Under the pieces are notes generated by a model. That model saw only the letters and a program-made list of their open reading frames with translations. It made no database searches and was not told the DNA's origin. A DNA stretch of 64,000 nt, taken from the NCBI GenBank assembly GCA_035307765.1, contig DATGHU010000026.1, positions 1 to 64,000 on the forward strand, given 5' to 3'. The position numbers and the translations under genes are program-made. Of this stretch, positions 1 to 64,000 are shown one piece after another (the stretch's first letter is position 1; each line of letters starts with the position of its first letter). Origin of the DNA: a bacterium (GTDB lineage Bacteria > Sysuimicrobiota > Sysuimicrobiia > Sysuimicrobiales > Segetimicrobiaceae).

Positions 1-415
1 CGGACAACTTCGAGACCGCACGATGCGCTTCGTCGCACTGGGTCCATCGGTCCACGGTTCCCGTCAGCGTGACCATACCATTGGACACGGTCGACTGAAT
101 CCGCTCGTGCGGCACAAAGACATTCCACTCCAGCGCCTGCCTAACCGCCTGCGCAACTTCGGTGTCGGTGCGCCCATAGCGGCTTGGGATACGGATCTGA
201 ATGTCGTTCGCCACATCCAGAACACCCACTACCTTGTGTGCGGCCTCTTGAGCGGCGATTCTCTTCGCATAGTTGTCCACGGTCCCGGTAAGCGTGACGA
301 CCCCTTTGTTGACCTCCACCCCCACATCCGTTGCCAGGACGCGACCGTCCCACTTGAGTTCGTCGAGGACACTCTTTTGAATCTCGGCATCGCTCCTCAA
401 CACTTTTTGAGTCAT
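1..415 (-). CDS. BON-domain protein (OsmY-like), 3' end cut by window edge
   Basis: The minus frame opens at ATG 415 behind a strong GAGGGGAGG ribosome site and stays open to base 1, so the C-terminus lies outside the window. About 138 residues are visible. Two BON repeats can be seen, each ending in a valine-threonine-rich strand (VVTLTGTVDNYAKR near residues 39-52, MVTLTGTVDRW near 114-124), separated by a short linker with IRIPSRYGRTD. BON domains bind phospholipid or other envelope surfaces; OsmY-type proteins are stress-induced. No signal peptide is visible at this start, so a cytoplasmic role (as in many stand-alone double-BON proteins near stress genes) is possible. The usp gene nearby fits a general stress setting. 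Confidence 0.85.
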   Translation of the reverse strand, partial: MTQKVLRSDAEIQKSVLDELKWDGRVLATDVGVEVNKGVVTLTGTVDNYAKRIAAQEAAHKVVGVLDVANDIQIRIPSRYGRTDTEVAQAVRQALEWNVFVPHERIQSTVSNGMVTLTGTVDRWTQCDEAHRAVSKLS

Positions 416-627
416 CGCCTAGCCTCCCCTCTTTGATCGACGATCTCCTCAAGTTCACCTCCCTCCGCCGCAAACATGATGGCCGTCGTTTCCACTCCCT
501 GTGAGGAAATCGGTGGGGCCGAAGGATGATCGACCCACCGCGGCCACGGCGAGGGCAACCGCGTTCGGCCGGTCGTCGTGCCCGCCCACCGGATGACCGA
601 CGCTGTCCTCAAACATTGGGTCGGGGC

Positions 628-796
628 CTACCACCTTGTACTCCTTGCCCGGACAGAATCAGTTAACCACTCTCCCTCCCATCTACATTCTCGACAGTAG
701 GCTTCATAACCGGGGACGAGGTCCAATTCGGCCCCACACTGGGGACACCTGGCTTGGTCAGGCCGATTTTCGATCCTGGAACGCGTTGGTCGGCAT
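628..796 (-). pseudogene. small zinc-ribbon ORF, apparently frameshifted
   Basis: In one minus frame the stretch 783-628 encodes a compact zinc ribbon, RPDQARCPQCGAELDLVPG followed by YEAYCRECRWEGEW, then a short tail and a TAG stop. The C-P-x-C-G and C-x2-C knuckles are well formed. That frame has no usable start, because a TAA lies just upstream. The nearest ATG (796) is in another frame and reads MPTNAFQDRKSA before a stop. A single-base indel around 760-780 would join the two into a small protein of about 55 residues. It may be a true decayed gene or a sequencing error. Function unknown. Confidence 0.35.
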
Positions 797-1262
797 CTAA
801 ATTAGCGTAGCCCCGATCTGATGGGAGCATCGTCCTGGGTAGACGACCTTTCGTAACAACCTTCTCGCTGCCCGCGGTTGCCATCGCCTCCGCTCCACAA
901 AATCACAACTCCCGTCAATTCATAGGATAACTTCCCACAAGTCTGCAGACAATCGGGTCAAAACCCGATTGAACTTGCCAATGACAATCTGTTGCTCGGG
1001 GAAGCCGTCGATACAGGAGGAGTCCCACTCTGTTCCCAGCTCGGTACACCGGAGGCATGAAGGCGCTCACCAAGGATGGTGCCACAGAAGTAACGGTCTG
1101 CCCCGATCCATAAGTGAGAGGATTGGCCGTTCGGGCTTAAGTCCGTCGTATATAGAATACTTGAGTGTGCTATTTCGATGTAGTGATGTGATGAAAAGGC
1201 TGTGCCCCCAGAAGAACGAATGGCAAGGCGAGTTGCTCATCTCGCCGGGGAGGTCACAGCCT

Positions 1263-2090
1263 ATGCAGTACATCGGGATTGATATTCATAAGCGCTACAC
1301 TTTCTACACACAGATGGATGCGCTGGGGCAGATTCAGCGACAGGGCAAGCTGACCAACAGCCGCGAAACATTGGCCGAGTTCTTCGGGAAGGTAGCGGAA
1401 CCGGCGCGCGTCGTGATCGAGGCCAGCATGAACTGGTACCATCTTTACGATCTGCTCGAAGATTTGGATATCCCAGTCACGCTGGCGCATCCTCTCCGGA
1501 CGCGGGCTATCGTTGAAGCGAAGGTGAAGACCGATAAAGTGGATAGTACAATCCTCGCGCATCTGTTGCGGACCGACCTCGTCCCTGCAGCATACATCCC
1601 GCCCCGGGAGATCCGGGATCTGCGCGAGCTCCTGCGCTACCGAGCCGCCCTGGTCAAACTCCAGACCATGGTCAAGAACCGGATCCACGCCATTCTCCTT
1701 AAGCATGGGTATCAATGCCCCTACACTGATGCATTCGGGCGGCGAGGCCGGCAATGGCTGAGTGCGCTCTCTCTGCGGCCCGTCTACCAACAGGCGCTCG
1801 GTGGTTTCCTGAGCGTCCTCGACACGCTCAAGACCCAGATTCAAGCGGCCGCGCATACCATCGACCAAGAAGCCGAAGCGACCCCGGTCGTCGAGCAGCT
1901 CTGCACTCTGCCAGCGGCTCCAGGGGATGCCAAACGGGCGCTCTGCCGGATTGTAGGGTGGCGGGATGGCACAAACGATCGTGGCCGAATAGGAGTCACC
2001 ACCTACGATCGCCAGGAGCTAAATTAGGTGGCGTTCGGGATTGGCCAGCGCCGGGCTCACGACGGAAGCGTTCGTGAGGGCGGCGCCACC
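1263..2090 (+). pseudogene. IS110-family transposase, truncated and decayed at the 3' end
   Basis: From ATG 1263 the product begins MQYIGIDIHKRYTF, the typical IS110 DEDD (RuvC-like) start. The acidic residues are in place: GIDIHK, VVIEAS, and KTDKVDSTILAHLL. The helical middle is recognisable (YRAALVKLQTMVKNRIHAILLKHG, read in two halves). Full-length IS110 enzymes are about 340-400 residues and carry a C-terminal Transposase_20 domain with a serine nucleophile. Here the frame is lost after VVEQLCTLP (near 1910). Fragments of the missing domain appear in shifting frames (GMAQTIVAE near 1965, RAHDGSVREGGAT near 2060-2090). The element is therefore dead. Its exact ends could not be fixed. Confidence 0.7.
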
Positions 2091-2272
2091 TGAGCGATGA
2101 AGAACGCGCTGTTCTGCGCGACCGTGAGCACCAGGAACACGCTTTTCAGACGAACTCGGGGATACGCCTCGCGCCGGCGCGGCGGGCGAGAGCATGACAC
2201 CCAAACACGTCGCCAGCACGGTGCAGGACCGCGAGCGGCTTTTGATGTGCACCTGAGTTGCTCGCAGCGTAG

Positions 2273-2707
2273 TTATCGAACGACCATGACGGGAAGATGG
2301 GCTCCGTGCAAGACGCGCTCGCTGACGCTGCCGAGGATGAGGCCCCCTATCTGGCCGAGGCCGCGCGCTCCCATAATGATCAGGTCCGCCTTCTTCTCGC
2401 CGGCAAGCCGGATGATCTCTGCGGACGGATCACCGGACCGATAGTCACGCTCAACCGGGACATTGGCGCTGACCAAGGGCTTGGCCGCTTCCTGCAGGAG
2501 CTCCTGGCCCGCCCTCTCGAGCGCCTCCTCCAGCCCGGCATAGTCCACAAACACGGGATCCCCAAGAACGGCTGATGCCATCACGGGGATGTGTCCGACG
2601 TGTACCAGCGTCACGTGCGCCTCACGCAACTCTTGCGCCAGCCGAACGGCGAAGTCCACGGCGCGCCTCGCATGCATGGACCCATCCGTGGCCACGAGGA
2701 TTCTCAT
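2273..2707 (-). CDS. universal stress protein (UspA family)
   Basis: A 144-residue protein starting MRILVATDGSMHARR at ATG 2707, behind GGGAGGT. This is the standard single-domain Usp length. The nucleotide-binding signature G-x2-G-x9-G-S is present as GARGLGQIGGLILGS near residues 112-126, and the N-terminal ATDGS acid loop is intact, so it is expected to be an ATP-binding Usp. Usp proteins are cytoplasmic and accumulate in stress or stationary phase; the specific role is not predictable. It stands alone, downstream of the decayed polX/permease remnant and convergent with the IS110 remnant. Confidence 0.92.
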   Translation of the reverse strand: MRILVATDGSMHARRAVDFAVRLAQELREAHVTLVHVGHIPVMASAVLGDPVFVDYAGLEEALERAGQELLQEAAKPLVSANVPVERDYRSGDPSAEIIRLAGEKKADLIIMGARGLGQIGGLILGSVSERVLHGAHLPVMVVR

Positions 2708-2783
2708 CAAGACCTCCCCCCGACGCATGCCATTTGGAGTGTCGACGCCATGACGTTCAAAGCTGGCCCGATGGCGGCTGACA

Positions 2784-2990
2784 TCACGTCGCCATACGCG
2801 GATATAATTTGGCCGCCAGGCCGACGAAGACGGTGACCGCGAGCAGGAAGACACAGAAATCCACCGCGAGGCCGAGCGTGCTGCTCCCGCCGTTGACCAT
2901 CAGCGCGCGTAGGGGTCGACCTGGTAGGTCAGCGGGTTGATGGCCGAGAGCGCGCGCAGCCAGCCCGGCATCAAGCTGAGCGTCCCCCTG
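2784..2990 (-). pseudogene. C-terminal fragment of an ABC-2 type transporter permease
   Basis: The last ~65 codons of an ABC-2 (DrrB-type) permease are recognisable: SLMPGWLRALSAINPLTY then QVDPYAR in one frame, and ALMVNGGSSTLGLAVDF plus a final hydrophobic helix ending KLYPRMAT in another. The family ends with exactly this PxWLxxxxxxNPLTY...ALM...LYPR pattern. A one-base shift near 2903 separates the halves. There is no start codon; the fragment is fused directly behind polX sequence, so a deletion removed the rest of the permease and the polX 3' half. Confidence 0.7.
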
Positions 2991-4052
2991 CAGGTCCCCC
3001 GGATGTCGGCGTCGTCGATCAGGGTCGGGAGCCGGTGCCGGAGGGCAGCCTCGATCTCTCCTCGGTTCTCCCTCAGCTCCGACGGGATCCAGTCCATCCC
3101 GAGAAAGTGGTAAAAATCTCGCTCCCGCTCGAACGTGTGCAGCGTGCGGCCCCCCTTGATGCCGTGCTCTGAGATCGAAAACCCGTTCCCCACGCCCCAG
3201 GTCCGCAGGGCGATGTTGTGTTCCCTGGGAGCCGGTGAAATGCGCGAGCAGCGAACCGTACTCCCTCCGCAGCAGAATCTCCAGATCCAGCTGCACCCCA
3301 TAGGCGTGGATGATCGTGGCTTTGGAGTCCCCCCTGGCCAGCACCTGCTCGACGCCACGATGCGTGACGAACTGCTCGATCGCGCGTTTGGGATCCGCGG
3401 CGGCGCAGACGATGTCGATGTCCCCAAAAGTCTCCCTCATCCGACGCAGCGAACCCACCGCATGGGCCTGCGACACGCCAGGACACTGACGCAGTGCCTC
3501 AACGAACTCGCGCGCGATGGGCTCGGCAAACGGCAGGAGGATTCGTCCGGAGCGTCGCTTGAGTGGCGCAATCCCGGTCTTGATTCGCTGCCGGGTCTTC
3601 GCCTTGAACACCTTCGCGGCCCGGGGCATGTCGATGGCCTCCTCCAGGTCGGCGATGCTCTTGATCCTCAGCGCCTGCGAGAGCTTTTGCGCGGTCTTCG
3701 GCCCGATGTTGGGGATCTTCATCAGCTCCAGCGTCACGGCAGGGATGGTCTTCTTGATCCGCTCATAGTAGCGGAGGCGGCCGGTTTGCAGGAGTTCCTC
3801 GATCTTCTGGGCGATCGAGGCGCCGACGCCAGGAATCGCATCCAGTGCGGCCCGACCGCCTCGCCCGTACAACTCTCCCGCGTCTTCGGCGAGGAACTCC
3901 AATGAGCGGGCGGCGTTGCGGTAGGCCTTGATGCGAAAGAGGCTCTCGCCCTTGATCTCGAGCATCTCCGCGATCTCGTTGAGGATTCCCGCAATCTGCT
4001 TGTTGGTGAGGTATGTCCGCGCGGGCGAGGGCGCAGCAGTCGGAGCGGCCAT
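2991..4052 (-). pseudogene. polX: DNA polymerase X family protein (polX), C-terminally truncated and frameshifted
   Basis: ATG 4052 follows an AGGGAGG site. The product shows the PolX order: an N-terminal 8-kDa-like helical domain (NKQIAGILNEIAEMLEIKG), helix-hairpin-helix motifs (AIPGVGASIAQKI, KIPNIGPKTAQKL), then the nucleotidyltransferase core with GSLRRMRETFGDIDIV. A one-base shift near 3230 moves the reading to EHNIALRTWG and the thumb region (GGRTLHTFERERDFY). The sequence reaches ADIRG, where the bacterial PHP phosphoesterase domain (about 250 residues) should start, and there runs into permease sequence. The PHP domain is missing and the gene is broken twice, so it is very probably non-functional. 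Confidence 0.8.
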
Positions 4053-4391
4053 GCGATGCCTCCCTCTAACGTGGAGTGACCTGGCCCTTGGTGGGGCCTT
4101 CACGACGAAGCGAGCCGGCCATCCTTACGTATCATCATACGGGGGCTGGGGAGCGTACAGTTACGGATACTCCGGCGGCGCGCTGGTGAGGCGATGGTTC
4201 ACCAGCCGGCCCCTCATGAGGTCTCCGAGAAGGATGAGCCGCGTGGGATGCCACCGACCTCAGCGGTGTCCTGGCCCCAAACGGCACGCGTACGTCCGAC
4301 ACCTCCATCACCAGTCGTTTCTGATTCGGATTGGAGGGTGGCGCGTTGCACCAACAATCCAGCCGGGCGGGGATGGCTCTTGAACACGCGC
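4053..4391. other. intergenic stretch, no gene recognised
   Basis: About 340 bases between the polX pseudogene and dhaL. Open frames exist on both strands but their products are low-complexity Arg/Pro/Ser-rich and resemble no family. No convincing promoter or hairpin was found. Confidence 0.5.
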
Positions 4392-5084
4392 TCACCCTCC
4401 TGACCGTGCGGTTTTCGCCGGCACAGTTTCAGACTCATGCGTGCGGTACTCGGCTTGATAGCTCACCGACAGGGCTTTTATGATGAACGCGAACGAGGTG
4501 GCTCCCGGATCTTGGTGACCGATCGACCGCCCACCCAGGTAGCGGGCCCGCCCCTTGGTGGCTCTCATGTTGATCGTCGAGCGGGCACCTTCTTCCGCCG
4601 CCCGCGACGCCCGTTCCAGGGCGCTCCTCATGTCGAGTCCCTCCTTGGCTGCTTGCTCCAAGGCCTCTGTCGTAGGGGCCAGCGCGTCCACCATGGTCTT
4701 ATCGCCGACCTCGGCGTGCCCGATCGCCCTTATGCCGTCCAACGCCGCCCGGAGCGCCTGGGCCAAGTCGGCGACGGTCAGTTGTTCCTTGCCCTCGGCC
4801 TGAACCGCCAGGCGCGCGAAGACCGTACCGAATATCGGCCCAGTAACGCCGCCGATCCCTCCAATCAGCGATGATCCAACCATGCCAGAAATCGTGGCGA
4901 TGTCCCGCTCCTGCACCGCGGGTAGTTTCTCGGCGACAGCACGGAAGCCTCGAACCATGCTGATTCCGTGGTCTCCATCACCAATGATCGAGTCCATACG
5001 GCACAAGGAATCTTTCGCTTCTTCAAAGGCTGTGACCATGCGATTCAGTGCCGCGACGAAATCTTTCCGGGTCAGTTCACTCAT
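4392..5084 (-). CDS. dhaL: dihydroxyacetone kinase subunit L (DhaL/DAK2 domain)
   Basis: A 230-residue protein from ATG 5084 (GAGGTCC upstream). DhaL is the nucleotide-binding subunit of ketone kinases of the dihydroxyacetone kinase family. The Mg/ADP-binding signature IIGDGDHGISM (near 29-39) is intact, followed by the Gly-rich GMVGSSLIGGIGGVTGPIFG helix start and GDKTMVDALAP. It is the last gene of a minus-strand run rpiB-tpi-dhaK-dhaL, 112 bases after dhaK. No DhaM phosphotransferase gene is present, so whether the phosphate donor is ATP or a PTS protein is undecided. In this context the substrate may be a tetrulose (erythrulose) rather than dihydroxyacetone. Confidence 0.92.
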   Translation of the reverse strand: MSELTRKDFVAALNRMVTAFEEAKDSLCRMDSIIGDGDHGISMVRGFRAVAEKLPAVQERDIATISGMVGSSLIGGIGGVTGPIFGTVFARLAVQAEGKEQLTVADLAQALRAALDGIRAIGHAEVGDKTMVDALAPTTEALEQAAKEGLDMRSALERASRAAEEGARSTINMRATKGRARYLGGRSIGHQDPGATSFAFIIKALSVSYQAEYRTHESETVPAKTARSGG

Positions 5085-5196
5085 GCGGGGACCTCGCTCT
5101 CCGTGAGTGTCATGTCTGGGGGCGGCTCGAGTCCACGAGTGCCCTCCGGGGCTGTTGAATTGTCCACGCGCTTTCCACGCCTCGCCAGACTCACGT

Positions 5197-6219
5197 CTAG
5201 CCTCGCAACGATGCCGGCACCCTGCTGAATCCCGGCGACCAGGCCGGATCATCCCAGAGCGACCGCAACTCGTCGTCCAACCGCATGAGGGTGATGGAGC
5301 ATCCCGCCATTTCCTGAGACGTGCAGCAGTTGCCGGCCAGCCCCTCGTACACATCGATGCCCTTCTCGGTCAGCTTCTGATATGCGCGCCGGGCGATGAT
5401 GAACAACTCCATCATGGTCGTCGCCCCGTAGCCGTTGATCAGCAGGTTGACCTGATCTCCGGCCCTGAATGGAAGATCGGGCAGGATTCGGTCGATCATC
5501 AAAGCGCACGTGTCGTCGGCCGTCTTGAGAGTCGTGCTTTCCACCCCCGGCTCGCCGTGGAGACCCATGCCCACCATCATCTCGTTGTCGCCGATGCTGA
5601 AGATCGGGACGTCCGTCCCGGGGAGCGTGCACGAACTCAGTGCTACCCCCAGCGACCGACAATTGTCACGCGCTTTTGCCGTCACCCGGTACGCCTCGCC
5701 CAAAGACCATCCCCTCTCCGCCGCGGCGCCCGCGATTTTGATGACGAACAGATCGGCCGCCGTTCCACGCCGCTCGTCTTCCTGGCCGCGGGGCGCCGAT
5801 GCGATGTCGTCCCAGACTCGTACCATCTTGACAGTGATGCCCTCCCCCGCGGCCCTCTCCTCGGCCAGGCCGAAGTTCAAATTGTCGCCGGTGTAGTTGC
5901 CGTACACACACAGGACACCGGAGCCGCCGTTGACGCTTCGGAGTGCTTCGAGAATAGCATCCGGGCCGGGGGACGTGAAAATGGCTCCTTGGACTGCCGC
6001 GTCCCCCAATCCCTTGCCGATGAACTCCAGGAACAGAGGCTCATGGCCGCTTCCCCCGCCGATGACGACCCCGACACGGCCGCCCTGAGGCATCGCTCTC
6101 CGGACGATGACGTTCATCCCCGGTATCTGACGGAAGTGCCGGCCGTTGAGGGCGACAAATCCCTGTACCAGCTCATCCGCGACCTGCAGGGGGTCGTTGA
6201 TCAGCTTCTTCATTTTCAT
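5197..6219 (-). CDS. dhaK: dihydroxyacetone kinase subunit K (DhaK/DAK1 domain)
   Basis: About 340 residues; ATG at 6219 or 6213 (MKMKKLINDP). DhaK binds the ketose covalently through a histidine. The substrate loop GGGSGHEPLF is present near residues 50-60 and the covalent-binding histidine lies in GMGLHGEPGV near residue 220. The length is usual for a stand-alone DhaK. With DhaL it forms the kinase. The neighbours (a TIM isomerase of the WKMNK type and an RpiB-type isomerase) match the D/L-erythrulose kinase pathways of actinobacteria and the eryH/eryI modules of alphaproteobacteria, so erythrulose phosphorylation is a good alternative to dihydroxyacetone. Confidence 0.92.
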   Translation of the reverse strand: MKMKKLINDPLQVADELVQGFVALNGRHFRQIPGMNVIVRRAMPQGGRVGVVIGGGSGHEPLFLEFIGKGLGDAAVQGAIFTSPGPDAILEALRSVNGGSGVLCVYGNYTGDNLNFGLAEERAAGEGITVKMVRVWDDIASAPRGQEDERRGTAADLFVIKIAGAAAERGWSLGEAYRVTAKARDNCRSLGVALSSCTLPGTDVPIFSIGDNEMMVGMGLHGEPGVESTTLKTADDTCALMIDRILPDLPFRAGDQVNLLINGYGATTMMELFIIARRAYQKLTEKGIDVYEGLAGNCCTSQEMAGCSITLMRLDDELRSLWDDPAWSPGFSRVPASLRG

Positions 6220-6247
6220 GGTCTTCGCCCTTTCAACCTCAAGGGAC

Positions 6248-7132
6248 TCAACGGGAGTGCTGGGCAACGGAATCCCTCCTCTGCATGGCCGCACACTGCC
6301 TCGCATGCTCGAACGCCTGGATACACTTGATGAACGAGGTGACGTCCCACGAGGCCCGGCCGATGAACAGGCCGTCCACCTGCGGCTGGCCGGCGAATCC
6401 CGCCAGATTGCCAAGATCCACACTGCCCCCGTAGAGGATCGGAACGTCGGCCGCGACCGGACCGTCGTAGAGTTCTGCCACGGCCCTCCGGATGGTTTCG
6501 TGCATGCCGTTGGCGTATGCCGGGTCCGCGGGGGTTCCCGATTCTCCGATGGCCCACACTGGTTCGTAGGCAAACAACACGCTCCGCACGGTGCGCTCGG
6601 GCACACCCTTGAGGGCGATCTTGACCTGCCGGGTCACGGACTCCACCGCCACGCCGAATTCCCGTTCGGTCCCAGTCTCTCCGATGCAGATCAACGGACG
6701 CAGGCTGTGCTCCAGCGCCGCGAGGACTTTGCGGTTGACGGTAAAATCGGTCTCACCGAATGCGGCGCGTCGTTCGGAATGCCCAAGTTCGACGATGCCG
6801 ACCCCGAGATCTTTCAGCATCAGCGGCGAAATCTCTCCGGTAAACGGGCCTCCACGTTCCCAGTGCATATTCTGCGCCCCCAGGTGAGCGTTGGAATCTT
6901 TTAACGCTCGGCGGACCGTGCTGAGCGCCGTAAACGGCGGCACAATGAAGAGGTTCACCCGGACATCGTTCTCGGCGAGATAGTCCCCGAGGGTCGCGGC
7001 GTACGCTTCGGCCTCGCTCAGGCGCTTGTTCATTTTCCAACCGGCACCCAGCCACCCGAAGCCCGCGGCTTCACGCGGATCGTGGCGGAGCGGAGAGACT
7101 CCCGGGTCGCTAGATGCGCTGGGCCGGAGCAT
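6248..7132 (-). CDS. triose-phosphate-isomerase-like enzyme, EryH/LerI-like (tetrulose-phosphate isomerase candidate)
   Basis: A TIM-barrel isomerase of about 294 residues from ATG 7132, overlapping the end of rpiB by 23 bases. The catalytic set is present: Lys in WLGAGWKMNK, His in ELGHSERR, Glu in YEPVWAIG, and the phosphate loop YGGSVDLGN. The N-terminal motif reads GAGWKMN rather than the GNWKMN of housekeeping TPI, as is usual in EryH-type enzymes that interconvert L-erythrulose-1-P and D-erythrulose-4-P. It sits in the dhaK-dhaL-rpiB run rather than with gapA/pgk. Assignment to tetrulose phosphate is inference from motif and context; a plain TPI activity is not excluded. The exact start is uncertain because the ribosome site is weak. 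Confidence 0.82.
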   Translation of the reverse strand: MLRPSASSDPGVSPLRHDPREAAGFGWLGAGWKMNKRLSEAEAYAATLGDYLAENDVRVNLFIVPPFTALSTVRRALKDSNAHLGAQNMHWERGGPFTGEISPLMLKDLGVGIVELGHSERRAAFGETDFTVNRKVLAALEHSLRPLICIGETGTEREFGVAVESVTRQVKIALKGVPERTVRSVLFAYEPVWAIGESGTPADPAYANGMHETIRRAVAELYDGPVAADVPILYGGSVDLGNLAGFAGQPQVDGLFIGRASWDVTSFIKCIQAFEHARQCAAMQRRDSVAQHSR

Positions 7133-7601
7133 GACGGTATCGCTCGTCTATCCGCGCGATCTTGGCGACCTTCGGGGACGAGCGTCCCCCTTGGAACTCG
7201 CTCGCCAGCCAGAGATCGATCAACTTCTTTGCCACGGCCGGGCCGACGACTTCGCTCCCCATCGTGATGATCTGGGCGTCGTTGCTCGCGCGGGCGCGCT
7301 CCGCCGTGTACGGATCGTGCGCGCACACCGCACGCACCCCGGGGATCTTGTTCGCGACGATAGCCATGCCGGCGCCGGTCCCGCAGATCAACACACCGCG
7401 ATCGTATCTCCCCTGGCCGACGGTCTCCGCAACCATGAGCCCGATATCCGGATAGTCGACGGGTTCCGCGCTGGTTGTCCCAAGGTCGTCCACGTCGTAG
7501 CCCTTGTCCCGGAGATAGTCGCGAAGCATGTTCTTGAGAGGCAATCCAAAATGGTCAGAGCCCATCACGATCTTCCCGCGTTTCTCGTTGGCGTCGCTCA
7601 T
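7110..7601 (-). CDS. rpiB: RpiB-family sugar-phosphate isomerase (EryI/DerI-like candidate)
   Basis: From ATG 7601 (GGAG eight bases upstream; an in-frame GTG lies 6 bases further out) the protein is 163 residues. RpiB/LacAB hallmarks: IVMGSDHFGLPLK, the phosphate-contacting VDYPDIG, the catalytic-Cys loop GVLICGTGAGMAIVANKIPG, and ASNDAQIITMG. RpiB enzymes interconvert ribose-5-P and ribulose-5-P; a subgroup converts D-erythrulose-4-P to D-erythrose-4-P in erythritol/threitol catabolism. As first gene of the run with a TPI-like isomerase and DhaK/L, the latter reaction is favoured, yielding erythrose-4-P for the pentose-phosphate pathway. Confidence 0.88.
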   Translation of the reverse strand: MSDANEKRGKIVMGSDHFGLPLKNMLRDYLRDKGYDVDDLGTTSAEPVDYPDIGLMVAETVGQGRYDRGVLICGTGAGMAIVANKIPGVRAVCAHDPYTAERARASNDAQIITMGSEVVGPAVAKKLIDLWLASEFQGGRSSPKVAKIARIDERYRHAPAQRI

Positions 7602-7858
7602 CTTCACGCTCCAATCTCCGCCGAGCGGTTACAAGAACATTCTCTGCCAAAGCGGCCGGGCAGAATATCCGTCCGAGAGTGTATCCGCATTCAGGCACCG
7701 ACCTGATTCCGCCGGGGAGCCCGGCGGCATAAAATTTGTATGTAGTTATGTAGTGTAGAGAGCGTTCGCGATTCGTCGGCTTCTCAGCGAGAGGGGGTCC
7801 GCGTATGCATAAAGCGGTCGTCGTCTCCGGCGATGGTTGAGATCAAGGGGGAGGTGGA
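7602..7858. promoter_or_regulatory. divergent promoter region of the sugar locus, with tandem TATGTAGT
   Basis: The 257 bases between rpiB (minus) and the binding-protein gene (plus) must hold both promoters. An AT-rich core at about 7731-7760 carries an exact head-to-tail 8-bp repeat, TATGTAGT twice (7739-7754), which could be an operator or part of overlapping -10/-35 elements. No regulator gene is found in the locus. Confidence 0.45.
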
Positions 7859-8863
7859 ATGATGGGACATGAACGTGAGGCATCGATCCCGCGGCGTGAG
7901 CTTCTCAAGGGGATGACGGCGACGGCGGTCGCGCTTGGAGCCTCCGGCGGCCTGGTGCCGGCGCTGAATCGGACCGCGGAAGCGGCAGTCATGAAGTCGT
8001 ACCGCTTCGTCATCGTTCCCAAGGTGGTTCACCCGTGGTTTGATGCGGTCGTCGACGGGGCGAAGGCTCAGGCCAAGCTCATGGAGGAAGCCACGGGGTC
8101 GAAGTTCGTCATCGACTACCGGGCTCCGTCGAAGGCGGACGTCGTCCTCCAGAACACCATCCTGGAACAGGCCGCGGCCACAAAGCCGGACGGCATCACG
8201 CTGGATCTGCTCGACGCAGCCGGCAACCGAACCGTGCTGCAGTCGATACAGCGCCTGGGGATCCCCGTCGTCGCCTTCGATTCAGTGGCACCCGAGGACC
8301 TTCACATCACCAGCATCCAAAACGATTTTGCCGAGCAGGCGCGGATCGCCGATGATCTGCTGATAAAGCTCCTGGGCGGCAAGGGCAAGGTCGCGATCAT
8401 GCAGGGCTTCCCTACCGCGCCAAATCACCGGATTCGCTATCTGGCCCACAAGGCGAATTTCGCGAAGTATCCGGGGATTCAAGTTGTGGCGGAAGGCATC
8501 GACAACGACAGCATTGAGACGGCTCACAGACAAGCCATCGCCATTCTGGCCGCACATCCCGACCTGAACGGCTTCGTTGACTGCGACGCGGCGGGACCCA
8601 TCGGCGTGAGCCTGGCCATCAAGGAGGCGGGCCTCACAGGGAAGGTTCTGCACGTCGGACTCGACGAATCTCCAAAGGAGATTCTGCAATACATCAGGCA
8701 GGGCGTGATGCAGGCCTCGTCGGCGACCAAGCCCCTCATGCAGGGGCAATGGGCGGTCCTCGCGCTGTGGATGCGAAAAAGCGGCATGCCGTTGCCCAAG
8801 AGCATCGACACCGGTATTTGGGTCATCACGAAAGACAACGTTGACACCTATTGGAAGACGTAG
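7859..8863 (+). CDS. sugar ABC transporter substrate-binding protein (ribose-type, Tat-like signal)
   Basis: 334 residues; ATG codons at 7859 and 7862 behind GGGGGAGGTGG. The N-terminus has a twin-arginine motif, PRRELLKGM, followed by a hydrophobic stretch and an AEA cleavage site near residue 41, so export is probably by Tat. The body is a periplasmic-binding-protein-1 fold (VIVPKVVHPWFDAVVDG, DGITLDLLD, GIPVVAFDS, GFVDCDAAGPIGV, VGLDESPKEI), as in RbsB-like receptors for pentoses, tetritols and autoinducer-like sugars. It heads the plus-strand import operon. The ligand cannot be named from sequence; the enzymes around it suggest a tetrulose, tetritol or pentulose. Confidence 0.9.
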   Translation: MMGHEREASIPRRELLKGMTATAVALGASGGLVPALNRTAEAAVMKSYRFVIVPKVVHPWFDAVVDGAKAQAKLMEEATGSKFVIDYRAPSKADVVLQNTILEQAAATKPDGITLDLLDAAGNRTVLQSIQRLGIPVVAFDSVAPEDLHITSIQNDFAEQARIADDLLIKLLGGKGKVAIMQGFPTAPNHRIRYLAHKANFAKYPGIQVVAEGIDNDSIETAHRQAIAILAAHPDLNGFVDCDAAGPIGVSLAIKEAGLTGKVLHVGLDESPKEILQYIRQGVMQASSATKPLMQGQWAVLALWMRKSGMPLPKSIDTGIWVITKDNVDTYWKT

Positions 8864-8894
8864 GCTGCAAGGCGGACGATTGCACGCGCCGCTC

Positions 8895-8928
8895 GGGGGT
8901 GCCCCGGCCTCAGGTGACCGGGGCCCCC
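8895..8928 (+). promoter_or_regulatory. intercistronic hairpin between binding protein and ATPase genes
   Basis: GGGGGTGCCCCGG faces CCGGGGCCCCC across a 10-base loop, giving about 11 pairs with one mismatch. There is no U-tract. Hairpins here commonly protect the binding-protein mRNA 3' end, giving more receptor than ATPase. Confidence 0.55.
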
Positions 8929-8938
8929 GGGCGTTCCC

Positions 8939-10465
8939 ATGGATGGGGTATGCGTCGTGCCGGTCCTAGAGGCGACGGGGATCACGAAGGCCTTTCCCGG
9001 CGTGGTCGCACTCGACGACGTCAGCGTGGCGTTCGAACCCGGGCGCATCCACGGGATCGTCGGCGAGAACGGTGCTGGAAAGAGCACGCTGGTCAAGATT
9101 CTGGACGGCGTCCTCCGGCCGGACAAGGGCACCGTACGCATCGAGGGCGAAGACGCCTTCACGCATCCCCGGCTCTTCGAAAAGATTTCCTACGTGCCCC
9201 AGGAGTTGCTTCTGTTCCGCCACATGACCGTTGCCGAGAACCTGTTCATGCCGTTCTGGACGTCCGGCGTTCACGGTCTGATCCGGCAACAGCGCCTGTT
9301 CGCGGAGGCTCTTCCGTGGCTTGACCTCTTCCAGATCGACGTGGCACCGTCCAGGCTCGCCGGCGACATCTCCGTCTCCAATCAGCAGTTGTTGCAGATC
9401 GCCAGGGCCACCGTCAAAGAGCAGGGCAGGATTTTGGTCCTGGATGAACCCACGACGAGCCTAACCGCGAAGGGCATCTCTCGCCTGTTCGAGGTGATCC
9501 GGCAATTGAAGAGCCAGGGCCGCAGCATCATCTTTATCTCCCACAAACTCGATGAAATTTCCGACCTCTGCGACGAAGTGACCGTCCTTCGAAACGGGGT
9601 AAAGGTGGGGTACTCTCGGATGGGTGATGTGGACCACCGCTGGCTGATCCGGCACATGTCCGGCCGCGACATCGACGAGGGACATGTATTCCGTCCGAGA
9701 ACCCAAGAGCAAAGCATCGTGCTAGAGGTGGAGGGCCTATCGGGTCAGGGGTTTGCCGACATCAGCTTCTTACTCCACCGCGGTGAGATTCTGGGGTTCG
9801 CGGGCCTCGTGGGCGCTGGGCGGTCCGAGATCATGCAGACCGTGTTCGGCCGCCTGCCCGCCAAGGGCGGGAGGGTCCTGCTGGACGGCAAACCATTGAA
9901 GCTGGGCAACCCGCGCCTTTCGATCCGTGAGGGGCTGGTCTATCTACCCGAAGAACGCCGGCAACAGGGAATCCTCCCCTTGTTGAGCGTGCGGCACAAC
10001 ATCAGCATATCGACCCTTCGGCAGCTCACGACGGGAGGCGTAATCTCCGCCCGTCGAGAGAGCGCCCTCGTGCAGAAGATGGTCGATACCTTCGACATTC
10101 GTACGCCCTCGCTGGAACGACCGATCATGTTTTTGAGCGGCGGGAATCAGCAGAAGGTCGTCATTGGACGCGCCATGGCGTGCGTGCCGAAGGTGCTCAT
10201 CCTAGACGAACCGACGAAAGGCATCGATGTGGGGACCAAGACCGATCTGTACGGGCTCATGCGGGACCTGGTCGAAGGCGGAGAAACGAGCATGATCTTC
10301 ATTTCGTCCGACCTGGATGAACTGCTGAGATGCGCCAATCGCGTCATCACGGTATACGGCGGCAGAATCGTCGGAGAGTTCAACCCAGAGGTATCCGGCA
10401 AGACCGAAATCATTGCCTCGATGATCGGTGAAACCGTGAGTGGCGGGGTGGAGATCCTCCAATGA
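8939..10465 (+). CDS. sugar ABC transporter ATP-binding protein (RbsA/EryE-type, two ABC domains)
   Basis: 508 residues with tandem ABC domains, the CUT2-class architecture. Domain 1: Walker A GENGAGKST, divergent signature VSNQQLLQIARA, Walker B ILVLDEPTTSL. Domain 2: degenerate Walker A GLVGAGRSEI, signature LSGGNQQKVVIGRA, Walker B VLILDEPTKGID. This asymmetry is normal for RbsA-like proteins. Start at ATG 8939 has a poor ribosome site; GTG 8957 (VPVLEATG) is an alternative. The stop overlaps the permease start as ATGA. It drives import of the sugar bound by the upstream receptor. Confidence 0.93.
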   Translation: MDGVCVVPVLEATGITKAFPGVVALDDVSVAFEPGRIHGIVGENGAGKSTLVKILDGVLRPDKGTVRIEGEDAFTHPRLFEKISYVPQELLLFRHMTVAENLFMPFWTSGVHGLIRQQRLFAEALPWLDLFQIDVAPSRLAGDISVSNQQLLQIARATVKEQGRILVLDEPTTSLTAKGISRLFEVIRQLKSQGRSIIFISHKLDEISDLCDEVTVLRNGVKVGYSRMGDVDHRWLIRHMSGRDIDEGHVFRPRTQEQSIVLEVEGLSGQGFADISFLLHRGEILGFAGLVGAGRSEIMQTVFGRLPAKGGRVLLDGKPLKLGNPRLSIREGLVYLPEERRQQGILPLLSVRHNISISTLRQLTTGGVISARRESALVQKMVDTFDIRTPSLERPIMFLSGGNQQKVVIGRAMACVPKVLILDEPTKGIDVGTKTDLYGLMRDLVEGGETSMIFISSDLDELLRCANRVITVYGGRIVGEFNPEVSGKTEIIASMIGETVSGGVEILQ

Positions 10466-11532
10466 AGGCGGCGACGAAGGGCGCGACCGATGCTCAGGTG
10501 AAGTCCGCGGCGAAGGATGCGACCGCGCCAACGAAGCCCGCGGTGAAGGGCGCGGCCCCTGCCTCGCCGGCGGTCGTCCGGCTCGTGAACCTCTTCAAGC
10601 AAGGCAAGACCAGCGGGGTCCTTCTCGCCCTGCTGTTGATTATGGCCATCGCGTCCATTGCGTCGCCGTACTTCCTAAGTACGTTCAACATGCAATCGGT
10701 CATCCGGGCAATGGCGTTTACGGGCATGGTCGCGATGGCGCAGGCATGCCTGTTGATCCTTGGGGAACTGGACCTCTCGGTTGGCGCGGTGGCGGGGCTT
10801 TCCGGAGTACTCGGCGGCGTCTTCATGGTTTGGCTTAACATCGATCCGTTCGTGTCTTTCGGCCTGGGCCTCTTGTCGGGTGCCGTCTTCGGCCTGATGA
10901 ACGGTCTCCTGGTAACGTGGTTGGAGTTGAACGCCCTGGTCGTGACGATCGGCATGACGGGCGTGTACCTGGGCATCAACCTCGTGATCTCGCAAGGCAA
11001 GGCCATCATTGATATTCCGCCGGCTATCTACTTCCTGGGACAAGGCGTGGTTCTCGGCATCCCCATGCCATTTGTGATCATGCTACTGGTGCTGGCCGTG
11101 ATCGTCTTTGTGGCAACCTACACCCCGTTCGGACGGTACATGTACGCCATCGGCAACAGCCGGGAGGCAGCGCACATCCTCGGGGTGCCCGTGAACCTGG
11201 TGCGGACGCTCACGTTCATGGGGGTGGGCTTGGTGGCCGCCTTGGCGGGAATGGTCATGGTGGCCCGGTTGGGGACGTCGCAGCCCAGCATCGGGGACAC
11301 GTGGGTGCTGGATTCTATCGCCGCCTCCGTGATCGGCGGCGTCGCGCTCACCGGCGGCGTGGGCAGCCCAGCCGGCGCGCTGCTCGGGGCTGCCATTATT
11401 GGGGTTGTGCAGGATGTCATCGTACTCTTTGGCGTTTCGCCATACTACCAGACGGCGGTAAGCGGCATGATTGTTGTCGGTGCCATCGCACTCGACGCCA
11501 TCTCACGCAAGATTGCGCGGGCGAGGCAATGA
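10462..11532 (+). CDS. sugar ABC transporter permease (RbsC/EryF-type)
   Basis: 356 residues; starts in an ATGA overlap with the ATPase. An unusual N-terminal extension of about 45 residues rich in Ala/Lys (KAATKGATDAQVKSAAKDAT) precedes the first membrane helix. The rest is a BPD_transp_2 permease with about 8-10 helices, including the family stretch GEIDLS-like LILGELDLSVGAVAGLSG and the coupling region NSREAAHILGVPV. As in CUT2 systems, one permease gene probably forms a homodimer. Followed after 13 bases by the epimerase gene. Confidence 0.92.
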   Translation: MKAATKGATDAQVKSAAKDATAPTKPAVKGAAPASPAVVRLVNLFKQGKTSGVLLALLLIMAIASIASPYFLSTFNMQSVIRAMAFTGMVAMAQACLLILGELDLSVGAVAGLSGVLGGVFMVWLNIDPFVSFGLGLLSGAVFGLMNGLLVTWLELNALVVTIGMTGVYLGINLVISQGKAIIDIPPAIYFLGQGVVLGIPMPFVIMLLVLAVIVFVATYTPFGRYMYAIGNSREAAHILGVPVNLVRTLTFMGVGLVAALAGMVMVARLGTSQPSIGDTWVLDSIAASVIGGVALTGGVGSPAGALLGAAIIGVVQDVIVLFGVSPYYQTAVSGMIVVGAIALDAISRKIARARQ

Positions 11533-11545
11533 GGGGGGAGGCGGC

Positions 11546-12454
11546 ATGAAGATCGGGCTCAACTTGTCATTTGCGGTCAAGCGCTGGCTCGCGCCGGCGC
11601 CGCTTGCGGCCATGATCCGCAACGACTTCCGCACGGAGCATGTCCAATTCACATGGGATCTCGTCGATCCCTGGTGGCCCTCCGGCGAGCGCGACGCGAT
11701 CGCCCGGAGGTGGAGCCGGGCCCTCAGACAGGAAGGCCTGCTGCTGGGAGGTACCTTCGGAGGGCTCGCTTCGTACACCTATCCGCAGCTTCTGGCGCCG
11801 ACGGTTGAGCAGCGCCGGCTGTCGCTAGAGTTTTTCAAGCGGGCCGTGGATATGACGTCGGCGATGGAGGCCGCCTGCATCGGCACGCCGCTCGGCGGCA
11901 TGAGCCACGAGGACGCGGAGGACGAAGGCCGGCGCAGGGCGATTTACGCCGAGGTCCTCGACCTGGTCCGGGAGCTTGCGTCCTATGCCAAGGCTGCAGG
12001 TCTGAAGAAGATCCTTGTGGAACCGACGCCCCTCTCCACCGAGTTTCCCAGTGATCCCCAGGGCAGCCTGCAACTGATGTGGGATCTGGAGGGGACGGCG
12101 GTCCCCATTCGGCTCCTCGTCGACTGGGGCCACGTGCTGTTTGAGCCGCTGCTCAAGGAGCGGGCGGACATGGGAATTTGGCTCGCGACGTGTCTGCCCT
12201 ATATCGACTGCTTCCACCTGCAGCAGACCGATGGACAGTGGGATCGGCATTGGGGCTTCACCAAGCTGGGGAAGCTGAACGTGAACCTGATCAGGCAGAC
12301 AATCGAGAGATACAATGCGGGCGATCGGATCCAATACGTGGAACTCATCTATCCCTTCGAGGAGACAGACGAGTGCGTCTATCAGGACGTACGAGAGACC
12401 ATGACGATGCTGCAGAGCGCTCTTGGTGAAGCGGCGGCGTCCGCCCTTCGGTGA
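11546..12454 (+). CDS. TIM-barrel sugar phosphate isomerase/epimerase, EryC-like
   Basis: 302 residues from ATG 11546 (GAGGGGGGAGG upstream). An AP-endonuclease-2-type TIM barrel with metal-site residues spread through the chain: KKILVEPTPLSTE, RLLVDWGHV, FHLQQTDGQWDRHW and QYVELIYPFEE. The FHLQQTDG segment is like that of EryC, the erythrulose-phosphate epimerase of the erythritol pathway. It is the first catabolic gene after the transporter. A role in epimerising a tetrulose or other keto-sugar phosphate is therefore proposed; the exact substrate is not visible from sequence. Confidence 0.78.
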   Translation: MKIGLNLSFAVKRWLAPAPLAAMIRNDFRTEHVQFTWDLVDPWWPSGERDAIARRWSRALRQEGLLLGGTFGGLASYTYPQLLAPTVEQRRLSLEFFKRAVDMTSAMEAACIGTPLGGMSHEDAEDEGRRRAIYAEVLDLVRELASYAKAAGLKKILVEPTPLSTEFPSDPQGSLQLMWDLEGTAVPIRLLVDWGHVLFEPLLKERADMGIWLATCLPYIDCFHLQQTDGQWDRHWGFTKLGKLNVNLIRQTIERYNAGDRIQYVELIYPFEETDECVYQDVRETMTMLQSALGEAAASALR

Positions 12455-12603
12455 GGAGGTCATCTTCCCCGGCGCATGGGCCTGGCCGGATGACGTTTTG
12501 ACCTCCTCCACCCCGCAAACGGCATGGAAACCGAGGCCGCTCCACACCTGAGCGAGGCGGCGCCCGGCTGTCTCACGCGCTGGCGCGATCGAGGAGGCGT
12601 CTG

Positions 12604-13164
12604 ATGGGCGTTGGCCTGAATGTTCGGTCTCAGATGGTCGACGAGGTGCGCGACGTGTTGCTGAAGATCCCCGAGGCGACCACCGGGGCCTTCGCCGACC
12701 GCCTTCGCGTTGCGCAGCGGGTCTTTACGTATGGCGTGGGCCGAGAGGGCCTGGTGCTTCGGGGCTTCTGCATGCGGTTGTTCCACCTGGGGCTTGATGC
12801 CCATGTGGTCGGCGACATGACAACGCCGCATCTCGGCCCCGGGGACCTCCTGGTCACCAGTTCTGGACCCGGTTACTTCTCAACCGTCGCCGCGTTGATG
12901 GGCGTCGCACGCGCGAGCGACGGCAAAGTCACGATGTTGACGGCGAATCCGGGTGCAGAACTGCCCGGCAAGGCAGACGATGTCATCGTCATCCCGGGTC
13001 AGACAATGGCGACAGGCGGAGGCGAGCGGGCGTCGATCCAACCGATGGGTTCCCTCTACGAGCAGGCGATGTGGCTGTACTTGGACTACGTGGTGCTGCG
13101 ACTGGCGCACCGTTTGGGCAAGTCCTTTGCCGACATGAGCCGTCGGCACACGAATCTGGAATAA
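12604..13164 (+). CDS. SIS-domain sugar isomerase, 6-phospho-3-hexuloisomerase (HxlB) type
   Basis: 186 residues, ATG 12604 with GAGGAGG upstream. The single SIS domain shows YGVGREGLVLRGFCMRLFHLG, GDMTTPHLGPGDLLVTSSGPG and the helix EQAMWLYLDYVVLRL near the end, the pattern of HxlB enzymes that convert a hexulose-6-P to fructose-6-P. No HxlA partner is nearby. In sugar operons such proteins isomerise other phospho-ketoses. It lies 149 bases behind the epimerase and is probably the last gene of the plus operon, ending 15 bases from the convergent kinase gene. Confidence 0.85.
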   Translation: MGVGLNVRSQMVDEVRDVLLKIPEATTGAFADRLRVAQRVFTYGVGREGLVLRGFCMRLFHLGLDAHVVGDMTTPHLGPGDLLVTSSGPGYFSTVAALMGVARASDGKVTMLTANPGAELPGKADDVIVIPGQTMATGGGERASIQPMGSLYEQAMWLYLDYVVLRLAHRLGKSFADMSRRHTNLE

Positions 13165-13179
13165 GCGTTCTGAACTCGA

Positions 13180-14688
13180 TCAGGTGCCGGAGATCGGGGC
13201 CCCCGCCAGCCTCGCGAACGATGGGCGAAGGGCCGGATAGAGCGCACGGTACGTTTCGTAGAGGGCGTCGTATCGAGCGCCGACGTTGGGCCGCGGTTCC
13301 GCACGGCTCGCTACGCAAAGACCCGCCTCGCACGCCGCTTCGATTGTCGAGAATAGCCCGGCGCCGACACTCGCGAGCAGCGCCGCGCCGTACGCCGCTC
13401 CCTCGGTGATGTTCATCACGACGACCTCGACGCCGAGGACGTCCGCAAGGATCTGGTTCCATAGCCGGCTTGCGGCGCCCCCGCCCGTGGCTCGGACCTG
13501 CGTGATCTCAACGCCCACGGCACGGATAATCTCGAAGGAATCACGCAGCCCAAAGGCGACTCCCTCCATAACCGCACGCACGAGATGGCCCCGCCCGTGC
13601 ACGAGGCTCAACCCCACGAAGGCCCCGCGCGCGTTGGGGTCTGGGTACGGAGTCCTTTCCCCCGTTAGGTACGGGAGGAACACGAGCCCCTCCGCGCCCG
13701 GAGGTGTGATTTCGGCCTCGGCGTCCAACGCGCCGTAATCGACGCCGGATGCGAACGCCTGGCGCAGCCACCGAAGGGCACCACCCGCCGAGAGCATCAC
13801 CCCCATCATATGCCACCGGCCGGGAACGGCATGACAGAAGGTATGCGTTCGAAGGCCGGGGTCGACCACCGGCGCATCGAGCGTGGCGAAGACAACGCCG
13901 GACGTGCCGATCGTCACGCACAACGGGCCCGGGCGTACGACGCCTGTACCGATCGCCTGCGCCGCCTGATCCCCGCCTCCGGCCGCCACCGGGGTGCCGC
14001 TGGCCAATCCAGTTTCAGCCGCGCCGACCTCGCTTACCGCCGCGCCGAGTACGGGTGACTCTGTCGCCCGAGGCATCCATTCCGTCGGGATGTCGAGGGC
14101 CGCGAGCACCTCGGCGGACCACGCGCGAGCGGTCACGTCGAAGAGCCCCGTGCCGGAGGCGTCTGACACATCCGTCGCGTGAACGTCCGTTAAGCGGTAC
14201 CGCACATAGTCTTTGGGAAGCAGCACACTCGCAATCCGGGCATAGGCATGGGGCTCATGGTTCCTCGTCCACAGCAACTTCGGTGCGGTGAAGCCCGGCA
14301 GCGCGGGGTTGCGGGTCAGCGCGATCAGCCGTTCCCGGCCAACCCGGCGAGTGATCTCCTCGCACTCCGCCGCGGCGCGCTGGTCGTTCCACAGGATGGC
14401 GGCGCGCAACGCTCCACCGTTTTGGTCGAGCAGCGTGAGGCTGTGCATCTGGCCCGACAGTCCGATCGCCACCACGTCACGTTTGGAGGCGCCGGCCGCC
14501 CCGAGAGCCGCGCGGATGGCCACGCCCGTGCCACGCCACCAGGCATCCGGATCCTGCTCGGCCCATCCGGGCCTTGGGGTCTCAAAGGCATAGGGTCCGA
14601 CACCTTGTCCTCGCACGTTGCCGGCCTGATCAACGATAAGGGCTCGGGCTCCGGTGGTCCCGACGTCCACCCCGATCACGAACCGCAT
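13180..14688 (-). CDS. xylB: FGGY carbohydrate kinase, xylulokinase type
   Basis: 502 residues from ATG 14688 (GGAGGGGG upstream). Typical XylB motifs: IGVDVGTTGARALIVD phosphate-1 loop, GLSGQMHSLTLLD with the substrate-contact GQMH, AILWNDQRA, NPALPGFTAPKLLW, the catalytic-Asp loop AAGGGDQAAQAIG, and RATGGGAASRLWNQ. Standard length. It phosphorylates a ketose such as D-xylulose; FGGY kinases also handle tetritols (EryA), so specificity is open. It converges on the SIS gene, and a separate promoter must lie in 14689-14850. Confidence 0.9.
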   Translation of the reverse strand: MRFVIGVDVGTTGARALIVDQAGNVRGQGVGPYAFETPRPGWAEQDPDAWWRGTGVAIRAALGAAGASKRDVVAIGLSGQMHSLTLLDQNGGALRAAILWNDQRAAAECEEITRRVGRERLIALTRNPALPGFTAPKLLWTRNHEPHAYARIASVLLPKDYVRYRLTDVHATDVSDASGTGLFDVTARAWSAEVLAALDIPTEWMPRATESPVLGAAVSEVGAAETGLASGTPVAAGGGDQAAQAIGTGVVRPGPLCVTIGTSGVVFATLDAPVVDPGLRTHTFCHAVPGRWHMMGVMLSAGGALRWLRQAFASGVDYGALDAEAEITPPGAEGLVFLPYLTGERTPYPDPNARGAFVGLSLVHGRGHLVRAVMEGVAFGLRDSFEIIRAVGVEITQVRATGGGAASRLWNQILADVLGVEVVVMNITEGAAYGAALLASVGAGLFSTIEAACEAGLCVASRAEPRPNVGARYDALYETYRALYPALRPSFARLAGAPISGT

Positions 14689-14850
14689 CGCTGCACCCGG
14701 CCCCCTCCACAACCTGCAGGCTCTGGATGATCGTCGACCTCCTGCAGCTGGTCGTTGTGTTGCGAATTCGTCTGCGTCAACTTCACAAGCCAACCAGTAC
14801 CCAGAACACCAGCATTTAGTATTTATATCTCCTGATCATGACAAAGAGCA

Positions 14851-16026
14851 TTACGCCACCTGGTGCGGGGCACGATAGCGTAGGAGGGCACCGATGCCAT
14901 CGGTGAGTTGGGAAGACGCTGACGGCCCGACAACCGCGATCCCGGCCCCGTGCCGGCGGGCCAGGGTCGGGAGCAGCTGCCGGAGCGCCACGCGGTCAAC
15001 TGCTCCCCCGCAGCCAGGGCAGGTCCCGATCGGCGTGGCGCTCAAGTACTCGCATTGCGTACACTGCCAGATGTCGCCGTCGAGATCACGGGCCACCACC
15101 AGGGTCTTGACCTCACCCCGCATAAGGGACTCGAACGTGGCTACCCGTCCAATCACCGCGCTTCCATCGGCCTCGACACGAGCCAGCAGGGCCGCCACCA
15201 GCCCAGATGCTCTTCGTTCGAGGTCGGCGATCGCTACAGGAAGCGTACGCTCCTGGACCTCGGCGAGGGTGGCATAGGCAGGCAGCGGTACAGTCTCGAT
15301 CACCCGCGCTCGGACCGCATCCGGGAGAAGCCCACGCACAGTGGCGGCGGCCTCCTCTGAGCCTCCGATGATCACGCGGTCGATGTGACGATCGCCCAGT
15401 GCTCGCGCCGCGGCCCGCGCGACTCCCCGCCAGAACTGCCGCCGGCGTTCGTCGACCCGTGCATCAAAAGTGTCTGCTTGAGCCCCGCGTCCGACGCCAG
15501 CACCCACCCGCCGCGTGTACGTGTCCGACCGCCCGGCTTTGAAACGCCAGTCCCGGGTGTCCAGCTCCAGCGTTTCATCGTCGACCACTGTCGTCCGCCC
15601 CAGATACGCCACGGCGATCCACGCATGCTCCAGGTAGACGGCGACGATAGCGTACGCCTTGTACTCGCTCACTGCCCAGAGCAGAGGCACGAGGTCCGGG
15701 CGGCCGAACTGCACACGGTTCGGGAGAGGAAATGGCAAGGAGTATTCGCGCCAGAAATTCGGCGCGGCGAAGATGACTAACCCACGGCCCCGTGCCGGGG
15801 CCGTGTCCAGATATGCCAGTACTTTTTGCCCCACCCGGAGCGCTTCACTTCGGACGGGCCCTACGATGCCGGCAAGCGTCTGGCGCACGGCCTCGTGCAG
15901 CCAGATCCGATACGCCGGATTCGGTACCCGATGCTCGGGCTTGATCGGATCCACGTCAAGAAAGATGGAGAGGACGTCCTGACGAGCGACGTCCGCAAGA
16001 TCAGCGAGCTCTCCGACATCAATCAT
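14851..16026 (-). CDS. baeRF/VLRF1-type eRF1-like protein with zinc ribbon
   Basis: 391 residues from ATG 16026 (GAGGTGG upstream). It matches the bacterial eRF1-like (baeRF) family: an N-terminal region starting LADVARQDVLSIFLDVDP, a central RNase-H-like domain (VSEYKAYAIVAVYLEHAWIAV, HIDRVIIGGSEEA), then LARVEADG. Near the C-terminus a zinc knuckle is seen (CTQCEYLSATPIGTCPGCGG, about residues 333-352), followed by LLPTLARRHGAGIAVVG. eRF1-like proteins act at ribosomes or as ribosome-rescue hydrolases, but bacterial roles are largely unproven. No GGQ motif was noticed, so canonical peptide release is unlikely. It stands alone. Confidence 0.75.
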   Translation of the reverse strand: MIDVGELADLADVARQDVLSIFLDVDPIKPEHRVPNPAYRIWLHEAVRQTLAGIVGPVRSEALRVGQKVLAYLDTAPARGRGLVIFAAPNFWREYSLPFPLPNRVQFGRPDLVPLLWAVSEYKAYAIVAVYLEHAWIAVAYLGRTTVVDDETLELDTRDWRFKAGRSDTYTRRVGAGVGRGAQADTFDARVDERRRQFWRGVARAAARALGDRHIDRVIIGGSEEAAATVRGLLPDAVRARVIETVPLPAYATLAEVQERTLPVAIADLERRASGLVAALLARVEADGSAVIGRVATFESLMRGEVKTLVVARDLDGDIWQCTQCEYLSATPIGTCPGCGGAVDRVALRQLLPTLARRHGAGIAVVGPSASSQLTDGIGALLRYRAPHQVA

Positions 16027-16332
16027 GGGACCACCTCGATCCTCTTTTGAATCTACGGGAAAGATCCTTGCAGTCCTATCGGTTGCACGATGTATCCTCC
16101 TCGACAACCTTCTTGGCACCAGCTCCTAGCTGGAGCATCTGACTCCCCTTGTTGAGATGGACGCCCGTTCGTGCTTCCTTAATGGCTCGCAACCCGCATG
16201 TTACTTGGTGGATGCTGCAGGCGCTGAACTTGAATCTCCATCGCGTTCGGACGGTCACTCGTCTTGGTTATTGGTTAGTCATGGATCAGGCGGTTGCGGC
16301 AGTGCGGACCTACGGCACTATCCACCATACCG
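16027..16332. other. intergenic stretch, no gene recognised
   Basis: About 305 bases between the eRF1-like gene and the APH-type kinase. Base composition is less GC-rich than the flanks (AT-rich patches near 16150-16330). Frames present give no recognisable product. It must contain the promoter of the eRF1-like gene. Confidence 0.5.
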
Positions 16333-17322
16333 CTATCCCCACCACAGGCATTCACCCGCCTCCCACGTCAGGCGCTTCCGGTAGTCCCAGCGCAGCCAGT
16401 CGTTGCGCGCGATCCGTAGCTCGGTGAGCGCCATGTAGAAGGGCACCCGTTGGGTGATCGCTCGGAACGCCTCATCGGGACGGTGAAAGCGCTGAGCGTA
16501 TCCCTTGAGGAACCCCGTGATGAAGGGCTCCGAGGCGTACCGGTCCCCCGCCCTCCAGAGGAAGGCGTGTTTCAACTCCCCGCACACCATACCCACATCG
16601 AAGACCCGGTCCGACCGCCTCATCCGCTCCAAATCGATGGCGACCACGTCATCCGATCCCCGAAAGATGAAGTTGGTCGGAGTGGCATCGCCGTGGACGA
16701 GGACCTCCTCCGCGATCATGAACGGCGCGCTCAACCAGCGGTCCCCCTGCTTCAGGAACCACGCACCTTGGCCCCGGTCGATCACGCCCTGACGCTGCAG
16801 CTTGCCGACGATCCGCTGAAAGTAGGCGCCGACTTCCTCCTGGCGCGCGATGCTCGCTCCCGCCGACCTCTCGTGCAGGGTGTGAAGAAACGAAGCCAGG
16901 CGTCGGAGGGCGTGCTTCAATGCGCGGGTGCCGTCGTCGTCAACGGCTCCGCAAATGAACCGGTCGAGGTCCTTTCCCTCAACGAATTCCTCGGCGACGG
17001 CCAGCCCGATCTTCTCCTCGCGGCACAGGGGCCTGACCACGGAGTACGGATGGGTGGCCAACCCCAGGTAGCGCAGCCGGACAAGATTCCGGTACTCGCC
17101 CTTGATGCGCGCAAGCGTGTGCTCGTTCGACTCGTTCAACCTGAAGAACTTGCCCACGACCGAACTCTTGGTCGTCTGCTCGGAGTAGCGGTAGACGAGG
17201 TGGTGGCCCGACATGCGCCGTACATGGAACACCGGATGCCTTGTTTCCGGGTAGGCCCGGAGTGCAAGAACCTCAAACAGGGGATCGTGGTGATCCAACG
17301 TCCCCAGGTACGTCTCGGCCAC
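16333..17322 (-). CDS. aminoglycoside-phosphotransferase-fold kinase
   Basis: 329 residues from GTG 17322, which follows a GGGG site 12 bases after the stop of the upstream small gene. The kinase core is seen as VLVHGDATPTNFIFRG (Brenner HxDxxxxN motif) and AIDLERMRRSDRVFDVG (metal-binding Asp). The N-lobe has VVGKFFRLN with the candidate ATP-lysine and IKGEYRNLVRLRYLG. The family includes small-molecule kinases for choline, homoserine and methylthioribose besides antibiotic-resistance enzymes, so substrate is not assignable. The upstream 59-residue protein is probably in the same transcript. Confidence 0.82.
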   Translation of the reverse strand: MAETYLGTLDHHDPLFEVLALRAYPETRHPVFHVRRMSGHHLVYRYSEQTTKSSVVGKFFRLNESNEHTLARIKGEYRNLVRLRYLGLATHPYSVVRPLCREEKIGLAVAEEFVEGKDLDRFICGAVDDDGTRALKHALRRLASFLHTLHERSAGASIARQEEVGAYFQRIVGKLQRQGVIDRGQGAWFLKQGDRWLSAPFMIAEEVLVHGDATPTNFIFRGSDDVVAIDLERMRRSDRVFDVGMVCGELKHAFLWRAGDRYASEPFITGFLKGYAQRFHRPDEAFRAITQRVPFYMALTELRIARNDWLRWDYRKRLTWEAGECLWWG

Positions 17323-17334
17323 CGCGTGTGACCC

Positions 17335-17514
17335 CTACCCGCAGAATACGCGGTCCCGATCGCCCCGCGCCACGTAAGTTGCAGGCAGCTCCTCCTGTAC
17401 CTCTTCAAGGAGGTGCTGGAGGCTCGCCATGATCACGTCGTGCGCCTCGAGCACCTCGTCGAGGTCCGCGTCAGGTGGCTCGACTGCAAACGGCTCGTGG
17501 CCTATGCTCTGCAT
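17335..17514 (-). CDS. small acidic protein of unknown function
   Basis: 59 residues from ATG 17514 behind GGAGGA: MQSIGHEPFAVEPPDADL followed by a helix-rich acidic segment (DEVLEAHDVIMASLQHLLEEV). It resembles no family I know. Its stop is 12 bases from the start of the APH-fold kinase, suggesting co-transcription and a possible accessory role. Confidence 0.55.
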   Translation of the reverse strand: MQSIGHEPFAVEPPDADLDEVLEAHDVIMASLQHLLEEVQEELPATYVARGDRDRVFCG

Positions 17515-17988
17515 CGTCCTCCTCCACGTCAGCATGACGATCCAAAGGCGAACAACTCTTCCTTGAGTGAATACTAAGATAGAACGCAGGCGAGCGAATA
17601 TCGGCTGAAGGCCCGATTCTGAGCCGATGGCGAGCGGATCTCACCATCGAACCCGTGCACGCCTGGCGTTTGGGGCCGGCCCGCGCATCGGCCGTCCGCC
17701 CAATTTCGTGCTCGGTCGATCGACCGACCATTCCCCTCCCGACGGCGGTTCCGCGCCTAGCCTGGCTGTGCCGGTGAGGTTACGAGGAACCGGTCAACTG
17801 TGTGGCGCAAGAAGTACCCGACAAGCGATTTTGGAGCACGCCGTCGACAACATCTCGCCGAATAGACAATCCGGCAGGTGGTGGTAGGCGAGAGTTCTCC
17901 ATGAAAAACGACATTAAGCTTGAATTCGTGAGCGCCTCCACCCAGCTCCAGGCAATCAGGTGTTGACCTGATACTCCGATGCGCTCTT
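17515..17988. other. intergenic stretch next to an insertion sequence, no gene recognised
   Basis: About 470 bases between the small acidic gene and the IS481-type element. No family is seen in any frame. GC content falls toward the insertion site. Confidence 0.5.
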
Positions 17989-19159
17989 CTAGGCTGTCCT
18001 GTTTGGATGTAGTGTTGACACTGATGGAGGTCTCCTCATGAAAAGAGGGTCACGCCTCTGCCTCCGAAATCTCCAACCGAGGGCTCGCAACCTTCGGAAG
18101 GGGGGAGACAGGCATGACCCTCGAGGACAGCGTTCGCCATCACCGGCTCGTGATCATGCAGCGCGCGGCGCTGCTGGGGAATGTGACCCGGGCGTGTCGG
18201 GAGGCGGGCATCTCCCGGACCGTGTTCTACCGCTGGCGCCAACGCTTCGTGCGCTACGGGCCAGATGGGCTGCGGCCCCGGCCGACCCGCCCCACCCGCT
18301 GGCCCCGGCAGGCCACCCCGGCCCTCGAGCACGCCGTGCTGGCGTATGCGCTGCTCTGGCCGACCCATGGTCCCGCGCGGATCGCGGCGCAGCTCCGGCA
18401 GGCCCGCTGGGGCGGCTGGCGCGTCAGTGCCTCGGGGATCTATGGGATTCTCAAGCGCCACGGCTTGCAGACCCGATGGGAGCGGCTGACCCGGTTGGAA
18501 GCCCAGGCGGTCCTCACGGCCGGCGTGGTGAGCGAGCGGATGCGGCGCCGGTTGGTGCACCCGCATGTCGAGGCCCAGCGCCCCGGCGACCTCGTCTGCG
18601 TGGACGCCTTCTACGTGGGGAAGCTCAAGGGCGTGGGCAAGGTCTGGCAGTTGACGGCGTGCGACGCGGCCTGCTCGTACGCGGTGGCGACGCTCGTGCC
18701 GCGGGTCACACAAGGGACAGCCACCGAGTTCCTGCGGGAGCACGTCGTGCCGACCTACCGCCGCGCGGGCCATCAGGTGCGGGCGGTCTTGACCGATGGC
18801 GGGCCCGAGTTTCATGGGCGCTTCACGGCGGCGTGTCGCGACCTGGGCATCGAGCATCGGCGCACCAAACCGCGGCATGCCTGGACCAATGGCTTCGTCG
18901 AGCGGTTGCAAGGGACGATTCTGGCCGAGTTGTGGCGAGTCGCCTTTCGCCGCACCTACTACACGAGCGTGGCGCAGTTGGAACGGGACTTGCAAGCCTA
19001 CCTGCGCTTCTACAATCGGGAGCGGCCGCACCAAGGCTACCGGTTGCAGGGGCGCACGCCAGCGTCGGTGTTCGCCGCTCGGAAGGCCAGTTGAATGATG
19101 ACGACGCTCTTGGTTGGAGTGCAAAAGTGTCAACACCTCGTCCACACTGGACAACCTAG
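17989..19159 (+). mobile_element. IS481-family insertion sequence, complete, with inverted repeats and CTAG target duplication
   Basis: The element spans 17993-19155 (1163 bp) between CTAG copies at 17989-17992 and 19156-19159. Terminal inverted repeats of about 30 bp are obvious: left GCTGTCCTGTTTGGATGTAG then TGTTGACACT (to 18022), and the right end read inward gives GTTGTCCAGTGTGGACGAGG then TGTTGACACT (19126-19155). They differ at only a few positions. One intact transposase gene lies inside. The near-identical ends and intact gene indicate a recent, possibly still active insertion. Its right CTAG is also the left boundary of the IS5-like unit that follows. Confidence 0.92.
18114..19094 (+). 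CDS. IS481-family DDE transposase
   Basis: 326 residues from ATG 18114, preceded by AAGGGGGGAG. N-terminal helix-turn-helix with ACREAGISRTVFYRWRQRF (about 27-45), then an rve integrase core. The DDE triad is seen as VCVDAFYVGK (first Asp), VLTDGGPEFHGRF (second Asp) and NGFVERLQGTI (Glu). C-terminal YNRERPHQGYRLQGRTPASVF is typical of the IS481/IS3-type family. No frameshift: the enzyme looks intact. Confidence 0.95.
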   Translation: MTLEDSVRHHRLVIMQRAALLGNVTRACREAGISRTVFYRWRQRFVRYGPDGLRPRPTRPTRWPRQATPALEHAVLAYALLWPTHGPARIAAQLRQARWGGWRVSASGIYGILKRHGLQTRWERLTRLEAQAVLTAGVVSERMRRRLVHPHVEAQRPGDLVCVDAFYVGKLKGVGKVWQLTACDAACSYAVATLVPRVTQGTATEFLREHVVPTYRRAGHQVRAVLTDGGPEFHGRFTAACRDLGIEHRRTKPRHAWTNGFVERLQGTILAELWRVAFRRTYYTSVAQLERDLQAYLRFYNRERPHQGYRLQGRTPASVFAARKAS

Positions 19160-19200
19160 AAGTCATCTCATAAACAGGTCGTGCGGTACCGTCGTACCGG
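19159..19200 (+). repeat. 42-bp IS5-type left-end repeat, copy 1
   Basis: Identical to copy 2 (19792-19833) except one base: GAAGTCATCTCAT, A or G, then AACAGGTCGTGCGGTACC and GTCGTACCGG. The inner part, GGTACCGTCGTACC, can fold back on itself. Confidence 0.9.
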
Positions 19201-19228
19201 GCTACCCCATCGATGGTACTCTTACGTC

Positions 19229-19778
<550 letters not shown>

Positions 19779-19791
19779 CATCGGGCTTGCC

Positions 19792-19833
19792 GAAGTCATC
19801 TCATGAACAGGTCGTGCGGTACCGTCGTACCGG
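19792..19833 (+). repeat. 42-bp IS5-type left-end repeat, copy 2
   Basis: Direct repeat of 19159-19200 with one mismatch. It lies directly upstream of the IS5-type transposase start and is that element's own left end. Confidence 0.9.
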
Positions 19834-19839
19834 ACGGCC

Positions 19840-20603
19840 ATGGGCCTGACCGACAAGCCATGGGCCGTGCTCACCCGATCTTCCGGTCACAGCGGCGACC
19901 GATGGCCGAGGCCAGCCGTGGGCCACCCGCGGCGTGTTGAACGCCGTGCTCTGGATCTTCCGGACCGGGGCGCCGTGGGCCGATCTGCCGCGGCGCTATC
20001 CGCCGTACCAAACCTGCCATCGCCGCTTCCAAGTCCGGCACCGATCGGGTCGCCTCGATCGCCTCCTGCAACGGCTCGCGGAGGATCTCCGCGACCGCGG
20101 GCAGATCGATCTGAGTGAAGCCTTCGTCGACGCGATCTTCGCGTCGGCGAAAAAAGGGGGCGTTGGCGTCGGTCCGACACGCTGTGGCAAAGGCTCCAGA
20201 ATCATGGCGATTGTCGACCGTGCTGGTCTTCCAATCGCCGTCCACGTGGCCAGCGCTTCACCGTATGAGCCGCACCTCGTCCCCGCCACTCTCGAGGCCC
20301 GCTTCCTCGCCGATCTCCCCACCCGACTGATCGGCGACCGCGGCTACGAGCGACCCGCTCGATGACACGCTCATGCGCACCTACGGGATCGAGATGATCG
20401 CCGCGAATCGTCGGCGCCGCGCCCACACGCAAGATGGCCGCCCGCTGCGCCGTATCCGCCGACGATGGAAAATCGAACGCTTCTTCGCGTGGCTCCACAA
20501 TTCCCGGTGCGTCGTCACCCGATGGGAGCGCCACCTCGAGAACACCCTCGGCATGGTCCAGCTCGCCTGTGCGCAGATCCTGCTACGGGCGTTTATGAGA
20601 TGA
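19840..20603 (+). pseudogene. IS5-family transposase, two frameshifts
   Basis: Starts MGLTDKPWAVL at ATG 19840. A shift near 19875 is needed to continue into PWATRGVLNAVLWIFRTGAP and the DDE core (DLSEAFVDAIFASAKKGG, ADLPTRLIGDRGYE). A second shift near 20352 leads to DPLDDTLMRTYGIEMIAA, RWKIERFFAWLHNSRCVVTR and the end at 20603. Some IS5 elements use one programmed shift, but two shifts at sites without slippery runs point to decay. Confidence 0.82.
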
Positions 20604-20606
20604 CCT

Positions 20607-21422
20607 CTAGGCTGTGCCGGTCCGATAGCGCCGTGCGAGCTCCGGCCGGTTGGCGCTCCCAAGGATTCTTCGCTGCAATTCCGCCAGCTGCTCCACCAAC
20701 GATCCGTCGTCGAGACCGGGAATACAGGTGACTTCGCCCTGCGCGAACGCGGTAAGGGATGCGGCGACCACATCCTCCGCCGTCATCTTCGGTCTCTGGC
20801 TGAAATCCATGCCCTGCAATGCGTGGAACTCAGTCGCCACGATCCCCGGGAGGCACACCTGCACGCGTACTCCGCTCCCTGCAATCTCGCCCGCGAGGGA
20901 CTGCGTGAAAGCCACCATGAACGCCTTGGCCCCGGCATAGATGGCGCGGTGGGGAAGCGGATTTGGCGGGATGGAGCCACTGAACGCGAGCAGCGATGCG
21001 ACGTTGATTACGCCACCGGCGCCACGACGGATCATGCCGGGCAGGGCCGCGCGAGTGAGGCGCGCCACCGCACGAACGTGGATGGCGATGAGACGATCAA
21101 CGACGGGCAGTTCAATCTGGGCAAAAGGATGGTACCCACCGAACCCGGCGTTGTTGACCAGGAGCGCGAGCGCTTCGTCGCCCGCGGCGCGCGCTTCAAC
21201 CTCCGCGAGCGCATCGGCGTCGGTGAGATCTGCTGCGAGCACCTCCGCGTGGACGTGGGCTTCGCGGTGGAGCCGCTCGGCAAGCGCCTCCAGCCGATCG
21301 CGCCGTCGCGCGACCAGCACGACATCGTAACCGTCCCGCGCCAATCGGTGGGCGAACGCTCCCCCGATGCCGGCGGATGCCCCGGTGATCAGTGCTCGTC
21401 GCCGCGGACGAACGCTCTCCAT
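20607..21422 (-). CDS. SDR-family short-chain dehydrogenase
   Basis: 271 residues from ATG 21422 behind GGGAGGAG. Classical SDR: TGASAGIGGAFAHRLA cofactor loop, NNAG at residues 91-94, and the catalytic region with Ser in NVASLLAFSGS, Tyr-x3-Lys as YAGAKAF. An Arg-rich VARRRDRL after strand 2 suggests NADPH preference. The stop codon TAG lies within the CTAG that bounds the IS5-like unit, so the last residues (RYRTGTA) may be intact but the original downstream region was displaced. Substrate unknown. Confidence 0.88.
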   Translation of the reverse strand: MESVRPRRRALITGASAGIGGAFAHRLARDGYDVVLVARRRDRLEALAERLHREAHVHAEVLAADLTDADALAEVEARAAGDEALALLVNNAGFGGYHPFAQIELPVVDRLIAIHVRAVARLTRAALPGMIRRGAGGVINVASLLAFSGSIPPNPLPHRAIYAGAKAFMVAFTQSLAGEIAGSGVRVQVCLPGIVATEFHALQGMDFSQRPKMTAEDVVAASLTAFAQGEVTCIPGLDDGSLVEQLAELQRRILGSANRPELARRYRTGTA

Positions 21423-21876
21423 AGATTACTCCTCCCTTGATCTCAAGGCGGTGGTTTTGCCGCAACGGTTCATCATCCTACATTCAGATCTTCGAGGTGA
21501 CTTCCTTCCGCTGACAAGCGGGGACACCAACGCTGGCAAAGATCGGAGGCGGGAGCAAGGAGCGAGACGTTTGCGATGCCCCCGCAAGCCGCCCCGCGGC
21601 GCAAGCGAGCGCGGCGGTGATAACAACCCACGCTTCGGCTTCGATTGCCCCCGGATCTTTGCCCGGCCGCGGCGACCACCATCGCATGGTGTGAGAGATC
21701 GCCCGGGCCCGACGTCCGTGGCGTGATTCTCCTGGAAACCCTATCCGGGTGGGGAAGTCTTGACTAAGGGCCAGCTGATGGTGCGGGGTTCAGGGAGTTC
21801 GCCTCCGCCTAGACGAGATCGCACTCGATAGTGGGGACACAGTGGGGGGGCAGAATCCGTGATCCCGGCCACGCGA
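21423..21876. other. intergenic stretch, no gene recognised
   Basis: About 450 bases between the SDR gene and the response regulator gene. No family is recognised in any frame. It must contain the SDR promoter. Confidence 0.5.
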
Positions 21877-22305
21877 TCAGTTCGGAAGTCGATTGAGCAG
21901 TACCCAGTACAGTCCTAATGACCGCACCGCGTCGCTGAACCGCTGGAAATCGACGGGTTTGACGATGTAGCTGTTGACCCCCAACGCATAGCAGGTTTTC
22001 AAGTCGTGCTCGTCACTCGAGGAGGTCAATATGACGACGGGAATCACCTTCGTCCGCGGATCCGCCTTGATGCGCTGAAGCACTTCGATCCCATCCATCC
22101 GAGGGAGTTTGAGGTCCAGCAGAATCAGCTTCGGACTGCCGTTGCCCTTGCGACCGTTTGGGAAGAGCAATTCTAACGCCTCCGGACCATCTTGGGCGAC
22201 CTGAATGTGATTGGACACGTTGCTCTTCCGAAGCGTCCGGACGGTCATCTCCGCGTGGGCGGGGTTGTCTTCGACCAGCAGGATTTCCATGGGGTCTTCG
22301 ATCAT
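21877..22305 (-). CDS. single-domain response regulator (Rcp1-like)
   Basis: 142 residues; ATG 22305 overlaps the kinase stop as ATGA. A stand-alone receiver: acidic pocket ILLVEDNPAH, phospho-acceptor Asp in LILLDLKLPRMDG, Thr/Ser in VILTSSSDEHDL and Lys in YIVKPVDFQRF. No output domain. This type, with a loop around NHIQVAQDGPEALELLF, is typically partnered with PAS or phytochrome-type histidine kinases and passes phosphate on or signals by protein contact. Confidence 0.93.
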   Translation of the reverse strand: MIEDPMEILLVEDNPAHAEMTVRTLRKSNVSNHIQVAQDGPEALELLFPNGRKGNGSPKLILLDLKLPRMDGIEVLQRIKADPRTKVIPVVILTSSSDEHDLKTCYALGVNSYIVKPVDFQRFSDAVRSLGLYWVLLNRLPN

Positions 22306-23927
22306 CTCTCATCACTCCTCGCAAGGGTGAAGTAGAAGGTGGCTCCCTTTCCGACCTCTCCTTCGGCCCAGACGCGCCCCCCGTGACGGTGGATGACGCG
22401 CTGGACGATCGCCAGTCCCACACCCGTGCCCTCATAGTCCTCCTGGCGGTGTAGGCGCTGAAAGACGTGGAAGAGTTTGTCGGCGTATCGCATCTCGAAC
22501 CCCGCGCCGTTGTCTTTCACGAAGTAGGTGTGAAACGCGGGGTCGCTCAAATCCGGCCGCCACCCGACCTCGATGCGGGCGTCCTCTCGATTGCGGCTGA
22601 ACTTCAGCGCGTTGGAGAGGAGGTTCACATACACCTGTTTGAGCAGCCCGGAATCCGCTCGACACCGCGGCAGGTCGCCGATCCGGATATCCGCCACCCG
22701 TTCCCTTCGCGCCCCGTTGAGCTCGGCCAGGGCGTGGCGGACGACCTCTGCCGGGGAGACCGACTGCTCCTGGATCGGCTGACGGCCGAGACGGGAGAGC
22801 GACAGCAAGTCATTGATGAGGCTCCCCATGTGCTGAGTGCTCACGACGATCTGGTCAATAAGGCGTCGCGCATCCTCCGGAAGGATCGCCGAGTAATCCT
22901 CGGTAAGCATCCGAGAAAAACCGCCGATCGTAATCAGAGGCGATCGCAGATCATGCGCGACCGAGTACGAAAAGGATTCGAGCTCTTGATTCACGCCTTC
23001 AAGCTGCGCCGTCCGCTGACGCACACGCTCCTCCAATTCTCGATTCAGGGCGCGGATTTCGTCCTCTGCCCGCTTGCGCTCGGTGATATCCCGCACGAAC
23101 CCGGTGAAGACAGGCGGTTTGCTCGACGGGTCAACGATGATGCTCAGTTCGACGGGAAACTCCTCGCCCGTGGCGCGGAGCGCGGTCAATTCGGTGCGTT
23201 TACCGAGAACGGGGCCCGTCCCTGTCGTCATGTAGGTGGCGAGCCCCTGACGGTGACGCTCACGAAGGTTTGCAGGGATGATGAGGTCAACCAGCTCGCG
23301 CCCCAGCACGTCACCACGGCGATACCCAAAGGTCGCTTCCGCGGCCGGGTTGAACTCAAGGATCCGCCCGAGGTGATCCATGGTGATGATGCAATCCAGC
23401 GCGCCCTGCAATATGGCCGATTTGCGCGCCTCGCTCTGCTGCAGGGCAAGCCTCGCGTGCTTGCGCTCGGTGATATCCTGAGCCACCACCAAGATCGCGT
23501 GTCGACCGGAGAATTCCAGCGTATGCGAGGTGATGTGCACATCGATCACCTGTCCGTTCTTGAGGCGGTGATGCCATTCGCCGGATGACTGAAGCTCGGG
23601 GCGTTCTTTCGCCACGTTCGCGAGCAGGCGTGGCACCTCATCCTCGGGGCGCAGCTCGGTAATCCGCATCGCCAAAAATTCATCGCGCGAGTACCCATAG
23701 TGGGCGACGGCAGCCCCGTTTACCTCGATAAGCTTGAGGGTCTCAAGATCGTAGACCCACATGGGAAGAGGGTTATTGGCAAACAGCAGCTGGAAGGATT
23801 CCACGGTGCCTCGCAGTGCCACTGATGCGCGCCCCCCCTTATTGTCTGCCGACGGATGAAGCACGAGGATCCGCGTCACCGCGCTCCGGACGATCGATGC
23901 CCCCACCGCTATCCGTAATGCCCGCAT
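22302..23927 (-). CDS. PAS-domain sensor histidine kinase
   Basis: About 541 residues from ATG 23927 (weak ribosome site; a later start is possible since the first ~38 residues look unstructured). Two PAS domains follow: residues ~45-160 (FANNPLPMWVYDLETLKL, GYSRDEFLAM) and ~165-290 (GALDCIITMDHLGRILEFN), each ending in DITERK. Then a coiled coil (RALNRELEERVRQRTAQLEG), the HisKA H-box SYSVAHDLRSPL and the ATPase boxes NLLSNALKFS, VKDNGAGFEM and GTGVGLAIV. No membrane segment is visible, so it is a cytoplasmic sensor. It works with the overlapping response regulator. Confidence 0.93.
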   Translation of the reverse strand: MRALRIAVGASIVRSAVTRILVLHPSADNKGGRASVALRGTVESFQLLFANNPLPMWVYDLETLKLIEVNGAAVAHYGYSRDEFLAMRITELRPEDEVPRLLANVAKERPELQSSGEWHHRLKNGQVIDVHITSHTLEFSGRHAILVVAQDITERKHARLALQQSEARKSAILQGALDCIITMDHLGRILEFNPAAEATFGYRRGDVLGRELVDLIIPANLRERHRQGLATYMTTGTGPVLGKRTELTALRATGEEFPVELSIIVDPSSKPPVFTGFVRDITERKRAEDEIRALNRELEERVRQRTAQLEGVNQELESFSYSVAHDLRSPLITIGGFSRMLTEDYSAILPEDARRLIDQIVVSTQHMGSLINDLLSLSRLGRQPIQEQSVSPAEVVRHALAELNGARRERVADIRIGDLPRCRADSGLLKQVYVNLLSNALKFSRNREDARIEVGWRPDLSDPAFHTYFVKDNGAGFEMRYADKLFHVFQRLHRQEDYEGTGVGLAIVQRVIHRHGGRVWAEGEVGKGATFYFTLARSDER

Positions 23928-24235
23928 AGGACTTCACGTAGACCCGTCGGGCTCCACACCGCCCGCTTCACGATCGAGGAATCACCCACCATCGGGACTT
24001 TCCACCGCGAGCGAGAGAGCAGAACGGCCAAGGATCGTCTGGCGGAGGGGTCGGAATCGCTTCCGGGGGAGCGGTAGGGAGTGTCAGCGAGGATGACGCG
24101 CGCGGTTCCACGAGCGATCAGCGGGTGGCGGGCAGCCGTCTCACAGAGGCGGGGGCCGGATTCACTGGAGGCGTCAGACCATTCTCGGGCCCCTCCCCCC
24201 CGTCGGTCGTCGTTTCGACAAATTCCGCGGTCCGG
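23928..24235. other. intergenic stretch, no gene recognised
   Basis: About 310 bases upstream of the kinase gene. No coding family seen. It should hold the kinase promoter, but no clear -10/-35 was identified. Confidence 0.4.
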
Positions 24236-24631
24236 CTATCCCGCCACTTTGGAGTCCGCTTGCAGTTGTTCGGTCAACCGCCCCAGCGCCTCAAGTTGCT
24301 CACGTGCCTGACGGATAACCACGAAGGCACTCCTCGGCTCGCTTGCGCCTTCTGCGATTTCCAACAACATGAGGCATTTCTCCTGGAGCGCCTTGATCCG
24401 AGCCGCCAAGACATCCGACCCATCGATCTCTCCGCCGTTTGGGGAGATGTCGGGGAGTCCCGGCAGGTGACTCCGATGCATCAAGATGGATACCACTGAG
24501 GTATTGAACCGCTTCGCAATGCCCTCGGGCGGGTCATTCCTCGAAAGCGCATCGTCGATCTGGGTCCGGTTCTCATGACTACAAATCCGGCAAAATCGCG
24601 AGGGCGGAGGGGTCCCGGAAGCAGCGTCCAT
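24236..24631 (-). CDS. small protein with C-x2-C finger and HTH-like segment
   Basis: 131 residues from ATG 24631 (a GTG at 24727 would add 32 residues). The motif FCRICSHENRTQIDDALSRN, followed by EGIAKRFNTSVVSILMHRSHL, is a widespread but poorly studied pattern: two cysteines, a short helix, then a helix-turn-helix-like unit ending in histidine, so a zinc finger joined to a DNA-binding helix pair is likely. The C-terminal half is helical (QEKCLMLLEIAEGASEP, RQAREQLEALGRLTEQL). Function unknown; relatives occur in phage and mobile contexts. Confidence 0.6.
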   Translation of the reverse strand: MDAASGTPPPSRFCRICSHENRTQIDDALSRNDPPEGIAKRFNTSVVSILMHRSHLPGLPDISPNGGEIDGSDVLAARIKALQEKCLMLLEIAEGASEPRSAFVVIRQAREQLEALGRLTEQLQADSKVAG

Positions 24632-25031
24632 AGGCTCACGGTACACGAAACCGATGGCCGCGACTTCCCCCCATCTAAATGGTTCTCGCTCGTCCGAATG
24701 AACTGTCTGTAAATATCGAACGATCACAGCCTTCGCCGCGCCCGTTCGCGGGATGGCGGACCCTTTGCCCGGCTTACCGGCAAGTTCGCGCGGGCCCGTT
24801 CACGACATTCTCGGGCGGAAGGACCCCCTGCGCGGCCGTTTTCCGCCGCGCGAACCAAACCGAGCACGCAACTATGACGGGATGTCCGGCGATGATACGA
24901 TCGCGTGACCCGATAAGCTCGCGCACGGGGCGGGGTTTGATGGAGCGAAGGGGAAAGACGCGGCGAGGAGTGGAGGAGGGCCGGCTGTGGGTGGGGGATG
25001 AGCTTCGCCCGGCGGGTCTCTGCGCGTCCCG
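24632..25031. other. intergenic stretch, no gene recognised
   Basis: About 400 bases. Only Arg/Pro/Ser-rich frames, none resembling a family. No tRNA-like cloverleaf was seen. Confidence 0.45.
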
Positions 25032-25274
25032 TTAGGTGTTCTTGCGGCTCGCGCGCATCACGATTTTGGCCTGCCTCCACGCATCGGCCTCATCCGGGGA
25101 CTCGCCACACCCCAACAGCCTCCCCGAACTGGCCTTCACACTCGATGTCGCGCCCGACAGGGTCACGTACCAGAGCCACCGCCCCGCCGTGGGAAACACG
25201 AGCAGGTCATAACGATCCTGTCCGTGGGACACCCGGATGAGCCCGTCCTTGGGACTGCTCATGCGCTCCAGCAT
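25032..25274 (-). CDS. hypothetical protein, 80 residues
   Basis: ATG at 25274 or 25262. The composition is protein-like: DGLIRVSHGQDRYDLLVF, RWLWYVTLSGATSSVKAS, SPDEADAWRQAKIVM. It looks like a small beta-rich domain with a C-terminal helix, similar in style to uncharacterised proteins of soil bacteria. I do not recognise a family. Confidence 0.5.
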   Translation of the reverse strand: MLERMSSPKDGLIRVSHGQDRYDLLVFPTAGRWLWYVTLSGATSSVKASSGRLLGCGESPDEADAWRQAKIVMRASRKNT

Positions 25275-25421
25275 CCCCCACGCCCGAACACCAGGAGCAC
25301 GGGAGGGGGAAGGACGCAGATGCCGCCCGCGGGAGGGTACCCCTTCCGGTCCCTCGCCGTCATCGTTCTGGCTCGATGAGCCGGCGGATCCGCGGAGGCG
25401 CCTGGCGCCGGTGGCACGCGC

Positions 25422-25835
25422 TCACCTCCCCGGGGGACGATAGGTGATCCTCTTCTTCACCGCCTGGTCCATCTCTTCGGGGGTGACGAGCACTGTGGCG
25501 GTGGCCCGGACCACGCCGGAGCCGTTGACGGCTAGCATCACGCTCGTCATGGTCACGTGATCGGGCAGATCGACGATGGCAAAGACGTCAACATCGCCAA
25601 ACGCATAGTAGAACGCTTCGAGCCGGCCGCTGAGGTTCTCCGATACGCTCGCCAACATCGCCTGGAGGGCGAAAAGGTTATCCTCGCTGGCAATGAGGGG
25701 AGCGACCTTCACCCCCCCGCCGGCCTGTTCGAGCATCTCTTGGATCGCCGCCTGCCTCGCCGACCCGCCGCCGCCGCGGATGAGACCGCGCACCCCATCG
25801 GGATTGTAAGATCCTCGGATCAAGTACTTGGCCAC
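25422..25835 (-). CDS. GYD-domain protein with an internal insertion
   Basis: 137 residues from ATG 25835 behind GAGGTGG. GYD proteins are about 95-105 residues. Here MAKYLIRGSYNPDGVRGL, RLEAFYYAFGDVDVFAIVDL, LAVNGSGVVRATATVLVTP and ITYRPPG follow the family closely. About 33 extra residues (GGVKVAPLIASEDNLFALQA, then MLASVSENLSG) sit between the first helix and RLEAFY. The insertion keeps frame. GYD domains are ferredoxin-fold proteins of unknown function, often near stress genes. Confidence 0.85.
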   Translation of the reverse strand: MAKYLIRGSYNPDGVRGLIRGGGGSARQAAIQEMLEQAGGGVKVAPLIASEDNLFALQAMLASVSENLSGRLEAFYYAFGDVDVFAIVDLPDHVTMTSVMLAVNGSGVVRATATVLVTPEEMDQAVKKRITYRPPGR

Positions 25836-26008
25836 GTCCCACCACCTCAGCAGCGTGGATGGTCAGCTCACTCATTTGGGATATGCCCCCTTCGCCACAC
25901 CCATAGACGACCGGCTGCTCCGGCCCAGGGCCGGCGAGCTCCCGCGGAGCCCCCGAGGTTCGCGGCGAGATCGTGAGCGCGGGCGGAAGTCGTGGGGAGA
26001 GCACCCGA

Positions 26009-26191
26009 TCACGTGAAGCGGGCGGAGACGTAGAGCTGCAGCGCGAGGCTGGCAAGATAGAGCAACGCCGCCAGCGCCACAATGACGGCGATGACCCGGG
26101 CGCTCGCTCTTCGCGAGCGGATGATCACAAACACCAAAGCGAATAAGGCGAGGTCGACGACGAAGATAACCGCTGTCAGCGCAATAAACAT
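26009..26191 (-). CDS. small membrane protein, two helices
   Basis: 60 residues from ATG 26191: MFIALTAVIFVVDLALFALV plus a basic turn (IRSRRASAR) and a second helix (VIAVIVALAALLYLASLALQ) ending LYVSARFT. The ribosome site is weak. Function unknown. Confidence 0.6.
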   Translation of the reverse strand: MFIALTAVIFVVDLALFALVFVIIRSRRASARVIAVIVALAALLYLASLALQLYVSARFT

Positions 26192-26452
26192 TCCTCAATG
26201 CCCTGAGGAAGGGGGGCACAGGGACGACGACGGCCTCGTCGGTGCCGTTTTCACCGGCGGGCGGAGCCATCCCCCGGGTGGCGCATTCGGTGGGCGGGCA
26301 GCCTATTTTCGATCACAGGAATGCGACCGTTCCCTTCGCCGCCCCGCGCGGCCGGGAGATGTGTGGGGAGCGGTGGCACCCCGCGGGGTCGCCCGGACTG
26401 GGTCGCGGAGGCCGGGCCCGGGGCCGCGCATCCTCGCCCGCCCCGCCCATGG

Positions 26453-27376
26453 TCACCGAGCGGCGCGCGCCGATGAAAGGTATCGCTTGGCCACCCTGCA
26501 CACCATCGTATACGCCGGGTCATAGACGTTTCCGAGATCGTATTGCACGCACTGACCGAGGAGGAGGTGGGCCCCGCGCGCATCAAGGCCGTGGTCCTCT
26601 CGCAACCAACGCACCATTTCCGTTGTGGCGTGTTGCACGCACTGGTCGAGTGGCCGGGCGTTCCCCACGGTCATGATCTCATCCGCATTTTCGGCCCTCG
26701 GCCAGTGAATCGTCTTGCCTTTGACGAGACGCACGGTGAATTGCACGTCGAAGGAGATCTCAATCCCCGTCCCGACGATCTCGCCGTCCCCCTGGAGGGC
26801 ATGCCCGTCGCCCAGATGAAAGAGCGCCCCGTGGACGAATACCGGGAAGTGCACCCAAACCCCCGCACGGAACCCGCGGTAATCCATGTTCCCGCCGTGT
26901 GTGGAGGAGGTCGCCGTGGAAATGGCCTGACCGTGCGACGGGGCGACCCCAAAGCATCCCAGCATCGGCGCGATGGGCAAGGTGAGCCGTCCCAGCGAGG
27001 TCGCGGGCTCGACGAGCGTGGCCGTGCCCGTCCGGAGGTCGATCTCCCACTTGGCCAGGATCGCATCCGGCGTCTGCTTGATGCACTCGGGGTCCAGAAC
27101 GTTCTCGGCGATCACGGTCTGGCTCCACCCGAAGGGTCGGTTGGGAGTGAGCCGGTCGAGGTGGATAGACAGCATGTCGCCGGGTTCGGCCCCTTTGATA
27201 AAAAAGGGCCCGGTCTGCGGGTTCCCCCGCTCGGTCACCTGGATCCCCGCCGCATCGATTCCACGCGCGTCGACCGTCGTCGTCTCGACGGTGTCCCCGG
27301 GGGTGATGGTCAGAACGGACTCGTGGGGGCCCATCGTCGTATGGTAGATCTTCGGCGCAAACCTGTGGACCGCCAT
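26453..27376 (-). CDS. acetamidase/formamidase family amidohydrolase
   Basis: 307 residues from ATG 27376. Family features: PGDTVETTTVDARG, TGPFFIKGAEPGDML, LGRLTLPIAPMLGCFGVAP, STHGGNMDYRGF, and VFVHGALFHLGDGHALQGDG. FmdA-type enzymes hydrolyse formamide or acetamide to ammonia and the acid. It is the last gene of a loose minus-strand run that also contains an FmdB-type zinc ribbon about 4 kb upstream. Substrate is not fixed by sequence. Confidence 0.88.
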   Translation of the reverse strand: MAVHRFAPKIYHTTMGPHESVLTITPGDTVETTTVDARGIDAAGIQVTERGNPQTGPFFIKGAEPGDMLSIHLDRLTPNRPFGWSQTVIAENVLDPECIKQTPDAILAKWEIDLRTGTATLVEPATSLGRLTLPIAPMLGCFGVAPSHGQAISTATSSTHGGNMDYRGFRAGVWVHFPVFVHGALFHLGDGHALQGDGEIVGTGIEISFDVQFTVRLVKGKTIHWPRAENADEIMTVGNARPLDQCVQHATTEMVRWLREDHGLDARGAHLLLGQCVQYDLGNVYDPAYTMVCRVAKRYLSSARAAR

Positions 27377-27607
27377 GCTCGCTCCTCACCGCCGACCGCC
27401 GGAGGCCTGGGGCCGGCCCTTCACCGATCCGACGCGGGCGTTATGATACGGCGCGCGAGGCCCCGATGCCTGTGGGAGCCCCACGGCCGACCGACCTTTC
27501 GATGCGATGTTTCCCCCACTCGGCGATCAGAAAACCCTTATCGTGAACACCCCAGGCCCTTTCCTACCTGCTCCCGACGACCCCGGCACTGACCCCGCCC
27601 TCACCCT

Positions 27608-28408
27608 CTACGGCCGCGTCGCTGTCCCCAGCCGCCTGGTCAGCGGGGCGTTCGTCCGCCCGCAGTGGGAACCCCCGGTCACTTCGAGATTGGCCCCGGT
27701 GACCCAGGGCAGTCGATCCGAGGCCAGCGCCGCCACGGCCTCCGCCACATCGCTCGGAATCCCCGTCCGTCCGAGCGGCGTCATCTCGATCATGAGATTC
27801 AGGTAGGGGTGCCCGGCCTCTCCCCGTCGCAGGGGGGTGTCGGTCACCAGGCCGGGGGTAACCGCGTTCACGCGTATGCCGAGGGGACCGAGCTCCGTGG
27901 CGAGGACCTGCGTCAGCATGTTGATCGCGGCTTTGGACGCGCAGTAGGCCGCGGACCCCGGTCGTCCCGAGGTCGCAGCCCCCGAGGAGATGTTGATGAT
28001 GCACCCCCGTGCGCCCCGGTCGACCATCTGACGCGCCGCGGCCCGGCAGGTCAAGAAGCACCCCTGCGTGTTCACCAAAAACGGCGATTGCCAGGTGGCC
28101 AGGTCCATTTCCAGCACCGGGACGTTCGGGGAAACCCCGTGACAGTTGACGAGGATGTCCACCGGCCCCAGCGCCTCGGTCACGCCCGCCAGCAGGCGCT
28201 CCACGTCGGCCTCGCGGCTGACGTCTCCGGCGAAAGCCGCCGCCCGTCCGCCGGCCTTCCGCACGGCGGAGGCGGCGGCCTCCGCGCGGGGTCCATCAAG
28301 ATCGCACACCCCCACCGCCGCCCCCTCCCGGCCGAATACTGTGGCGATGACCGGGCCGATGCGGCCCCCACCCCCGGTCAGCCAGACCACCTTGCCCGCG
28401 AACTCCAT
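27608..28408 (-). CDS. SDR-family oxidoreductase
   Basis: 266 residues from ATG 28408. Cofactor loop VVWLTGGGGRIGPVIATVF, Asp after strand 2 (GVCDLDGPRAE, suggesting NAD), NCHG in place of NNAG, catalytic Ser in NISSGAATSGRPGS and YCASKAA. C-terminal LPWVTGANLEVTGGSHCG is the usual SDR tail. Similar to 3-oxoacyl-ACP reductase-like or sugar/alcohol dehydrogenases; substrate unknown. Confidence 0.88.
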   Translation of the reverse strand: MEFAGKVVWLTGGGGRIGPVIATVFGREGAAVGVCDLDGPRAEAAASAVRKAGGRAAAFAGDVSREADVERLLAGVTEALGPVDILVNCHGVSPNVPVLEMDLATWQSPFLVNTQGCFLTCRAAARQMVDRGARGCIINISSGAATSGRPGSAAYCASKAAINMLTQVLATELGPLGIRVNAVTPGLVTDTPLRRGEAGHPYLNLMIEMTPLGRTGIPSDVAEAVAALASDRLPWVTGANLEVTGGSHCGRTNAPLTRRLGTATRP

Positions 28409-28580
28409 GTCCCCTCCCCCCTTCCTGATCGGCCGGTGGCACCGCTCGAGATCCGGCCGCCGATCGCCCCCGCGTGGCCGGCCCCCAAAGCTTGGTCACC
28501 CGGTCTGGGGGGGGCCTAGGCGGACACGCCCCTTCGACTCAATCCATGGGCTTCCCGGGTCTCCCCGGGCGGGGGACGGT

Positions 28581-29261
28581 CTATCGATCCGAGGGGTTGT
28601 CGGCGGCGCGCCCGGCGGGCGCGGCCCGCAGGCCGATGATCTGTTCAAACGCGGAGAGCAGGATCTCCGGGCTCTGGGCCCCGGAGATGCCGTACTTGCC
28701 GTCGACGATGAAGTGGGGCACCCCCTCGATCCCGAGCTCCCGAAACTCCGCTTCGGCCTGACGCACGTCGGCGGTCCCCGCCTCGCTTGCGAGGAACCCG
28801 TCGGCCCGCTCCCGATCCAACCCGCAGGTCGCCGCGACATCGAGGAGGGTTTGCCGGTCTCCAACGTCCTCGCCCTCGATGAAATAGCGTCGAAACAACT
28901 CCTCCACCACGTGGTCCTGCGCGCCTTCACGCCGGGCCAGCCAGATCAGACGGTGCGCGTCGAAGGTGTTGGGGGTCCGGCGGATGCGATCAAAGGCGAA
29001 GCGAAGGCCTTCCGACGCCCCCACCTCGGTCAACCGCGCGTCCAGCGCCTCCGACCGTGCCGGATCTCCAAACTTGGCCTCGCGGTACACCTTCCGGTCG
29101 ATCCCCTGGCGAGGCATCTCCGGGTTGAGCTGAAATGGGTGCCACTCCACCATGGCCTCGACGCCGGACCCGAGCGCCCGGAGCGCCTTCTCCAGACGCC
29201 GCTTGCCGACGAAACACCAGGGGCAGATCACGTCCGAGACCACGTCAATGCGCAGGCGCAT
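28581..29261 (-). CDS. DsbA-family oxidoreductase (FrnE-like)
   Basis: 226 residues from ATG 29261 behind AAAGGGGA. Thioredoxin fold with the active site VICPWCFVGKRRLEKAL near residues 11-27, the helical insert (LDVAATCGLDRERADGFLAS), and the cis-Pro region GIEGVPHFIVDGKYGISGAQ. No signal peptide, so it is a cytosolic FrnE-like protein (2-hydroxychromene-2-carboxylate isomerase/DsbA class), probably a thiol oxidoreductase or isomerase. Confidence 0.92.
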   Translation of the reverse strand: MRLRIDVVSDVICPWCFVGKRRLEKALRALGSGVEAMVEWHPFQLNPEMPRQGIDRKVYREAKFGDPARSEALDARLTEVGASEGLRFAFDRIRRTPNTFDAHRLIWLARREGAQDHVVEELFRRYFIEGEDVGDRQTLLDVAATCGLDRERADGFLASEAGTADVRQAEAEFRELGIEGVPHFIVDGKYGISGAQSPEILLSAFEQIIGLRAAPAGRAADNPSDR

Positions 29262-29332
29262 CGCGTCCCCTTTCCCCCGACGCCGGTCGCGTGCGGCGGG
29301 CGACTCAAGGGTACTGCCTCCGCCACCGAGCG

Positions 29333-29926
29333 TCAACGCCGCCGGCCCAACTCCTTCAAGAACTCCGCCAGTCGATCGTACCACGCCACGTACTCGGCGG
29401 GCCGAAAATGGGCGTTTGCGGGGCTGGGGTTGGGAACGACAAACAGCCCGGTCCGCCCGAGGTGCCGCGGTTGTGCCCCCAGCGTCCACCCGCCCTCCGC
29501 CGCTCCCAGGGCGTACCGGGCGAACGGCCGATAGGCGGTGAGGCCGTGGAAGCACGCGACGCGCGGCCGGCAGGTTTCGAGCCGCCGCCGAAGCTTCGGC
29601 GCCCACGCACGGAAGTCCGCGGGACGCAGATCCCCCGCGCTCCGGCTCGGGGTCTTCACCACATCGGTGAAGCCGATCCCGTACGCAAGGAGCGCCCGGT
29701 CGTCCGCCGGCCCGAGCGCCTCCCGCCCGAGGGCCGCGCGAATCGACGCGCTGAGCGCGGATCGCGAGAACGCCGGCCAGAACCGGCTGGTGGGTCGGGC
29801 GAAGTAGTGCCCGCGGGCCACCGAGTACACCCCGGGATTGATGCCCACAAAGACGAGGTCGAGCCGAGGGGCGAGATAGTCGGGGAGCGTGCTGAACGGG
29901 TACGACGACCCGGTCGGGCGCGGCAC
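29333..29926 (-). CDS. mug: mismatch-specific uracil-DNA glycosylase (Mug family)
   Basis: 197 residues from GTG 29926, six bases past the stop of the upstream dehydrogenase gene. Mug/TDG hallmarks: DLVFVGINPGVYS (catalytic Asn in GINPG), TSRFWPAF, and VVPNPSPANAHF, the intercalation-loop motif. Removes uracil or thymine opposite guanine in DNA. Length is a little above the E. coli enzyme (168). Confidence 0.88.
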   Translation of the reverse strand: MPRPTGSSYPFSTLPDYLAPRLDLVFVGINPGVYSVARGHYFARPTSRFWPAFSRSALSASIRAALGREALGPADDRALLAYGIGFTDVVKTPSRSAGDLRPADFRAWAPKLRRRLETCRPRVACFHGLTAYRPFARYALGAAEGGWTLGAQPRHLGRTGLFVVPNPSPANAHFRPAEYVAWYDRLAEFLKELGRRR

Positions 29927-29932
29927 GCGCGA

Positions 29933-31276
29933 TCAGCCGGGGACGAGTTGCATCTGCTCCTGCCAGAGGCGGTAGAGCGCCCCGGACGCCTCGACGGAGA
30001 CGTCGTCCATGCGGATCAACCCGTCCTCGGGCACCGGCCGGATGAGCGTGGCGCCGCGGGAGAGGCCCATCGGCAGCCACCGCTCGCGCTTCGCACTCAC
30101 GGCGTCGTCGATCAACCCGTAGACCGTGTAGCCGCCTTCCCCGTCGAGGATCTCGCCGACCCCCAGCGGGCGCTTCGCCGCGCAGGCAACCGCCGCGACG
30201 GGCACCGGCCGCGGCGTGCCGGTGGCTCGGTGCTCCAGCACCGCTCGGGCGACGCTGATCGGCAGCTCCATTCCCACCAGGTGGAACGGGCGGTACATGG
30301 CCGCATACGTCCCCGTCCGATCCACCGGCATCCCGTAGTCGGCGAAACACCGCCGCGTGTACGGCCGCGGCGAGGTGATCACCACGTAGACACCCCAACG
30401 AAGGTCGTTGGGGACCGGCCGGCCGTCGCGGTCGACCGAGCTGACCACCTCGACCACCCCCGAGTGCTCGAGGACTCCCCCCTGCTCGGCCGGCTTCAGG
30501 ACTTCGGGAAGACGGTCGATGCCGGCGGGCGGGAAGTGCATACCTCGAACGTCGGGGCGAAGCCCCGTCATGTTCGCCACCGCCGCCATTTCGATCGCCG
30601 ACTTCGTCCCGTCGGTGAAGGAATTGTACATCCGAGGATTCAGCCCCTCACGCTGCTCGGCGTCCGCGCCGTATCGGTCCCAGATGTCGTCGGGGGTGCC
30701 CTTCCGGTAGGCGGGGAGATACTTTGTCCCCTTGCCCGCGGCCACCACCTCGAATCCCAAGCCGGTCGCCCACTCGACGAGCTCATCGATCAGGGCCGGC
30801 TGATCGCCGTACGCGGCGGAGTAGACGAGCCCGGCCAGGTCGGCGGTCCGTCGGAGCACCGCCCCGACGAGCACGTCGGCCTCGACGTTCACCATGACGA
30901 CGTGTTTGCCGCGGCGGAACGCCTCCAGGGCGGAGTCCACCCCGGCTTCGGGGACGCCCGTGGCCTCCACGACCACGTCGATGTCGCTTCCGAGCAGGAC
31001 GCGGGAATCTTCGGTGAACGCAGGAACGCCGCGCGCGATCGCCTCGTTGACCCGCCGCACGGCATCGGCCCGCACGACCGCGTCGGCGGAGAACCCGGCG
31101 TGCGCCAGGGCACGCAGCCCCCGGTCGGCGCCGAGATCACAGACCACGGCGGGGCGCACCCCGCGCATCGTCGCAAGCTGGCAGAGGATCATCGTGCCGA
31201 ATCGCCCGGCCCCGATCACCCCGACGCGCACGGGCCGGCCCGCCGCCTCGCGGGCGGCGAGCTGCTGGTTCAGCAT
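29933..31276 (-). CDS. COG4091-type NAD(P)-dependent dehydrogenase with C-terminal SAF domain
   Basis: 447 residues from ATG 31276. N-terminal Rossmann fold VRVGVIGAGRFGTMILCQLA, then VVCDLGADRG and VVVEATGVPEAGVDSALEA, a homoserine-dehydrogenase-like pattern. Conserved middle DIWDRYGADAEQREGLNP and YNSFTDGTKSAIEMAAVANM. The C-terminal part (ACAAKRPLGVGEILDGEGG) is the SAF-like domain of COG4091. Family members act on branched or phosphorylated short acids or sugars (for example in tetronate/apiose-type routes), but the reaction here cannot be told. It lacks a clear ribosome site and lies 10 bases after fmdB-like, suggesting coupling. Confidence 0.82.
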   Translation of the reverse strand: MLNQQLAAREAAGRPVRVGVIGAGRFGTMILCQLATMRGVRPAVVCDLGADRGLRALAHAGFSADAVVRADAVRRVNEAIARGVPAFTEDSRVLLGSDIDVVVEATGVPEAGVDSALEAFRRGKHVVMVNVEADVLVGAVLRRTADLAGLVYSAAYGDQPALIDELVEWATGLGFEVVAAGKGTKYLPAYRKGTPDDIWDRYGADAEQREGLNPRMYNSFTDGTKSAIEMAAVANMTGLRPDVRGMHFPPAGIDRLPEVLKPAEQGGVLEHSGVVEVVSSVDRDGRPVPNDLRWGVYVVITSPRPYTRRCFADYGMPVDRTGTYAAMYRPFHLVGMELPISVARAVLEHRATGTPRPVPVAAVACAAKRPLGVGEILDGEGGYTVYGLIDDAVSAKRERWLPMGLSRGATLIRPVPEDGLIRMDDVSVEASGALYRLWQEQMQLVPG

Positions 31277-31286
31277 GCGCGGTGGA

Positions 31287-31514
31287 TCAGTGGCCGCAGC
31301 TGCACGCCCCGCCGCAGCCGCATCCACCCGACGAGCTGGTGTCGTCCCCGCCCCCGCGGGCCGCGGTCATGACGAGGATGGGGGTGTACACTCGACGGGT
31401 GTTGCCGTGGCCGCACTCGGGACACGCCGTCCTCTTTCGCGATTCATACTCCGCCACCGTCGCGGTCATCTCGAACTCGTGCCCGCACGACCGGCATTGA
31501 AATACGTATGTCAT
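31287..31514 (-). CDS. FmdB-family zinc-ribbon protein
   Basis: 75 residues from ATG 31514 (GGAGGAGG). Begins MTYVFQCRSCGHEFEMTATV with C-x2-C and later TACPECGHGNTRRVY, the FmdB putative regulatory pattern, and ends in a Gly/Cys-rich tail (GGCGCGGACSCGH) that may bind additional metal. FmdB-type proteins are small nucleic-acid or protein-binding ribbons, first named beside formamidase genes; a formamidase-like gene lies downstream in this run. Confidence 0.88.
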   Translation of the reverse strand: MTYVFQCRSCGHEFEMTATVAEYESRKRTACPECGHGNTRRVYTPILVMTAARGGGDDTSSSGGCGCGGACSCGH

Positions 31515-31529
31515 CAGGGCCTCCTCCGT

Positions 31530-31991
31530 TCAGCCTTCGCGAATCTCCCAAGCATGGCTAATGGCGACGCAGCCTTTCAGCGTCTGGGCGATCGGACAGC
31601 CGCGCTCGAACACGGCGAGCGCGCGCTCGGCCTCCTGGCGCATTCCCGACGGGATCGTCAGGTGGTAGGTGACGCGGATCGCGGTCACCTTCATCACCCG
31701 CTCCGGAGCCTCAACCGTCCCTTCGGCCTCCGCCCACAGCTTCTCCGGGGCGCTGGCGATCCCGCGCGCCTCCAGCGCGCCGGCGAGGGTCCCGGTGAGT
31801 CAACCCGCCGCCGCGGCGACGAGGTGGTCCAGGGTGCTGGGGAGCTCCTCGTCGGGTTCCATCTTATAAAACGCCTTCACCCCAGTGTTCACTCCGTACC
31901 GGATCGGCTCGGGAAAATCCCCGATGAACGCCCGGCGGTTCGGGCGCTTGTCCTGGTAGATACGCACCCGCGCTATGTGAACGGGCTCCAC
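31530..31991 (-). CDS. OsmC-family protein with in-frame UGA at the family cysteine (candidate selenoprotein)
   Basis: The frame from GTG 31991 (GGGGGT upstream) runs MEPVHIARVRIYQDKRPNRR ... TLDHLVAAAAG, then TGA at 31802-31800, then LTGTLAGALEARGIASAPEK and on without interruption to GCPIAQTLKGCVAISHAWEI and a TGA stop at 31530. Total 153 residues with codon 64 as UGA. In OsmC relatives this position is the reactive cysteine (AAAG-C-LTG). Frame, spacing and family similarity are uninterrupted on both sides. Read as selenocysteine the protein is a normal-length OsmC peroxide- or thiol-handling enzyme. OsmC-like selenoproteins are known from metagenomes. Alternative: a nonsense mutation or base error, giving a 63-residue fragment. 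Confidence 0.75.
31764..31780 (-). promoter_or_regulatory. SECIS-like hairpin downstream of the UGA codon
   Basis: Read on the minus strand, GCGCGC (31780-31775), loop UGGAG (31774-31770), GCGCGC (31769-31764): six pairs, extendable by two more past a mismatch. The loop starts 26 bases after UGA and has G in its second position. This agrees with the bacterial SECIS model (short stem, G in the first two loop bases, roughly 16-37 bases from UGA). High GC makes chance hairpins common, so this is support, not proof. Confidence 0.5.
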
Positions 31992-32058
31992 GTCGCACCC
32001 CCGGTCCTGCGTCGGTTCGAGACTTCGATTGCCGGCACCGAAGCAGGAATCTAGTAGG

Positions 32059-32064
32059 AGTATA
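32059..32064 (-). promoter_or_regulatory. -10 element upstream of the OsmC-like gene
   Basis: TATACT on the minus strand, about 70 bases before GTG 31991, in an otherwise GC-rich gap. No good -35 was seen at normal spacing. It probably starts the osmC-fmdB-COG4091 transcript. Confidence 0.45.
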
Positions 32065-32150
32065 GCATGCGAGGCGAGCCGTAACCGGACGCGGGCGAAG
32101 AGCGGGCGCGGAACGATGGGTCCACCCCAGGAGTCGGGGGCCAGCGGGGA

Positions 32151-33185
32151 TCAGCGGTGCGGCGGGGACACCGCCTCCCGCTTGTAAAGGTCCTGCTTCA
32201 TCGCGTAGAGGCGCTGGTCCGCCACGTGGAGGAGGCGCTCCGGATCCGGTCCATCATCCGGGAACACCGCGGTCCCCCAGCAGAAGCTCAGCGGCATCTC
32301 GCGGCCGGCCTGATCGACCATCGGGATGCGCAGCGTGCGCAGCCGGCCGAGGACCTCCTCCGCCAGTGCGCCCGTCGTCTCCGGAAGCATCAGGATGAAC
32401 TCGTCCCCCCCGAACCTGGCGACCAGGTCGGAGGCGCGGACCACCTGCGTCAGGCTCTCGCCCACGCGGATCAGCGTTTCGTCGCCCTTCGCGTGCCCAT
32501 GGGCGTCGTTTACGGCCTTAAAGGCGTTCACATCGAGCAGCACCAGCGTCAGGCTGCGCTGGGTCCGACGGCTGCGGGCGATCTCCGAGGCGAACCGGTC
32601 GAAGAAGCACCGTCGATTCGACAGACCCGTCAGGGCATCGGTGGCCGCGAGTTCCTTGAGCTGCTCGTGGAGGCGGGCCACCTCGATCGCTCCTGTCAGA
32701 TAGCGGGCGACGACGGTGAGAAGGTTGAGATCGACCTCGCTGAACGCGCCGACCTGCTCGCGGTGGGCGCTCAACACCCCGATCGGCCGGCGGCGCACGA
32801 TCAACGGGGCATAGATCCCCGACCGGATGCGCTCCTCCCGCCTGAACACGCGGGGGTCGGCCTGCATATCGGGAACCAACAGGGGCTCCGCCGACTGCAT
32901 CACCACCCCGTGCAGCCCGCGATCCCGCGGCACTTCCAGCCCCCGGAACCCCTCTCGAAGCCCGGAGGCCGCCTTGATCGTGAGGGCCCCCGGATTGCCG
33001 TCGTCGACGAGGGCGAGCGAGCACGAATCGAAACCCGTCTCCTCGCGCAGCACCCGCATCACGTGCTCGAGAAGGTCGCCCAGGCTGAGCACCGCGGTGA
33101 ACTCCGTGGCCAACCGCGAGAGAAACGCCAGCGACTTGTCCGGGGGCGTGAATTCCCCAGGCTCGGCGCGGCCGATCGATTCCAT
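32151..33185 (-). CDS. diguanylate cyclase with GAF domain
   Basis: 344 residues from ATG 33185. A GAF sensor (about residues 20-165: LLEHVMRVLREETGFDSCSL, DRGLHGVVMQSAEPLLVPDM) is followed by a GGDEF domain (TDALTGLSNRRCFFDRF, HGHAKGDETLIRVGESL, VARFGGDEFILMLPE). The active site GGDEF is intact and an inhibitory I-site RASD lies five residues before it. So it should make c-di-GMP, with product inhibition. No membrane helix; the ligand of GAF is unknown. Confidence 0.93.
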   Translation of the reverse strand: MESIGRAEPGEFTPPDKSLAFLSRLATEFTAVLSLGDLLEHVMRVLREETGFDSCSLALVDDGNPGALTIKAASGLREGFRGLEVPRDRGLHGVVMQSAEPLLVPDMQADPRVFRREERIRSGIYAPLIVRRRPIGVLSAHREQVGAFSEVDLNLLTVVARYLTGAIEVARLHEQLKELAATDALTGLSNRRCFFDRFASEIARSRRTQRSLTLVLLDVNAFKAVNDAHGHAKGDETLIRVGESLTQVVRASDLVARFGGDEFILMLPETTGALAEEVLGRLRTLRIPMVDQAGREMPLSFCWGTAVFPDDGPDPERLLHVADQRLYAMKQDLYKREAVSPPHR

Positions 33186-33337
33186 CGGAGCATGAGCTTT
33201 CCGGTGCTCTGACCGCCCGCCCCTTCGGTGCACCCTCCCCCACCCCCTGAGCTGTGGTTCACCACGTGCCGGGCCGGCCTGCCCTCGGAACGCGCCGCCA
33301 CCACTATATCAATACCCTAAATTTGAGCGCCGCAGTC

Positions 33338-34120
33338 TCACCGACCGGTCCATTGCGGCGCCCGCTTGTCGAGAAACGCCGCCACTCCTTCCTGGAAATC
33401 CCCGCTGTTGTAGCACATCGCCACCAGATCATGGCCGGGATTCTCGGGCAGGAGCCGCTGCACGACCCGGCGCACCGCCTCTTTGCTGGCCCGTAGCGTC
33501 AGGGGGGGGCCGGCGGCGATCGCCTCGGCGACCTCCCGGGTCCTGGCCTGGAGCGTCGCGGCAGGGACCACCTCGTTCACCAACCCCCAGGACAGGGCCT
33601 CCGCCGCGCCGACGTGCCGGGCGGTGAAGATCATCTCCTTGGCCCGCGCCGGGCCGAGCAGGGCCACGAGGCGGGCGTAGGTGTGCATCGACAGACAGTT
33701 GCCCAACCGGATGATGGGGATGCCAAACCGCGCGTCGTCCGAGGCGATCCGCAGATCGCAGGTCGCGGCGATCGTCATCCCCCCGCCGACGGCGTATCCG
33801 CGCACGGAGGCCAGCGACGGTTTGCCCACCGCCTCCAGCCGGCCGATCACGCGGTCGATCCGCTCCTCGTATTCGATGCCCGCCTGCGGGTTGCCGCGAA
33901 ACGCCGGAAACTGGCTGATGTCGGTCCCGGAGATGAACGCCCGCTCCCCGCTGCCGCGCACGACCAGGACCTTGATCCCGTCGTCGCGGTCGACCTGATC
34001 GCAGATCTCCACGAGGCGCTGGTACATCGCCCAGGTCATGGCGTTGCGCTGTTCCGGCCGGTTGACGGTGAGGTACGCGACCTCCCGCTCCACCTCGAAG
34101 AGGATCTGAGCCGATTCCAT
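33338..34120 (-). CDS. enoyl-CoA hydratase/isomerase family protein
   Basis: 260 residues; ATG 34120 is best placed behind GGAGG (an in-frame GTG at 34129 overlaps that site). Crotonase fold: VNRPEQRNAMTWAMYQRL, the oxyanion loops GERAFISGTDISQF and VRGYAVGGGMTIAATCDLRI, and ARFGIPIIRLGNCLS. The usual catalytic Glu pair is replaced around GIPIIRLGN, so the exact reaction (hydratase, isomerase or hydrolase) is open. Monocistronic. Confidence 0.88.
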   Translation of the reverse strand: MESAQILFEVEREVAYLTVNRPEQRNAMTWAMYQRLVEICDQVDRDDGIKVLVVRGSGERAFISGTDISQFPAFRGNPQAGIEYEERIDRVIGRLEAVGKPSLASVRGYAVGGGMTIAATCDLRIASDDARFGIPIIRLGNCLSMHTYARLVALLGPARAKEMIFTARHVGAAEALSWGLVNEVVPAATLQARTREVAEAIAAGPPLTLRASKEAVRRVVQRLLPENPGHDLVAMCYNSGDFQEGVAAFLDKRAPQWTGR

Positions 34121-34203
34121 CCGGGCCACCTCCGCCCTGTCCGGGCATGGGAAGAGAAGGGCGCGCTGCGATCGACCGCGGGGGATGGACCGAGTCGGCG
34201 GCG

Positions 34204-35478
34204 TCAGTCCGGCGGGGCACCCGAGGGAGGGCGATCCTCCGGCGCGGGGCGCGGGGCGCCCTCGGTCGGGGATGGGGCTTCCGCCGAACGCTCCGAGGCG
34301 GCGGGGGCGGTCACGACCTGGCGGAGGAGCTCGCCGGCGATGTCGCCGATCGTCACGCGCCCTTCCTCGCCTTGAGCGCTGATGTACTCCTTCACCCGCG
34401 TGCGCTCCCGCTCCCGGGCCAGCCGCCGCAGGCTGAGGATCATGCGGCGCTCGTCGGCGCGGATCTCGGTCACCAGCGCTTCCACGGTCTGGCCGACCTC
34501 GACCACATCGGTCACCTTCTGGACGCGCTTCTCGGCCAGCTCAGAGATGGGGAGGAAGGCATCGATCTCGGTGAGACGGACGAAGGCGCCCGAGGCGACG
34601 GTGCGGACGACCTTCCCGCTCACCACCTGGCCGGGGCGGTACGACTCCCCGAGATGCTGCCAGGGGTCGGGGAGGATGTGCTTCAGCCCCAGCGAGATCC
34701 GTCCCGCCGCCTTGTCGATCTTGAGGACCGCAACCGAGATCCGCTGTCCCCGATGGACGACCTCGGACGGGTGCGTGATGTAGGTCCACGCCATCTCGCT
34801 GATCGGCAGGAGGGCGTCGATCCCGCCGAGATCGACGAACGCTCCGAAGTCGGTCAGGCGCTTCACGACCCCCTCGCGCACCTGCCCTTCCTCCAGGGAG
34901 GCGAGCACGGCCTCCCGGGCCTTCCCGCGCTCCTCGGCCATGGCGTTCTTGTGCGAGAGGATCACCCGCCCCTTGGGGCGATCCACCTCGATGATCCGCA
35001 GCGGGATGCTCTGGCCCACCAACGCCTCGAACTGCCGGCCCTTGGCCTGCGAGAGATCCACATGGCTTCCCGGGACGAACCCCCGCATCCCCAGGTCCAC
35101 CACCAAGCCGCCCTTCACCTTGTCGACCACCATCGCGTGCAGGGTCGTGCCGGCCTCGAACGCCCGCTGGATCCGGTCCCAGGCCAGTGCCAGGTCGGCG
35201 CGTTTCTTGCTGAGCAGGATGCTCCCTTCCTCCCCCTCGACCTTCATCACGTACACGTCGATGCGGTCCCCCACGGCGATTCCCTCCAGGGTGTCGCCGC
35301 GCGCCGACAGTTCCTTCGGCGAAATGAAGCCCTCCGACTTCGCGCCGACGTCAACCAGGACCCCTTCGCTGTCGATGCGCACGACCGTCCCCTGGACAAT
35401 CTGCTGCTCCTCGAGCGCGGGCATCTGCGCGATATCGAGCTCTTCTCCCTGCTGAGACGTCGGCCGCTCCTCTGACAT
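34204..35478 (-). CDS. rpsA: S1 RNA-binding domain protein (ribosomal protein S1 homologue), four S1 repeats
   Basis: 424 residues from ATG 35478. Four S1 domains, about residues 25-95 (VQGTVVRIDSEGVLVDVGAK), 110-178 (GTTLHAMVVDKVKGGLVVDL), 200-268 (REGVVKRLTDFGAFVDLGGI) and 285-353 (VSGKVVRTVASGAFVRLTEI), with acidic N-terminal and Pro/Ala-rich C-terminal tails. Four-domain S1 proteins are typical of Gram-positive-type lineages; the E. coli protein has six. Binds mRNA at the ribosome. Confidence 0.92.
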   Translation of the reverse strand: MSEERPTSQQGEELDIAQMPALEEQQIVQGTVVRIDSEGVLVDVGAKSEGFISPKELSARGDTLEGIAVGDRIDVYVMKVEGEEGSILLSKKRADLALAWDRIQRAFEAGTTLHAMVVDKVKGGLVVDLGMRGFVPGSHVDLSQAKGRQFEALVGQSIPLRIIEVDRPKGRVILSHKNAMAEERGKAREAVLASLEEGQVREGVVKRLTDFGAFVDLGGIDALLPISEMAWTYITHPSEVVHRGQRISVAVLKIDKAAGRISLGLKHILPDPWQHLGESYRPGQVVSGKVVRTVASGAFVRLTEIDAFLPISELAEKRVQKVTDVVEVGQTVEALVTEIRADERRMILSLRRLARERERTRVKEYISAQGEEGRVTIGDIAGELLRQVVTAPAASERSAEAPSPTEGAPRPAPEDRPPSGAPPD

Positions 35479-35562
35479 CGACCCCTCACCCGTCCTTCCG
35501 CCGCGACCGCGCCATCAACCGCGGCCGCGAAATTTTCGTGCGCCAGTCCCGCTCTGCTGCGC

Positions 35563-36006
35563 TTACCTCACCGAGGAATCCGCCCGCCGGGCGGGCCCGT
35601 ACACGGCCGGGACCCCCAACATTCGGCGGATGCCCGGGGGGATCCGGCGGGGACGCCCCGTGCGGTCGACCGCCGCGTGCAGCGTCGCCCCGCGGGCGAT
35701 GACGTCTCCGTCCGCCTTCCGGACGATTTCGTAGCCGAACTCCAGCGTCGCCGGGCGCAGCGATGCGAGCCGCGTCCGGACGGTCAGGAGATCATCGTAC
35801 CGCGCCGGCCGCAGGTACCGGCACCGGGCCTCCACGACGACGAGCAGCCACCCGTCCGCCTCGATCTGAGCATAGGAGCGGCCGCACGACCGGATGAACT
35901 CCGTGCGCCCGGCTTCGAACCACACCAGGTAACTAGCGTGATGCGCCACCCCCATCTGGTCGGTCTCCGCGTAGCGTACCCGCACCTCCAATTCGGATAC
36001 GTCCAT
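35563..36006 (-). CDS. acyl-CoA thioesterase, YbgC-like hotdog fold
   Basis: 147 residues from ATG 36006 (GGAGG five bases away; ATG 36057 with GAGAGGGAAGGA would add 17 residues). Signature VRYAETDQMGVAHHASYLVWFEAGRTEF, of which the Asp in ETDQMG and the following His form the 4-hydroxybenzoyl-CoA thioesterase-type active site. C-terminal IVRKADGDVIARGATLHAAV. Hydrolyses acyl-CoA or acyl-ACP. It follows the peptide transporter genes. Confidence 0.9.
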   Translation of the reverse strand: MDVSELEVRVRYAETDQMGVAHHASYLVWFEAGRTEFIRSCGRSYAQIEADGWLLVVVEARCRYLRPARYDDLLTVRTRLASLRPATLEFGYEIVRKADGDVIARGATLHAAVDRTGRPRRIPPGIRRMLGVPAVYGPARRADSSVR

Positions 36007-36134
36007 CCCCGCCTCCGCACCGCTGCCGCGAGTGGGGAGGTTCGACGTCCTGGACATCCCGGTCCTTCCCTCTCTACGCGCCGACCCCGCCGCCGGTTCG
36101 ATCGGCACCCGCGCCGACCCGGCGGCATCCCGCG

Positions 36135-37013
36135 TCACGATCGGCCGCGGAGGCGGGGGTCCAGCAGGTCGCGAAGACCGTCCCCCACGAGGTTGAACCC
36201 CACGACCGTCACCAGGATGGCCAGCCCGGGGAACGTCGCGATCCAGGGCGACGTCAGCATGAACGACCGTCCGGTGGCGAGCATCGAGCCCCACTCGGGG
36301 GTGGGCGGGCTGGCCCCCAAACCCAAGAAAGACAACCCGGCGGTCTCGACGATGGTGAAGCCCACGGTCAGCGTGGCCATGACGATGATCGGCGAGAGGA
36401 TGTTGGGCACGATGTGACGGGCGAGGATCCGGACCGCCCCCGCGCCGACCGCCCCCGCCGCCTCGACGAACTCCTGCTCACGGATCGCGAGGACCGCTCC
36501 CCGCACCAGGCGTGCGAACTGGGGGGTGTACACGATGCCGATCGCGATCATCGCGTTGGTGAGGCTGGGGCCCAGGATCGCCACCACGATCATCGCCAGC
36601 AGCAGGTAGGGGAACGCCAGCATGACGTCCACGACCCGCATGATCGCCGCGTCGACGTTTCCGCCAAAGTACCCGGAGACGACCCCGAGCAGGATGCCCA
36701 GTAATGCGGCGATCCCGTCGGCCAGCACGCCGATGACCAGGGCGATCCGGGCGCCGTAGATCACCCGGGAGAAGATGTCGCGGCCGAACTCGTCCGTTCC
36801 GAAGAGATGGGCCGGGGACGGCGCCCGGAGCTGATCGGCGAACGCCTGGTCAATGGGATTGTAGGGAGCGATCTGGGCGGCGAGGACGGCCGAGGCAACC
36901 ACGAGGACCAGGATACTCGCTCCCACGACGAGGTTCGTGCTGTGACGCATCCGGCGCCACGACAAGGCAGCGGCACGGCGGTGCGGGGGGCCGGATGCGA
37001 GCGCGGTCGCCAT
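36135..37013 (-). CDS. dppC: ABC transporter permease, DppC-type
   Basis: 292 residues from ATG 37013, one base after the dppB-like gene. Six helices; the N-terminal OppC-type extension has APYNPIDQAFADQLRAPS and HLFGTDEFGRDIFSRVIYG, and the coupling loop EAAGAVGAGAVRILARHIVPN. With its partner it moves peptides or other solutes (nickel, sugars) bound by the upstream receptor. No ATPase genes of this system are in the window, so they must be elsewhere. Confidence 0.93.
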   Translation of the reverse strand: MATALASGPPHRRAAALSWRRMRHSTNLVVGASILVLVVASAVLAAQIAPYNPIDQAFADQLRAPSPAHLFGTDEFGRDIFSRVIYGARIALVIGVLADGIAALLGILLGVVSGYFGGNVDAAIMRVVDVMLAFPYLLLAMIVVAILGPSLTNAMIAIGIVYTPQFARLVRGAVLAIREQEFVEAAGAVGAGAVRILARHIVPNILSPIIVMATLTVGFTIVETAGLSFLGLGASPPTPEWGSMLATGRSFMLTSPWIATFPGLAILVTVVGFNLVGDGLRDLLDPRLRGRS

Positions 37014-37014
37014 C

Positions 37015-38019
37015 TCAATCGTACCGAATCCGGGGGTCGAGGTACGCGTAGAGCACGTCGACCAGGAGATTGGCCAGCACGAAGATCCCGGCGGCGATGA
37101 GGACGACCCCCTGCACCACGGGATAATCCCGCGCCAGCACGCTGGTGATCGCGAGCCGCCCCAGCCCCGGGAGCGCGAAGATGGTCTCGGTCAGGACGGC
37201 GCCGCTGAGCAGCAGCCCGAGCTGTAGCCCGACCAGGGTGACGACGGGCAGGAGGGCGTTGCGCAGCGCGTGGTGACTCACCACCCGCCGCTCCCCCACG
37301 CCCTTCGCCCGGGCCGTTCGGACGAAGTCCAGGTTGAGCACCTCGAGCATCGTGGATCGGGACATCCGGGCGATTGTGGCCATCGAGGTGACGCCGAGGG
37401 TCACCGCGGGCAGGATGAGGTGGCGGATGCTGCTCTGGACGACCGCCCCGTTCCCGGTGAGCAGCCCGTCGACGAGGGACATCCCGGTGATCCGGTGAAA
37501 CGTCATCCCCTCGTCGAGCATGCTGCCGAGCGGCAGCCACCCCAGTATCCCGCCGAACACCATAAGCAACAGGATCCCGGTCCAGAACACCGGCATCGAC
37601 ACGCCGATCAGCACCCCGATCATCGCCCCGGTGTCGATCAGGGAGTGCGGCCGCCGCGCGGCGATGACGCCGATGCTGAGGCCGAACACCACCGCGAACA
37701 CGAGGGCGGCCAGGCTCAGCTCCAAGGTCACCGGCAGGGCCTGGACGATCTCCCAGATCGCCGACTGCCGGGTGCGGAGCGACACCCCGAAGTCGCCGCG
37801 CAGCCCCCCCAGCAGGAACCGGAAATACTGGATGTAGACCGGTTGGTCCAACCCGAGCTGGTGGCGGAGGCGCTGCAGGTCCGCGTCGGTCCCCTTGTCG
37901 CCCAAGAGGAGCTGCGCCACGTCGCCGGGGATGAGGTGCATCCCGAAGAACACCAGAATGCTCACCCCCAGCAGCACGGGGATGAGCTGTCCCAACCGGC
38001 GCGCGATGTACTTCAGCAT
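37015..38019 (-). CDS. dppB: ABC transporter permease, DppB-type
   Basis: 334 residues from ATG 38019. N-terminal MLKYIARRLGQLIPVLLGVS, QLGLDQPVYIQYFRFLLGG, and the coupling motif RTARAKGVGERRVVSHHALRN with ALLPVVTLVGLQLG. Six helices. Middle gene of the receptor-B-C set. Confidence 0.93.
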   Translation of the reverse strand: MLKYIARRLGQLIPVLLGVSILVFFGMHLIPGDVAQLLLGDKGTDADLQRLRHQLGLDQPVYIQYFRFLLGGLRGDFGVSLRTRQSAIWEIVQALPVTLELSLAALVFAVVFGLSIGVIAARRPHSLIDTGAMIGVLIGVSMPVFWTGILLLMVFGGILGWLPLGSMLDEGMTFHRITGMSLVDGLLTGNGAVVQSSIRHLILPAVTLGVTSMATIARMSRSTMLEVLNLDFVRTARAKGVGERRVVSHHALRNALLPVVTLVGLQLGLLLSGAVLTETIFALPGLGRLAITSVLARDYPVVQGVVLIAAGIFVLANLLVDVLYAYLDPRIRYD

Positions 38020-38137
38020 TGGGCATCCAGGTATCCCCGGGCGGCGGACCGCCCGGGGCGCAACTCCTCAGCGAACGGGGGGCCCGGGCAGCAGCGTGCC
38101 GCGGGCCCCCGACCTCGACGTCCGGCGATCGCGATGC

Positions 38138-39748
38138 CTACTGCAGCGACACCTGCTCCATGTGGAAGAACATCTGGAGCGGGTTGAGCAGGAACCCCTT
38201 CACGGTCGCCCGCGCCGCCCGCACCTGGTTCGTGTGGTTCATGAAGATCCACGGCGCATCGTCGTGGAGGATCTTGTTGGCTTCCATGTAGATCTGCGCC
38301 CGCTTGGCCTGGTCGGAAACCAACCGGCCCTGGACGATCAGCTTGTCGTAGTCTGGGTTGTGGTGGCGCGAGTTGTTGTTGGTGCGCGCCTTGCCGGCGG
38401 CCTCGTCGAACTCAAACAGGTCCCCCAGGAAGTTGTCGGGGTCCCCGTTGTCGCCGGACCACCCGCCGATGCCGAACCCCTCCCACGGGGTGTGGCGGAT
38501 CTTGTCCAGGTACGCGCCCCACTCGTACTGGGTGATCTTCACGTTCACGCCGACCTTGGCCAGGTAGCCCTGCACCGCCTCGCCGAGCTTGGCGCCGCCG
38601 ATCGGGTTGTAGCCCCGCGGGTTGGCGTAGACCATCATCTCGGTGGTGAAGCCGTTGGGCGATCCGGCCTCCGCCAGCAGCGCCTTGGCCTTCGCCACGT
38701 CGTAGGGGTACGGCTGCACGGACTTGTTGTACCCCCACAGCACCGGCGGGATCCCCTGGCTCGAGGTGGTGGCGCCGCCGTACAGCCCCTTGTTGATGGC
38801 GTCCTTGTCCACGGCGTAGTTCATCGCCTGCCGCACCCGCTTGTCCTTGAACGGGCCCACGTCGTTGGACATCTCCACGCCCAGGATCGTCAATCCGGGT
38901 TGGGTGTACATCTTGAGGGCCGAATTACCGGTCACCCGTGCGTAGTCGGAGGGGGGGACGTCGGCGAGGATCTGCACCTCGTTCCGCTCCAGCTTGAGCA
39001 TCCGCGTGGCGCTCTCGGGGACGATCTGGAAGATGATCCGGTCGACCTTCGGCCGCCCGCCCCAGTAGTCGGGGTTCGCCTCGACGGTGATGTGGTCGTT
39101 CCGCACCGCCTCCACGAACTTGAACGGCCCGGTCCCCACCGGGTGCTGGCCCGCGTCGCAGTTGTACTTCTTGGTGGCCTCCGGGCTCACGATCCCCTGC
39201 CAGATCATCGCCAGGCTGGTGATGAACGGCGCGTTCGGCTGGGGAAGGGTGAACCGCAGCGTATAGTCGTCGAGGACATCCATCTTCGCCACGGTACCGT
39301 CCTTGGCCGATCCATACGTGAAGTCGTCGTAGGTATCCACGCCCTTGCGGCCCAGGACGTAGCAGGGGTTCTGCGGGTTGATGGCGCGATCGACGTCCGC
39401 GGCGACCGTGTGGGCGTTCATCGGGGTGCCGTCGTGGAACTTCACCCCGTGCCGGAGGTGGAAGGTGTACACCTTGCCGTCGGTCGAGATCTCCCATTTT
39501 TCGGCCAGCCCGGGGCCGACCAGGCTGGTGCCGGGCTTGTAGTTCACGATCGAGTCGTACATCGTGGACATCACGAACCCGGACTCGTTGTTCTCCACGG
39601 TCTGAGGATCCATCCCCGTCTGGTCCGCCCCGATGGCGATGACCAGCGTCTTCGGCGCCTGGGCCTGGGCGATCCCCCACAACCCGACCGGGACCATGGC
39701 GAGCGCCAGCAGCACCGGGAGTACCCGGTGAATCGCTATCCGTACCAT
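38138..39748 (-). CDS. dppA: ABC transporter substrate-binding protein, family 5 (DppA/OppA-like)
   Basis: 536 residues from ATG 39748. A signal peptide (RIAIHRVLPVLLALAMVPVG, cut near AQAQA) without a lipobox cysteine. SBP_bac_5 features: TLVIAIGADQTGMDPQTVEN, YKPGTSLVGPGLAEKWEIS, YTFHLRHGVKFHDGTPMNA, FKFVEAVRNDHITVEANPDY and the C-terminal ANKILHDDAPWIFMNHTNQV. Likely a peptide receptor, though family 5 also binds sugars and nickel. First gene of the import operon. Confidence 0.92.
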   Translation of the reverse strand: MVRIAIHRVLPVLLALAMVPVGLWGIAQAQAPKTLVIAIGADQTGMDPQTVENNESGFVMSTMYDSIVNYKPGTSLVGPGLAEKWEISTDGKVYTFHLRHGVKFHDGTPMNAHTVAADVDRAINPQNPCYVLGRKGVDTYDDFTYGSAKDGTVAKMDVLDDYTLRFTLPQPNAPFITSLAMIWQGIVSPEATKKYNCDAGQHPVGTGPFKFVEAVRNDHITVEANPDYWGGRPKVDRIIFQIVPESATRMLKLERNEVQILADVPPSDYARVTGNSALKMYTQPGLTILGVEMSNDVGPFKDKRVRQAMNYAVDKDAINKGLYGGATTSSQGIPPVLWGYNKSVQPYPYDVAKAKALLAEAGSPNGFTTEMMVYANPRGYNPIGGAKLGEAVQGYLAKVGVNVKITQYEWGAYLDKIRHTPWEGFGIGGWSGDNGDPDNFLGDLFEFDEAAGKARTNNNSRHHNPDYDKLIVQGRLVSDQAKRAQIYMEANKILHDDAPWIFMNHTNQVRAARATVKGFLLNPLQMFFHMEQVSLQ

Positions 39749-39819
39749 CCTTGTCCTCCTCTCGAGATGGACCGGGCCCCGTGCGGAAATGCCGCAGATG
39801 GCCTGCCATAACATACGCC

Positions 39820-39855
39820 CCGGGACGGGAGGAGCCCTTCTGGCTCCCGTCCCGG
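39820..39855 (-). terminator. strong hairpin between proC and the peptide-transport operon
   Basis: CCGGGACGGGA pairs with TCCCGTCCCGG and inner AGCC with GGCT around a short loop. No U-run follows, so it may be a processing or Rho-aided terminator for proC. Confidence 0.5.
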
Positions 39856-39878
39856 CGCCCGAAGGGGGATCCGGCGGG

Positions 39879-40712
39879 TTAGCGCGGGGTGCGGACGGGG
39901 CTGCCCCGGAGTTCGCGGGCGCGGCGGGTGGCGCGGATCACGGCGGCGTGCACCGCCGCGCGGAACCCTCCCTGCTCGAGGGCCTCGAGTCCCGCCATGG
40001 TCGTCCCCCCCGGGGAGGTTACCTGTCCGCGAAGCACGTCAGGGCTTTCGCCGGTCTCGGTGAGCATCTTCCCCGCTCCGAGGATGGTCTGGGAGACCAG
40101 GGCGCGCGCCACGTCGCTGGGGAGCCCCGCGCGCTCCCCGGCGTCCACCATCGCTTCGGCCAGCGCGTACACATACGCCGGCCCGCTCCCCGAAACCGCG
40201 GTCACCACGTCGAGCAGAGATTCGGGAACCACTCCCACCCAGCCGACCGCCTCGAAGATCGCGCGCGCGATGCCGAGGTGCTCCGGACCGGCCAGGCGGC
40301 CGGAGGCGATCGCGGTCGCCGACGCGCGTACCGCCGTCGAGGTGTTGGGCATCGCCCGAACCACCGCGACGGCGCCCAGCGCCCGCTCGATCATCTCGAT
40401 CGAGACCCCCGCCGCCACCGAGACGATGAGATGTCGGCCCGTGACGTGGGGGGCGATTTCGCCCAGCACGGTCGGCATGTCGCGCGGCTTCACGGCCAAG
40501 ATCACGACCTCGCTCCACGCCATCAGTTCGGGCTTATCGCGGGTCGTTCGCACCGGCCACGCGCGCCCCAGGCGCGCGAGGCGTTCGTCGTTGCTCTTAT
40601 TGGTCACCAGGCAGCGTTCGGGGCGCAGGACGCCGGCGTCGAATACGCCGCGCAGCAACGCTTCGGCCATGCTCCCGGCCCCGATGATCCCCACCGTACG
40701 GTGCGTCAGCAT
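39879..40712 (-). CDS. proC: pyrroline-5-carboxylate reductase
   Basis: 277 residues from ATG 40712 behind GGAGGG. NAD(P) loop VGIIGAGSMAEALLRGVFD, VILAVKPRDMPTVL, HLIVSVAAGVSIEMIE, RAMPNTSTAVRASATAI and the catalytic region AVSGSGPAYVYALAEAMVD, ending QVTSPGGTTMAGLEALEQ. Last step of proline synthesis. It is controlled by the proline T-box leader directly upstream. Confidence 0.95.
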   Translation of the reverse strand: MLTHRTVGIIGAGSMAEALLRGVFDAGVLRPERCLVTNKSNDERLARLGRAWPVRTTRDKPELMAWSEVVILAVKPRDMPTVLGEIAPHVTGRHLIVSVAAGVSIEMIERALGAVAVVRAMPNTSTAVRASATAIASGRLAGPEHLGIARAIFEAVGWVGVVPESLLDVVTAVSGSGPAYVYALAEAMVDAGERAGLPSDVARALVSQTILGAGKMLTETGESPDVLRGQVTSPGGTTMAGLEALEQGGFRAAVHAAVIRATRRARELRGSPVRTPR

Positions 40713-40733
40713 CGCTGACCCTCCGGAAATAAC

Positions 40734-40979
40734 GACGCCCCCTCCACCAAAGGGCGAAAGGGGCGCTTCCGCGGTACCACCTTTGTTCCCCGGCCCGGCA
40801 GGACCGGAGCACTCACGCTGTCTCGGGCGGCCCGGCTCCCGTTTGGCGGCGACCGCCGCCCCGGGAGCAGCTCAGGGGGTGGGATTCGGACGTACCCGCG
40901 GCGGCCCTCGCAGCACCTGGCGCCGCTCTCTTCACGCAGGCCGGACGTCCTACGTCCCCCGTCACAGCTCTTTTATTGT
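40734..40979 (-). promoter_or_regulatory. T-box riboswitch leader, proline-specific (specifier CCC)
   Basis: Minus strand. The T-box core reads AAAGGTGGTACCGCGGAAGC (40784-40765), with the UGGU bulge matching an ACCA tRNA end. Stem I is formed by GGACGT pairing with ACGTCC; below it GGGGG pairs with CCCCC. Between these the loop's 3' side reads GAA-U-CCC-A, placing CCC, a proline codon, at the specifier position. AGAGAG and AGGTGCTGCGAG fit the upper stem I loops. A terminator-like hairpin (GCGCCCCTTT ... AGGGGGCG) follows, then proC. Uncharged tRNA-Pro should raise proC expression. Confidence 0.88.
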
Positions 40980-40985
40980 TCGCTT

Positions 40986-41015
40986 ACTATACCACCCTCC
41001 CTCGCCGCCCGTCAA
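40986..41015 (-). promoter_or_regulatory. sigma-70-type promoter for the T-box/proC transcript
   Basis: Minus strand: -35 TTGACG (41015-41010), 18-base spacer, -10 TATAGT (40991-40986). Start of transcription would be near 40979, at the 5' end of the T-box leader. Confidence 0.75.
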
Positions 41016-41077
41016 TCACCGAGCGCCAGGTCAGCGGAGGAGGGTCCGCTCCCCCGGGCGCGAAGGATGCCGGTGCG

Positions 41078-41683
41078 ATGACCCCGTCGGTCCCCCCCCT
41101 CCTGATGGACCGCCGTACCGTGCGCTTCTACACCCCGGCGCCCGTGTCGGTCGAACTGGTGCGGGCGCTCCTCGAAGCCGCGGCCTGCGCCCCGTCGGCC
41201 CACAACGTGCAGCCCACTCGCATCGTGGTGGTCGAGTCGGCGGCGGCAAAGCGCCGACTGGCCGACTGGATGGGACGACGCTGGCGGCGCGACCTGGAGC
41301 GGCTCGGCACCGCGGAGGCGGCGATCCAGGTCGAGCTCCGATTCTCGCTCCGGCGGTTCGGCGAAGCCCCCGCGCTGATCCTGGTCGGGTATGCGATGGA
41401 GGACATGGACACCTACCCCGACCGGACCCGGCGGGCGGCGGAGCAGGTGATGGCCGTGCAGAGCGCCGCCGCCGCCGTGCAAAACCTCCTGCTGGCCGCC
41501 GCCGCGAACGGGCTGGGGGCGTGCTGGTGCTGCGCCCCGCTGTTCTGCCCCGGCATCGTCCGGCGGGCGCTCGGGCTGCCGCGGGGCTTCATCCCGCAGG
41601 CCCTGGTGACGATCGGCTACCCCGCCCATACTCCGCCCGTCCCTCCGCGGAAGCCTCTGGAATCGATCGTCGCGTTTCGCTAG
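41078..41683 (+). CDS. nitroreductase-family protein, dehydro-F420 reductase candidate (FbiB C-terminal-like)
   Basis: 201 residues from ATG 41078. FMN-binding nitroreductase fold: LMDRRTVRFYTPAPVSVELV, AAACAPSAHNVQPTRIVVV, and NGLGACWCCAPLFCPGIVRR then LGLPRGFIPQALVTIGYP. This pattern is close to the C-terminal domain of FbiB, which reduces dehydro-F420-0. It is 39 bases upstream of cofD and cofC on the same strand, so it probably supplies the reduction needed when CofC uses phosphoenolpyruvate. A generic nitroreductase is the alternative. Confidence 0.8.
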   Translation: MTPSVPPLLMDRRTVRFYTPAPVSVELVRALLEAAACAPSAHNVQPTRIVVVESAAAKRRLADWMGRRWRRDLERLGTAEAAIQVELRFSLRRFGEAPALILVGYAMEDMDTYPDRTRRAAEQVMAVQSAAAAVQNLLLAAAANGLGACWCCAPLFCPGIVRRALGLPRGFIPQALVTIGYPAHTPPVPPRKPLESIVAFR

Positions 41684-41722
41684 GGTTGCGTTGAGGAGAC
41701 CCATCATTGGAGGAGACCGAGC

Positions 41723-42697
41723 GTGATCACCGTCCTGTGCGGCGGGGTGGGCGGGGTCAAGCTCGTGGACGGTCTCGCGGCCGTGCTCGCGGATCCGGTC
41801 GAGCTCGCGGTCATCGTGAACACCGCCGATGATTGGGAGCACTTGGGCCTTCACATCTCCCCAGACGTCGACACCGTGCTGTACACGCTGGCCGGCCTGG
41901 CGAGCGTGGAACAGGGCTGGGGTCTGGAGGGGGACACGTGGACGGCCCTCGACATGCTGGCGCGCTACGGGCTGCCGACGTGGTTCCGGCTGGGGGACCG
42001 GGACCTCGGCACGCACCTTGCCCGAACCGCATGGCGGCGGGAGGGCCGGCGGCCGACCGAGATCACCGCCGCACTCGCCGCCGGGTTGGGGGTCGTCCCA
42101 AAAGTGCTGCCGATGAGCGATGATCGGGTCGCCACCTTCGTGCGCACCCCGGCCGGGCGGCTGCCGTTTCAGGAATATTTCGTCAAGCGCCGCGCGCGCG
42201 ATCCGGTGGCCGGCATCGAGTTTGAGGGCATCGAACGGGCCCGTCCGTCGCCCGAGGCCCTCGACGCGATCCGGGCCTCCGCGGTGATCGTGGTGGCTCC
42301 GAGCAACCCGCTCGTCAGCGTGGGGCCGATCCTGGCGCTCCCCGGGTTGGAGCGCGCGCTTCGAGAGAGCCGGGCGCTCAAGATCGCCGTGAGTCCCCTG
42401 ATCGGCGGAGAGGCGGTCAAGGGGCCGACCGTAGAGATGCTGCGGGGGCTCGGGATGCCGGCGGCGCCCGCCGCGGTCGCGGCCCTGTACAGGGCCTTCG
42501 CCGAGGTGTTCGTCCTCGACGTCAGGGACCGAGCCGATGCCGATGCCGTCGCCGATGCGGGCGTACCGGGGCGGCCTCTGGCGGTGGAGTGCGTCGACAC
42601 GCTGATGTCCGATCGCGCCGGCCGGAGGCGGCTCGCCCGGGCGCTGATCGAGATCGCCTTGAGGCGCGGCGCCGCAGTGGCGGCAAAGCCGGGGTGA
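41723..42697 (+). CDS. cofD: 2-phospho-L-lactate transferase / F420 precursor ligase
   Basis: 324 residues from GTG or ATG at 41723 ([20 protein letters not shown]). CofD/FbiA motifs: [53 protein letters not shown], and [27 protein letters not shown]. Transfers the phospho-lactate-type group to the deazaflavin Fo. Middle gene of the F420 run; its stop overlaps cofC as GTGA. Confidence 0.95.
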
Positions 42698-43311
42698 GAG
42701 TCCGGGCCCTCATCCCACAGAAAGCACTCTTCCGGGCCAAGGGCCGCCTGGGGTCCGTGCTTCCCGAGGAGGAGCGGGCGGCGCTCAGCCTCGCGCTCCT
42801 CAAGTCCATCTGCGGCGTCCTGCGTGCGACGGTGGGGGTGGAGGATGTGGTCGTCATGACCCCGGATCCGGCGGTGCGGGATTTTGCCGCCGCCTGCGGC
42901 GTCCGGGGGATCTTCGACCCCAAGCCGGGCCTGAACGATGCCCTGGCCGAAGCGTTGCGCGTCCTGTCCGGCGCCGGCCGCGGGCTACTCGTTGTGGCCG
43001 GCGATCTTCCATTATTACAGCCGGCGGATGTGGCGGCGGTGCTGGCTTCCGGGGGGGCGGGGACGCTGGTGCTTGCGCCCTCTCGCGATGAGGCGGGGAC
43101 GAACGCCCTGCTGTTTCCCCCGGGCGCGGGCGCTGCGGTGCGCCCCGCCTACGGCCTGGGGAGTCGGCGGGCGCACCACAGCCTTGCGCGGAGGCGGGGA
43201 TTGCGGGTCGTCGAGGTGCACCGGCCGGGCCTCGCCTTCGACCTGGACACGCCGGCCGACCTGGCGGCGCTTGGGGGGCGGTGGGCGCCCGCCCGGCCGT
43301 GGGCCGTTTAG
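42694..43311 (+). CDS. cofC: 2-phospho-L-lactate/phosphoenolpyruvate guanylyltransferase
   Basis: 205 residues from GTG 42694, in a GTGA overlap with cofD. Nucleotidyltransferase fold: VRALIPQKALFRAKGRLGSV, VVVMTPDPAVRDFAAACGV, GLLVVAGDLPLLQPADV and APSRDEAGTNALLFPPG. Activates phospholactate or PEP with GTP for CofD. Its end overlaps that of convergent phoU by 4 bases. Confidence 0.92.
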   Translation: MRVRALIPQKALFRAKGRLGSVLPEEERAALSLALLKSICGVLRATVGVEDVVVMTPDPAVRDFAAACGVRGIFDPKPGLNDALAEALRVLSGAGRGLLVVAGDLPLLQPADVAAVLASGGAGTLVLAPSRDEAGTNALLFPPGAGAAVRPAYGLGSRRAHHSLARRRGLRVVEVHRPGLAFDLDTPADLAALGGRWAPARPWAV

Positions 43312-43967
43312 ACGTTCAGCTCTTTCAGCGTCCCGGTAACCATATAGATCACTCGCTCGGCGATGTTCGTGGCGTGGTCCCCCACCCGTTCCAGGGCCTG
43401 GGCCACCATCAGGAGGTGGGTGGCCCGCTGGATGTTCTTGGGATCTTCGATCATGTAGGTCAGGAGCTCCCGGAAGACCTGCCCGTAGAGATGATCGACC
43501 TCGTCATCCTTGGCGGCCATGCGCTCGGCGAGCGCGGTGTCCCTGCGGACGAACGCGTCGAGGCCGTCGTGGAGCATCTCCCGCACCATCTCCGCCATCC
43601 GGGGAATGTCGATCAAGGGCTTGAGCAGCGGCTGTCCGGCCGCGCGTCGGGTGATCCGGGCGATATCCTCTGCGTGGTCGCCCATGCGCTCGAGATCGAT
43701 CGTCATCGTCCAGATCGCGGCGATCATGCGCAGGTCCTTCGCCATCGGCTGCTGCGTCGCCATCAGGCGCAGGCAGCGTTCTTCCAGTTCGAGGTGCAGG
43801 GCGTCGATGGCGTTGTCGGAGGCGATCACCGTGTTGACGCCATCGAGGCTGCGCGCCTGCAGCGCGTCGACGGCCCGCCGGATCGCGTCGTCGACGAGAT
43901 CGGCCATCCGCAGGAGGTCCTCCTGCAAGTGCTGCAGATCGTGGTCGAAGGTCTCCCGGGTAGTCAT
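43308..43967 (-). CDS. phoU: phosphate transport regulator PhoU
   Basis: 219 residues from ATG 43967. Two PhoU three-helix repeats: DLLRMADLVDDAIRRAVDAL ... TIDLERMGDHAEDIARITRR and FVRRDTALAERMAAKDDEVD ... VAQALERVGDHATNIAERVI, with the metal-binding E-R-x-G-D-H motif in both. PhoU tunes Pst uptake and Pho signalling. It is separated from pstSCAB by about 1.6 kb of small genes and two Pho-box-like repeats. Confidence 0.93.
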   Translation of the reverse strand: MTTRETFDHDLQHLQEDLLRMADLVDDAIRRAVDALQARSLDGVNTVIASDNAIDALHLELEERCLRLMATQQPMAKDLRMIAAIWTMTIDLERMGDHAEDIARITRRAAGQPLLKPLIDIPRMAEMVREMLHDGLDAFVRRDTALAERMAAKDDEVDHLYGQVFRELLTYMIEDPKNIQRATHLLMVAQALERVGDHATNIAERVIYMVTGTLKELNV

Positions 43968-44186
43968 CCTCGTCCCCTGGCTTCAACGGGATTACCGAGC
44001 GATTCCGGATGCCGGGACCGTCTTCCTCGTCCCCACCCCCGGCCCGGGGCGCGGCGAGGCCGCCCCACCTCAGCCTTCACCCGAACTTTCTAGGAGACGG
44101 TACCTCCCACCCCGCGGGCGCAGCGTTCTCGTGATGCGTCCGTCGCTTTCACTCCCCCAGGACACGGTGCGGCTTCAGTCCGTTGC

Positions 44187-44309
44187 TTAGAACTTCAACA
44201 GCGACCTCACACACGCGGCCGCGACCGCAGAGATAACGAGCAACACCCCGGCGATCGTCAGCGCCGCTTTCGCATCCGCGAGCCATCTGGCCTCTTGGTC
44301 CGTGCGCAT
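44187..44309 (-). CDS. small membrane protein, 40 residues
   Basis: From ATG 44309: MRTDQEARWLADAKAALTIA, then a hydrophobic helix (GVLLVISAVAAACV) and RSLLKF. It lies directly downstream of the minus-facing Pho-box-like repeat. Function unknown; it may share a transcript with phoU. Confidence 0.5.
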   Translation of the reverse strand: MRTDQEARWLADAKAALTIAGVLLVISAVAAACVRSLLKF

Positions 44310-44371
44310 CGCCCCATCGACAGGGATCCCAGGTCCCCGCCCCCCCGTACCATCCAGCGTAGAATGCGAAG

Positions 44372-44410
44372 GTTAACCGGAGGTGAAGGCCGGTTTAAGG
44401 CTGCGTGAAG
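44372..44410 (-). promoter_or_regulatory. Pho-box-like 11-bp repeats facing left (phoU side)
   Basis: On the minus strand four hexamers at exact 11-bp steps: CTTCAC (44410-44405), CTTAAA (44399-44394), CTTCAC (44388-44383), GTTAAC (44377-44372). The direction fits control of the small gene at 44309 and phoU. Confidence 0.65.
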
Positions 44411-44424
44411 CCATCCTCGACATC

Positions 44425-44477
44425 CTTCACCACAGGTTGGCGGGGGCTTCACCTCCCCTTGACCTTGGCCGTATACA
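44425..44477 (+). promoter_or_regulatory. Pho-box-like 11-bp repeats facing right, with -10 element
   Basis: Plus strand: CTTCAC at 44425, a degenerate unit at 44436, CTTCAC at 44447, CTTGAC at 44458, all in 11-bp register, followed eight bases later by TATACA (44472-44477). It precedes the small membrane protein/RNase-H-like pair. Confidence 0.65.
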
Positions 44478-44530
44478 GTAGGGCCAGGACGCAGGGACGT
44501 TCCCGATAGGCCATGATGTGGGAGGGGTGC

Positions 44531-44797
44531 ATGCGCATGCCGCTCCGTCTCGGCCGGGAGGACGTGGCACGGTCTGACCGCTACGCGGCGCGCGCGTCGC
44601 GCGCGGCCGGATCCAAATCCGGGAACGGCCTTTTCGAAGGACGGAGCGGTCCCCGCGGGTGGCTCGCTCCTCCTCCCCCGTCCCCTGGCGCGAGCCTCTG
44701 GCAGCGGTTCACCGACGACCGCGACCTCGTCGGTCTGAAGATCGTGCTGCTTGTGGTCATCGGCATCCTCTCCTCCCTGATTGACCTCGTCAAATGA
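44531..44797 (+). CDS. small protein with C-terminal membrane helix
   Basis: 88 residues from ATG 44531 behind GGGAGGGG. A basic, Pro/Ser-rich N-terminal part (LGREDVARSDRYAARASRAA) ends in one helix, VGLKIVLLVVIGILSSLIDLV. The stop overlaps the next start as ATGA, so translation is coupled. The promoter upstream has Pho-box-like repeats. No family recognised. Confidence 0.65.
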   Translation: MRMPLRLGREDVARSDRYAARASRAAGSKSGNGLFEGRSGPRGWLAPPPPSPGASLWQRFTDDRDLVGLKIVLLVVIGILSSLIDLVK

Positions 44798-45282
44798 CTG
44801 CCAGGGTGGGGGAACTCCACGCTCATGTCGCGGTGATCGACGGTGGGATTCGCGCGGCGATCGGCATCGTGTTCGTCGATGCACACGGTCGCGCGCTGCG
44901 CTGCGTCGGTCGCGTCGTGCCCGGGTGTCCGCGGGATCGTGCGGCGTTCCAGGGCATCCTCCTGGCCCTCTGGAATTCCCGGCGGCTGGGGTCGCGGCGC
45001 GTCGTGGTGCACAGTGACGACCCGGGGGTGGTCGCCCAGATCAATCGCTGCCGGGACGTGCCGCTCGAACTTGTCGGGCCTTACCTCGAAGTCCGCGCCC
45101 TCCTCCACGCCTATCGGAGCGCGCGCGTGGAGGCTGACCAGATCCCGTGGGAACCTGAGGCGGTGTCGGTCGCCCGGGCCGCGTTGGCATCCGGCCTCGC
45201 GGATCAGACGGTGGACGAGCTGCCGCTGTGGACCTGCGCACGCCGGGGTGCCCCTCCGTACGTCGCGCCGGACGGCTCCTAG
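44794..45282 (+). CDS. RNase-H-like fold protein
   Basis: 162 residues, ATG 44794. Pattern of the stand-alone RNase HI-like/RVT_3 group: VAVIDGGIRAAIGIVFVDAH, RDRAAFQGILLALWNS, RRVVVHSDDPGVVAQIN and a C-terminal acidic helix region. The usual D-E-D-D residues are partly present (first Asp in VIDGG, Asp in HSDD), while the Glu position reads Gln (AFQGI), so activity is doubtful. Probably coupled to the membrane protein before it. Confidence 0.65.
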   Translation: MTARVGELHAHVAVIDGGIRAAIGIVFVDAHGRALRCVGRVVPGCPRDRAAFQGILLALWNSRRLGSRRVVVHSDDPGVVAQINRCRDVPLELVGPYLEVRALLHAYRSARVEADQIPWEPEAVSVARAALASGLADQTVDELPLWTCARRGAPPYVAPDGS

Positions 45283-45537
45283 GCTCCGATCGCCACGGTG
45301 CTCGGGTGGCGCCCCGCCTTCACGAAGCGCAGAGGTCCATCATCAACAAACCTTCGCTTGTCGGCGAGTGGGTGACGCGCGAAGCTCACGAGACCGCCGG
45401 CGACGAGGTTTTGCGCTCGGATGCTCCTGAGGAGATGGTAACAGCGGGGGGATCCGTGGTGCCGTCCGTCGCCACCCCACTCCGGCCTGGTCCCCCGGCG
45501 ACCGCCCCCGGCTAGAAAGAACCCCGCGATCGTCGAC

Positions 45538-46377
45538 TTAACCAAACCGCCCCGTGATGTAGTCTTCCGTCCGCTTGTCCCGCGGCCGCGTGAACAGCTC
45601 GGCCGTGGGCCCAAACTCCACCAGTTCTCCGGTGAGCATGAAGGCCGTGCTGTCCGAGACGCGCGCCGCCTGCTGCATGTTGTGGGTGACGAGCACGATC
45701 GTCAAGCGCTCGCGCAACACCCTGGCCAGTTCCTCGATCTTCAGGGTGGACCCCGGATCGAGCGCGGACGCCGGCTCGTCCATCAGCAGGACCTCCGGCT
45801 TCACCGCCAGCGCGCGAGCGATGCAGAGCCGTTGTTGCTGCCCCCCGGAGAGACTGGCGCCGGGTCGGCCGAGCACATCCTTGACCTCCTCCCACAGGGC
45901 CGCCTGTCGAAGGCTTTGTTCTACCACCTCATCGAGAAGCTTTCGTTGGCGGACGCCGTTCAATCGGAGGCCCGCGGCCACGTTGTCATAGATCGACATG
46001 GTGGGAAACGGATTCGGCCGCTGGAAGACCATGCCGACGCGGCGCCGGATCATCACGGGATCGATCTCCTTCGCGTAGATGTCCTCGCCGTCGAGCAGCA
46101 CCTGCCCCTCGACACGCGCGCCCGAGATCAGTTCGTGCATGCGATTGAGGCAGCGGAGGAACGTCGACTTGCCGCAACCCGACGGTCCAATGATCGCGGT
46201 GATGCGGTTGGCTTGGACACCGATCGAGACCCCGCGGACGGCATGGGTGCGGCCAAAGTAGGCGTTCACCCGCACGGCCTGGATGCGCTGGGTGCCGACC
46301 CCCTCGACGGGCACCGAGCGCTCGAGGGCGCCCAGAAGCGCCCGACTCCACAGCGTGGCGCTCGACGTCTGCATCAT
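45538..46377 (-). CDS. pstB: phosphate ABC transporter ATP-binding protein
   Basis: 279 residues from ATG 46377 (or 46374), behind GGGGGGAGGT which overlaps the pstA stop. Walker [38 protein letters not shown], signature [15 protein letters not shown], Walker [14 protein letters not shown] and switch [12 protein letters not shown], typical PstB. Energises phosphate uptake. Last gene of pstSCAB. Confidence 0.97.
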
Positions 46378-46382
46378 CACGG

Positions 46383-47237
46383 TTACCTCCCCCCGGATCG
46401 CGACCGGCCCACGAGCCGGGCGGCGATGTTGAGCAAGAGCGTCATCGACATGAGCACCAGCGCTGCGGCCCACGCCTGACGGTGCCAGTCGTCGTATGGG
46501 GCGATCGCATAGTTATAGAGCTGGACCGTCAGCGACGCGATCGGCTGATCGAGCCCCGTCTGCCAGTACTGGTTGTTGAAGGCGGTGAAGAGTAGCGGTG
46601 CCGTCTCTCCTCCGATGCGGGCGATGGCCAGCATGACGCCGGTGATGATCCCCACGGCCGCCGTCCGCAACACCACGCGCACGGTGGTGAGCCACCAGGG
46701 GACACCCAGGGCAAGCGCCGCCTCGCGGAGTGACGTCGGCACGAGGCGAACGAGTTCCTCGGTCGTCCGCATCACCAGCGGGGCCATCATGATCCCCAGG
46801 GCGGCCCCGCCGGCGATGGCGGAGAAGCGCCGCATCGGGACCACGAGGAGCGTATAGACAAAAACGCCGACGACGATGCTGGGCACGCCGTTCAACACGT
46901 CGGCCGTGAACCGGATCCACCAGCCGAGGGGGCCGTCTCCCAGCTCGGACAGATACAACCCTCCCAGGATGCCGATGGGGAGGCCGACGCACGACGCCAG
47001 CAGGATGAGCGTGAGGGTGCCGCTGATCGCGTTCGCAACCCCCCCGCCCGTCTCCCCCACCGGCTTGGGGAGCTGGGTGAAGAACGCCCAGTCGAGCGAC
47101 GTGGCGCCCTGCAGGACCACGTAGATCAGCACGCTGACGAGGGGGGCGAGCGCGATCAGCACCGCGGCGGCCGCGAGCCCCGTCATCAGGCGGTCCGTGG
47201 CGCGACGGCGTGCCGCGGTAGCCGGAAAGACGAGCAT
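46383..47237 (-). CDS. pstA: phosphate ABC transporter permease PstA
   Basis: 284 residues from ATG 47237, whose A is the last base of the pstC stop (TGATG). Six helices; [39 protein letters not shown], the coupling loop [20 protein letters not shown] and [20 protein letters not shown] are PstA hallmarks. Confidence 0.96.
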
Positions 47238-48226
47238 CACCCCATCCCTCCCGTCGGCAGGGTCCCCATCCGCCAGATGAGCCAACGGGCGATCGCATTG
47301 ACAATCAAGGAGATCACAAAGAGGACAACCGCCAGTTCGATCAGCGCGGAGATGTAGATGCCGGTGGTGGCCTCCGAGAACTCGTTGGCGAGCGCCGCGG
47401 CGATCGTGTACGCGGGCTGAAACAACGAGGGTGACACCTGCGGGCGGTTGCCGATCACCATGGTCACGGCCATCGTCTCGCCGAGGGCGCGTCCCAGGCC
47501 GAGGATCACCGCCCCGGTGAGGCCGGTCCGGCCGTATGGGAGGACGGCGCGCCAGATCACCTCCCAGCGGGTGGCCCCGAGGGCGTAGGCGGCCTCACGC
47601 TGGCTCAGCGGCACCGACTTCAGCACCTCGCGCGAGATCGACGAGACGATGGGCAGGAGCATGATCGCCAGGATCATCCCGCCGGCGAGCAACCCGATCC
47701 CGTACGCAGGGCCGCTGAACAGCGGCAGCCACCCCAGAATCGCCCGGAGGTCGGGCTCCACGACGCTGCGCAGCCAGGGGGCCATGACGAAAATCCCCCA
47801 GAGGCCGAGGATGACGCTCGGGATGGACGCCAGAAGCTCGATGATGAACCCGAGCACCGTCGACAGCACCGGCGGAGCCAACTCCGCCAGATAGATGGCC
47901 ACGCCAAGGCTCACCGGGACCGCAAGGACCAAGGCCACCAGCGAAGAGGCGAGGGTCCCGTACGCGAACGTGACCGCCCCGAAGACGTTGTGGACCGGAT
48001 CCCACCGCTGCGTCCAGAGGAACCCCGCCCCAAAACGCGCAATCGCCGGCCAGGCCGCCATGGATAATTGGATGATCATCGAGGCGACGATGACCACGAC
48101 CGCAAACCCGAACGCGGTCAACACGGCGCGAAACACCGCGTCCGTCCAGGCCTTGTGGCGCCGCACGAACGCGGCGCCGGGAGGCAGGAGGGCCTCCGCC
48201 CTCCTGCCGACGTTCGAGGGAAGCAT
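47237..48226 (-). CDS. pstC: phosphate ABC transporter permease PstC
   Basis: 329 residues from ATG 48226, 18 bases after pstS. Hallmarks: FGAVTFAYGTLASSLVALVL, LLASIPSVILGLWGIFVMAP, SQREAAYALGATRWEVIWRA and GRALGETMAVTMVIGNRPQ. A perfect 11-bp inverted repeat (GGCAGGAGGGC with GCCCTCCTGCC, 48183-48208) lies within codons 6-15 and may lower permease expression relative to pstS. Confidence 0.96.
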   Translation of the reverse strand: MLPSNVGRRAEALLPPGAAFVRRHKAWTDAVFRAVLTAFGFAVVVIVASMIIQLSMAAWPAIARFGAGFLWTQRWDPVHNVFGAVTFAYGTLASSLVALVLAVPVSLGVAIYLAELAPPVLSTVLGFIIELLASIPSVILGLWGIFVMAPWLRSVVEPDLRAILGWLPLFSGPAYGIGLLAGGMILAIMLLPIVSSISREVLKSVPLSQREAAYALGATRWEVIWRAVLPYGRTGLTGAVILGLGRALGETMAVTMVIGNRPQVSPSLFQPAYTIAAALANEFSEATTGIYISALIELAVVLFVISLIVNAIARWLIWRMGTLPTGGMG

Positions 48227-48244
48227 CGTTAGGACAACCGAGCC

Positions 48245-49339
48245 CTACGGCGCGGGAAGGAAGGCGTGGCCTTGATACCCGATGGTCTTGATGATGCGCT
48301 CGTCGATCAGCACCACCGGCGCGGGCAGTGGAGCATACAGGAGCTGGGGGGCGTCTTTTTCCCCGTCATGAATCGCCCACCAGAGGAAATCCGTCAGGGC
48401 CTTGCCCTTCGATTCGTCCGTCTGTTCCTTGGGGATCAGCAGGTAGGTGAACCCGGCGATCGGATACGTGGTCGCTCCAGGCGAGTAGGCGATCGAGACC
48501 CGGACATCGTTGGTCTTGACCATGGCGTCGGCGCCGCCGGCGGCGGCCGCGGTCGTGGCGGACAGGGAGGGGGCGATCCATGCGCCCGACCGGTTCCTGA
48601 CGACCGCGTACGTGAGTTGGTTCTGCACCACGTACGCCAGTTCAACGTACCCGATCCCTCCCGGGGTCTGCTTGACCAGCCCCGAGACCCCCTCGTTGCC
48701 CTTGCCGCCGATCCCGGTCGGCCATTCCACGGATGTGCTGCGCCCGACCTTGTCGGCCCAGCCCCTGCTGACGATCGAGAGGAAGGAGGTGAAGTGGAAG
48801 GTCGTGCCGCTGCCGTCCGATCGGTGCACGATCGTAACCGGCAGGTTCGGCAGCTTCACGGATGGGTTGTTGGCGGCGAGGCGCGGATCGTTCCACTTGG
48901 TGATCTGCCCCATGTAGAGATCGGCGATGTTTTCCGGCGTCAGACGCAACCCCGAGCCGACCCCCGGAACGTTGTAGCTCATCGCGATCGACCCGGCGAC
49001 GGTGGGGATCAGCGCGACGGGCCGTCCCATCGCCTTCAACTGGTCATCGGAGAGCGGGGCATCCGAGGCGCCGAAGTCCACGGTGCCCTTCTGCACCTGC
49101 GCGATCCCACCGCCGCTGCCAATCGATTGGTAGTTGATGCGGACATCCGGGTGGAGCCGATTGTACTCGGCGAACCACCGGGAGTAGATCGGATATGGAA
49201 ACGTGGCGCCCGCCCCGGTGAGCACAATCGGTCCCGCGGCGACCGCGCCGGTGGTCCCCCACGGCAACCCACCCGGGCCGAGGATCAGTCCGGCGAGGAC
49301 CGCGCCTGCGATCCAGCGCCATCGTCGAGCCATCTTCAT
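48245..49339 (-). CDS. pstS: phosphate-binding protein PstS
   Basis: 364 residues from ATG 49339 (AAGGAGGG). Signal peptide to about residue 35 (GTTGAVAAG), no lipobox. Binding motifs: LTGAGATFPYPIYSRWFAEY, NYQSIGSGGGIAQVQKGTVD, GASDAPLSDDQL, RSDGSGTTFHFTSFL, KGNEGVSGLVKQTPGGIGYV. Head of pstSCAB, with Pho-box-like repeats about 100 bases upstream. Confidence 0.97.
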   Translation of the reverse strand: MKMARRWRWIAGAVLAGLILGPGGLPWGTTGAVAAGPIVLTGAGATFPYPIYSRWFAEYNRLHPDVRINYQSIGSGGGIAQVQKGTVDFGASDAPLSDDQLKAMGRPVALIPTVAGSIAMSYNVPGVGSGLRLTPENIADLYMGQITKWNDPRLAANNPSVKLPNLPVTIVHRSDGSGTTFHFTSFLSIVSRGWADKVGRSTSVEWPTGIGGKGNEGVSGLVKQTPGGIGYVELAYVVQNQLTYAVVRNRSGAWIAPSLSATTAAAAGGADAMVKTNDVRVSIAYSPGATTYPIAGFTYLLIPKEQTDESKGKALTDFLWWAIHDGEKDAPQLLYAPLPAPVVLIDERIIKTIGYQGHAFLPAP

Positions 49340-49435
49340 GCCATCCCTCCTTCAGAGATCTCGTTCTACCTAGCCTGCCCCGAGATCCATCGCTGATAGC
49401 GTACCGCGGCCGGTTCCAGGCTGTGCGATGCCCCG

Positions 49436-49463
49436 GTGAAGGGGAGGTTAAGAGAGTGTTAAG
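49436..49463 (-). promoter_or_regulatory. Pho-box-like 11-bp repeats upstream of pstS
   Basis: Minus strand: CTTAAC (49463-49458), CTTAAC (49452-49447), CTTCAC (49441-49436), exact 11-bp steps. It overlaps the last codons of mgsA. The unit resembles cyanobacterial-type CTTAAC Pho boxes. Confidence 0.8.
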
Positions 49464-49932
49464 CGTACGCAGGCACGAGCCGCTGGTACTCGTGGGCCAT
49501 GAGTGGGGAGGAGATCATGAAGTCCGCCGAGGCGCGGTTGCAGGCCACCGGGATGTTCCACACCACCGCGATCCGAAGCAGCGCCCGGACATCGGGGTCG
49601 TGCGGATGCGGCTCGAGCGGGTCCCAAAAGAAGATCAGGAAATCGACGCCGCCCTCCGCGATCTTCGCTCCGATCTGCTGATCGCCTCCCAACGGCCCGC
49701 TGTGAAACTCGGCGACCGGAAGGCCGAGGCGCTCGGCGATGAGCCGACCGGTGGTGCGCGTCGCGCACAATTCGTGGCGCGCCAGAAGCTCCTTGTTGAA
49801 CCGGACCCACTCCAGAAGATCGGTCTTCTTATTGTCGTGCGCAATCAGGGCGATGCGCTTGGCGGCCAACATCGGCACCGGCGTCCGCGGAGCAAAGGCA
49901 CGCGGGGACAACGTCTGCGGCGCTGAACTCAT
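49459..49932 (-). CDS. mgsA: methylglyoxal synthase
   Basis: 157 residues from ATG 49932 (AGGGG upstream). MgsA motifs: [76 protein letters not shown]. Converts DHAP to methylglyoxal plus phosphate; the known enzymes are inhibited by phosphate. Here it lies between pstS and the DUF47 regulator gene and has its own Pho-box-like repeat, which suggests induction in phosphate limitation to release phosphate from triose-phosphate. Confidence 0.95.
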
Positions 49933-49989
49933 CACACACCCCTATCCGTCGCCCGACTGGCGGCGACGGCTCGAGCCTACGCGCCGGAC

Positions 49990-50017
49990 GTCAACGCGAG
50001 GTGAAGGGCCGGTGAAG
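49990..50017 (-). promoter_or_regulatory. Pho-box-like 11-bp repeats upstream of mgsA
   Basis: Minus strand: CTTCAC (50017-50012), CTTCAC (50006-50001), GTTGAC (49995-49990), exact 11-bp steps, between the DUF47 gene stop and mgsA start. Confidence 0.7.
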
Positions 50018-50040
50018 AATATTCGAAATCCAGGCCGGCG

Positions 50041-50997
50041 CTACGGCCGCGCGTCCAGGCGGTAGCCGATCCCGCGCACGGCGGTGATGCGCACCCCGCC
50101 CTTGGGTTCCACCTTCTTGCGCAGCCAGGCGACATGGGTGTCGAGGGTGCGGGTGTCGCCGAAATAATCGTCCCCCCACACATCCTGCATCAGCCGCTCG
50201 CGGCGGACGATCTTGCCCAGGTGGCGCAGCAGCAGGTGCAGGAGGTCGAACTCCTTGGTGGCCAAGGGCACGCCCTCCCCCGCCACCGTCACCGTGCGCT
50301 CGGCGATGTTCATCACCAACTGGTTGGCGAGGAGCCGGTCCTCCGCCCCCGCCTGCACGACAATCGTCTCCAGGATGTTCGCGATGTCCTCACACCGGTC
50401 GGTCATGGCCTCAAGGTTCTCGCAGATGTCCTTCCATTTAATGATCTCCTTGGCGCTGGCCCGCCCCGAGAACAACCGCTCGATCACCTCCCGCAGCAGG
50501 TCGTCCCCGCGGTTCTCCAGGTTGTGCAGCGCGCGGGTGTGCGGGAACACGTCGTGCATCCCCTTGAGCTGGCCGATCGCCTTCGCCAGCTCTTGGGCGG
50601 ACTCGAAGACGTTCCGGCCCATCTCGCGCGCCGACGGGAGCACGCGCTTCACTCGGTGAATCGCCAACCGCGCCGCGGCCGCCTCGATGGCGTCGAGCAC
50701 GTCGTCGAGATACCCCGTCAGGGCGCGGAGGGACTCGGTGCTGAACGGGAGGGCGCCGCCGGTCGTCGTGGCCTCGAAGAGGTCTCGGGCGATCGCATCG
50801 CCCGTGTGTTCCAGATCGCGAATCCGCTGCCAGGCCTCGGTCGAGGAGAGACGTCCGTCGAGCATCGACCCAAGCGTCCGGGCCGCCTCCAAGATGCTCC
50901 CGGCCAGTTCCTCCAGGAGCGTGATCGGATATTGAGACGCGCCGGCGGGCGGGGTGTCGGGTTGCGGTGGTCGGCGATCGGGTCCCATGGCCAGCAT
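50041..50997 (-). CDS. fusion of PhoU-like DUF47 domain with OmpR/PhoB winged-helix DNA-binding domain
   Basis: 318 residues from ATG 50997 (alternative ATG 50988). Residues ~25-225 are a DUF47/PhoU-like helical domain (LEELAGSILEAARTLGSML, RIRDLEHTGDAIARDLFEAT, ALHNLENRGDDLLREVIERL, NLEAMTDRCEDIANILETIV), the type that accompanies Pit phosphate transporters. Residues ~228-316 are a PhoB-type winged helix: VPLATKEFDLLHLLLRHLGK, RLMQDVWGDDYFGDTRTLD, THVAWLRKKVEPKGG and ITAVRGIGYRLD. There is no receiver domain. The frame is continuous and both halves look intact. A phosphate-responsive one-component transcription factor is inferred. It is the first gene of the mgsA-pstSCAB strand run. Confidence 0.9.
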   Translation of the reverse strand: MLAMGPDRRPPQPDTPPAGASQYPITLLEELAGSILEAARTLGSMLDGRLSSTEAWQRIRDLEHTGDAIARDLFEATTTGGALPFSTESLRALTGYLDDVLDAIEAAAARLAIHRVKRVLPSAREMGRNVFESAQELAKAIGQLKGMHDVFPHTRALHNLENRGDDLLREVIERLFSGRASAKEIIKWKDICENLEAMTDRCEDIANILETIVVQAGAEDRLLANQLVMNIAERTVTVAGEGVPLATKEFDLLHLLLRHLGKIVRRERLMQDVWGDDYFGDTRTLDTHVAWLRKKVEPKGGVRITAVRGIGYRLDARP

Positions 50998-51046
50998 CCA
51001 TCATACCGCACGCGTCCACCCTGTGCCTCTGCTGGGCCGGCCGCGG

Positions 51047-51076
51047 CTGGAGGAAACCCCGCTGGAGGAAACCCCG
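51047..51076. repeat. tandem 15-bp repeat, two units
   Basis: CTGGAGGAAACCCCG occurs twice head to tail (51047-51061, 51062-51076), flanked on both sides by CCGGCCGCGG (51037-51046, 51077-51086). It lies in the divergent gap between the DUF47 fusion gene and the dehydrogenase gene. Confidence 0.85.
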
Positions 51077-51100
51077 CCGGCCGCGGCGCATTGAGGCGGT

Positions 51101-51128
51101 GTGACCCCGGTGGATCCGCCGGGGTCAC
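51101..51128. promoter_or_regulatory. perfect 10-bp inverted repeat in a divergent promoter gap
   Basis: GTGACCCCGG, 8-base spacer TGGATCCG, CCGGGGTCAC. The flanking genes diverge, so it cannot terminate either; an operator or a leader hairpin of the plus-strand gene is possible. Confidence 0.6.
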
Positions 51129-51177
51129 GCCTGCACGGCAAACCCGCGCATCCGCGCACCGAAGCGAGGTGACGTTT

Positions 51178-52071
51178 GTGAGCGAACGCATCGGCTTCAT
51201 CGGCCTCGGCATCATGGGGCGCCCCATGGCCGGCCACCTGCTGGACGCCAAATACCCGATCACGGTCTGGAACCGCACCCGCGGCAAGATGGCGGCGCTG
51301 GTGGAGCGCGGCGCCGTCGCGGGGACGTCGCCGCGGGACGTGGCCTCCCGGAGCGACATCACGATCACGATGGTCGCCGACACGCCGGACGCGGTCGAGG
51401 TGATCCTCGGGCCGGAGGGCGTCATCCACGGGGTCCGCGCGGGCAGCGTCGTCGTGGACATGAGCACCATCTCGCCGGTCGCGACCCGCGAGATGACCGC
51501 CAAGCTGGCCGAGCGGGGCGCGGAGATGCTTGACGCGCCGGTGTCCGGCGGCGAGAAGGGGGCGATCGAGGCGACGCTCTCGATCATGGCGGGAGGGAAG
51601 CCGGCGGTGTTCGAGCGGGTCCTGCCGGTGTTTCAGCGAATGGGCAAGCAGATCGTCCACCTGGGGGAGTCGGGCGCCGGCCAGGTCACGAAAGCCTGCA
51701 ACCAACTCGTCCTGTCGCTGACCCTGCTCGGCGTGGCCGAGGCGCTGACGATGGCGCGGAAGGCCGGGGTCGATCCGGCCAAGGTGCGGGCGGCGCTGCT
51801 CGGGGGATTCGCCCAGAGCCGGGTGCTCGAGCTGCACGGCCAGCGGATGCTCGACCAAAACTTCGAGCCCGGGTTCCGCACCAAGCTCTACCACAAGGAC
51901 ATGGGGATTGTGATGGAAACCGGCCGATCGGTCGCCATGCCGCTCGTCGGCGGCGGCCTCGCCGCGCAACTGTACCAGATCGCGATGAATCAAGGGCTCG
52001 GCGAGAAGGACTACTCCGTCCTGGCGCAGGTCGTCGCCGGGCTCGGCGGCACCGAGCCGCGCGCGCGCTGA
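51178..52071 (+). CDS. beta-hydroxyacid dehydrogenase (3-hydroxyisobutyrate / tartronate semialdehyde reductase family)
   Basis: 297 residues from GTG 51178 behind GAGGT. Signature IGFIGLGIMGRPMAGHLLDA, substrate loop DAPVSGGEKGAIEATLSIMA, catalytic Lys in GESGAGQVTKACNQLVL, and LYHKDMGIVMETGRSV. NAD(P)-dependent oxidation of short beta-hydroxy acids. It precedes the mutase operon but has a separate promoter between; 3-hydroxyisobutyrate, glycerate or a related acid could be its substrate. Confidence 0.92.
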   Translation: MSERIGFIGLGIMGRPMAGHLLDAKYPITVWNRTRGKMAALVERGAVAGTSPRDVASRSDITITMVADTPDAVEVILGPEGVIHGVRAGSVVVDMSTISPVATREMTAKLAERGAEMLDAPVSGGEKGAIEATLSIMAGGKPAVFERVLPVFQRMGKQIVHLGESGAGQVTKACNQLVLSLTLLGVAEALTMARKAGVDPAKVRAALLGGFAQSRVLELHGQRMLDQNFEPGFRTKLYHKDMGIVMETGRSVAMPLVGGGLAAQLYQIAMNQGLGEKDYSVLAQVVAGLGGTEPRAR

Positions 52072-52085
52072 CCGCCCCACCTTCG

Positions 52086-52115
52086 TTGACAGCGGCGGAG
52101 GCGCCGGGCTAGAAT
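52086..52115 (+). promoter_or_regulatory. sigma-70-type promoter of the mutase operon
   Basis: TTGACA (52086-52091), 18-base spacer, TAGAAT (52110-52115), about 65 bases before the GTG start of the large mutase subunit. Confidence 0.8.
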
Positions 52116-52179
52116 TTGCCTGGATCCCGGATCCGCGCATGACCGGGGGACCGTTCGGTCGCACCCGAGGAGGTGCCCG

Positions 52180-53883
52180 GTGGCCACGACCAAACGCCCC
52201 ACGGGTCCCCCCGACCCCACCCTCGCCGACCCGAGAGGGGACTGGGCGGCCGCCGAACTGAAGGCCGCTCTGGCCCGGGCGCCGGAGCGTCGGGAGCACT
52301 TCGAGACCCTGTCCGGGCTCCCCGTGGAGCGGATCTACGGCCCCGAAGACCTCGCCGGGCTCGACTACGCCGAACGCATCGGGCTTCCCGGGCGCTACCC
52401 GTTCACCCGGGGACCCTACCCGACGATGTACCGGTCCCGACCGTGGACGATGCGCCAGATCGCCGGATTCGGGACCGCCGCCGACACCAATGCCCGGCTC
52501 AAGTACCTGATCGCCCAGGGCCAGACCGGCATCTCGATCGACTTCGACATGCCGACGCTGATGGGTTACGACTCCGACGACCCGCGCGCGCGCGGCGAAG
52601 TGGGCCGGGAAGGCGTCGCGGTCGACACCCTCGACGACCTCGACGGGATCCTCGATGGCATCGACATCGGCGCGATCAGCGTGTCGATGACGATCAACCC
52701 CACGGCGTGGATCCTCTTTTCCATGTACCTCGCGCTCGCCGAGCGGCGCGGGGTTCCGCGGGAGGCACTCTCGGGGACGGTGCAGGCCGACATCCTAAAG
52801 GAATACATCGCCCAAAAGGAATGGCTCTACCCCATTCCGGCGGGGATGCGCATCGTGCGCGACCTGATCATCTACAGCGCGCGCCATCTTTCCCGCTACA
52901 ACCCCATCAACATCAGCGGGTACCATATCCGCGAGGCGGGGGCGACGGCGATTCAAGAAGCCGCCTTTACCCTCGCCAACGGCATCGCCTACGTGGAGGA
53001 AGTGGTCCGCAAGGGGATGGCGGTCGACGAGTTCGCCCCCCGCCTCGCCTTCTACTTCATCGCCGAGCGCGACTTCTTCGAAGAGGTCGCCAAGTTCCGC
53101 GCGGCGAGGCGGATCTGGGCCGCCACGATGCGCGACCGGTTCGGCGCGCGGAACCCGGAGTCGATGCGCCTCCGCTTCCACTGCCAGACGGCCGGGAGCA
53201 GCCTCACCGCCCGAGAACCCCTCAACAACGTCGCCCGCACGGCGCTGCAGGCCCTCTCCGCCGTCCTCGGCGGCGCACAGAGCCTGCACACCAACGGCAT
53301 GGACGAGGCGCTGGCGATCCCTTCGGAACTCGCGATGAAGGTGGCGCTGCGCACGCAGCAGATCATCCTCGACGAAACGGGAACGGCGAACACGATCGAC
53401 CCGCTGGCCGGCAGTTATTATCTGGAGACGCTCACCAACCAGGTGGAAGAGGGCGTGCGCGCCTACATCGCCCGGATCGACGACCTGGGGGGCGCGGTGG
53501 AGGCGGCCGGCCAGAACTTCTTTCAGACCGAGATCGCCGACGCCGCCTACCGCTATCAGCGGCGAAAGGAACACGGAGATCTGACGGTCGTCGGCGTCAA
53601 CAAGCACGTGGACCCCGCCGAGTCTCAGGTCATCCCCTTCGCGCTGCAGGAAGTGGACCCGGGTGCGGAAGCGCGGCAGAAGCAGCGGCTCGCCGCCGTC
53701 CGGGGGCGGCGCGACCCCCAGCGGGTGGCACGATGCCTGGCGGAGCTGACCGCCGTGGCCCGCGGCGACGACAACCTGATCCCGCCCACGATCGATGCGG
53801 TCAAAGCCGACGCCACGGTGGGGGAGATCGTCAACGCCCTGCGGGGCGTGTTCGGGACCTACGTTGAGCACCCGGTCTTTTGA
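52180..53883 (+). CDS. hcmA: 2-hydroxyisobutyryl-CoA mutase large subunit (HcmA-like acyl-CoA mutase)
   Basis: 567 residues from GTG 52180 (GAGGAGG upstream). B12-dependent acyl-CoA mutase TIM barrel without the cobalamin domain, as in ICM and HCM large subunits. The pocket residues separate the subfamilies: methylmalonyl-CoA mutase has Tyr89/Arg207, isobutyryl-CoA mutase Phe80/Gln198, 2-hydroxyisobutyryl-CoA mutase Ile90, Asp117 and Gln208. Here Ile94 ([13 protein letters not shown]), Asp121 ([18 protein letters not shown]) and Gln212 (KEYIAQKEW) fall at a constant +4 offset. It should convert 2-hydroxyisobutyryl-CoA to 3-hydroxybutyryl-CoA. The B12 subunit, CoA ligase and chaperone genes follow. 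Confidence 0.88.
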
Positions 53884-53914
53884 ACGGACGGATGGCGCCG
53901 CCCCCCGGGGGCCG

Positions 53915-54349
53915 GTGCGCATCCTCATGGCCAAGGTGGGGTTGGACGGCCACGACCGGGGGGTGAAGGTCGTGGCGCGGGCCCTCCGCGACGCGGGCTT
54001 CGAGGTCATCTACACCGGCCTGCACCGCACCCCGGAGGAAGTGGCCCTGGCGGCCGTGCAGGAAGACGTCGACGTGATCGGGGTGAGCATTCTTTCCGGC
54101 GCCCACATGGCGCTGGTGCCGCCGCTCCTCGAACAGCTGAGGGCCGACGACGCCGCGGACATCAAAGTGGTGGTGGGCGGGGTGATCCCGGCCGCCGATC
54201 GCCAGAAGCTGTGCGACCTGGGGGCGGCGGCGGTCTTCGACCAGGACACGGCGACGGATGAGATCGTCAACTGGATCGCTCACGCGCTGCGCCGGCCGGG
54301 CCCCGACATCCCGGCCGGGAGCCCCCGAGCTCCCCGTGGATCAGGATAG
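53915..54349 (+). CDS. hcmB: acyl-CoA mutase small subunit, cobalamin-binding (HcmB-like)
   Basis: 144 residues from GTG 53915; TTG 53864, inside the end of hcmA, would add 17. B12-binding Rossmann-like domain: [20 protein letters not shown] with the DxHxxG motif whose His ligates cobalt, [20 protein letters not shown] and [15 protein letters not shown]. It completes the mutase. It overlaps the ligase gene by 14 bases. Confidence 0.92.
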
Positions 54350-55769
54350 CCGCTGGCCGCCCGTCTACGACGAGCGATTCCTTCCCGACCCGCGGGAGCG
54401 GTACTGGTCCCCGCAGCGGGAGACCATGCCGGCTGGGGACCGGGATGCCTTTGTGCTGCGCCGCCTTCGGGCGATCACCCGCTGGGCGTGGGAGCGATCG
54501 CCCTTTTACCGGGCGAAGTGGACCGCCGCCGGCGTGCATCCGGATGCGCTCCGGACGCTGCCGGACCTGCAGCGCTTCCCGGTGGTGACCAAGGCCGAAC
54601 TCCGCAGGGAACAGAACGAGCACCCCCCGTTCGGTCGGTACCTGTGCATCGACCGCCCGGAGGTGGCGCGGATCCACGGCACGTCGGGAACCACCGGCAG
54701 GCCCACCGCGTTTGCGATCGGGAGAGACGATTGGCGGCGCATCGCGAGCGCCCACGCCCGCATCATGTGGGGGATGGGCCTCCGGCCGGGGGACACCCTC
54801 TTCATCGCGTCGTTTTTCAGCCTCTACATCGGGAGCTGGGGCGCGCTGGTCGGCGGTGAGCGGCTGGGCGCAACCTGCTTCCCGTTCGGGGCGGGGCTCC
54901 CGGGCCAGACGCTGATGGCGTTGCGCTGGCTGCTGGACACGAAACCGACCGGCTTTTACGGGACCCCCTCCTACGCCCTTCACCTGGCAGGGGTGGCGGC
55001 GAGGGAACGGGTCGACCCCCGGGACTTCGGGCTTCGTATCATGTTCTTCTCCGGCGAGCCGGGAGCGGGCATCCCGGCGACCAAACGGACGATCGAGGAC
55101 ACCTTCGGCGCCGCCGCGGTCGACTGCGGCAGCATGGCCGAAATGACGCCGTGGATGAGCAACGCGGAGTGCGAGTACCGGTGCGGGATGCATCTGTGGC
55201 AGGACATCGTCTACTGTGAAGTCTGCGACCCTCAGCGCTTCGAGCCCGTCCCCTTCGGACAGGAGGGCACGCCGGTCTACACGCACCTGGAGCGAACGTC
55301 ACAACCCATGATCCGGCTGGTGTCGGGGGACCTCACGCGGTGGGTGAACGACCCCTGCGAGTGCGGGCGGACGTATCCCCGCCTCCCCCGCGGCATCTAC
55401 GGCCGACTCGACGACATGTGCATCGTGCGCGGCGCCAACATCTACCCCAGCGCGATCGAGGACGTCCTGCGGGCGGTGGAGGGATTCGGCGGAGAGTTCC
55501 AGATGGTGATCAGCCGGGATCGGGCGATGGACGAGCTGATCGTCCGGGTCGAGTACAGCGAGGCCTGGGCCCGGCAGGCGGAAGGAGCGCCCGGCGTCCT
55601 GGAGGCGCTGCGCGAGCGCGCGACGGCACGCCTCAGGTCCGTGATCGGCATCCGGCCGATCGTCAGGCTCGAACCGCCGGGCACCCTGCCCCGCACCGAG
55701 TTCAAGGCCAGGCGGCTCGTCGACAATCGGGCCCTCTACGAGGAAAGCATGCGGTCGCCTAAGCGGTGA
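54336..55769 (+). CDS. AMP-forming acyl-CoA ligase, phenylacetate-CoA ligase (PaaK) family
   Basis: 477 residues from GTG 54336. Adenylation motifs: [20 protein letters not shown] (P-loop), [35 protein letters not shown], the Cys-rich segment [16 protein letters not shown], and [21 protein letters not shown]-terminal Lys in [10 protein letters not shown]. In the 2-hydroxyisobutyrate pathway such a ligase makes 2-hydroxyisobutyryl-CoA for the mutase; that assignment is by context. It ends in a GTGA overlap with the GTPase gene. Confidence 0.88.
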
Positions 55770-56803
55770 GGAGCGGGTCCGGCCGCCGCCGCGGTCCGTC
55801 GCCGGCCCGAGGGGGCGAACCCCTGTCCCCGGGATCCGTCCCGCCCCGCGCGGCCGATGGGCCGCCGGAGCTGACCATCGATTTCGACAACCGCCGCCAG
55901 CTGGCGCGCCTGGTGACCCGCATCGAGAACGATCCGGCGTCCGCCGCCGCGATCATCCACCGGGTCTGGGACCGCATCGGCGGGGCCCACCGCATCGGGG
56001 TGACGGGCCCTCCCGGGGTGGGCAAGAGCACGCTCGTCGACCACCTGATCGCCATGGCCCGGGCGGCGGGGAGCACGGTGGCGGTGGTGGCGGTCGATCC
56101 CACCAGCCCGTTCAGCGGGGGAGCGATCCTCGGCGACCGGGTCCGCATGCTCCGCCACAGCGGCGACCACGGAGTGTACATCCGCAGTATGGCGGCGCGC
56201 GAGCACCTCGGCGGGCTGGCGGGGTCGACGCGCGATGTCGCGCACCTGCTCGATGCGTTCGGCTTTGGCATCGTGCTGCTTGAGACGGTCGGCGTCGGCC
56301 AGAGCGAGCTGGACATCATGCGCGCGGCCGACACGGTCGTCGTGGTTACCTCGCCGGGGCTGGGCGATTCGATCCAAATGCTCAAAGCCGGGATTCTGGA
56401 AATCGCGGACCTGCTCGTGGTCAACAAGTCCGATCGCCCGGGCGCCAAGGAGGCGGTCCTTCAGCTGCGCGAGCTGCAGCACCTCGCGCGGCGATCGTCC
56501 CCCTGGGAGGTGCCGATCCTCGAGACGGTGGGGAGCGAGGGCACCGGGGTCGAGGAGCTGTGGCGGATGACCCGCCGGCATTGGGAGTACCTCGAGGCCT
56601 CCGGCGAGCTCGCCGTGCGTCGCGCCCGGCGGGCGGAGCGAGAGGTCCTGGACCTGGTGGAACGGGGGTTGGCCGTTCACGTGCGGGCCAAACTCGACGG
56701 CCACTCCGCGCTCGGTCAGATCCTCGACCGGGCGAAGAGCCAGGCGATCGACCCGCACTCGGCGGCCGGCGCGCTCCTCGACCACCTCCTGCGCCACCCG
56801 TAG
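55766..56803 (+). CDS. meaB: MeaB/ArgK-type G-protein chaperone of B12 mutase
   Basis: 345 residues from GTG 55766. GTPase motifs: Walker A GVTGPPGVGKSTLVDHLIAM, VAVDPTSPFSGGAILGDRVR, switch region IVLLETVGVGQSELD and base-specific NKSD. MeaB proteins protect and reload AdoCbl mutases. The N-terminal ~30 residues are Arg/Pro-rich and may not be conserved. Its place in the operon supports mutase function. Confidence 0.93.
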   Translation: MRSGSGRRRGPSPARGGEPLSPGSVPPRAADGPPELTIDFDNRRQLARLVTRIENDPASAAAIIHRVWDRIGGAHRIGVTGPPGVGKSTLVDHLIAMARAAGSTVAVVAVDPTSPFSGGAILGDRVRMLRHSGDHGVYIRSMAAREHLGGLAGSTRDVAHLLDAFGFGIVLLETVGVGQSELDIMRAADTVVVVTSPGLGDSIQMLKAGILEIADLLVVNKSDRPGAKEAVLQLRELQHLARRSSPWEVPILETVGSEGTGVEELWRMTRRHWEYLEASGELAVRRARRAEREVLDLVERGLAVHVRAKLDGHSALGQILDRAKSQAIDPHSAAGALLDHLLRHP

Positions 56804-56853
56804 CGGCAGCAAGAGGAACACGGCGCCGGCGCACCGGCGAAGGTGGGATTCGA

Positions 56854-57801
56854 ATGGTCAGCGATCCACCCCAGGCGGAGGCGGCTCCGGGGGTGCGCAG
56901 CGTCGATCTGTGGGATCGGGGTCTCGCGCACCACACCTCCGGATACCTGATCGACGCGCCGCGCCCCGCGCTGGTGGAGACGGGCCCCGCCCGCAGCACC
57001 CCGGTGTGGCTGCGGGCGCTTCGGGAGCTCGGCATCGCGCCGGAGGATCTCGCCTACATCATTGTCACGCACATTCACCTCGACCACGCCGGCGGCGTCG
57101 GCACCCTGTTGCCACACGCCCCGGCGGCCCGGGTCGTCGTCCACCGCCGCGGCGCACGCCACCTCACCGACCCCGCCCGGCTGGTCGCCGGCGCCCGCGA
57201 GGTGTTTGGCGACAAACTCGAGGCATACTTTGGGCTGCCCGAACCGGTCCCGGAGGCGCGGCTGCTGGTCCCCGAACCCGGGGCCGACCTGGATTTGGGC
57301 GACGGCCACCGGCTGCGCTTCTTCGACGCCCCCGGCCACGCCGGACACCAGCATATGATCCTGGACGCGGGGGCGGGCTGCCTGTTCTCGGGAGACGAAC
57401 TCGGGAGCCGGTTCGTGGATATCGCCGGCGACTACGTGCTCCCCGATACCGCCCCGAACCAGTTCGACCCCGACGCGATGCTGCGCTCGGCGGACCTGCT
57501 GCGCACGCTGCGCCCTGGGGCGGTGCTCTTTTCGCACTTCGGCCGCTACCCGCTCGACGGCGATGCCCTCCGCCGGCGTCTCCACGACCAGGTGGGCGCA
57601 TTCGTCGCGCTGGGGACCTCCGGCATCCAGCCCCCGACATGGGAGCACGTCTACCCGCGCCTGGTCGAGCACGTCCGGCGCGATCTGGCGGCACGGGGCG
57701 TGGCCTGGACCGCCGCGGTCGAGCAGGCGCTGGCCGACCACCTGGAAGTCTCCGCGCAGGGCATCATCGATCACCGCCGCCGACACCCGCCGACCGGGTG
57801 A
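56854..57801 (+). CDS. MBL-fold metallo-hydrolase
   Basis: 315 residues from ATG 56854 (AGGTGGG). Metallo-beta-lactamase fold with metal motif VTHIHLDHAGGVGTLLPH, then DAPGHAGHQHMILDAGAG, LFSGDELGSRF and SHFGRYPLDGDAL. A helical C-terminal extension resembles glyoxalase-II-like or lactonase-like members. Function in the mutase operon unknown; thioester hydrolysis is possible. Confidence 0.88.
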   Translation: MVSDPPQAEAAPGVRSVDLWDRGLAHHTSGYLIDAPRPALVETGPARSTPVWLRALRELGIAPEDLAYIIVTHIHLDHAGGVGTLLPHAPAARVVVHRRGARHLTDPARLVAGAREVFGDKLEAYFGLPEPVPEARLLVPEPGADLDLGDGHRLRFFDAPGHAGHQHMILDAGAGCLFSGDELGSRFVDIAGDYVLPDTAPNQFDPDAMLRSADLLRTLRPGAVLFSHFGRYPLDGDALRRRLHDQVGAFVALGTSGIQPPTWEHVYPRLVEHVRRDLAARGVAWTAAVEQALADHLEVSAQGIIDHRRRHPPTG

Positions 57802-57826
57802 CGGGCGTCCGGCGCGCGCCTACGCC

Positions 57827-58870
57827 TCAGAGCGTCCAGTACTCGCCGACGATCCTCCGCACCGCGCGCGCGCGGGCCTGGGCCACGCTAAACGGCACCT
57901 CGCGCACCTCGGCTCCCGCTTCCGCCGCGCGGGCATCGATCCCGGTGAACCCCTCCAGCGTCGCGGCAACGGAGTAGGCGAGCGCACTCAGGTCGTAGCC
58001 GCCCTCGAGCATCAGCGCGATCGGCGTCGCCGGAGCGGCCTCGCGCACCGACCGCGCCAGCCGGCCGAACCCGCGGGCGGTCATGACCATTCCTCCCAAC
58101 GGGTCGGCGTGATGCGCGTCGTAGCCGGCGGAGACCACGATCAACGGCGGCGCCACGGCGTGGAGCAGCGGGATCACCACCTCCTCGAACAGGTGCTGGT
58201 ACCCGCCGTCGCCGATCCCCGCGGGGAGGGGGATGTTGATCGTGGTGCCCTCCCCCGGCCCCTCGCCCATTTCCTCCAGCCCCCCCGTCCCCGGATACCA
58301 GGCCTCCTGATGAAGCGAACAGCAGACGACGGCCGGATCGCGGTAGAAGATCTCCTGCGTCCCGTTGCCGTGATGCACGTCCCAGTCCAGGATGAAGACG
58401 CGGGCCAGGCCGTGCGCGTCGAGCGCGTGGCGGGCCGCGAGCGCCGCGTTGTTGAAGATGCAGAAGCCCCGTCCCTCGCCGGGCCCGGCATGGTGGCCGG
58501 GCGGCCGGACCAGCGCGGCCGCCACCCCCGACTCGCGGCGGATCACCGTGTCCACGGCCAGCAACGCCCCTCCGGCGGCCCGCCGCGCCGCGCCATCGGA
58601 GGCCGGCGCGACCGGGGTGTCGGGATCGAGGGAACCGCCGCCGGCGGCGGCCAAGTCGTGGACCCGCCGGATGTACGCCCGCGTGTGCACGCGTGCCAGT
58701 GTATCCTCGTCGACCGGCTCGGGGGTCGGATGCTCGCACGCCTCCCAGAGCGGCGTCCGCCGGAGGAGGGATTCGATCGCGGCCACGCGCTCCGGCCGCT
58801 CCGGGTGACCGGGGAAGGTGAGGTGCCTGCGGTAGTCGGGGTGCGTGATCAGCACGGGGGGCTCGGTCAC
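57827..58870 (-). CDS. histone deacetylase family protein (acetoin-utilisation AcuC-like)
   Basis: 347 residues from GTG 58870, overlapping the rpe stop as GTGA. Zinc and catalytic motifs: LVRPPGHHAGPGEGRGFCIF, VFILDWDVHHGNGTQEIF, VSAGYDAHHADPLGGM and LMLEGGYDLSALAYSV. Removes acyl groups from lysines or polyamines. Last gene of the rlmN-pknB-rpe run. Confidence 0.93.
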   Translation of the reverse strand: MTEPPVLITHPDYRRHLTFPGHPERPERVAAIESLLRRTPLWEACEHPTPEPVDEDTLARVHTRAYIRRVHDLAAAGGGSLDPDTPVAPASDGAARRAAGGALLAVDTVIRRESGVAAALVRPPGHHAGPGEGRGFCIFNNAALAARHALDAHGLARVFILDWDVHHGNGTQEIFYRDPAVVCCSLHQEAWYPGTGGLEEMGEGPGEGTTINIPLPAGIGDGGYQHLFEEVVIPLLHAVAPPLIVVSAGYDAHHADPLGGMVMTARGFGRLARSVREAAPATPIALMLEGGYDLSALAYSVAATLEGFTGIDARAAEAGAEVREVPFSVAQARARAVRRIVGEYWTL

Positions 58871-59538
58871 GGTCGCCGCCCACCCCGGCCGCCCGCGCGG
58901 CGCAGTCGGGCCATCGCCGCCTCGATCCCATCGGGGGCGCCAAACACCGCCGTCCCGCAGACGAGCACGGAGGCCCCGGCCTCCAACGCCGCCGGGGCGG
59001 TCTCGGCCGTGATCCCGCCGTCCACGGCGATCTCGAAGTCGAGCCCGCGCGCCCGCCGTCCCTCGGCGAGGTCGCGGATCTTCGCCACCATCTCGGGGAT
59101 GAACGGCTGCCCGCCGCTGCCGGGCTCGACGGTCATGACCAGCACCGCGGCCACTTCCGGCAGGACCCACTCCACGGCGTCGAGCGGGGTGGCGGGATTG
59201 AGGGCCACCGCCGGCAGCACGCCGGACGCGCGGATCTGGCGGAGCGTCTGGTAGAGGTGCACGGCGGCCTCGACGTGCACGGCGATCGAGGCCGCCCCCG
59301 CCTCCGCAAACGCCTGCACCTGGCGCTCGGGCTCGACCACCATCAAGTGCACGTCGAGCGGCAGCGCGGTGGCGCGCCGGATGCTGCGGGTGACGCCCGG
59401 GCCCATCGTGATCTCGGGAACGAACCGGCCGTCCATTACGTCGATGTGAATCCGGTCCGCGCCGGCGCGTTCGACGGCGCGCACCTGCTCGGCCAGCCGG
59501 CCGAAATCCGCCGCCAGAATCGACGGGGCGATCACCAC
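58867..59538 (-). CDS. rpe: ribulose-phosphate 3-epimerase
   Basis: 223 residues from GTG 59538. Motifs: IAPSILAADFGRLAEQVRAV, RIHIDVMDGRFVPEITMGP, LDVHLMVVEP, VMTVEPGSGGQPFIPEMVAK and FEIAVDGGITAETAPAALEA. Metal-dependent pentose-phosphate epimerase. Twenty bases follow pknB. Confidence 0.96.
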   Translation of the reverse strand: MVIAPSILAADFGRLAEQVRAVERAGADRIHIDVMDGRFVPEITMGPGVTRSIRRATALPLDVHLMVVEPERQVQAFAEAGAASIAVHVEAAVHLYQTLRQIRASGVLPAVALNPATPLDAVEWVLPEVAAVLVMTVEPGSGGQPFIPEMVAKIRDLAEGRRARGLDFEIAVDGGITAETAPAALEAGASVLVCGTAVFGAPDGIEAAMARLRRAGGRGGRRP

Positions 59539-59558
59539 CTCGCCGGGGCCTCGCGGGG

Positions 59559-61466
59559 TCAGGGCCGGATCTCCTGGATGAGTCGATTGTCGATGTAGAC
59601 CTGCACGATCGTGAAGCCGGAGCCGCTCACCACCGTGTTGATCGTGTCCCCCGGGGCGTGCACCTTCTCGTACACCGTGCGCACGCCCTGCCCGTCGATC
59701 ACCATGATCCGCACCCGCTGCTGCGCCGCGCCCCCGGGCACGATCAAGGTGACCCGCGCCTGCTTCTTGTTTGGATCGCCGGGCGTCGCCGGGGCGATCG
59801 GGGTGCCGGTGACGATCGGCTGCGGCGGCGGGCTGCCGGGCCCGGGAGCGGCGGCGACCGCCACGACGACCGCATCCCCGTGCCGGATCTGGGTCCCGGC
59901 GCGCGGGGTCATCGTCACGACCTGCCCGGGCGGCACATCGCCGCGTTGCACCTGGGTGACCTGCCGCAGCGTCACGCCCAGGTCCGCCAGCAGCCGGCGG
60001 GCGTCGTCCAAGGACCGCCCGACCAGGTCCGGCAGGACCAGGGTCTCGGGCCCCTTGTTCACCCGCAGGTAGACGGACGTGCCCCGCTCCAGCGAGGCGC
60101 CGGGTGCCGGATCTTGAGAGATCACGACCCCGGGCGGCAGGGTGTCATCATACGCGTCGCGCACCTCGCCCACGGCAAGGCGGGCCTGTTCGATCGCGAA
60201 CCGGGCATCGGTCAGCGACCGACGGCGGATGTCCGGGACGGTGACCATCTGCGGTCCCAGGCTGGTGGTGACGCCGATCGTCCGGTCCACCTTCACCATT
60301 TTCCCCGGCGGCTGGTCCTGGCCGAGCACGAACCCAGTGGGCACGGTGCGGCTGTAGCTTTGCTGGATCACCTGGACCCCCAGCCGGTCCTTCCGCGCCT
60401 GGCTCTGCGCGTCGCCGAGGCTCCGGCCCCTCAGATCGGGGACGGTCACCTCCGGCACGTTCAGGTACGCGTTCAAAGCCTGCAGGCCGTACGAGCCCCC
60501 GATGAAGAGGGCGAGGAGCGCCACGGCGACGCCGAGGAGAGGAGCGAGGAGTGGGGAGATCCGCACGGCCCGGCCGTCCCCGCCGCGCCCCGCCTTCCCC
60601 GCGATGATCATCGTCTCCTCGACATCGGGGGTCGGCTCCTCGCGCCACACCGCGGTCTCTCCCATCAGGTCGCCGCGCATCTGGTCGGCCGATCGATACC
60701 GATCCTGGGGATTCTTGGCCAGGGCCTTCAGGATGATCCGCTCGACCTCTCGGCTGAGCGGGACGCCGTCGTCGCGGCGGGGGGTGGGGGGAAACTCGTG
60801 CACGTGCTTGAGCGCGATGGTGATCGGGCTGTCGCCGTCGAACGGCAGGTGACCCGTCACCACCTCGTACAGCACCACGCCGAGGGAGTAGAGATCGGCG
60901 CTGCTTCCCACCGCCAGCCCCCGAGCCTGCTCGGGCGAGAGGTATTGGACGGAGCCCAGGACCGTCCCCGTTTCCGTGATGTCCGATGAGGCCAGGGCGC
61001 GGGCGATGCCGAAATCCGTCACCTTCACCCGGCCGTCGCGGTTGAGAAGGATGTTCTGAGGTTTGACGTCGCGGTGGACGATGCCGACCCCGTGCGCAAA
61101 CGCCAGGGCCTCACAGACCTGCACCCCGATCTCGCGGGCGCGCGCCTCGGTGAGGGCGCCGACCCGCCGGAGCAGGGTCTTGAGGTCCTCGCCCTCGACG
61201 AACTCCATCACGATGAAATGGACGTGGCCGTCCCGACCGTAATCGTAGACCTGGACCATGTGCGGATGCGACAGGCGGGCGACGGCCTGGGCCTCGCGCT
61301 CGAACCGGGCGACGAATTCCGTGTCGTGCGCGTACTGCTCACGCAGCACTTTGATCGCCACCTGCCGGTCGTCGGACAGCCGCCGGCCGAGGTAGACCAG
61401 GGCCATCCCGCCCTCGCTGAGCGGGCCCGTGACCGCGTACCGACCGTCGAGGATCCGGCCGATCAT
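59559..61466 (-). CDS. pknB: Ser/Thr protein kinase with PASTA domains (PknB/PrkC-like)
   Basis: 635 residues; ATG 61466 overlaps the phosphatase stop as ATGA. Kinase domain 1-265: DGRYAVTGPLSEGGMALVYL, catalytic VHRDVKPQNILLN, VTDFGIARA, activation loop TETGTVLGSVQYLSPEQARG. One membrane helix near 320-345 (LLGVAVALLALFIGG). Then three PASTA domains (VTVPDLRGRSLGDAQSQARK, VTVPDIRRRSLTDARFAIEQ, LVLPDLVGRSLDDARRLLAD) and a C-terminal domain with Pro-rich linker. Senses peptidoglycan fragments and phosphorylates division and wall proteins, opposed by the PP2C phosphatase. Confidence 0.96.
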   Translation of the reverse strand: MIGRILDGRYAVTGPLSEGGMALVYLGRRLSDDRQVAIKVLREQYAHDTEFVARFEREAQAVARLSHPHMVQVYDYGRDGHVHFIVMEFVEGEDLKTLLRRVGALTEARAREIGVQVCEALAFAHGVGIVHRDVKPQNILLNRDGRVKVTDFGIARALASSDITETGTVLGSVQYLSPEQARGLAVGSSADLYSLGVVLYEVVTGHLPFDGDSPITIALKHVHEFPPTPRRDDGVPLSREVERIILKALAKNPQDRYRSADQMRGDLMGETAVWREEPTPDVEETMIIAGKAGRGGDGRAVRISPLLAPLLGVAVALLALFIGGSYGLQALNAYLNVPEVTVPDLRGRSLGDAQSQARKDRLGVQVIQQSYSRTVPTGFVLGQDQPPGKMVKVDRTIGVTTSLGPQMVTVPDIRRRSLTDARFAIEQARLAVGEVRDAYDDTLPPGVVISQDPAPGASLERGTSVYLRVNKGPETLVLPDLVGRSLDDARRLLADLGVTLRQVTQVQRGDVPPGQVVTMTPRAGTQIRHGDAVVVAVAAAPGPGSPPPQPIVTGTPIAPATPGDPNKKQARVTLIVPGGAAQQRVRIMVIDGQGVRTVYEKVHAPGDTINTVVSGSGFTIVQVYIDNRLIQEIRP

Positions 61467-62521
61467 GGCCGGCGCGTGAGCAGGTCGTGCAGCATGCCCT
61501 CCGCCTCCTCTGCGCTCGCCGCCGGAATCCCTCGGATCAGGCGGCCCCGATCGGCGGGTCCGAGCCGGGCGACCGGGATCTCGGTCACCTTGACGACGCC
61601 CGAGAGCGGCACGCCGAGGACGCGCGCCGGTACCCCGCGCATCACGACCACCGTTCCGCCGCGGATCCCGAGGAAGTACGCATGCTCCAGTCGATACGCG
61701 CCGACACCCGCGGCAAGCAGCCCGGCGAGCACCAGCGGGCGCAGGATGCGGGCGGCGCGGCCGATCCACCGCGGCGCCAGGCGGATCACGACCGCGGAGG
61801 CATTGTCGAATCCTCCCCGGGCGTTCGCCAACCCCACCAGGACGCTGCTGGCTTCGTCGGCGTGCGGCCCCGCGTGCACCACCGCGCCGATCTCCTCCGG
61901 ACGCACGGCGGTATGGAGGCCGTCGGTCGCCAGCACCAGCACATCGCCCGCCCGGAGCGGCTCGACCCGCACGTCGATCTCGACCCGCTCGGCGCTCCCG
62001 AGCGCCCGCGTCAGCACGTGCCGGTGGGTGTGCGTCTCGACCTCGGCCGGAGCGACCTCGCCGCGGCGGGCGAGCTCGGAGGCGAGGGAGTGATCGATGG
62101 TGAGCTGTCGCACCTCATGCGCGCGAAGCAGATAGGCGCGGCTGTCACCGACGTGAGCCACGATTCCCGCGTTCCCATCGATCACCAGCGCCGTGCAGGT
62201 CGTGGCCATGCCGGTGAGGCCCTCGGATTCGGCCCGGGCCCGGATGAGCTCGTTGGCGCGCCGAAACGCGTAGGACAGCGCGTCCTGCGCCGGCACGCCT
62301 CGGGCCAGCCGCGCCGGCACCTCCGCGGCCAGGGTGTCCACGGCGAGGGTGCTGGCGAGGTCCCCCCCCACGTGCCCGCCGAGCCCGTCGGCGACCGCGA
62401 ACAGCGCCCTCCCCCCGCCGGTGTCCTCGAGCCGGAGGACGCGGTCCTCGTTGACCTCCCGCACCCGGCCGGTGTCGCTCCGCGCCCCGGCGCGGGCGGC
62501 CAGCCCGCCGATCGGCGTCAT
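61463..62521 (-). CDS. PP2C-family Ser/Thr phosphatase (Stp/PrpC-like) with C-terminal membrane helix
   Basis: 352 residues; ATG 62521 overlaps the FHA gene as ATGA. Metal-binding motifs: DTGRVREVNEDRVL, VADGLGGHVGGDLASTLAVD, HVGDSRAYLLRAHEVRQLT, ATDGLHTAV and GFDNASAVVIRL. After residue ~245 a membrane helix (ILRPLVLAGLLAAGVGAYRL) and a soluble tail are added, unusual for PrpC enzymes of ~240 residues. Counteracts PknB. Confidence 0.93.
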   Translation of the reverse strand: MTPIGGLAARAGARSDTGRVREVNEDRVLRLEDTGGGRALFAVADGLGGHVGGDLASTLAVDTLAAEVPARLARGVPAQDALSYAFRRANELIRARAESEGLTGMATTCTALVIDGNAGIVAHVGDSRAYLLRAHEVRQLTIDHSLASELARRGEVAPAEVETHTHRHVLTRALGSAERVEIDVRVEPLRAGDVLVLATDGLHTAVRPEEIGAVVHAGPHADEASSVLVGLANARGGFDNASAVVIRLAPRWIGRAARILRPLVLAGLLAAGVGAYRLEHAYFLGIRGGTVVVMRGVPARVLGVPLSGVVKVTEIPVARLGPADRGRLIRGIPAASAEEAEGMLHDLLTRRP

Positions 62522-62883
62522 GGGGCGGCGAGGTATTCGAGCACCACGGGACCGATCCCGATCCGATCGCCGCGGCGGAGCAACGCGCGCGCGCCGCGCA
62601 GCCGGAGCGCGTTGACCAGGGTACCGTTGGTGCTTCCAAGATCGATGATCACCACGCCGCGGGGGCCGATCTCGATGCGCGCGTGGGCCCGGCTGACGCT
62701 CGGGCTGTTCAACACGATCGCCTGATCCGGCCGCCGTCCGATCGTCATCACGGGGGCGTCGAGCGGGTACTCGCGGCCGGTCGCTCCGGCCAGACCCGAG
62801 ACCACCCGCAGCCGCGGGGCGCCGCCGCGAGGGCGATAGATGCGCGTCTCGCTCCCGGGGAACTCGGCGGGGGGCAAGGTCAC
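62518..62883 (-). CDS. FHA-domain protein
   Basis: 121 residues from GTG 62883 in a GTGA overlap with rlmN. FHA core: MTIGRRPDQAIVLNSPSVSR, AHARIEIGPRGVVIIDLGST, NGTLVNALRL, all hallmark residues present (G-R, S-x-x-H, N-G). Binds phosphothreonine, so it is a likely PknB target or adaptor. Confidence 0.93.
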   Translation of the reverse strand: MTLPPAEFPGSETRIYRPRGGAPRLRVVSGLAGATGREYPLDAPVMTIGRRPDQAIVLNSPSVSRAHARIEIGPRGVVIIDLGSTNGTLVNALRLRGARALLRRGDRIGIGPVVLEYLAAP

Positions 62884-63992
62884 GACGCGCCCCCGGGACC
62901 GGCGGCGGAGACGCCCGCGGTCGAAGCCGGCGTCCAGCGCGACGGCCGCCCCGCGCCCTCGGCCAAGCGGAGCTGCCCGCACGCCGCCTGGATCTCCCCG
63001 CCCCGCTCGATCCGCACCGTCACCGCGATCCCGCCGAGCCGGAGCGCGTCGGCAAAGGCGCGCACCCGATGCGCGGCGGGCCGCCGGAAGGCGATGCCGG
63101 CGACCGGATTGAGCGGGATCAGGTTGACGTGACCCCGCACCCCTGCCAGGAGCCGGCCGAGCGCCCGCGCCTCTCCGGGGCCGTCGTTCACCCGGTCAAT
63201 CAGGACGTATTCAAACGTCAGCCGCCGGCCGGTCGCGTCGATGTACTCGCGGCATGCCGCCAGGAGATCGGCGAGCGGGTACCGCTGGTTGACCGGCACC
63301 AGGCGGTTCCGGAGCGCATCGGTCGGCGCGTGCAGGGAGACGGCGAGCGTCATCTGCAGCCGCTCCTTCGCCAGCCTGCGGATCTGCGGGGCCAGCCCGA
63401 CGGTCGACACCGTGATGTGCCGCATCCCGATGCCCATCCCGTACGGAGCCGACAGGATCCGGACCGCCCGAACGGTCGCGTCGTAGTTGGCGAGGGGTTC
63501 GCCCATCCCCATGAACACCACGTTCGACAGCCTGCGCCGCCCGCGCGCACGTATGAGCAGGGCCTGACCCAAGATCTCGCCGGCGGAGAGGTTTCGTGAA
63601 AACCCGCCGAGCCCCGTGGCGCAGAAGGCGCAGCCCATCGCACAGCCCGCCTGGGTGCTGACGCACGCGCTGCGCCGGCCGTCGTCGAACCGCATGCGGA
63701 CGCACTCCACCGTCCGCGCGTCCCCCAACGCCACCAGCAGCTTGGTGGCGGATCCGTCGGGCGCCTCCTGCGCCCGACGCACCGCCAGGGGCTCGACCGT
63801 CGCCACCCCACGCAGCCGGTCGCGAAATCCTCGCGGCAGGTCCGTCATCTCATCGATGGCCGCGGCCCCCCGGACGTAGAGCCAGCGGGCGATCTGACGC
63901 CCGCGGTAGCGCGGCTCCCCGACCTGCTCGACCAAGTCTTCCAGCTCCGAGAGCAGGAGGCCGCGCAGGTCGAGGGCGGGGGCGGGCGTCAC
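62880..63992 (-). CDS. rlmN: dual-specificity 23S rRNA/tRNA adenine-C2 methyltransferase RlmN
   Basis: 370 residues from GTG 63992, near the window edge. Radical SAM cluster CAMGCAFCATGLGGFSRNLS, catalytic pair Cys in STQAGC and Cys in EIQAACGQL, and GMGEPLANYDATVRAVRIL, RHITVSTVGLAPQI. Methylates A2503 of 23S rRNA and A37 of tRNAs. Order rlmN-PP2C-kinase-rpe is that of Firmicutes, with an FHA gene added and rsgA absent. Confidence 0.96.
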   Translation of the reverse strand: MTPAPALDLRGLLLSELEDLVEQVGEPRYRGRQIARWLYVRGAAAIDEMTDLPRGFRDRLRGVATVEPLAVRRAQEAPDGSATKLLVALGDARTVECVRMRFDDGRRSACVSTQAGCAMGCAFCATGLGGFSRNLSAGEILGQALLIRARGRRRLSNVVFMGMGEPLANYDATVRAVRILSAPYGMGIGMRHITVSTVGLAPQIRRLAKERLQMTLAVSLHAPTDALRNRLVPVNQRYPLADLLAACREYIDATGRRLTFEYVLIDRVNDGPGEARALGRLLAGVRGHVNLIPLNPVAGIAFRRPAAHRVRAFADALRLGGIAVTVRIERGGEIQAACGQLRLAEGAGRPSRWTPASTAGVSAAGPGGAS

Positions 63993-64000
63993 GGAGCCCT

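Follow-up and report, generated by a model that had tools for sequence, protein, structure and literature searches.

Proteins of the OsmC and Ohr type are thiol peroxidases with a peroxidatic and a resolving redox position. In Ohr, the catalytic glutamate lies 10 residues before the peroxidatic residue, the pair being Glu51 and Cys61 (PMC5962072). Within the superfamily, the YhfA proteins are a reported exception to this activity (PMC4069020). From the Sargasso Sea, an OsmC-like selenoprotein carrying a UxxT motif was described in 2005 (PMC1088965), and it also stands in the list of a 2026 review (PMC13188914). The original prediction for the present locus was therefore right to state that OsmC-like selenoproteins had already been reported in metagenomes. 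From the common UxxT motif, we infer that the Sargasso Sea family is the one modelled by NCBIfam as NF041052, ‘OsmC-related (seleno)protein’.

The window, by which we mean the whole 64,000-nucleotide stretch of DNA that was analysed, comes from a soil bacterium, a Segetimicrobium-like Sysuimicrobiota assembly of 3.82 Mb in 51 contigs that is 96% complete. It contains what is very probably a functional selenoprotein gene, in which UGA at codon 64 would be decoded as selenocysteine (Sec) by SelB and tRNA-Sec to give an OsmC-fold redox protein (Table 1). Coordinates and frame were confirmed, the TGA at codon 64 being the single internal interruption. Translated with TGA as a residue, the frame matches Pfam OsmC PF02566 with 54.8 bits (cut-off 27.5), and the match crosses the TGA, bearing out the similarity claimed for the part beyond it. 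Gene callers are expected to shorten the product to 63 residues.

Table 1. Features of the OsmC locus, in positions of the window
Feature	Position	Strand	Basis or remark
OsmC-domain selenoprotein gene (predicted), 153 residues, Sec at residue 64	31533..31991	minus	PF02566 match, AlphaFold model, 31 homologues
GTG start codon	31989..31991	minus	
In-frame TGA, codon 64, predicted Sec, first (peroxidatic) redox position	31800..31802	minus	TGA in 31/31 homologues and 34/34 genomes (not phylogenetically independent)
bSECIS-type hairpin GCGCGC-UGGAG-GCGCGC	31764..31780	minus	bSECIS limits; synonymous diversity minimum at codons 71-76
Hairpin, 5' arm	31780-31775	minus	
Hairpin, loop UGGAG	31774-31770	minus	
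Hairpin, 3' arm	31769-31764	minus	
Cys132 codon, resolving cysteine, CP motif	31596..31598	minus	Invariant
True terminator TGA of the OsmC gene	31530..31532	minus	
Small zinc-ribbon gene, FmdB-like, PF09723, all Cys, without TGA	31283..31514	minus	Stop approximate

The closest described family, NF041052, has much in common with that of the window: the OsmC fold, Sec in place of the first redox Cys, a retained second Cys and Sec machinery in the host. The differences are that the window family reaches only about 21 bits (21.2) with the NF041052 model, whose curated cut-off is 95, and that its motif is U[LM]TG rather than UxxT (GFULLTQ). The searches gave no Cys form of it, but at least one stop-free match to NF041052 that is clearly over the cut-off. 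In the tree, the window family forms its own clade (support 100/99; 28 rows, all Sec), and its assignment to NF041052 was rejected on score and on this separate placement. As judged from sequence, it is a distinct variant among the already known OsmC-like selenoproteins, and no report of it was found in the openly accessible literature, which excludes subscription papers. A single clade of both Sec groups was marginally rejected (p-AU 0.035, to be read with caution because of long branches), a hint that Cys-to-Sec events in OsmC proteins were separate, or that Cys reversions took place. The two families occur as separate genes in G001-G003, G026, G073, G090, G179 and G316.

Members of NF041052 (L105-L116, with GFULLTQ or GFUEEVQ) were seen in G073, G316, G179, G028, G036, G090, G022, G002, G003, G026, G001 and G031; G179 and G316 have three copies apiece. 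In the window's genome, the model gives one weak stop-free match, a Cys paralogue below the cut-off. The stop-free (Cys) protein L117 (G033:C67:6591-6998) is over the cut-off and groups with Sysuimicrobiota Sec members (97/87), which may reflect a switch from Sec to Cys, or from Cys to Sec, within one phylum.

E. coli OsmC and X. fastidiosa Ohr (TIGR03562) resemble the window protein in fold and in their two aligned redox positions, but where these OsmC/Ohr thiol peroxidases have a peroxidatic Cys the window protein has the predicted Sec, and the catalytic Glu position is not conserved in it. Its score with the TIGR03562 subfamily is 32 bits against a cut-off of 85.8. E. coli YhfA likewise belongs to the same fold family and has both redox positions, but it is all-Cys and stands apart in the tree.

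A close homologue was found in 29 of 193 genomes, with TGA at codon 64 in each, and two further MAGs, labelled Acidobacteria and Actinobacteria, have a homologue with TGA at the same codon. Read codon by codon, all 31 close homologues have TGA here, and other in-frame stops are absent inside the match. A profile search of 386 genomes found members in 34 (E <= 1e-12), each with exactly one internal TGA; the two counts (31/31 and 34/34) are not phylogenetically independent. The profile included rows with Cys at the codon-64 position, so the search was unbiased against Cys forms, and in those 386 genomes it returned no stop-free (Cys) member. The family is spread over several bacterial phyla. Its 31 homologues start at about the same residue and end in TGA, TAG or TAA, and among the nearest with a named record is Candidatus Segetimicrobium genomatis (phylum Sysuimicrobiota), 90% identical. 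No plasmid record was found encoding a relative. In alignments, codon 64 takes the place of the first Cys of T. thermophilus OsmC (1ukk), of E. coli OsmC and of E. coli YhfA, and the U64 column is Cys in all non-Sec OsmC rows compared. The claim that TGA stands where relatives have Cys thus holds for non-Sec OsmC proteins, but not for the close relatives, which all have TGA; the supposed AAAG-C-LTG setting was not found among them.

The original prediction took the lineage to decode UGA as Sec, a view supported by the TGA in close homologues and by the Sec machinery, all of which is present in the same genome. The tRNA-Sec (72.1 bits, UCA anticodon, C13:88379-88468) has a SelB gene close by, SelA is split, with one part at the end of C13 and the other at the start of C50, and SelD (L019, G000:C34:292205-293125) has an in-frame TGA of its own and is likely to be itself a selenoprotein. 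Of the 29 genomes with the OsmC gene, 23 have tRNA-Sec by a strict search and four more have SelB over the cut-off; the assemblies of the remaining two are fragmented, with a completeness of 68% and 87%. tRNA-Sec is enriched with the gene (23/29 versus 77/164 genomes, p = 0.001, with phylogeny uncontrolled), but it is common in Sysuimicrobiota and so the co-occurrence is only modestly informative.

Downstream of the UGA lies the hairpin that the original prediction had placed 26 bases away. Its 6 bp and UGGAG loop stand, but nucleotide 26 after the UGA is where the loop starts, and the stem starts at nucleotide 20. Bacterial SECIS elements are limited to a loop of 3-9 nt with a G in the first two positions, a stem of 4-16 bp, a distance of 16-37 nt from the UGA and an MFE of <= -7.5 kcal/mol (PMC13188914). 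The hairpin lies within these limits, as had been claimed, at 25 nt from the UGA and -10.3 kcal/mol with the 5-nt loop, or -11.2 if the outer U-G pair of the loop is taken as formed. The gene is GC-rich and its synonymous shuffles often pass (about 36% yield a hairpin within the bSECIS limits, and 15% a hairpin of equal or greater stability), so the hairpin alone is weak evidence and within chance. It was rejected as stand-alone proof for this reason and because the 55-nt fold favours another structure (z = +1.2); an Rfam search at the site matched no SECIS-type family. The comparative evidence is more telling. The ratio of synonymous diversity to expectation is 0.36 at codons 71-76, which form the hairpin and are the lowest six-codon stretch in the gene, against 0.86 before and 0.92 after, and the Ala75 codon is GCG in 29 of 29. 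Because the drop falls exactly across the hairpin codons, they appear to be under RNA-level selection, as for a SECIS. Of the 31 sequences, 28 retain the 6-bp stem, among them G-U variants and one compensatory change (L050, G-C to A-U), while the divergent L045, L047 and L057 have lost it and have another bSECIS-passing hairpin with a loop distance of 17-19.

An AlphaFold model built with the family alignment has the OsmC fold (pLDDT 96.2), and its best PDB matches in Foldseek are all OsmC/Ohr proteins. Asp55, Gly63, Sec64, Gly67, Arg76, Cys132 and Pro133 are invariant in the family, and Arg19, in the N-terminal hairpin, is nearly so. Sec64 and Cys132 align with the peroxidatic and resolving positions of Ohr/OsmC, and the invariance of Cys132 makes a Sec-Cys redox pair likely. 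In the mechanism that we propose, the RNA hairpin some 19-20 nt downstream would recruit SelB and Sec-tRNA-Sec, and UGA at codon 64 would be decoded as Sec to give a thiol/selenol redox protein of 153 residues with the OsmC fold. If the analogy to Ohr/OsmC holds, the Sec64 selenolate may attack a (hydro)peroxide or a similar oxidised substrate. The selenenic acid would then be resolved by Cys132 as a selenenylsulfide, which a cellular dithiol, perhaps a lipoylated protein or one of thioredoxin type, could reduce.

Readings in which codon 64 is not Sec have to be weighed against this. TGC and TGT are one base from TGA and the source is a metagenome assembly, so a Cys codon mutated in a pseudogene or misread in sequencing might be suspected, but this is refuted by the homologues, which carry the same TGA in separate assemblies (31/31, and 34/34 genomes in the profile search, neither count being phylogenetically independent). 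Moreover, dN is far below dS in close pairs on either side of the TGA (in the pair with G001, 0.036/1.46 for the part ahead of it and 0.061/0.78 for the part beyond), which indicates that the downstream half is translated and under selection; a pseudogene is thereby excluded, and the probability left to a decayed or misread gene is negligible. An in-frame TGA is by itself silent on which residue is inserted, and UGA might be read as Trp or Gly, suppressed non-specifically or reassigned throughout the genome. We consider this very improbable: TGA terminates the OsmC gene and several of its neighbours, an internal TGA is absent from SelA and SelB but present in SelD and the OsmC paralogues, the site is the redox Cys in all non-Sec relatives compared, and a tRNA-Sec with a UCA anticodon is present. 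SECIS-dependent decoding generally depends on selenium, and the UGA could thus be a regulatory stop, selenium status deciding between the full protein and a 63-residue peptide with a role of its own. However, there is no sign of a separate role for residues 1-63, a partial OsmC domain without the resolving Cys, and purifying selection is similar on both halves, which leaves a regulated short form with little probability.

With Sec accepted at codon 64, a selenoprotein with a YhfA-like, transferase or reductase activity on another substrate is a possible if rather doubtful alternative to a peroxidase. At the offset of the Ohr catalytic glutamate, 10 residues before the active-site residue, the family has a nearly invariant Leu54, with the invariant Asp55 adjacent. 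The exception reported for the YhfA subfamily (PMC4069020) also speaks for such an activity, and no conserved operon tying the gene to peroxide defence was found in the neighbourhoods compared. Against this, the protein retains its OsmC fold and its two redox positions, and Arg19 of the N-terminal hairpin, a possible counterpart of the catalytic Arg in the N-terminal loop of Ohr/OsmC hydroperoxidases, is nearly invariant. With Leu54 where Ohr has Glu, the peroxide-handling role that the original prediction gave to the enzyme is no more than likely, the activity and substrate being proposed by analogy.

When five genomes were searched for all their OsmC genes, a second group came to light, with TGA at the resolving cysteine (RUPLYRT or RUPLYGT) and the first Cys intact. 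It comprises four genomes (L154, L157, L158 and L159 in G000, G001, G002 and G026), one of them the window's, where the gene (L154, G000:C4:12389-12670) lies on the minus strand with its TGA at about C4:12431-12433. In all four the UGA is followed by a bSECIS-type hairpin whose loop starts 20 nt from it; the hairpin reads CGGUCGC-GGUC-GCGACCG in three and GGUCGC-AGUU-GCGACC in G026, and the group is a clade with support 100/98. On these four sequences, the same fold would carry Sec at the opposite redox position in the same genome. We think it fairly probable that OsmC has been recruited more than once as a selenoprotein, giving a separate Sec-only family of several phyla and a resolving-Sec paralogue, with both Sec-Cys arrangements in one organism.

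With the window family, the prokaryotic selenoproteome gains an enzyme family that is apparently Sec-only and that the NCBIfam OsmC selenoprotein model fails to reach. To our knowledge, nearly all known selenoproteins have Cys counterparts, and a family for which no Cys form was found is therefore a useful test of the reasons for keeping Sec. Together with the resolving-Sec paralogue, it offers a natural comparison of an attacking and a resolving Sec in one fold.

The gene has as neighbours an FmdB-like zinc ribbon, a DRL oxidoreductase, a GGDEF protein, an enoyl-CoA hydratase and an S1 protein. Genomes of the genus share this set and those of the taxonomic family do so in part, but it differs beyond the family, so the gene seems to encode a stand-alone enzyme and not to belong to a fixed operon; an operon-based assignment of function was rejected, the neighbourhood being common only to genomes of that taxonomic family. 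The zinc-ribbon gene starts 15 nt downstream of the selenoprotein gene, and the pairing is kept in same-genus genomes and in two from a different genus of the taxonomic family. A UxxU selenoprotein of the FmdB family is listed in the 2026 review (PMC13188914); the copy in the window is all-Cys and ends in a Gly/Cys-rich tail, GGCGCGGACSCGH. In G073, a member of the codon-64 Sec family adjoins a YeeE/YedE-type sulphur transporter gene (PF04143; L077:2792-3658), a transporter family in which selenoproteins are also listed.

Follow-up and report, generated by a model that had tools for sequence, protein, structure and literature searches.

We found that an uncultured soil bacterium of the phylum Sysuimicrobiota (CSP1-3) encodes, at its pst locus, a protein in which a DUF47 (PhoU_div) domain and an OmpR/PhoB-type winged helix are joined on one receiver-free chain, which is a new combination of known domains. 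The gene was analyzed in a window of 64,000 nucleotides (the whole stretch of DNA under study) from a genome of 51 contigs (3.82 Mb, 96% complete), and was compared with 43 Sysuimicrobiota genomes, the sequences being derived from metagenome-assembled genomes. Judging from sequence comparison, the fusion probably acts as a one-component activator of pst and mgsA that works like PhoB but is gated by DUF47 instead of being phosphorylated. A broader proposal is that this lineage dropped PhoR-PhoB at pst and that a PhoU/PitR-family domain came to gate a PhoB-type DNA-binding domain, with direct signaling from transporter to promoter and with its own altered Pho-box letters; we regard the chances for and against it as roughly balanced. 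The way in which PhoU-type proteins sense the state of Pst and transmit it is a long-standing question, and model bacteria interpose a kinase and a response regulator. If the proposal is true, a PhoU-superfamily domain would be wired directly to a DNA-binding domain, so that in vitro binding to DNA would report its signal; the best-known nutrient two-component system would prove able to do without its phosphorelay; and the PitR clade, previously known in connection with PiT, would be tied to Pst.

Fusion protein and layout of the pst locus

The fusion frame comprises 318 codons with no internal stops, in agreement with the preliminary description, which had also proposed an N-terminal DUF47 domain, a complete C-terminal winged helix and the absence of a receiver. 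The domain search suggested there recovered both domains above their curated Pfam cut-offs: PF01865 at residues 27-214 (1e-19; 71.2 bits against a cut-off of 24.4) and PF00486 (Trans_reg_C) at residues 240-314 (3e-25; 88.5 bits against 26.2), while the receiver profile PF00072 gave no match along the chain. Such an architecture, with a sensor-type and a DNA-binding domain on one chain, is that of one-component regulators. The AlphaFold2 model (alignment of ten; pLDDT 88, pTM 0.81) contained six DUF47 helices (23-215), a linker of about five residues and a winged helix starting with a strand at 221. Foldseek matched the DUF47 half to 3l39 (TM 0.86 by target, 27% identity) as well as to 2olt and 2iiu, and the C-terminal half to the DNA-binding domains of YycF, PhoB and PhoP (PhoB effector domain 1gxq, TM 0.82 by target). 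The acidic motifs of DUF47 (E63xxxD67, D98D99xxD102, E161xxxD165, E196xxxD200 and E203D204) were invariant in 19 homologues; in the aligned winged helices W274, G275 and the recognition helix RTLDTHxxWLR were invariant, as was much of the core.

Comparison with known proteins revealed likenesses and differences on both sides of the chain. First, the fusion has the six-helix fold and the acidic motifs of PitR/DUF47 proteins (S. aureus PitR; 3L39 of B. thetaiotaomicron), but PitR is a stand-alone protein encoded beside pitA in nearly all genomes with both (PMC13170248), whereas the fusion has a DNA-binding domain attached and occurs with Pst and no PiT. Second, it shares a broad superfamily and the operon context with the PhoU (PF01895) of pst operons; however, PF01895 did not match the fusion, and its match in the window was only the separate, ordinary PhoU of the locus. 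Finally, its winged helix is near those of RegX3, WalR and PhoB, and the tandem 11-bp boxes over the -35 position are likewise those of the PhoB/PhoP/RegX3 family, whose members have a receiver, a phospho-acceptor aspartate and a partner kinase, all three of which the fusion lacks at its locus.

Table 1. Features of the pst locus and its promoters in the window
Feature	Position	Strand	Basis or remark
Fusion gene, DUF47 (PhoU_div)-winged helix	50041..50997	minus	318 aa, receiver-free
DUF47/PhoU_div part	50356..50919	minus	Pfam PF01865 and invariant acidic motifs
OmpR/PhoB-type winged helix	50056..50280	minus	Pfam PF00486 and conserved core
Pho box array CTTCACCGGCC CTTCACCTCGC GTTGAC, three 11-bp units	49990..50017	minus	mgsA promoter; -10 TAGGCT at +16
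mgsA, methylglyoxal synthase	49459..49935	minus	NCBIfam PRK05234/TIGR00160, above cut-off
Pho box array CTTAACACTCT CTTAACCTCCC CTTCAC	49436..49463	minus	pstS promoter
pstS	48245..49339	minus	TIGR00975, above cut-off
pstC	47237..48226	minus	TIGR02138, above cut-off
pstA	46383..47285	minus	TIGR00974, above cut-off
pstB	45538..46473	minus	TIGR00972, above cut-off
Pho box array	44425..44463	plus	-10 TACAGT at +16; reads towards 44513-45282
Pho box array, four units	44372..44410	minus	-10 TACGCT at +16; reads towards 40-codon frame and phoU
phoU, ordinary two-domain PhoU	43308..43967	minus	PF01895

The minus-strand gene order is fusion, mgsA, pstS, pstC, pstA and pstB, followed by a 1.5-kb stretch with plus-strand frames and then by phoU; together with the NCBIfam matches it confirms that the fusion heads an mgsA-pstSCAB strand run, as had been described. 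Between pstB and phoU, a 40-codon minus-strand frame (start at 44309, stop ending at 44187) with a hydrophobic segment is faced by a Pho-box promoter, and the opposite Pho-box promoter faces a 94-codon plus-strand frame (44513-44797) that has a hydrophobic segment and no Pfam match; both could possibly encode phosphate-controlled small membrane proteins. The end of the 94-codon frame is overlapped by an RNase H-like frame (PF13456; 44794-45282, plus strand), which is perhaps under the same promoter. The insert with the RNase H-like frame is missing from one relative (G030), in which pstB adjoins phoU.

Occurrence in Sysuimicrobiota and exchange with PhoB-PhoR

The full-length fusion was present in 19 of the 43 genomes (57-76% identity across 291-316 residues), so that homologues do share it, a point that had been left for checking. 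Because the same frame occurs in 19 independent genomes, a frameshift or assembly artifact was ruled out. Outside the phylum, none of 343 sampled bacterial genomes, mostly from different families, contained a complete fusion, and only one-half matches were found. In a collection of 84,980 species genomes, a single-sequence pattern scan for the fusion gave no match, and an alignment-based scan gave full-length matches solely in records matching Sysuimicrobiota genomes, with two peptide patterns that fusions bearing another winged helix could escape. No description of a DUF47-winged-helix protein was found in the open-access literature, and PhoU, pstS and two-component systems are absent from the main text of the paper naming the phylum. 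Only partial fusions were observed in genus g16, one at a contig end (L069 in G017) and one with the DUF47 part missing (L070 in G018), and pst was unmatched in both genomes; these may reflect decay following pst loss, or assembly limits.

Analysis of gene neighborhoods revealed a close association with pst. First, all 19 genomes with the full fusion had pst, compared with 12 of the 24 genomes without it (Fisher p = 3e-4). Second, the fusion lay at pst in 15 genomes, directly before pstS or mgsA-pstS in 12 and elsewhere at the locus in three more; one of the remaining four was beside phoU, and the other three (genus g3) were unlinked to pst. Third, the fusion was missing from two genera belonging to the same family, g2 and g4, where pstSCAB-phoU instead has a receiver-winged-helix regulator and a PAS-HisKA kinase at its head or close to it; a regulator-kinase pair was also present at pst in genus g3 and in two genomes of family f5. 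Finally, the fusion and PhoB-PhoR were never found together at a single pst locus among the Sysuimicrobiota surveyed. This distribution supports the view that the fusion takes the place held at pst by the PhoB-PhoR pair in sister genera. However, in the three g3 genomes the fusion lies away from pst while PhoB-PhoR is there, so that it is no substitute in this genus, which counts against the model.

The unlinked fusions of g3, of which that of G028 is beside mgsA, and the conserved acidic motifs of metal type would also fit a DUF47 half that senses something else, such as a divalent metal or a flux related to methylglyoxal, with a pst linkage that is regulatory only. Given that 15 of the 19 fusions are at pst and that full fusions occur only in pst-bearing genomes, we consider such a signal very improbable.

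A further point against a one-component Pst regulator is that known DUF47 proteins work with PiT rather than Pst (PMC13170248), and the stand-alone DUF47 genes of Sysuimicrobiota were likewise located beside PiT in nearly all cases. The host genome contains no PiT (no PF01384 match) and no second DUF47, and the DUF47 half of its fusion therefore cannot serve PiT; a role as PiT partner was thus ruled out for this genome. In one relative (L073, G029:C63), PiT, DUF47, PhoB, kinase and pstSCAB genes form one strand run, in which the DUF47 frame ends 35 bp ahead of the PhoB frame. Origin of the fusion by simple deletion of the receiver from the DUF47-PhoB gene pair of g2/g4 was unsupported, since the fusion winged helices fell outside the corresponding PhoB clade in a weak tree of 102 columns with long branches, and since the DUF47 of that pair is 31-35% identical.

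Pho-box arrays and promoter geometry

The preliminary description had reported 11-bp repeats at four promoters (Table 1), and both their counts and their fixed geometry bore them out as Pho boxes, which are composed of two 11-nt units (PMC4415409). CTTMAC-N5-CTTMAC with one mismatch occurred eight times in the window versus 0.22 expected, and of the five exact matches genome-wide, three were located in the pstS and mgsA promoters. A scan of 620 kb of DNA (pst-related, DUF47-related and the window) for three-unit arrays with at most one mismatch yielded 44 overlapping matches, equal to 33 distinct arrays, versus none in the reversed-letter control, and most of the 33 preceded pstS, mgsA or the fusion gene; a closely similar array pattern gave 98 matches in all 43 genomes versus 12 in the control. 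Chance repeats were ruled out by the expected counts and the reversed-letter control. The genome-wide two-unit pattern with one mismatch was no better than its control (29 versus 24), and the argument is therefore confined to arrays of at least three units. In four species of the host genus, the pstS promoters were poorly alignable outside the block CTTAACAC-N-CT-CTTAAC-N5-CTTSACC-N4-CATCGCA, and the array at 49436-49463 is the chief conserved element of this promoter.

The -10 element was placed with similar regularity. TANNNT followed the start of the last unit by exactly 16 bp in 18 of the 33 arrays and appeared at +16, +27 or +38, i.e., in 11-bp phase, in 27, compared with seven for the remaining offsets from +6 to +39 combined. 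This spacing is that of a class-II activator and matches promoters whose -35 position is overlapped by PhoB (PMC3348028). The geometry also bears on the sign of regulation. PhoU (PMC4415409) and PitR (PMC13170248) are negative regulators in studied bacteria, and sequence does not give the sign of action; the fusion might accordingly repress its targets when phosphate is abundant, or regulate Pst transport structurally, its winged helix serving only as a tether. Boxes at -35 with a fixed -10 spacing, however, form an activator-dependent layout, and the sigma-contact residues are kept, W184/G185 of PhoB (PMC3348028) corresponding in the alignment to the invariant W274/G275 of the fusion. We therefore regard a repressor or tether as improbable, and activation remains our preferred reading.

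Some observations on the arrays count against this model: no Pho array precedes the fusion gene of the host genome, and one fusion genome (G041) has no clear array at pst. In some relatives a Pho array also precedes the fusion gene. Where pst has PhoB-PhoR beside it, 19 of the 21 units carried A at position 4, as did none of 30 units of fusion genomes outside the host genus (C or G in 29) and 10 of 27 units of the host genus, in a comparison of hand-picked arrays that are related by descent and hence not a statistical test. These letters are suggestive of different proteins owning the boxes in PhoB-PhoR and fusion genomes. The Pho boxes of cyanobacteria (CTTAAC type) and Streptomyces (GTTCACC type) are repeats bound by phosphorylated SphR/PhoP. 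They are 11-bp direct repeats with letters closely similar to those of the arrays here, but their binder is a response regulator, whereas the likely binder of the present arrays is not one.

Proposed working and other regulators of the genome

We propose that the winged helix would bind, in head-to-tail order, the tandem 11-bp boxes that immediately precede the -10 element at pstS, mgsA, two further promoters and, in some relatives, the promoter of the fusion itself. Activation would be PhoB-like, through contact of W274/G275 with sigma at the -35 position. With ample phosphate, the DUF47 domain in the receiver's place would hold the winged helix inactive, probably through an interaction with PhoU or the Pst transporter, or through phosphate or metal binding; falling Pst transport or cytoplasmic phosphate would release the winged helix and turn the genes on. 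A sensible target is mgsA, given that methylglyoxal synthase releases phosphate from triose phosphate and is inhibited by phosphate. In this scheme we infer that the fusion binds the boxes, that its effect is positive, that the DUF47 half has such a ligand or partner and that no kinase would be needed. According to Ellison and McCleary (2000), as cited in PMC4415409, DNA binding by PhoB becomes constitutive once the receiver is removed; the winged helix would thus need only a gate, and DUF47 is most likely that gate. E. coli PhoU contacts PstB and PhoR (Gardner et al., 2014, as cited in PMC4415409), and in S. aureus the output of PhoPR is under the control of PitR, a DUF47 protein that stands alone (PMC13170248).

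The preliminary description had stated that the window contains no PhoB or PhoR kinase. No PF00486 match other than the fusion was found in the window, in line with the first part; the second part needs qualification, since a 142-aa receiver-like frame followed by a HisKA kinase (21877-23927, minus strand) is present, for which no link to pst or to phosphate was observed. A check of the whole genome for phoR/phoB, also suggested there, gave a similarly divided answer. The genome encodes seven PF00486 proteins, namely the fusion and six full response regulators, each adjoining a kinase. None of these regulators belonged to the PhoB clade of the relatives (winged-helix tree, 102 columns), no HisKA kinase was found at the pst locus and none of the six pairs is located there; on the other hand, all six pairs are complete, and the WalK/PnpS/PhoR-like kinase on contig C31 scored just below the cut-offs for PnpS (388.9 bits versus 400) and PhoR (291 versus 334).

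Of the six pairs, that on C31 most resembles PhoPR/WalRK. Its regulator formed a separate clade in the tree, and most Sysuimicrobiota genomes contain close relatives of it (66-88% identity), whether or not they have pst, the fusion or PhoB-PhoR; on these comparisons it is most plausibly WalR-like, although a role in phosphate regulation is possible. An ordinary response regulator, either this one with its kinase or those on C22, C32 or C34, might bind the boxes, with the fusion as an accessory that competes for them or tunes Pst, as PhoU/PitR do on PhoR. The near-threshold scores of the C31 kinase, the presence of its regulator across the phylum and similar TTCAC arrays near the C32 regulator and related regulators elsewhere in the phylum favor this explanation. 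However, the C31 regulator occurs irrespective of pst, PhoB-PhoR and fusion, as expected for a WalR-type housekeeping regulator, no pair lies at pst, and the box letters differ between PhoB-PhoR and fusion genomes though both keep C31. Therefore, binding by a response regulator appears unlikely, and a DUF47-gated activator is preferred; with six two-component pairs in the genome, cross-regulation of these promoters by a kinase is possible.

A second set of 11-bp arrays, with ATTCAC, GTTCAC or TTTCAC units, was observed at G000:C32:109761-109788, G032:C77:9357-9384, G029:C6:71385-71412 and G018:C129:8023-8061. Other OmpR-type regulators are encoded no more than about 1.2 kb away, and these arrays are perhaps their autoregulatory sites.
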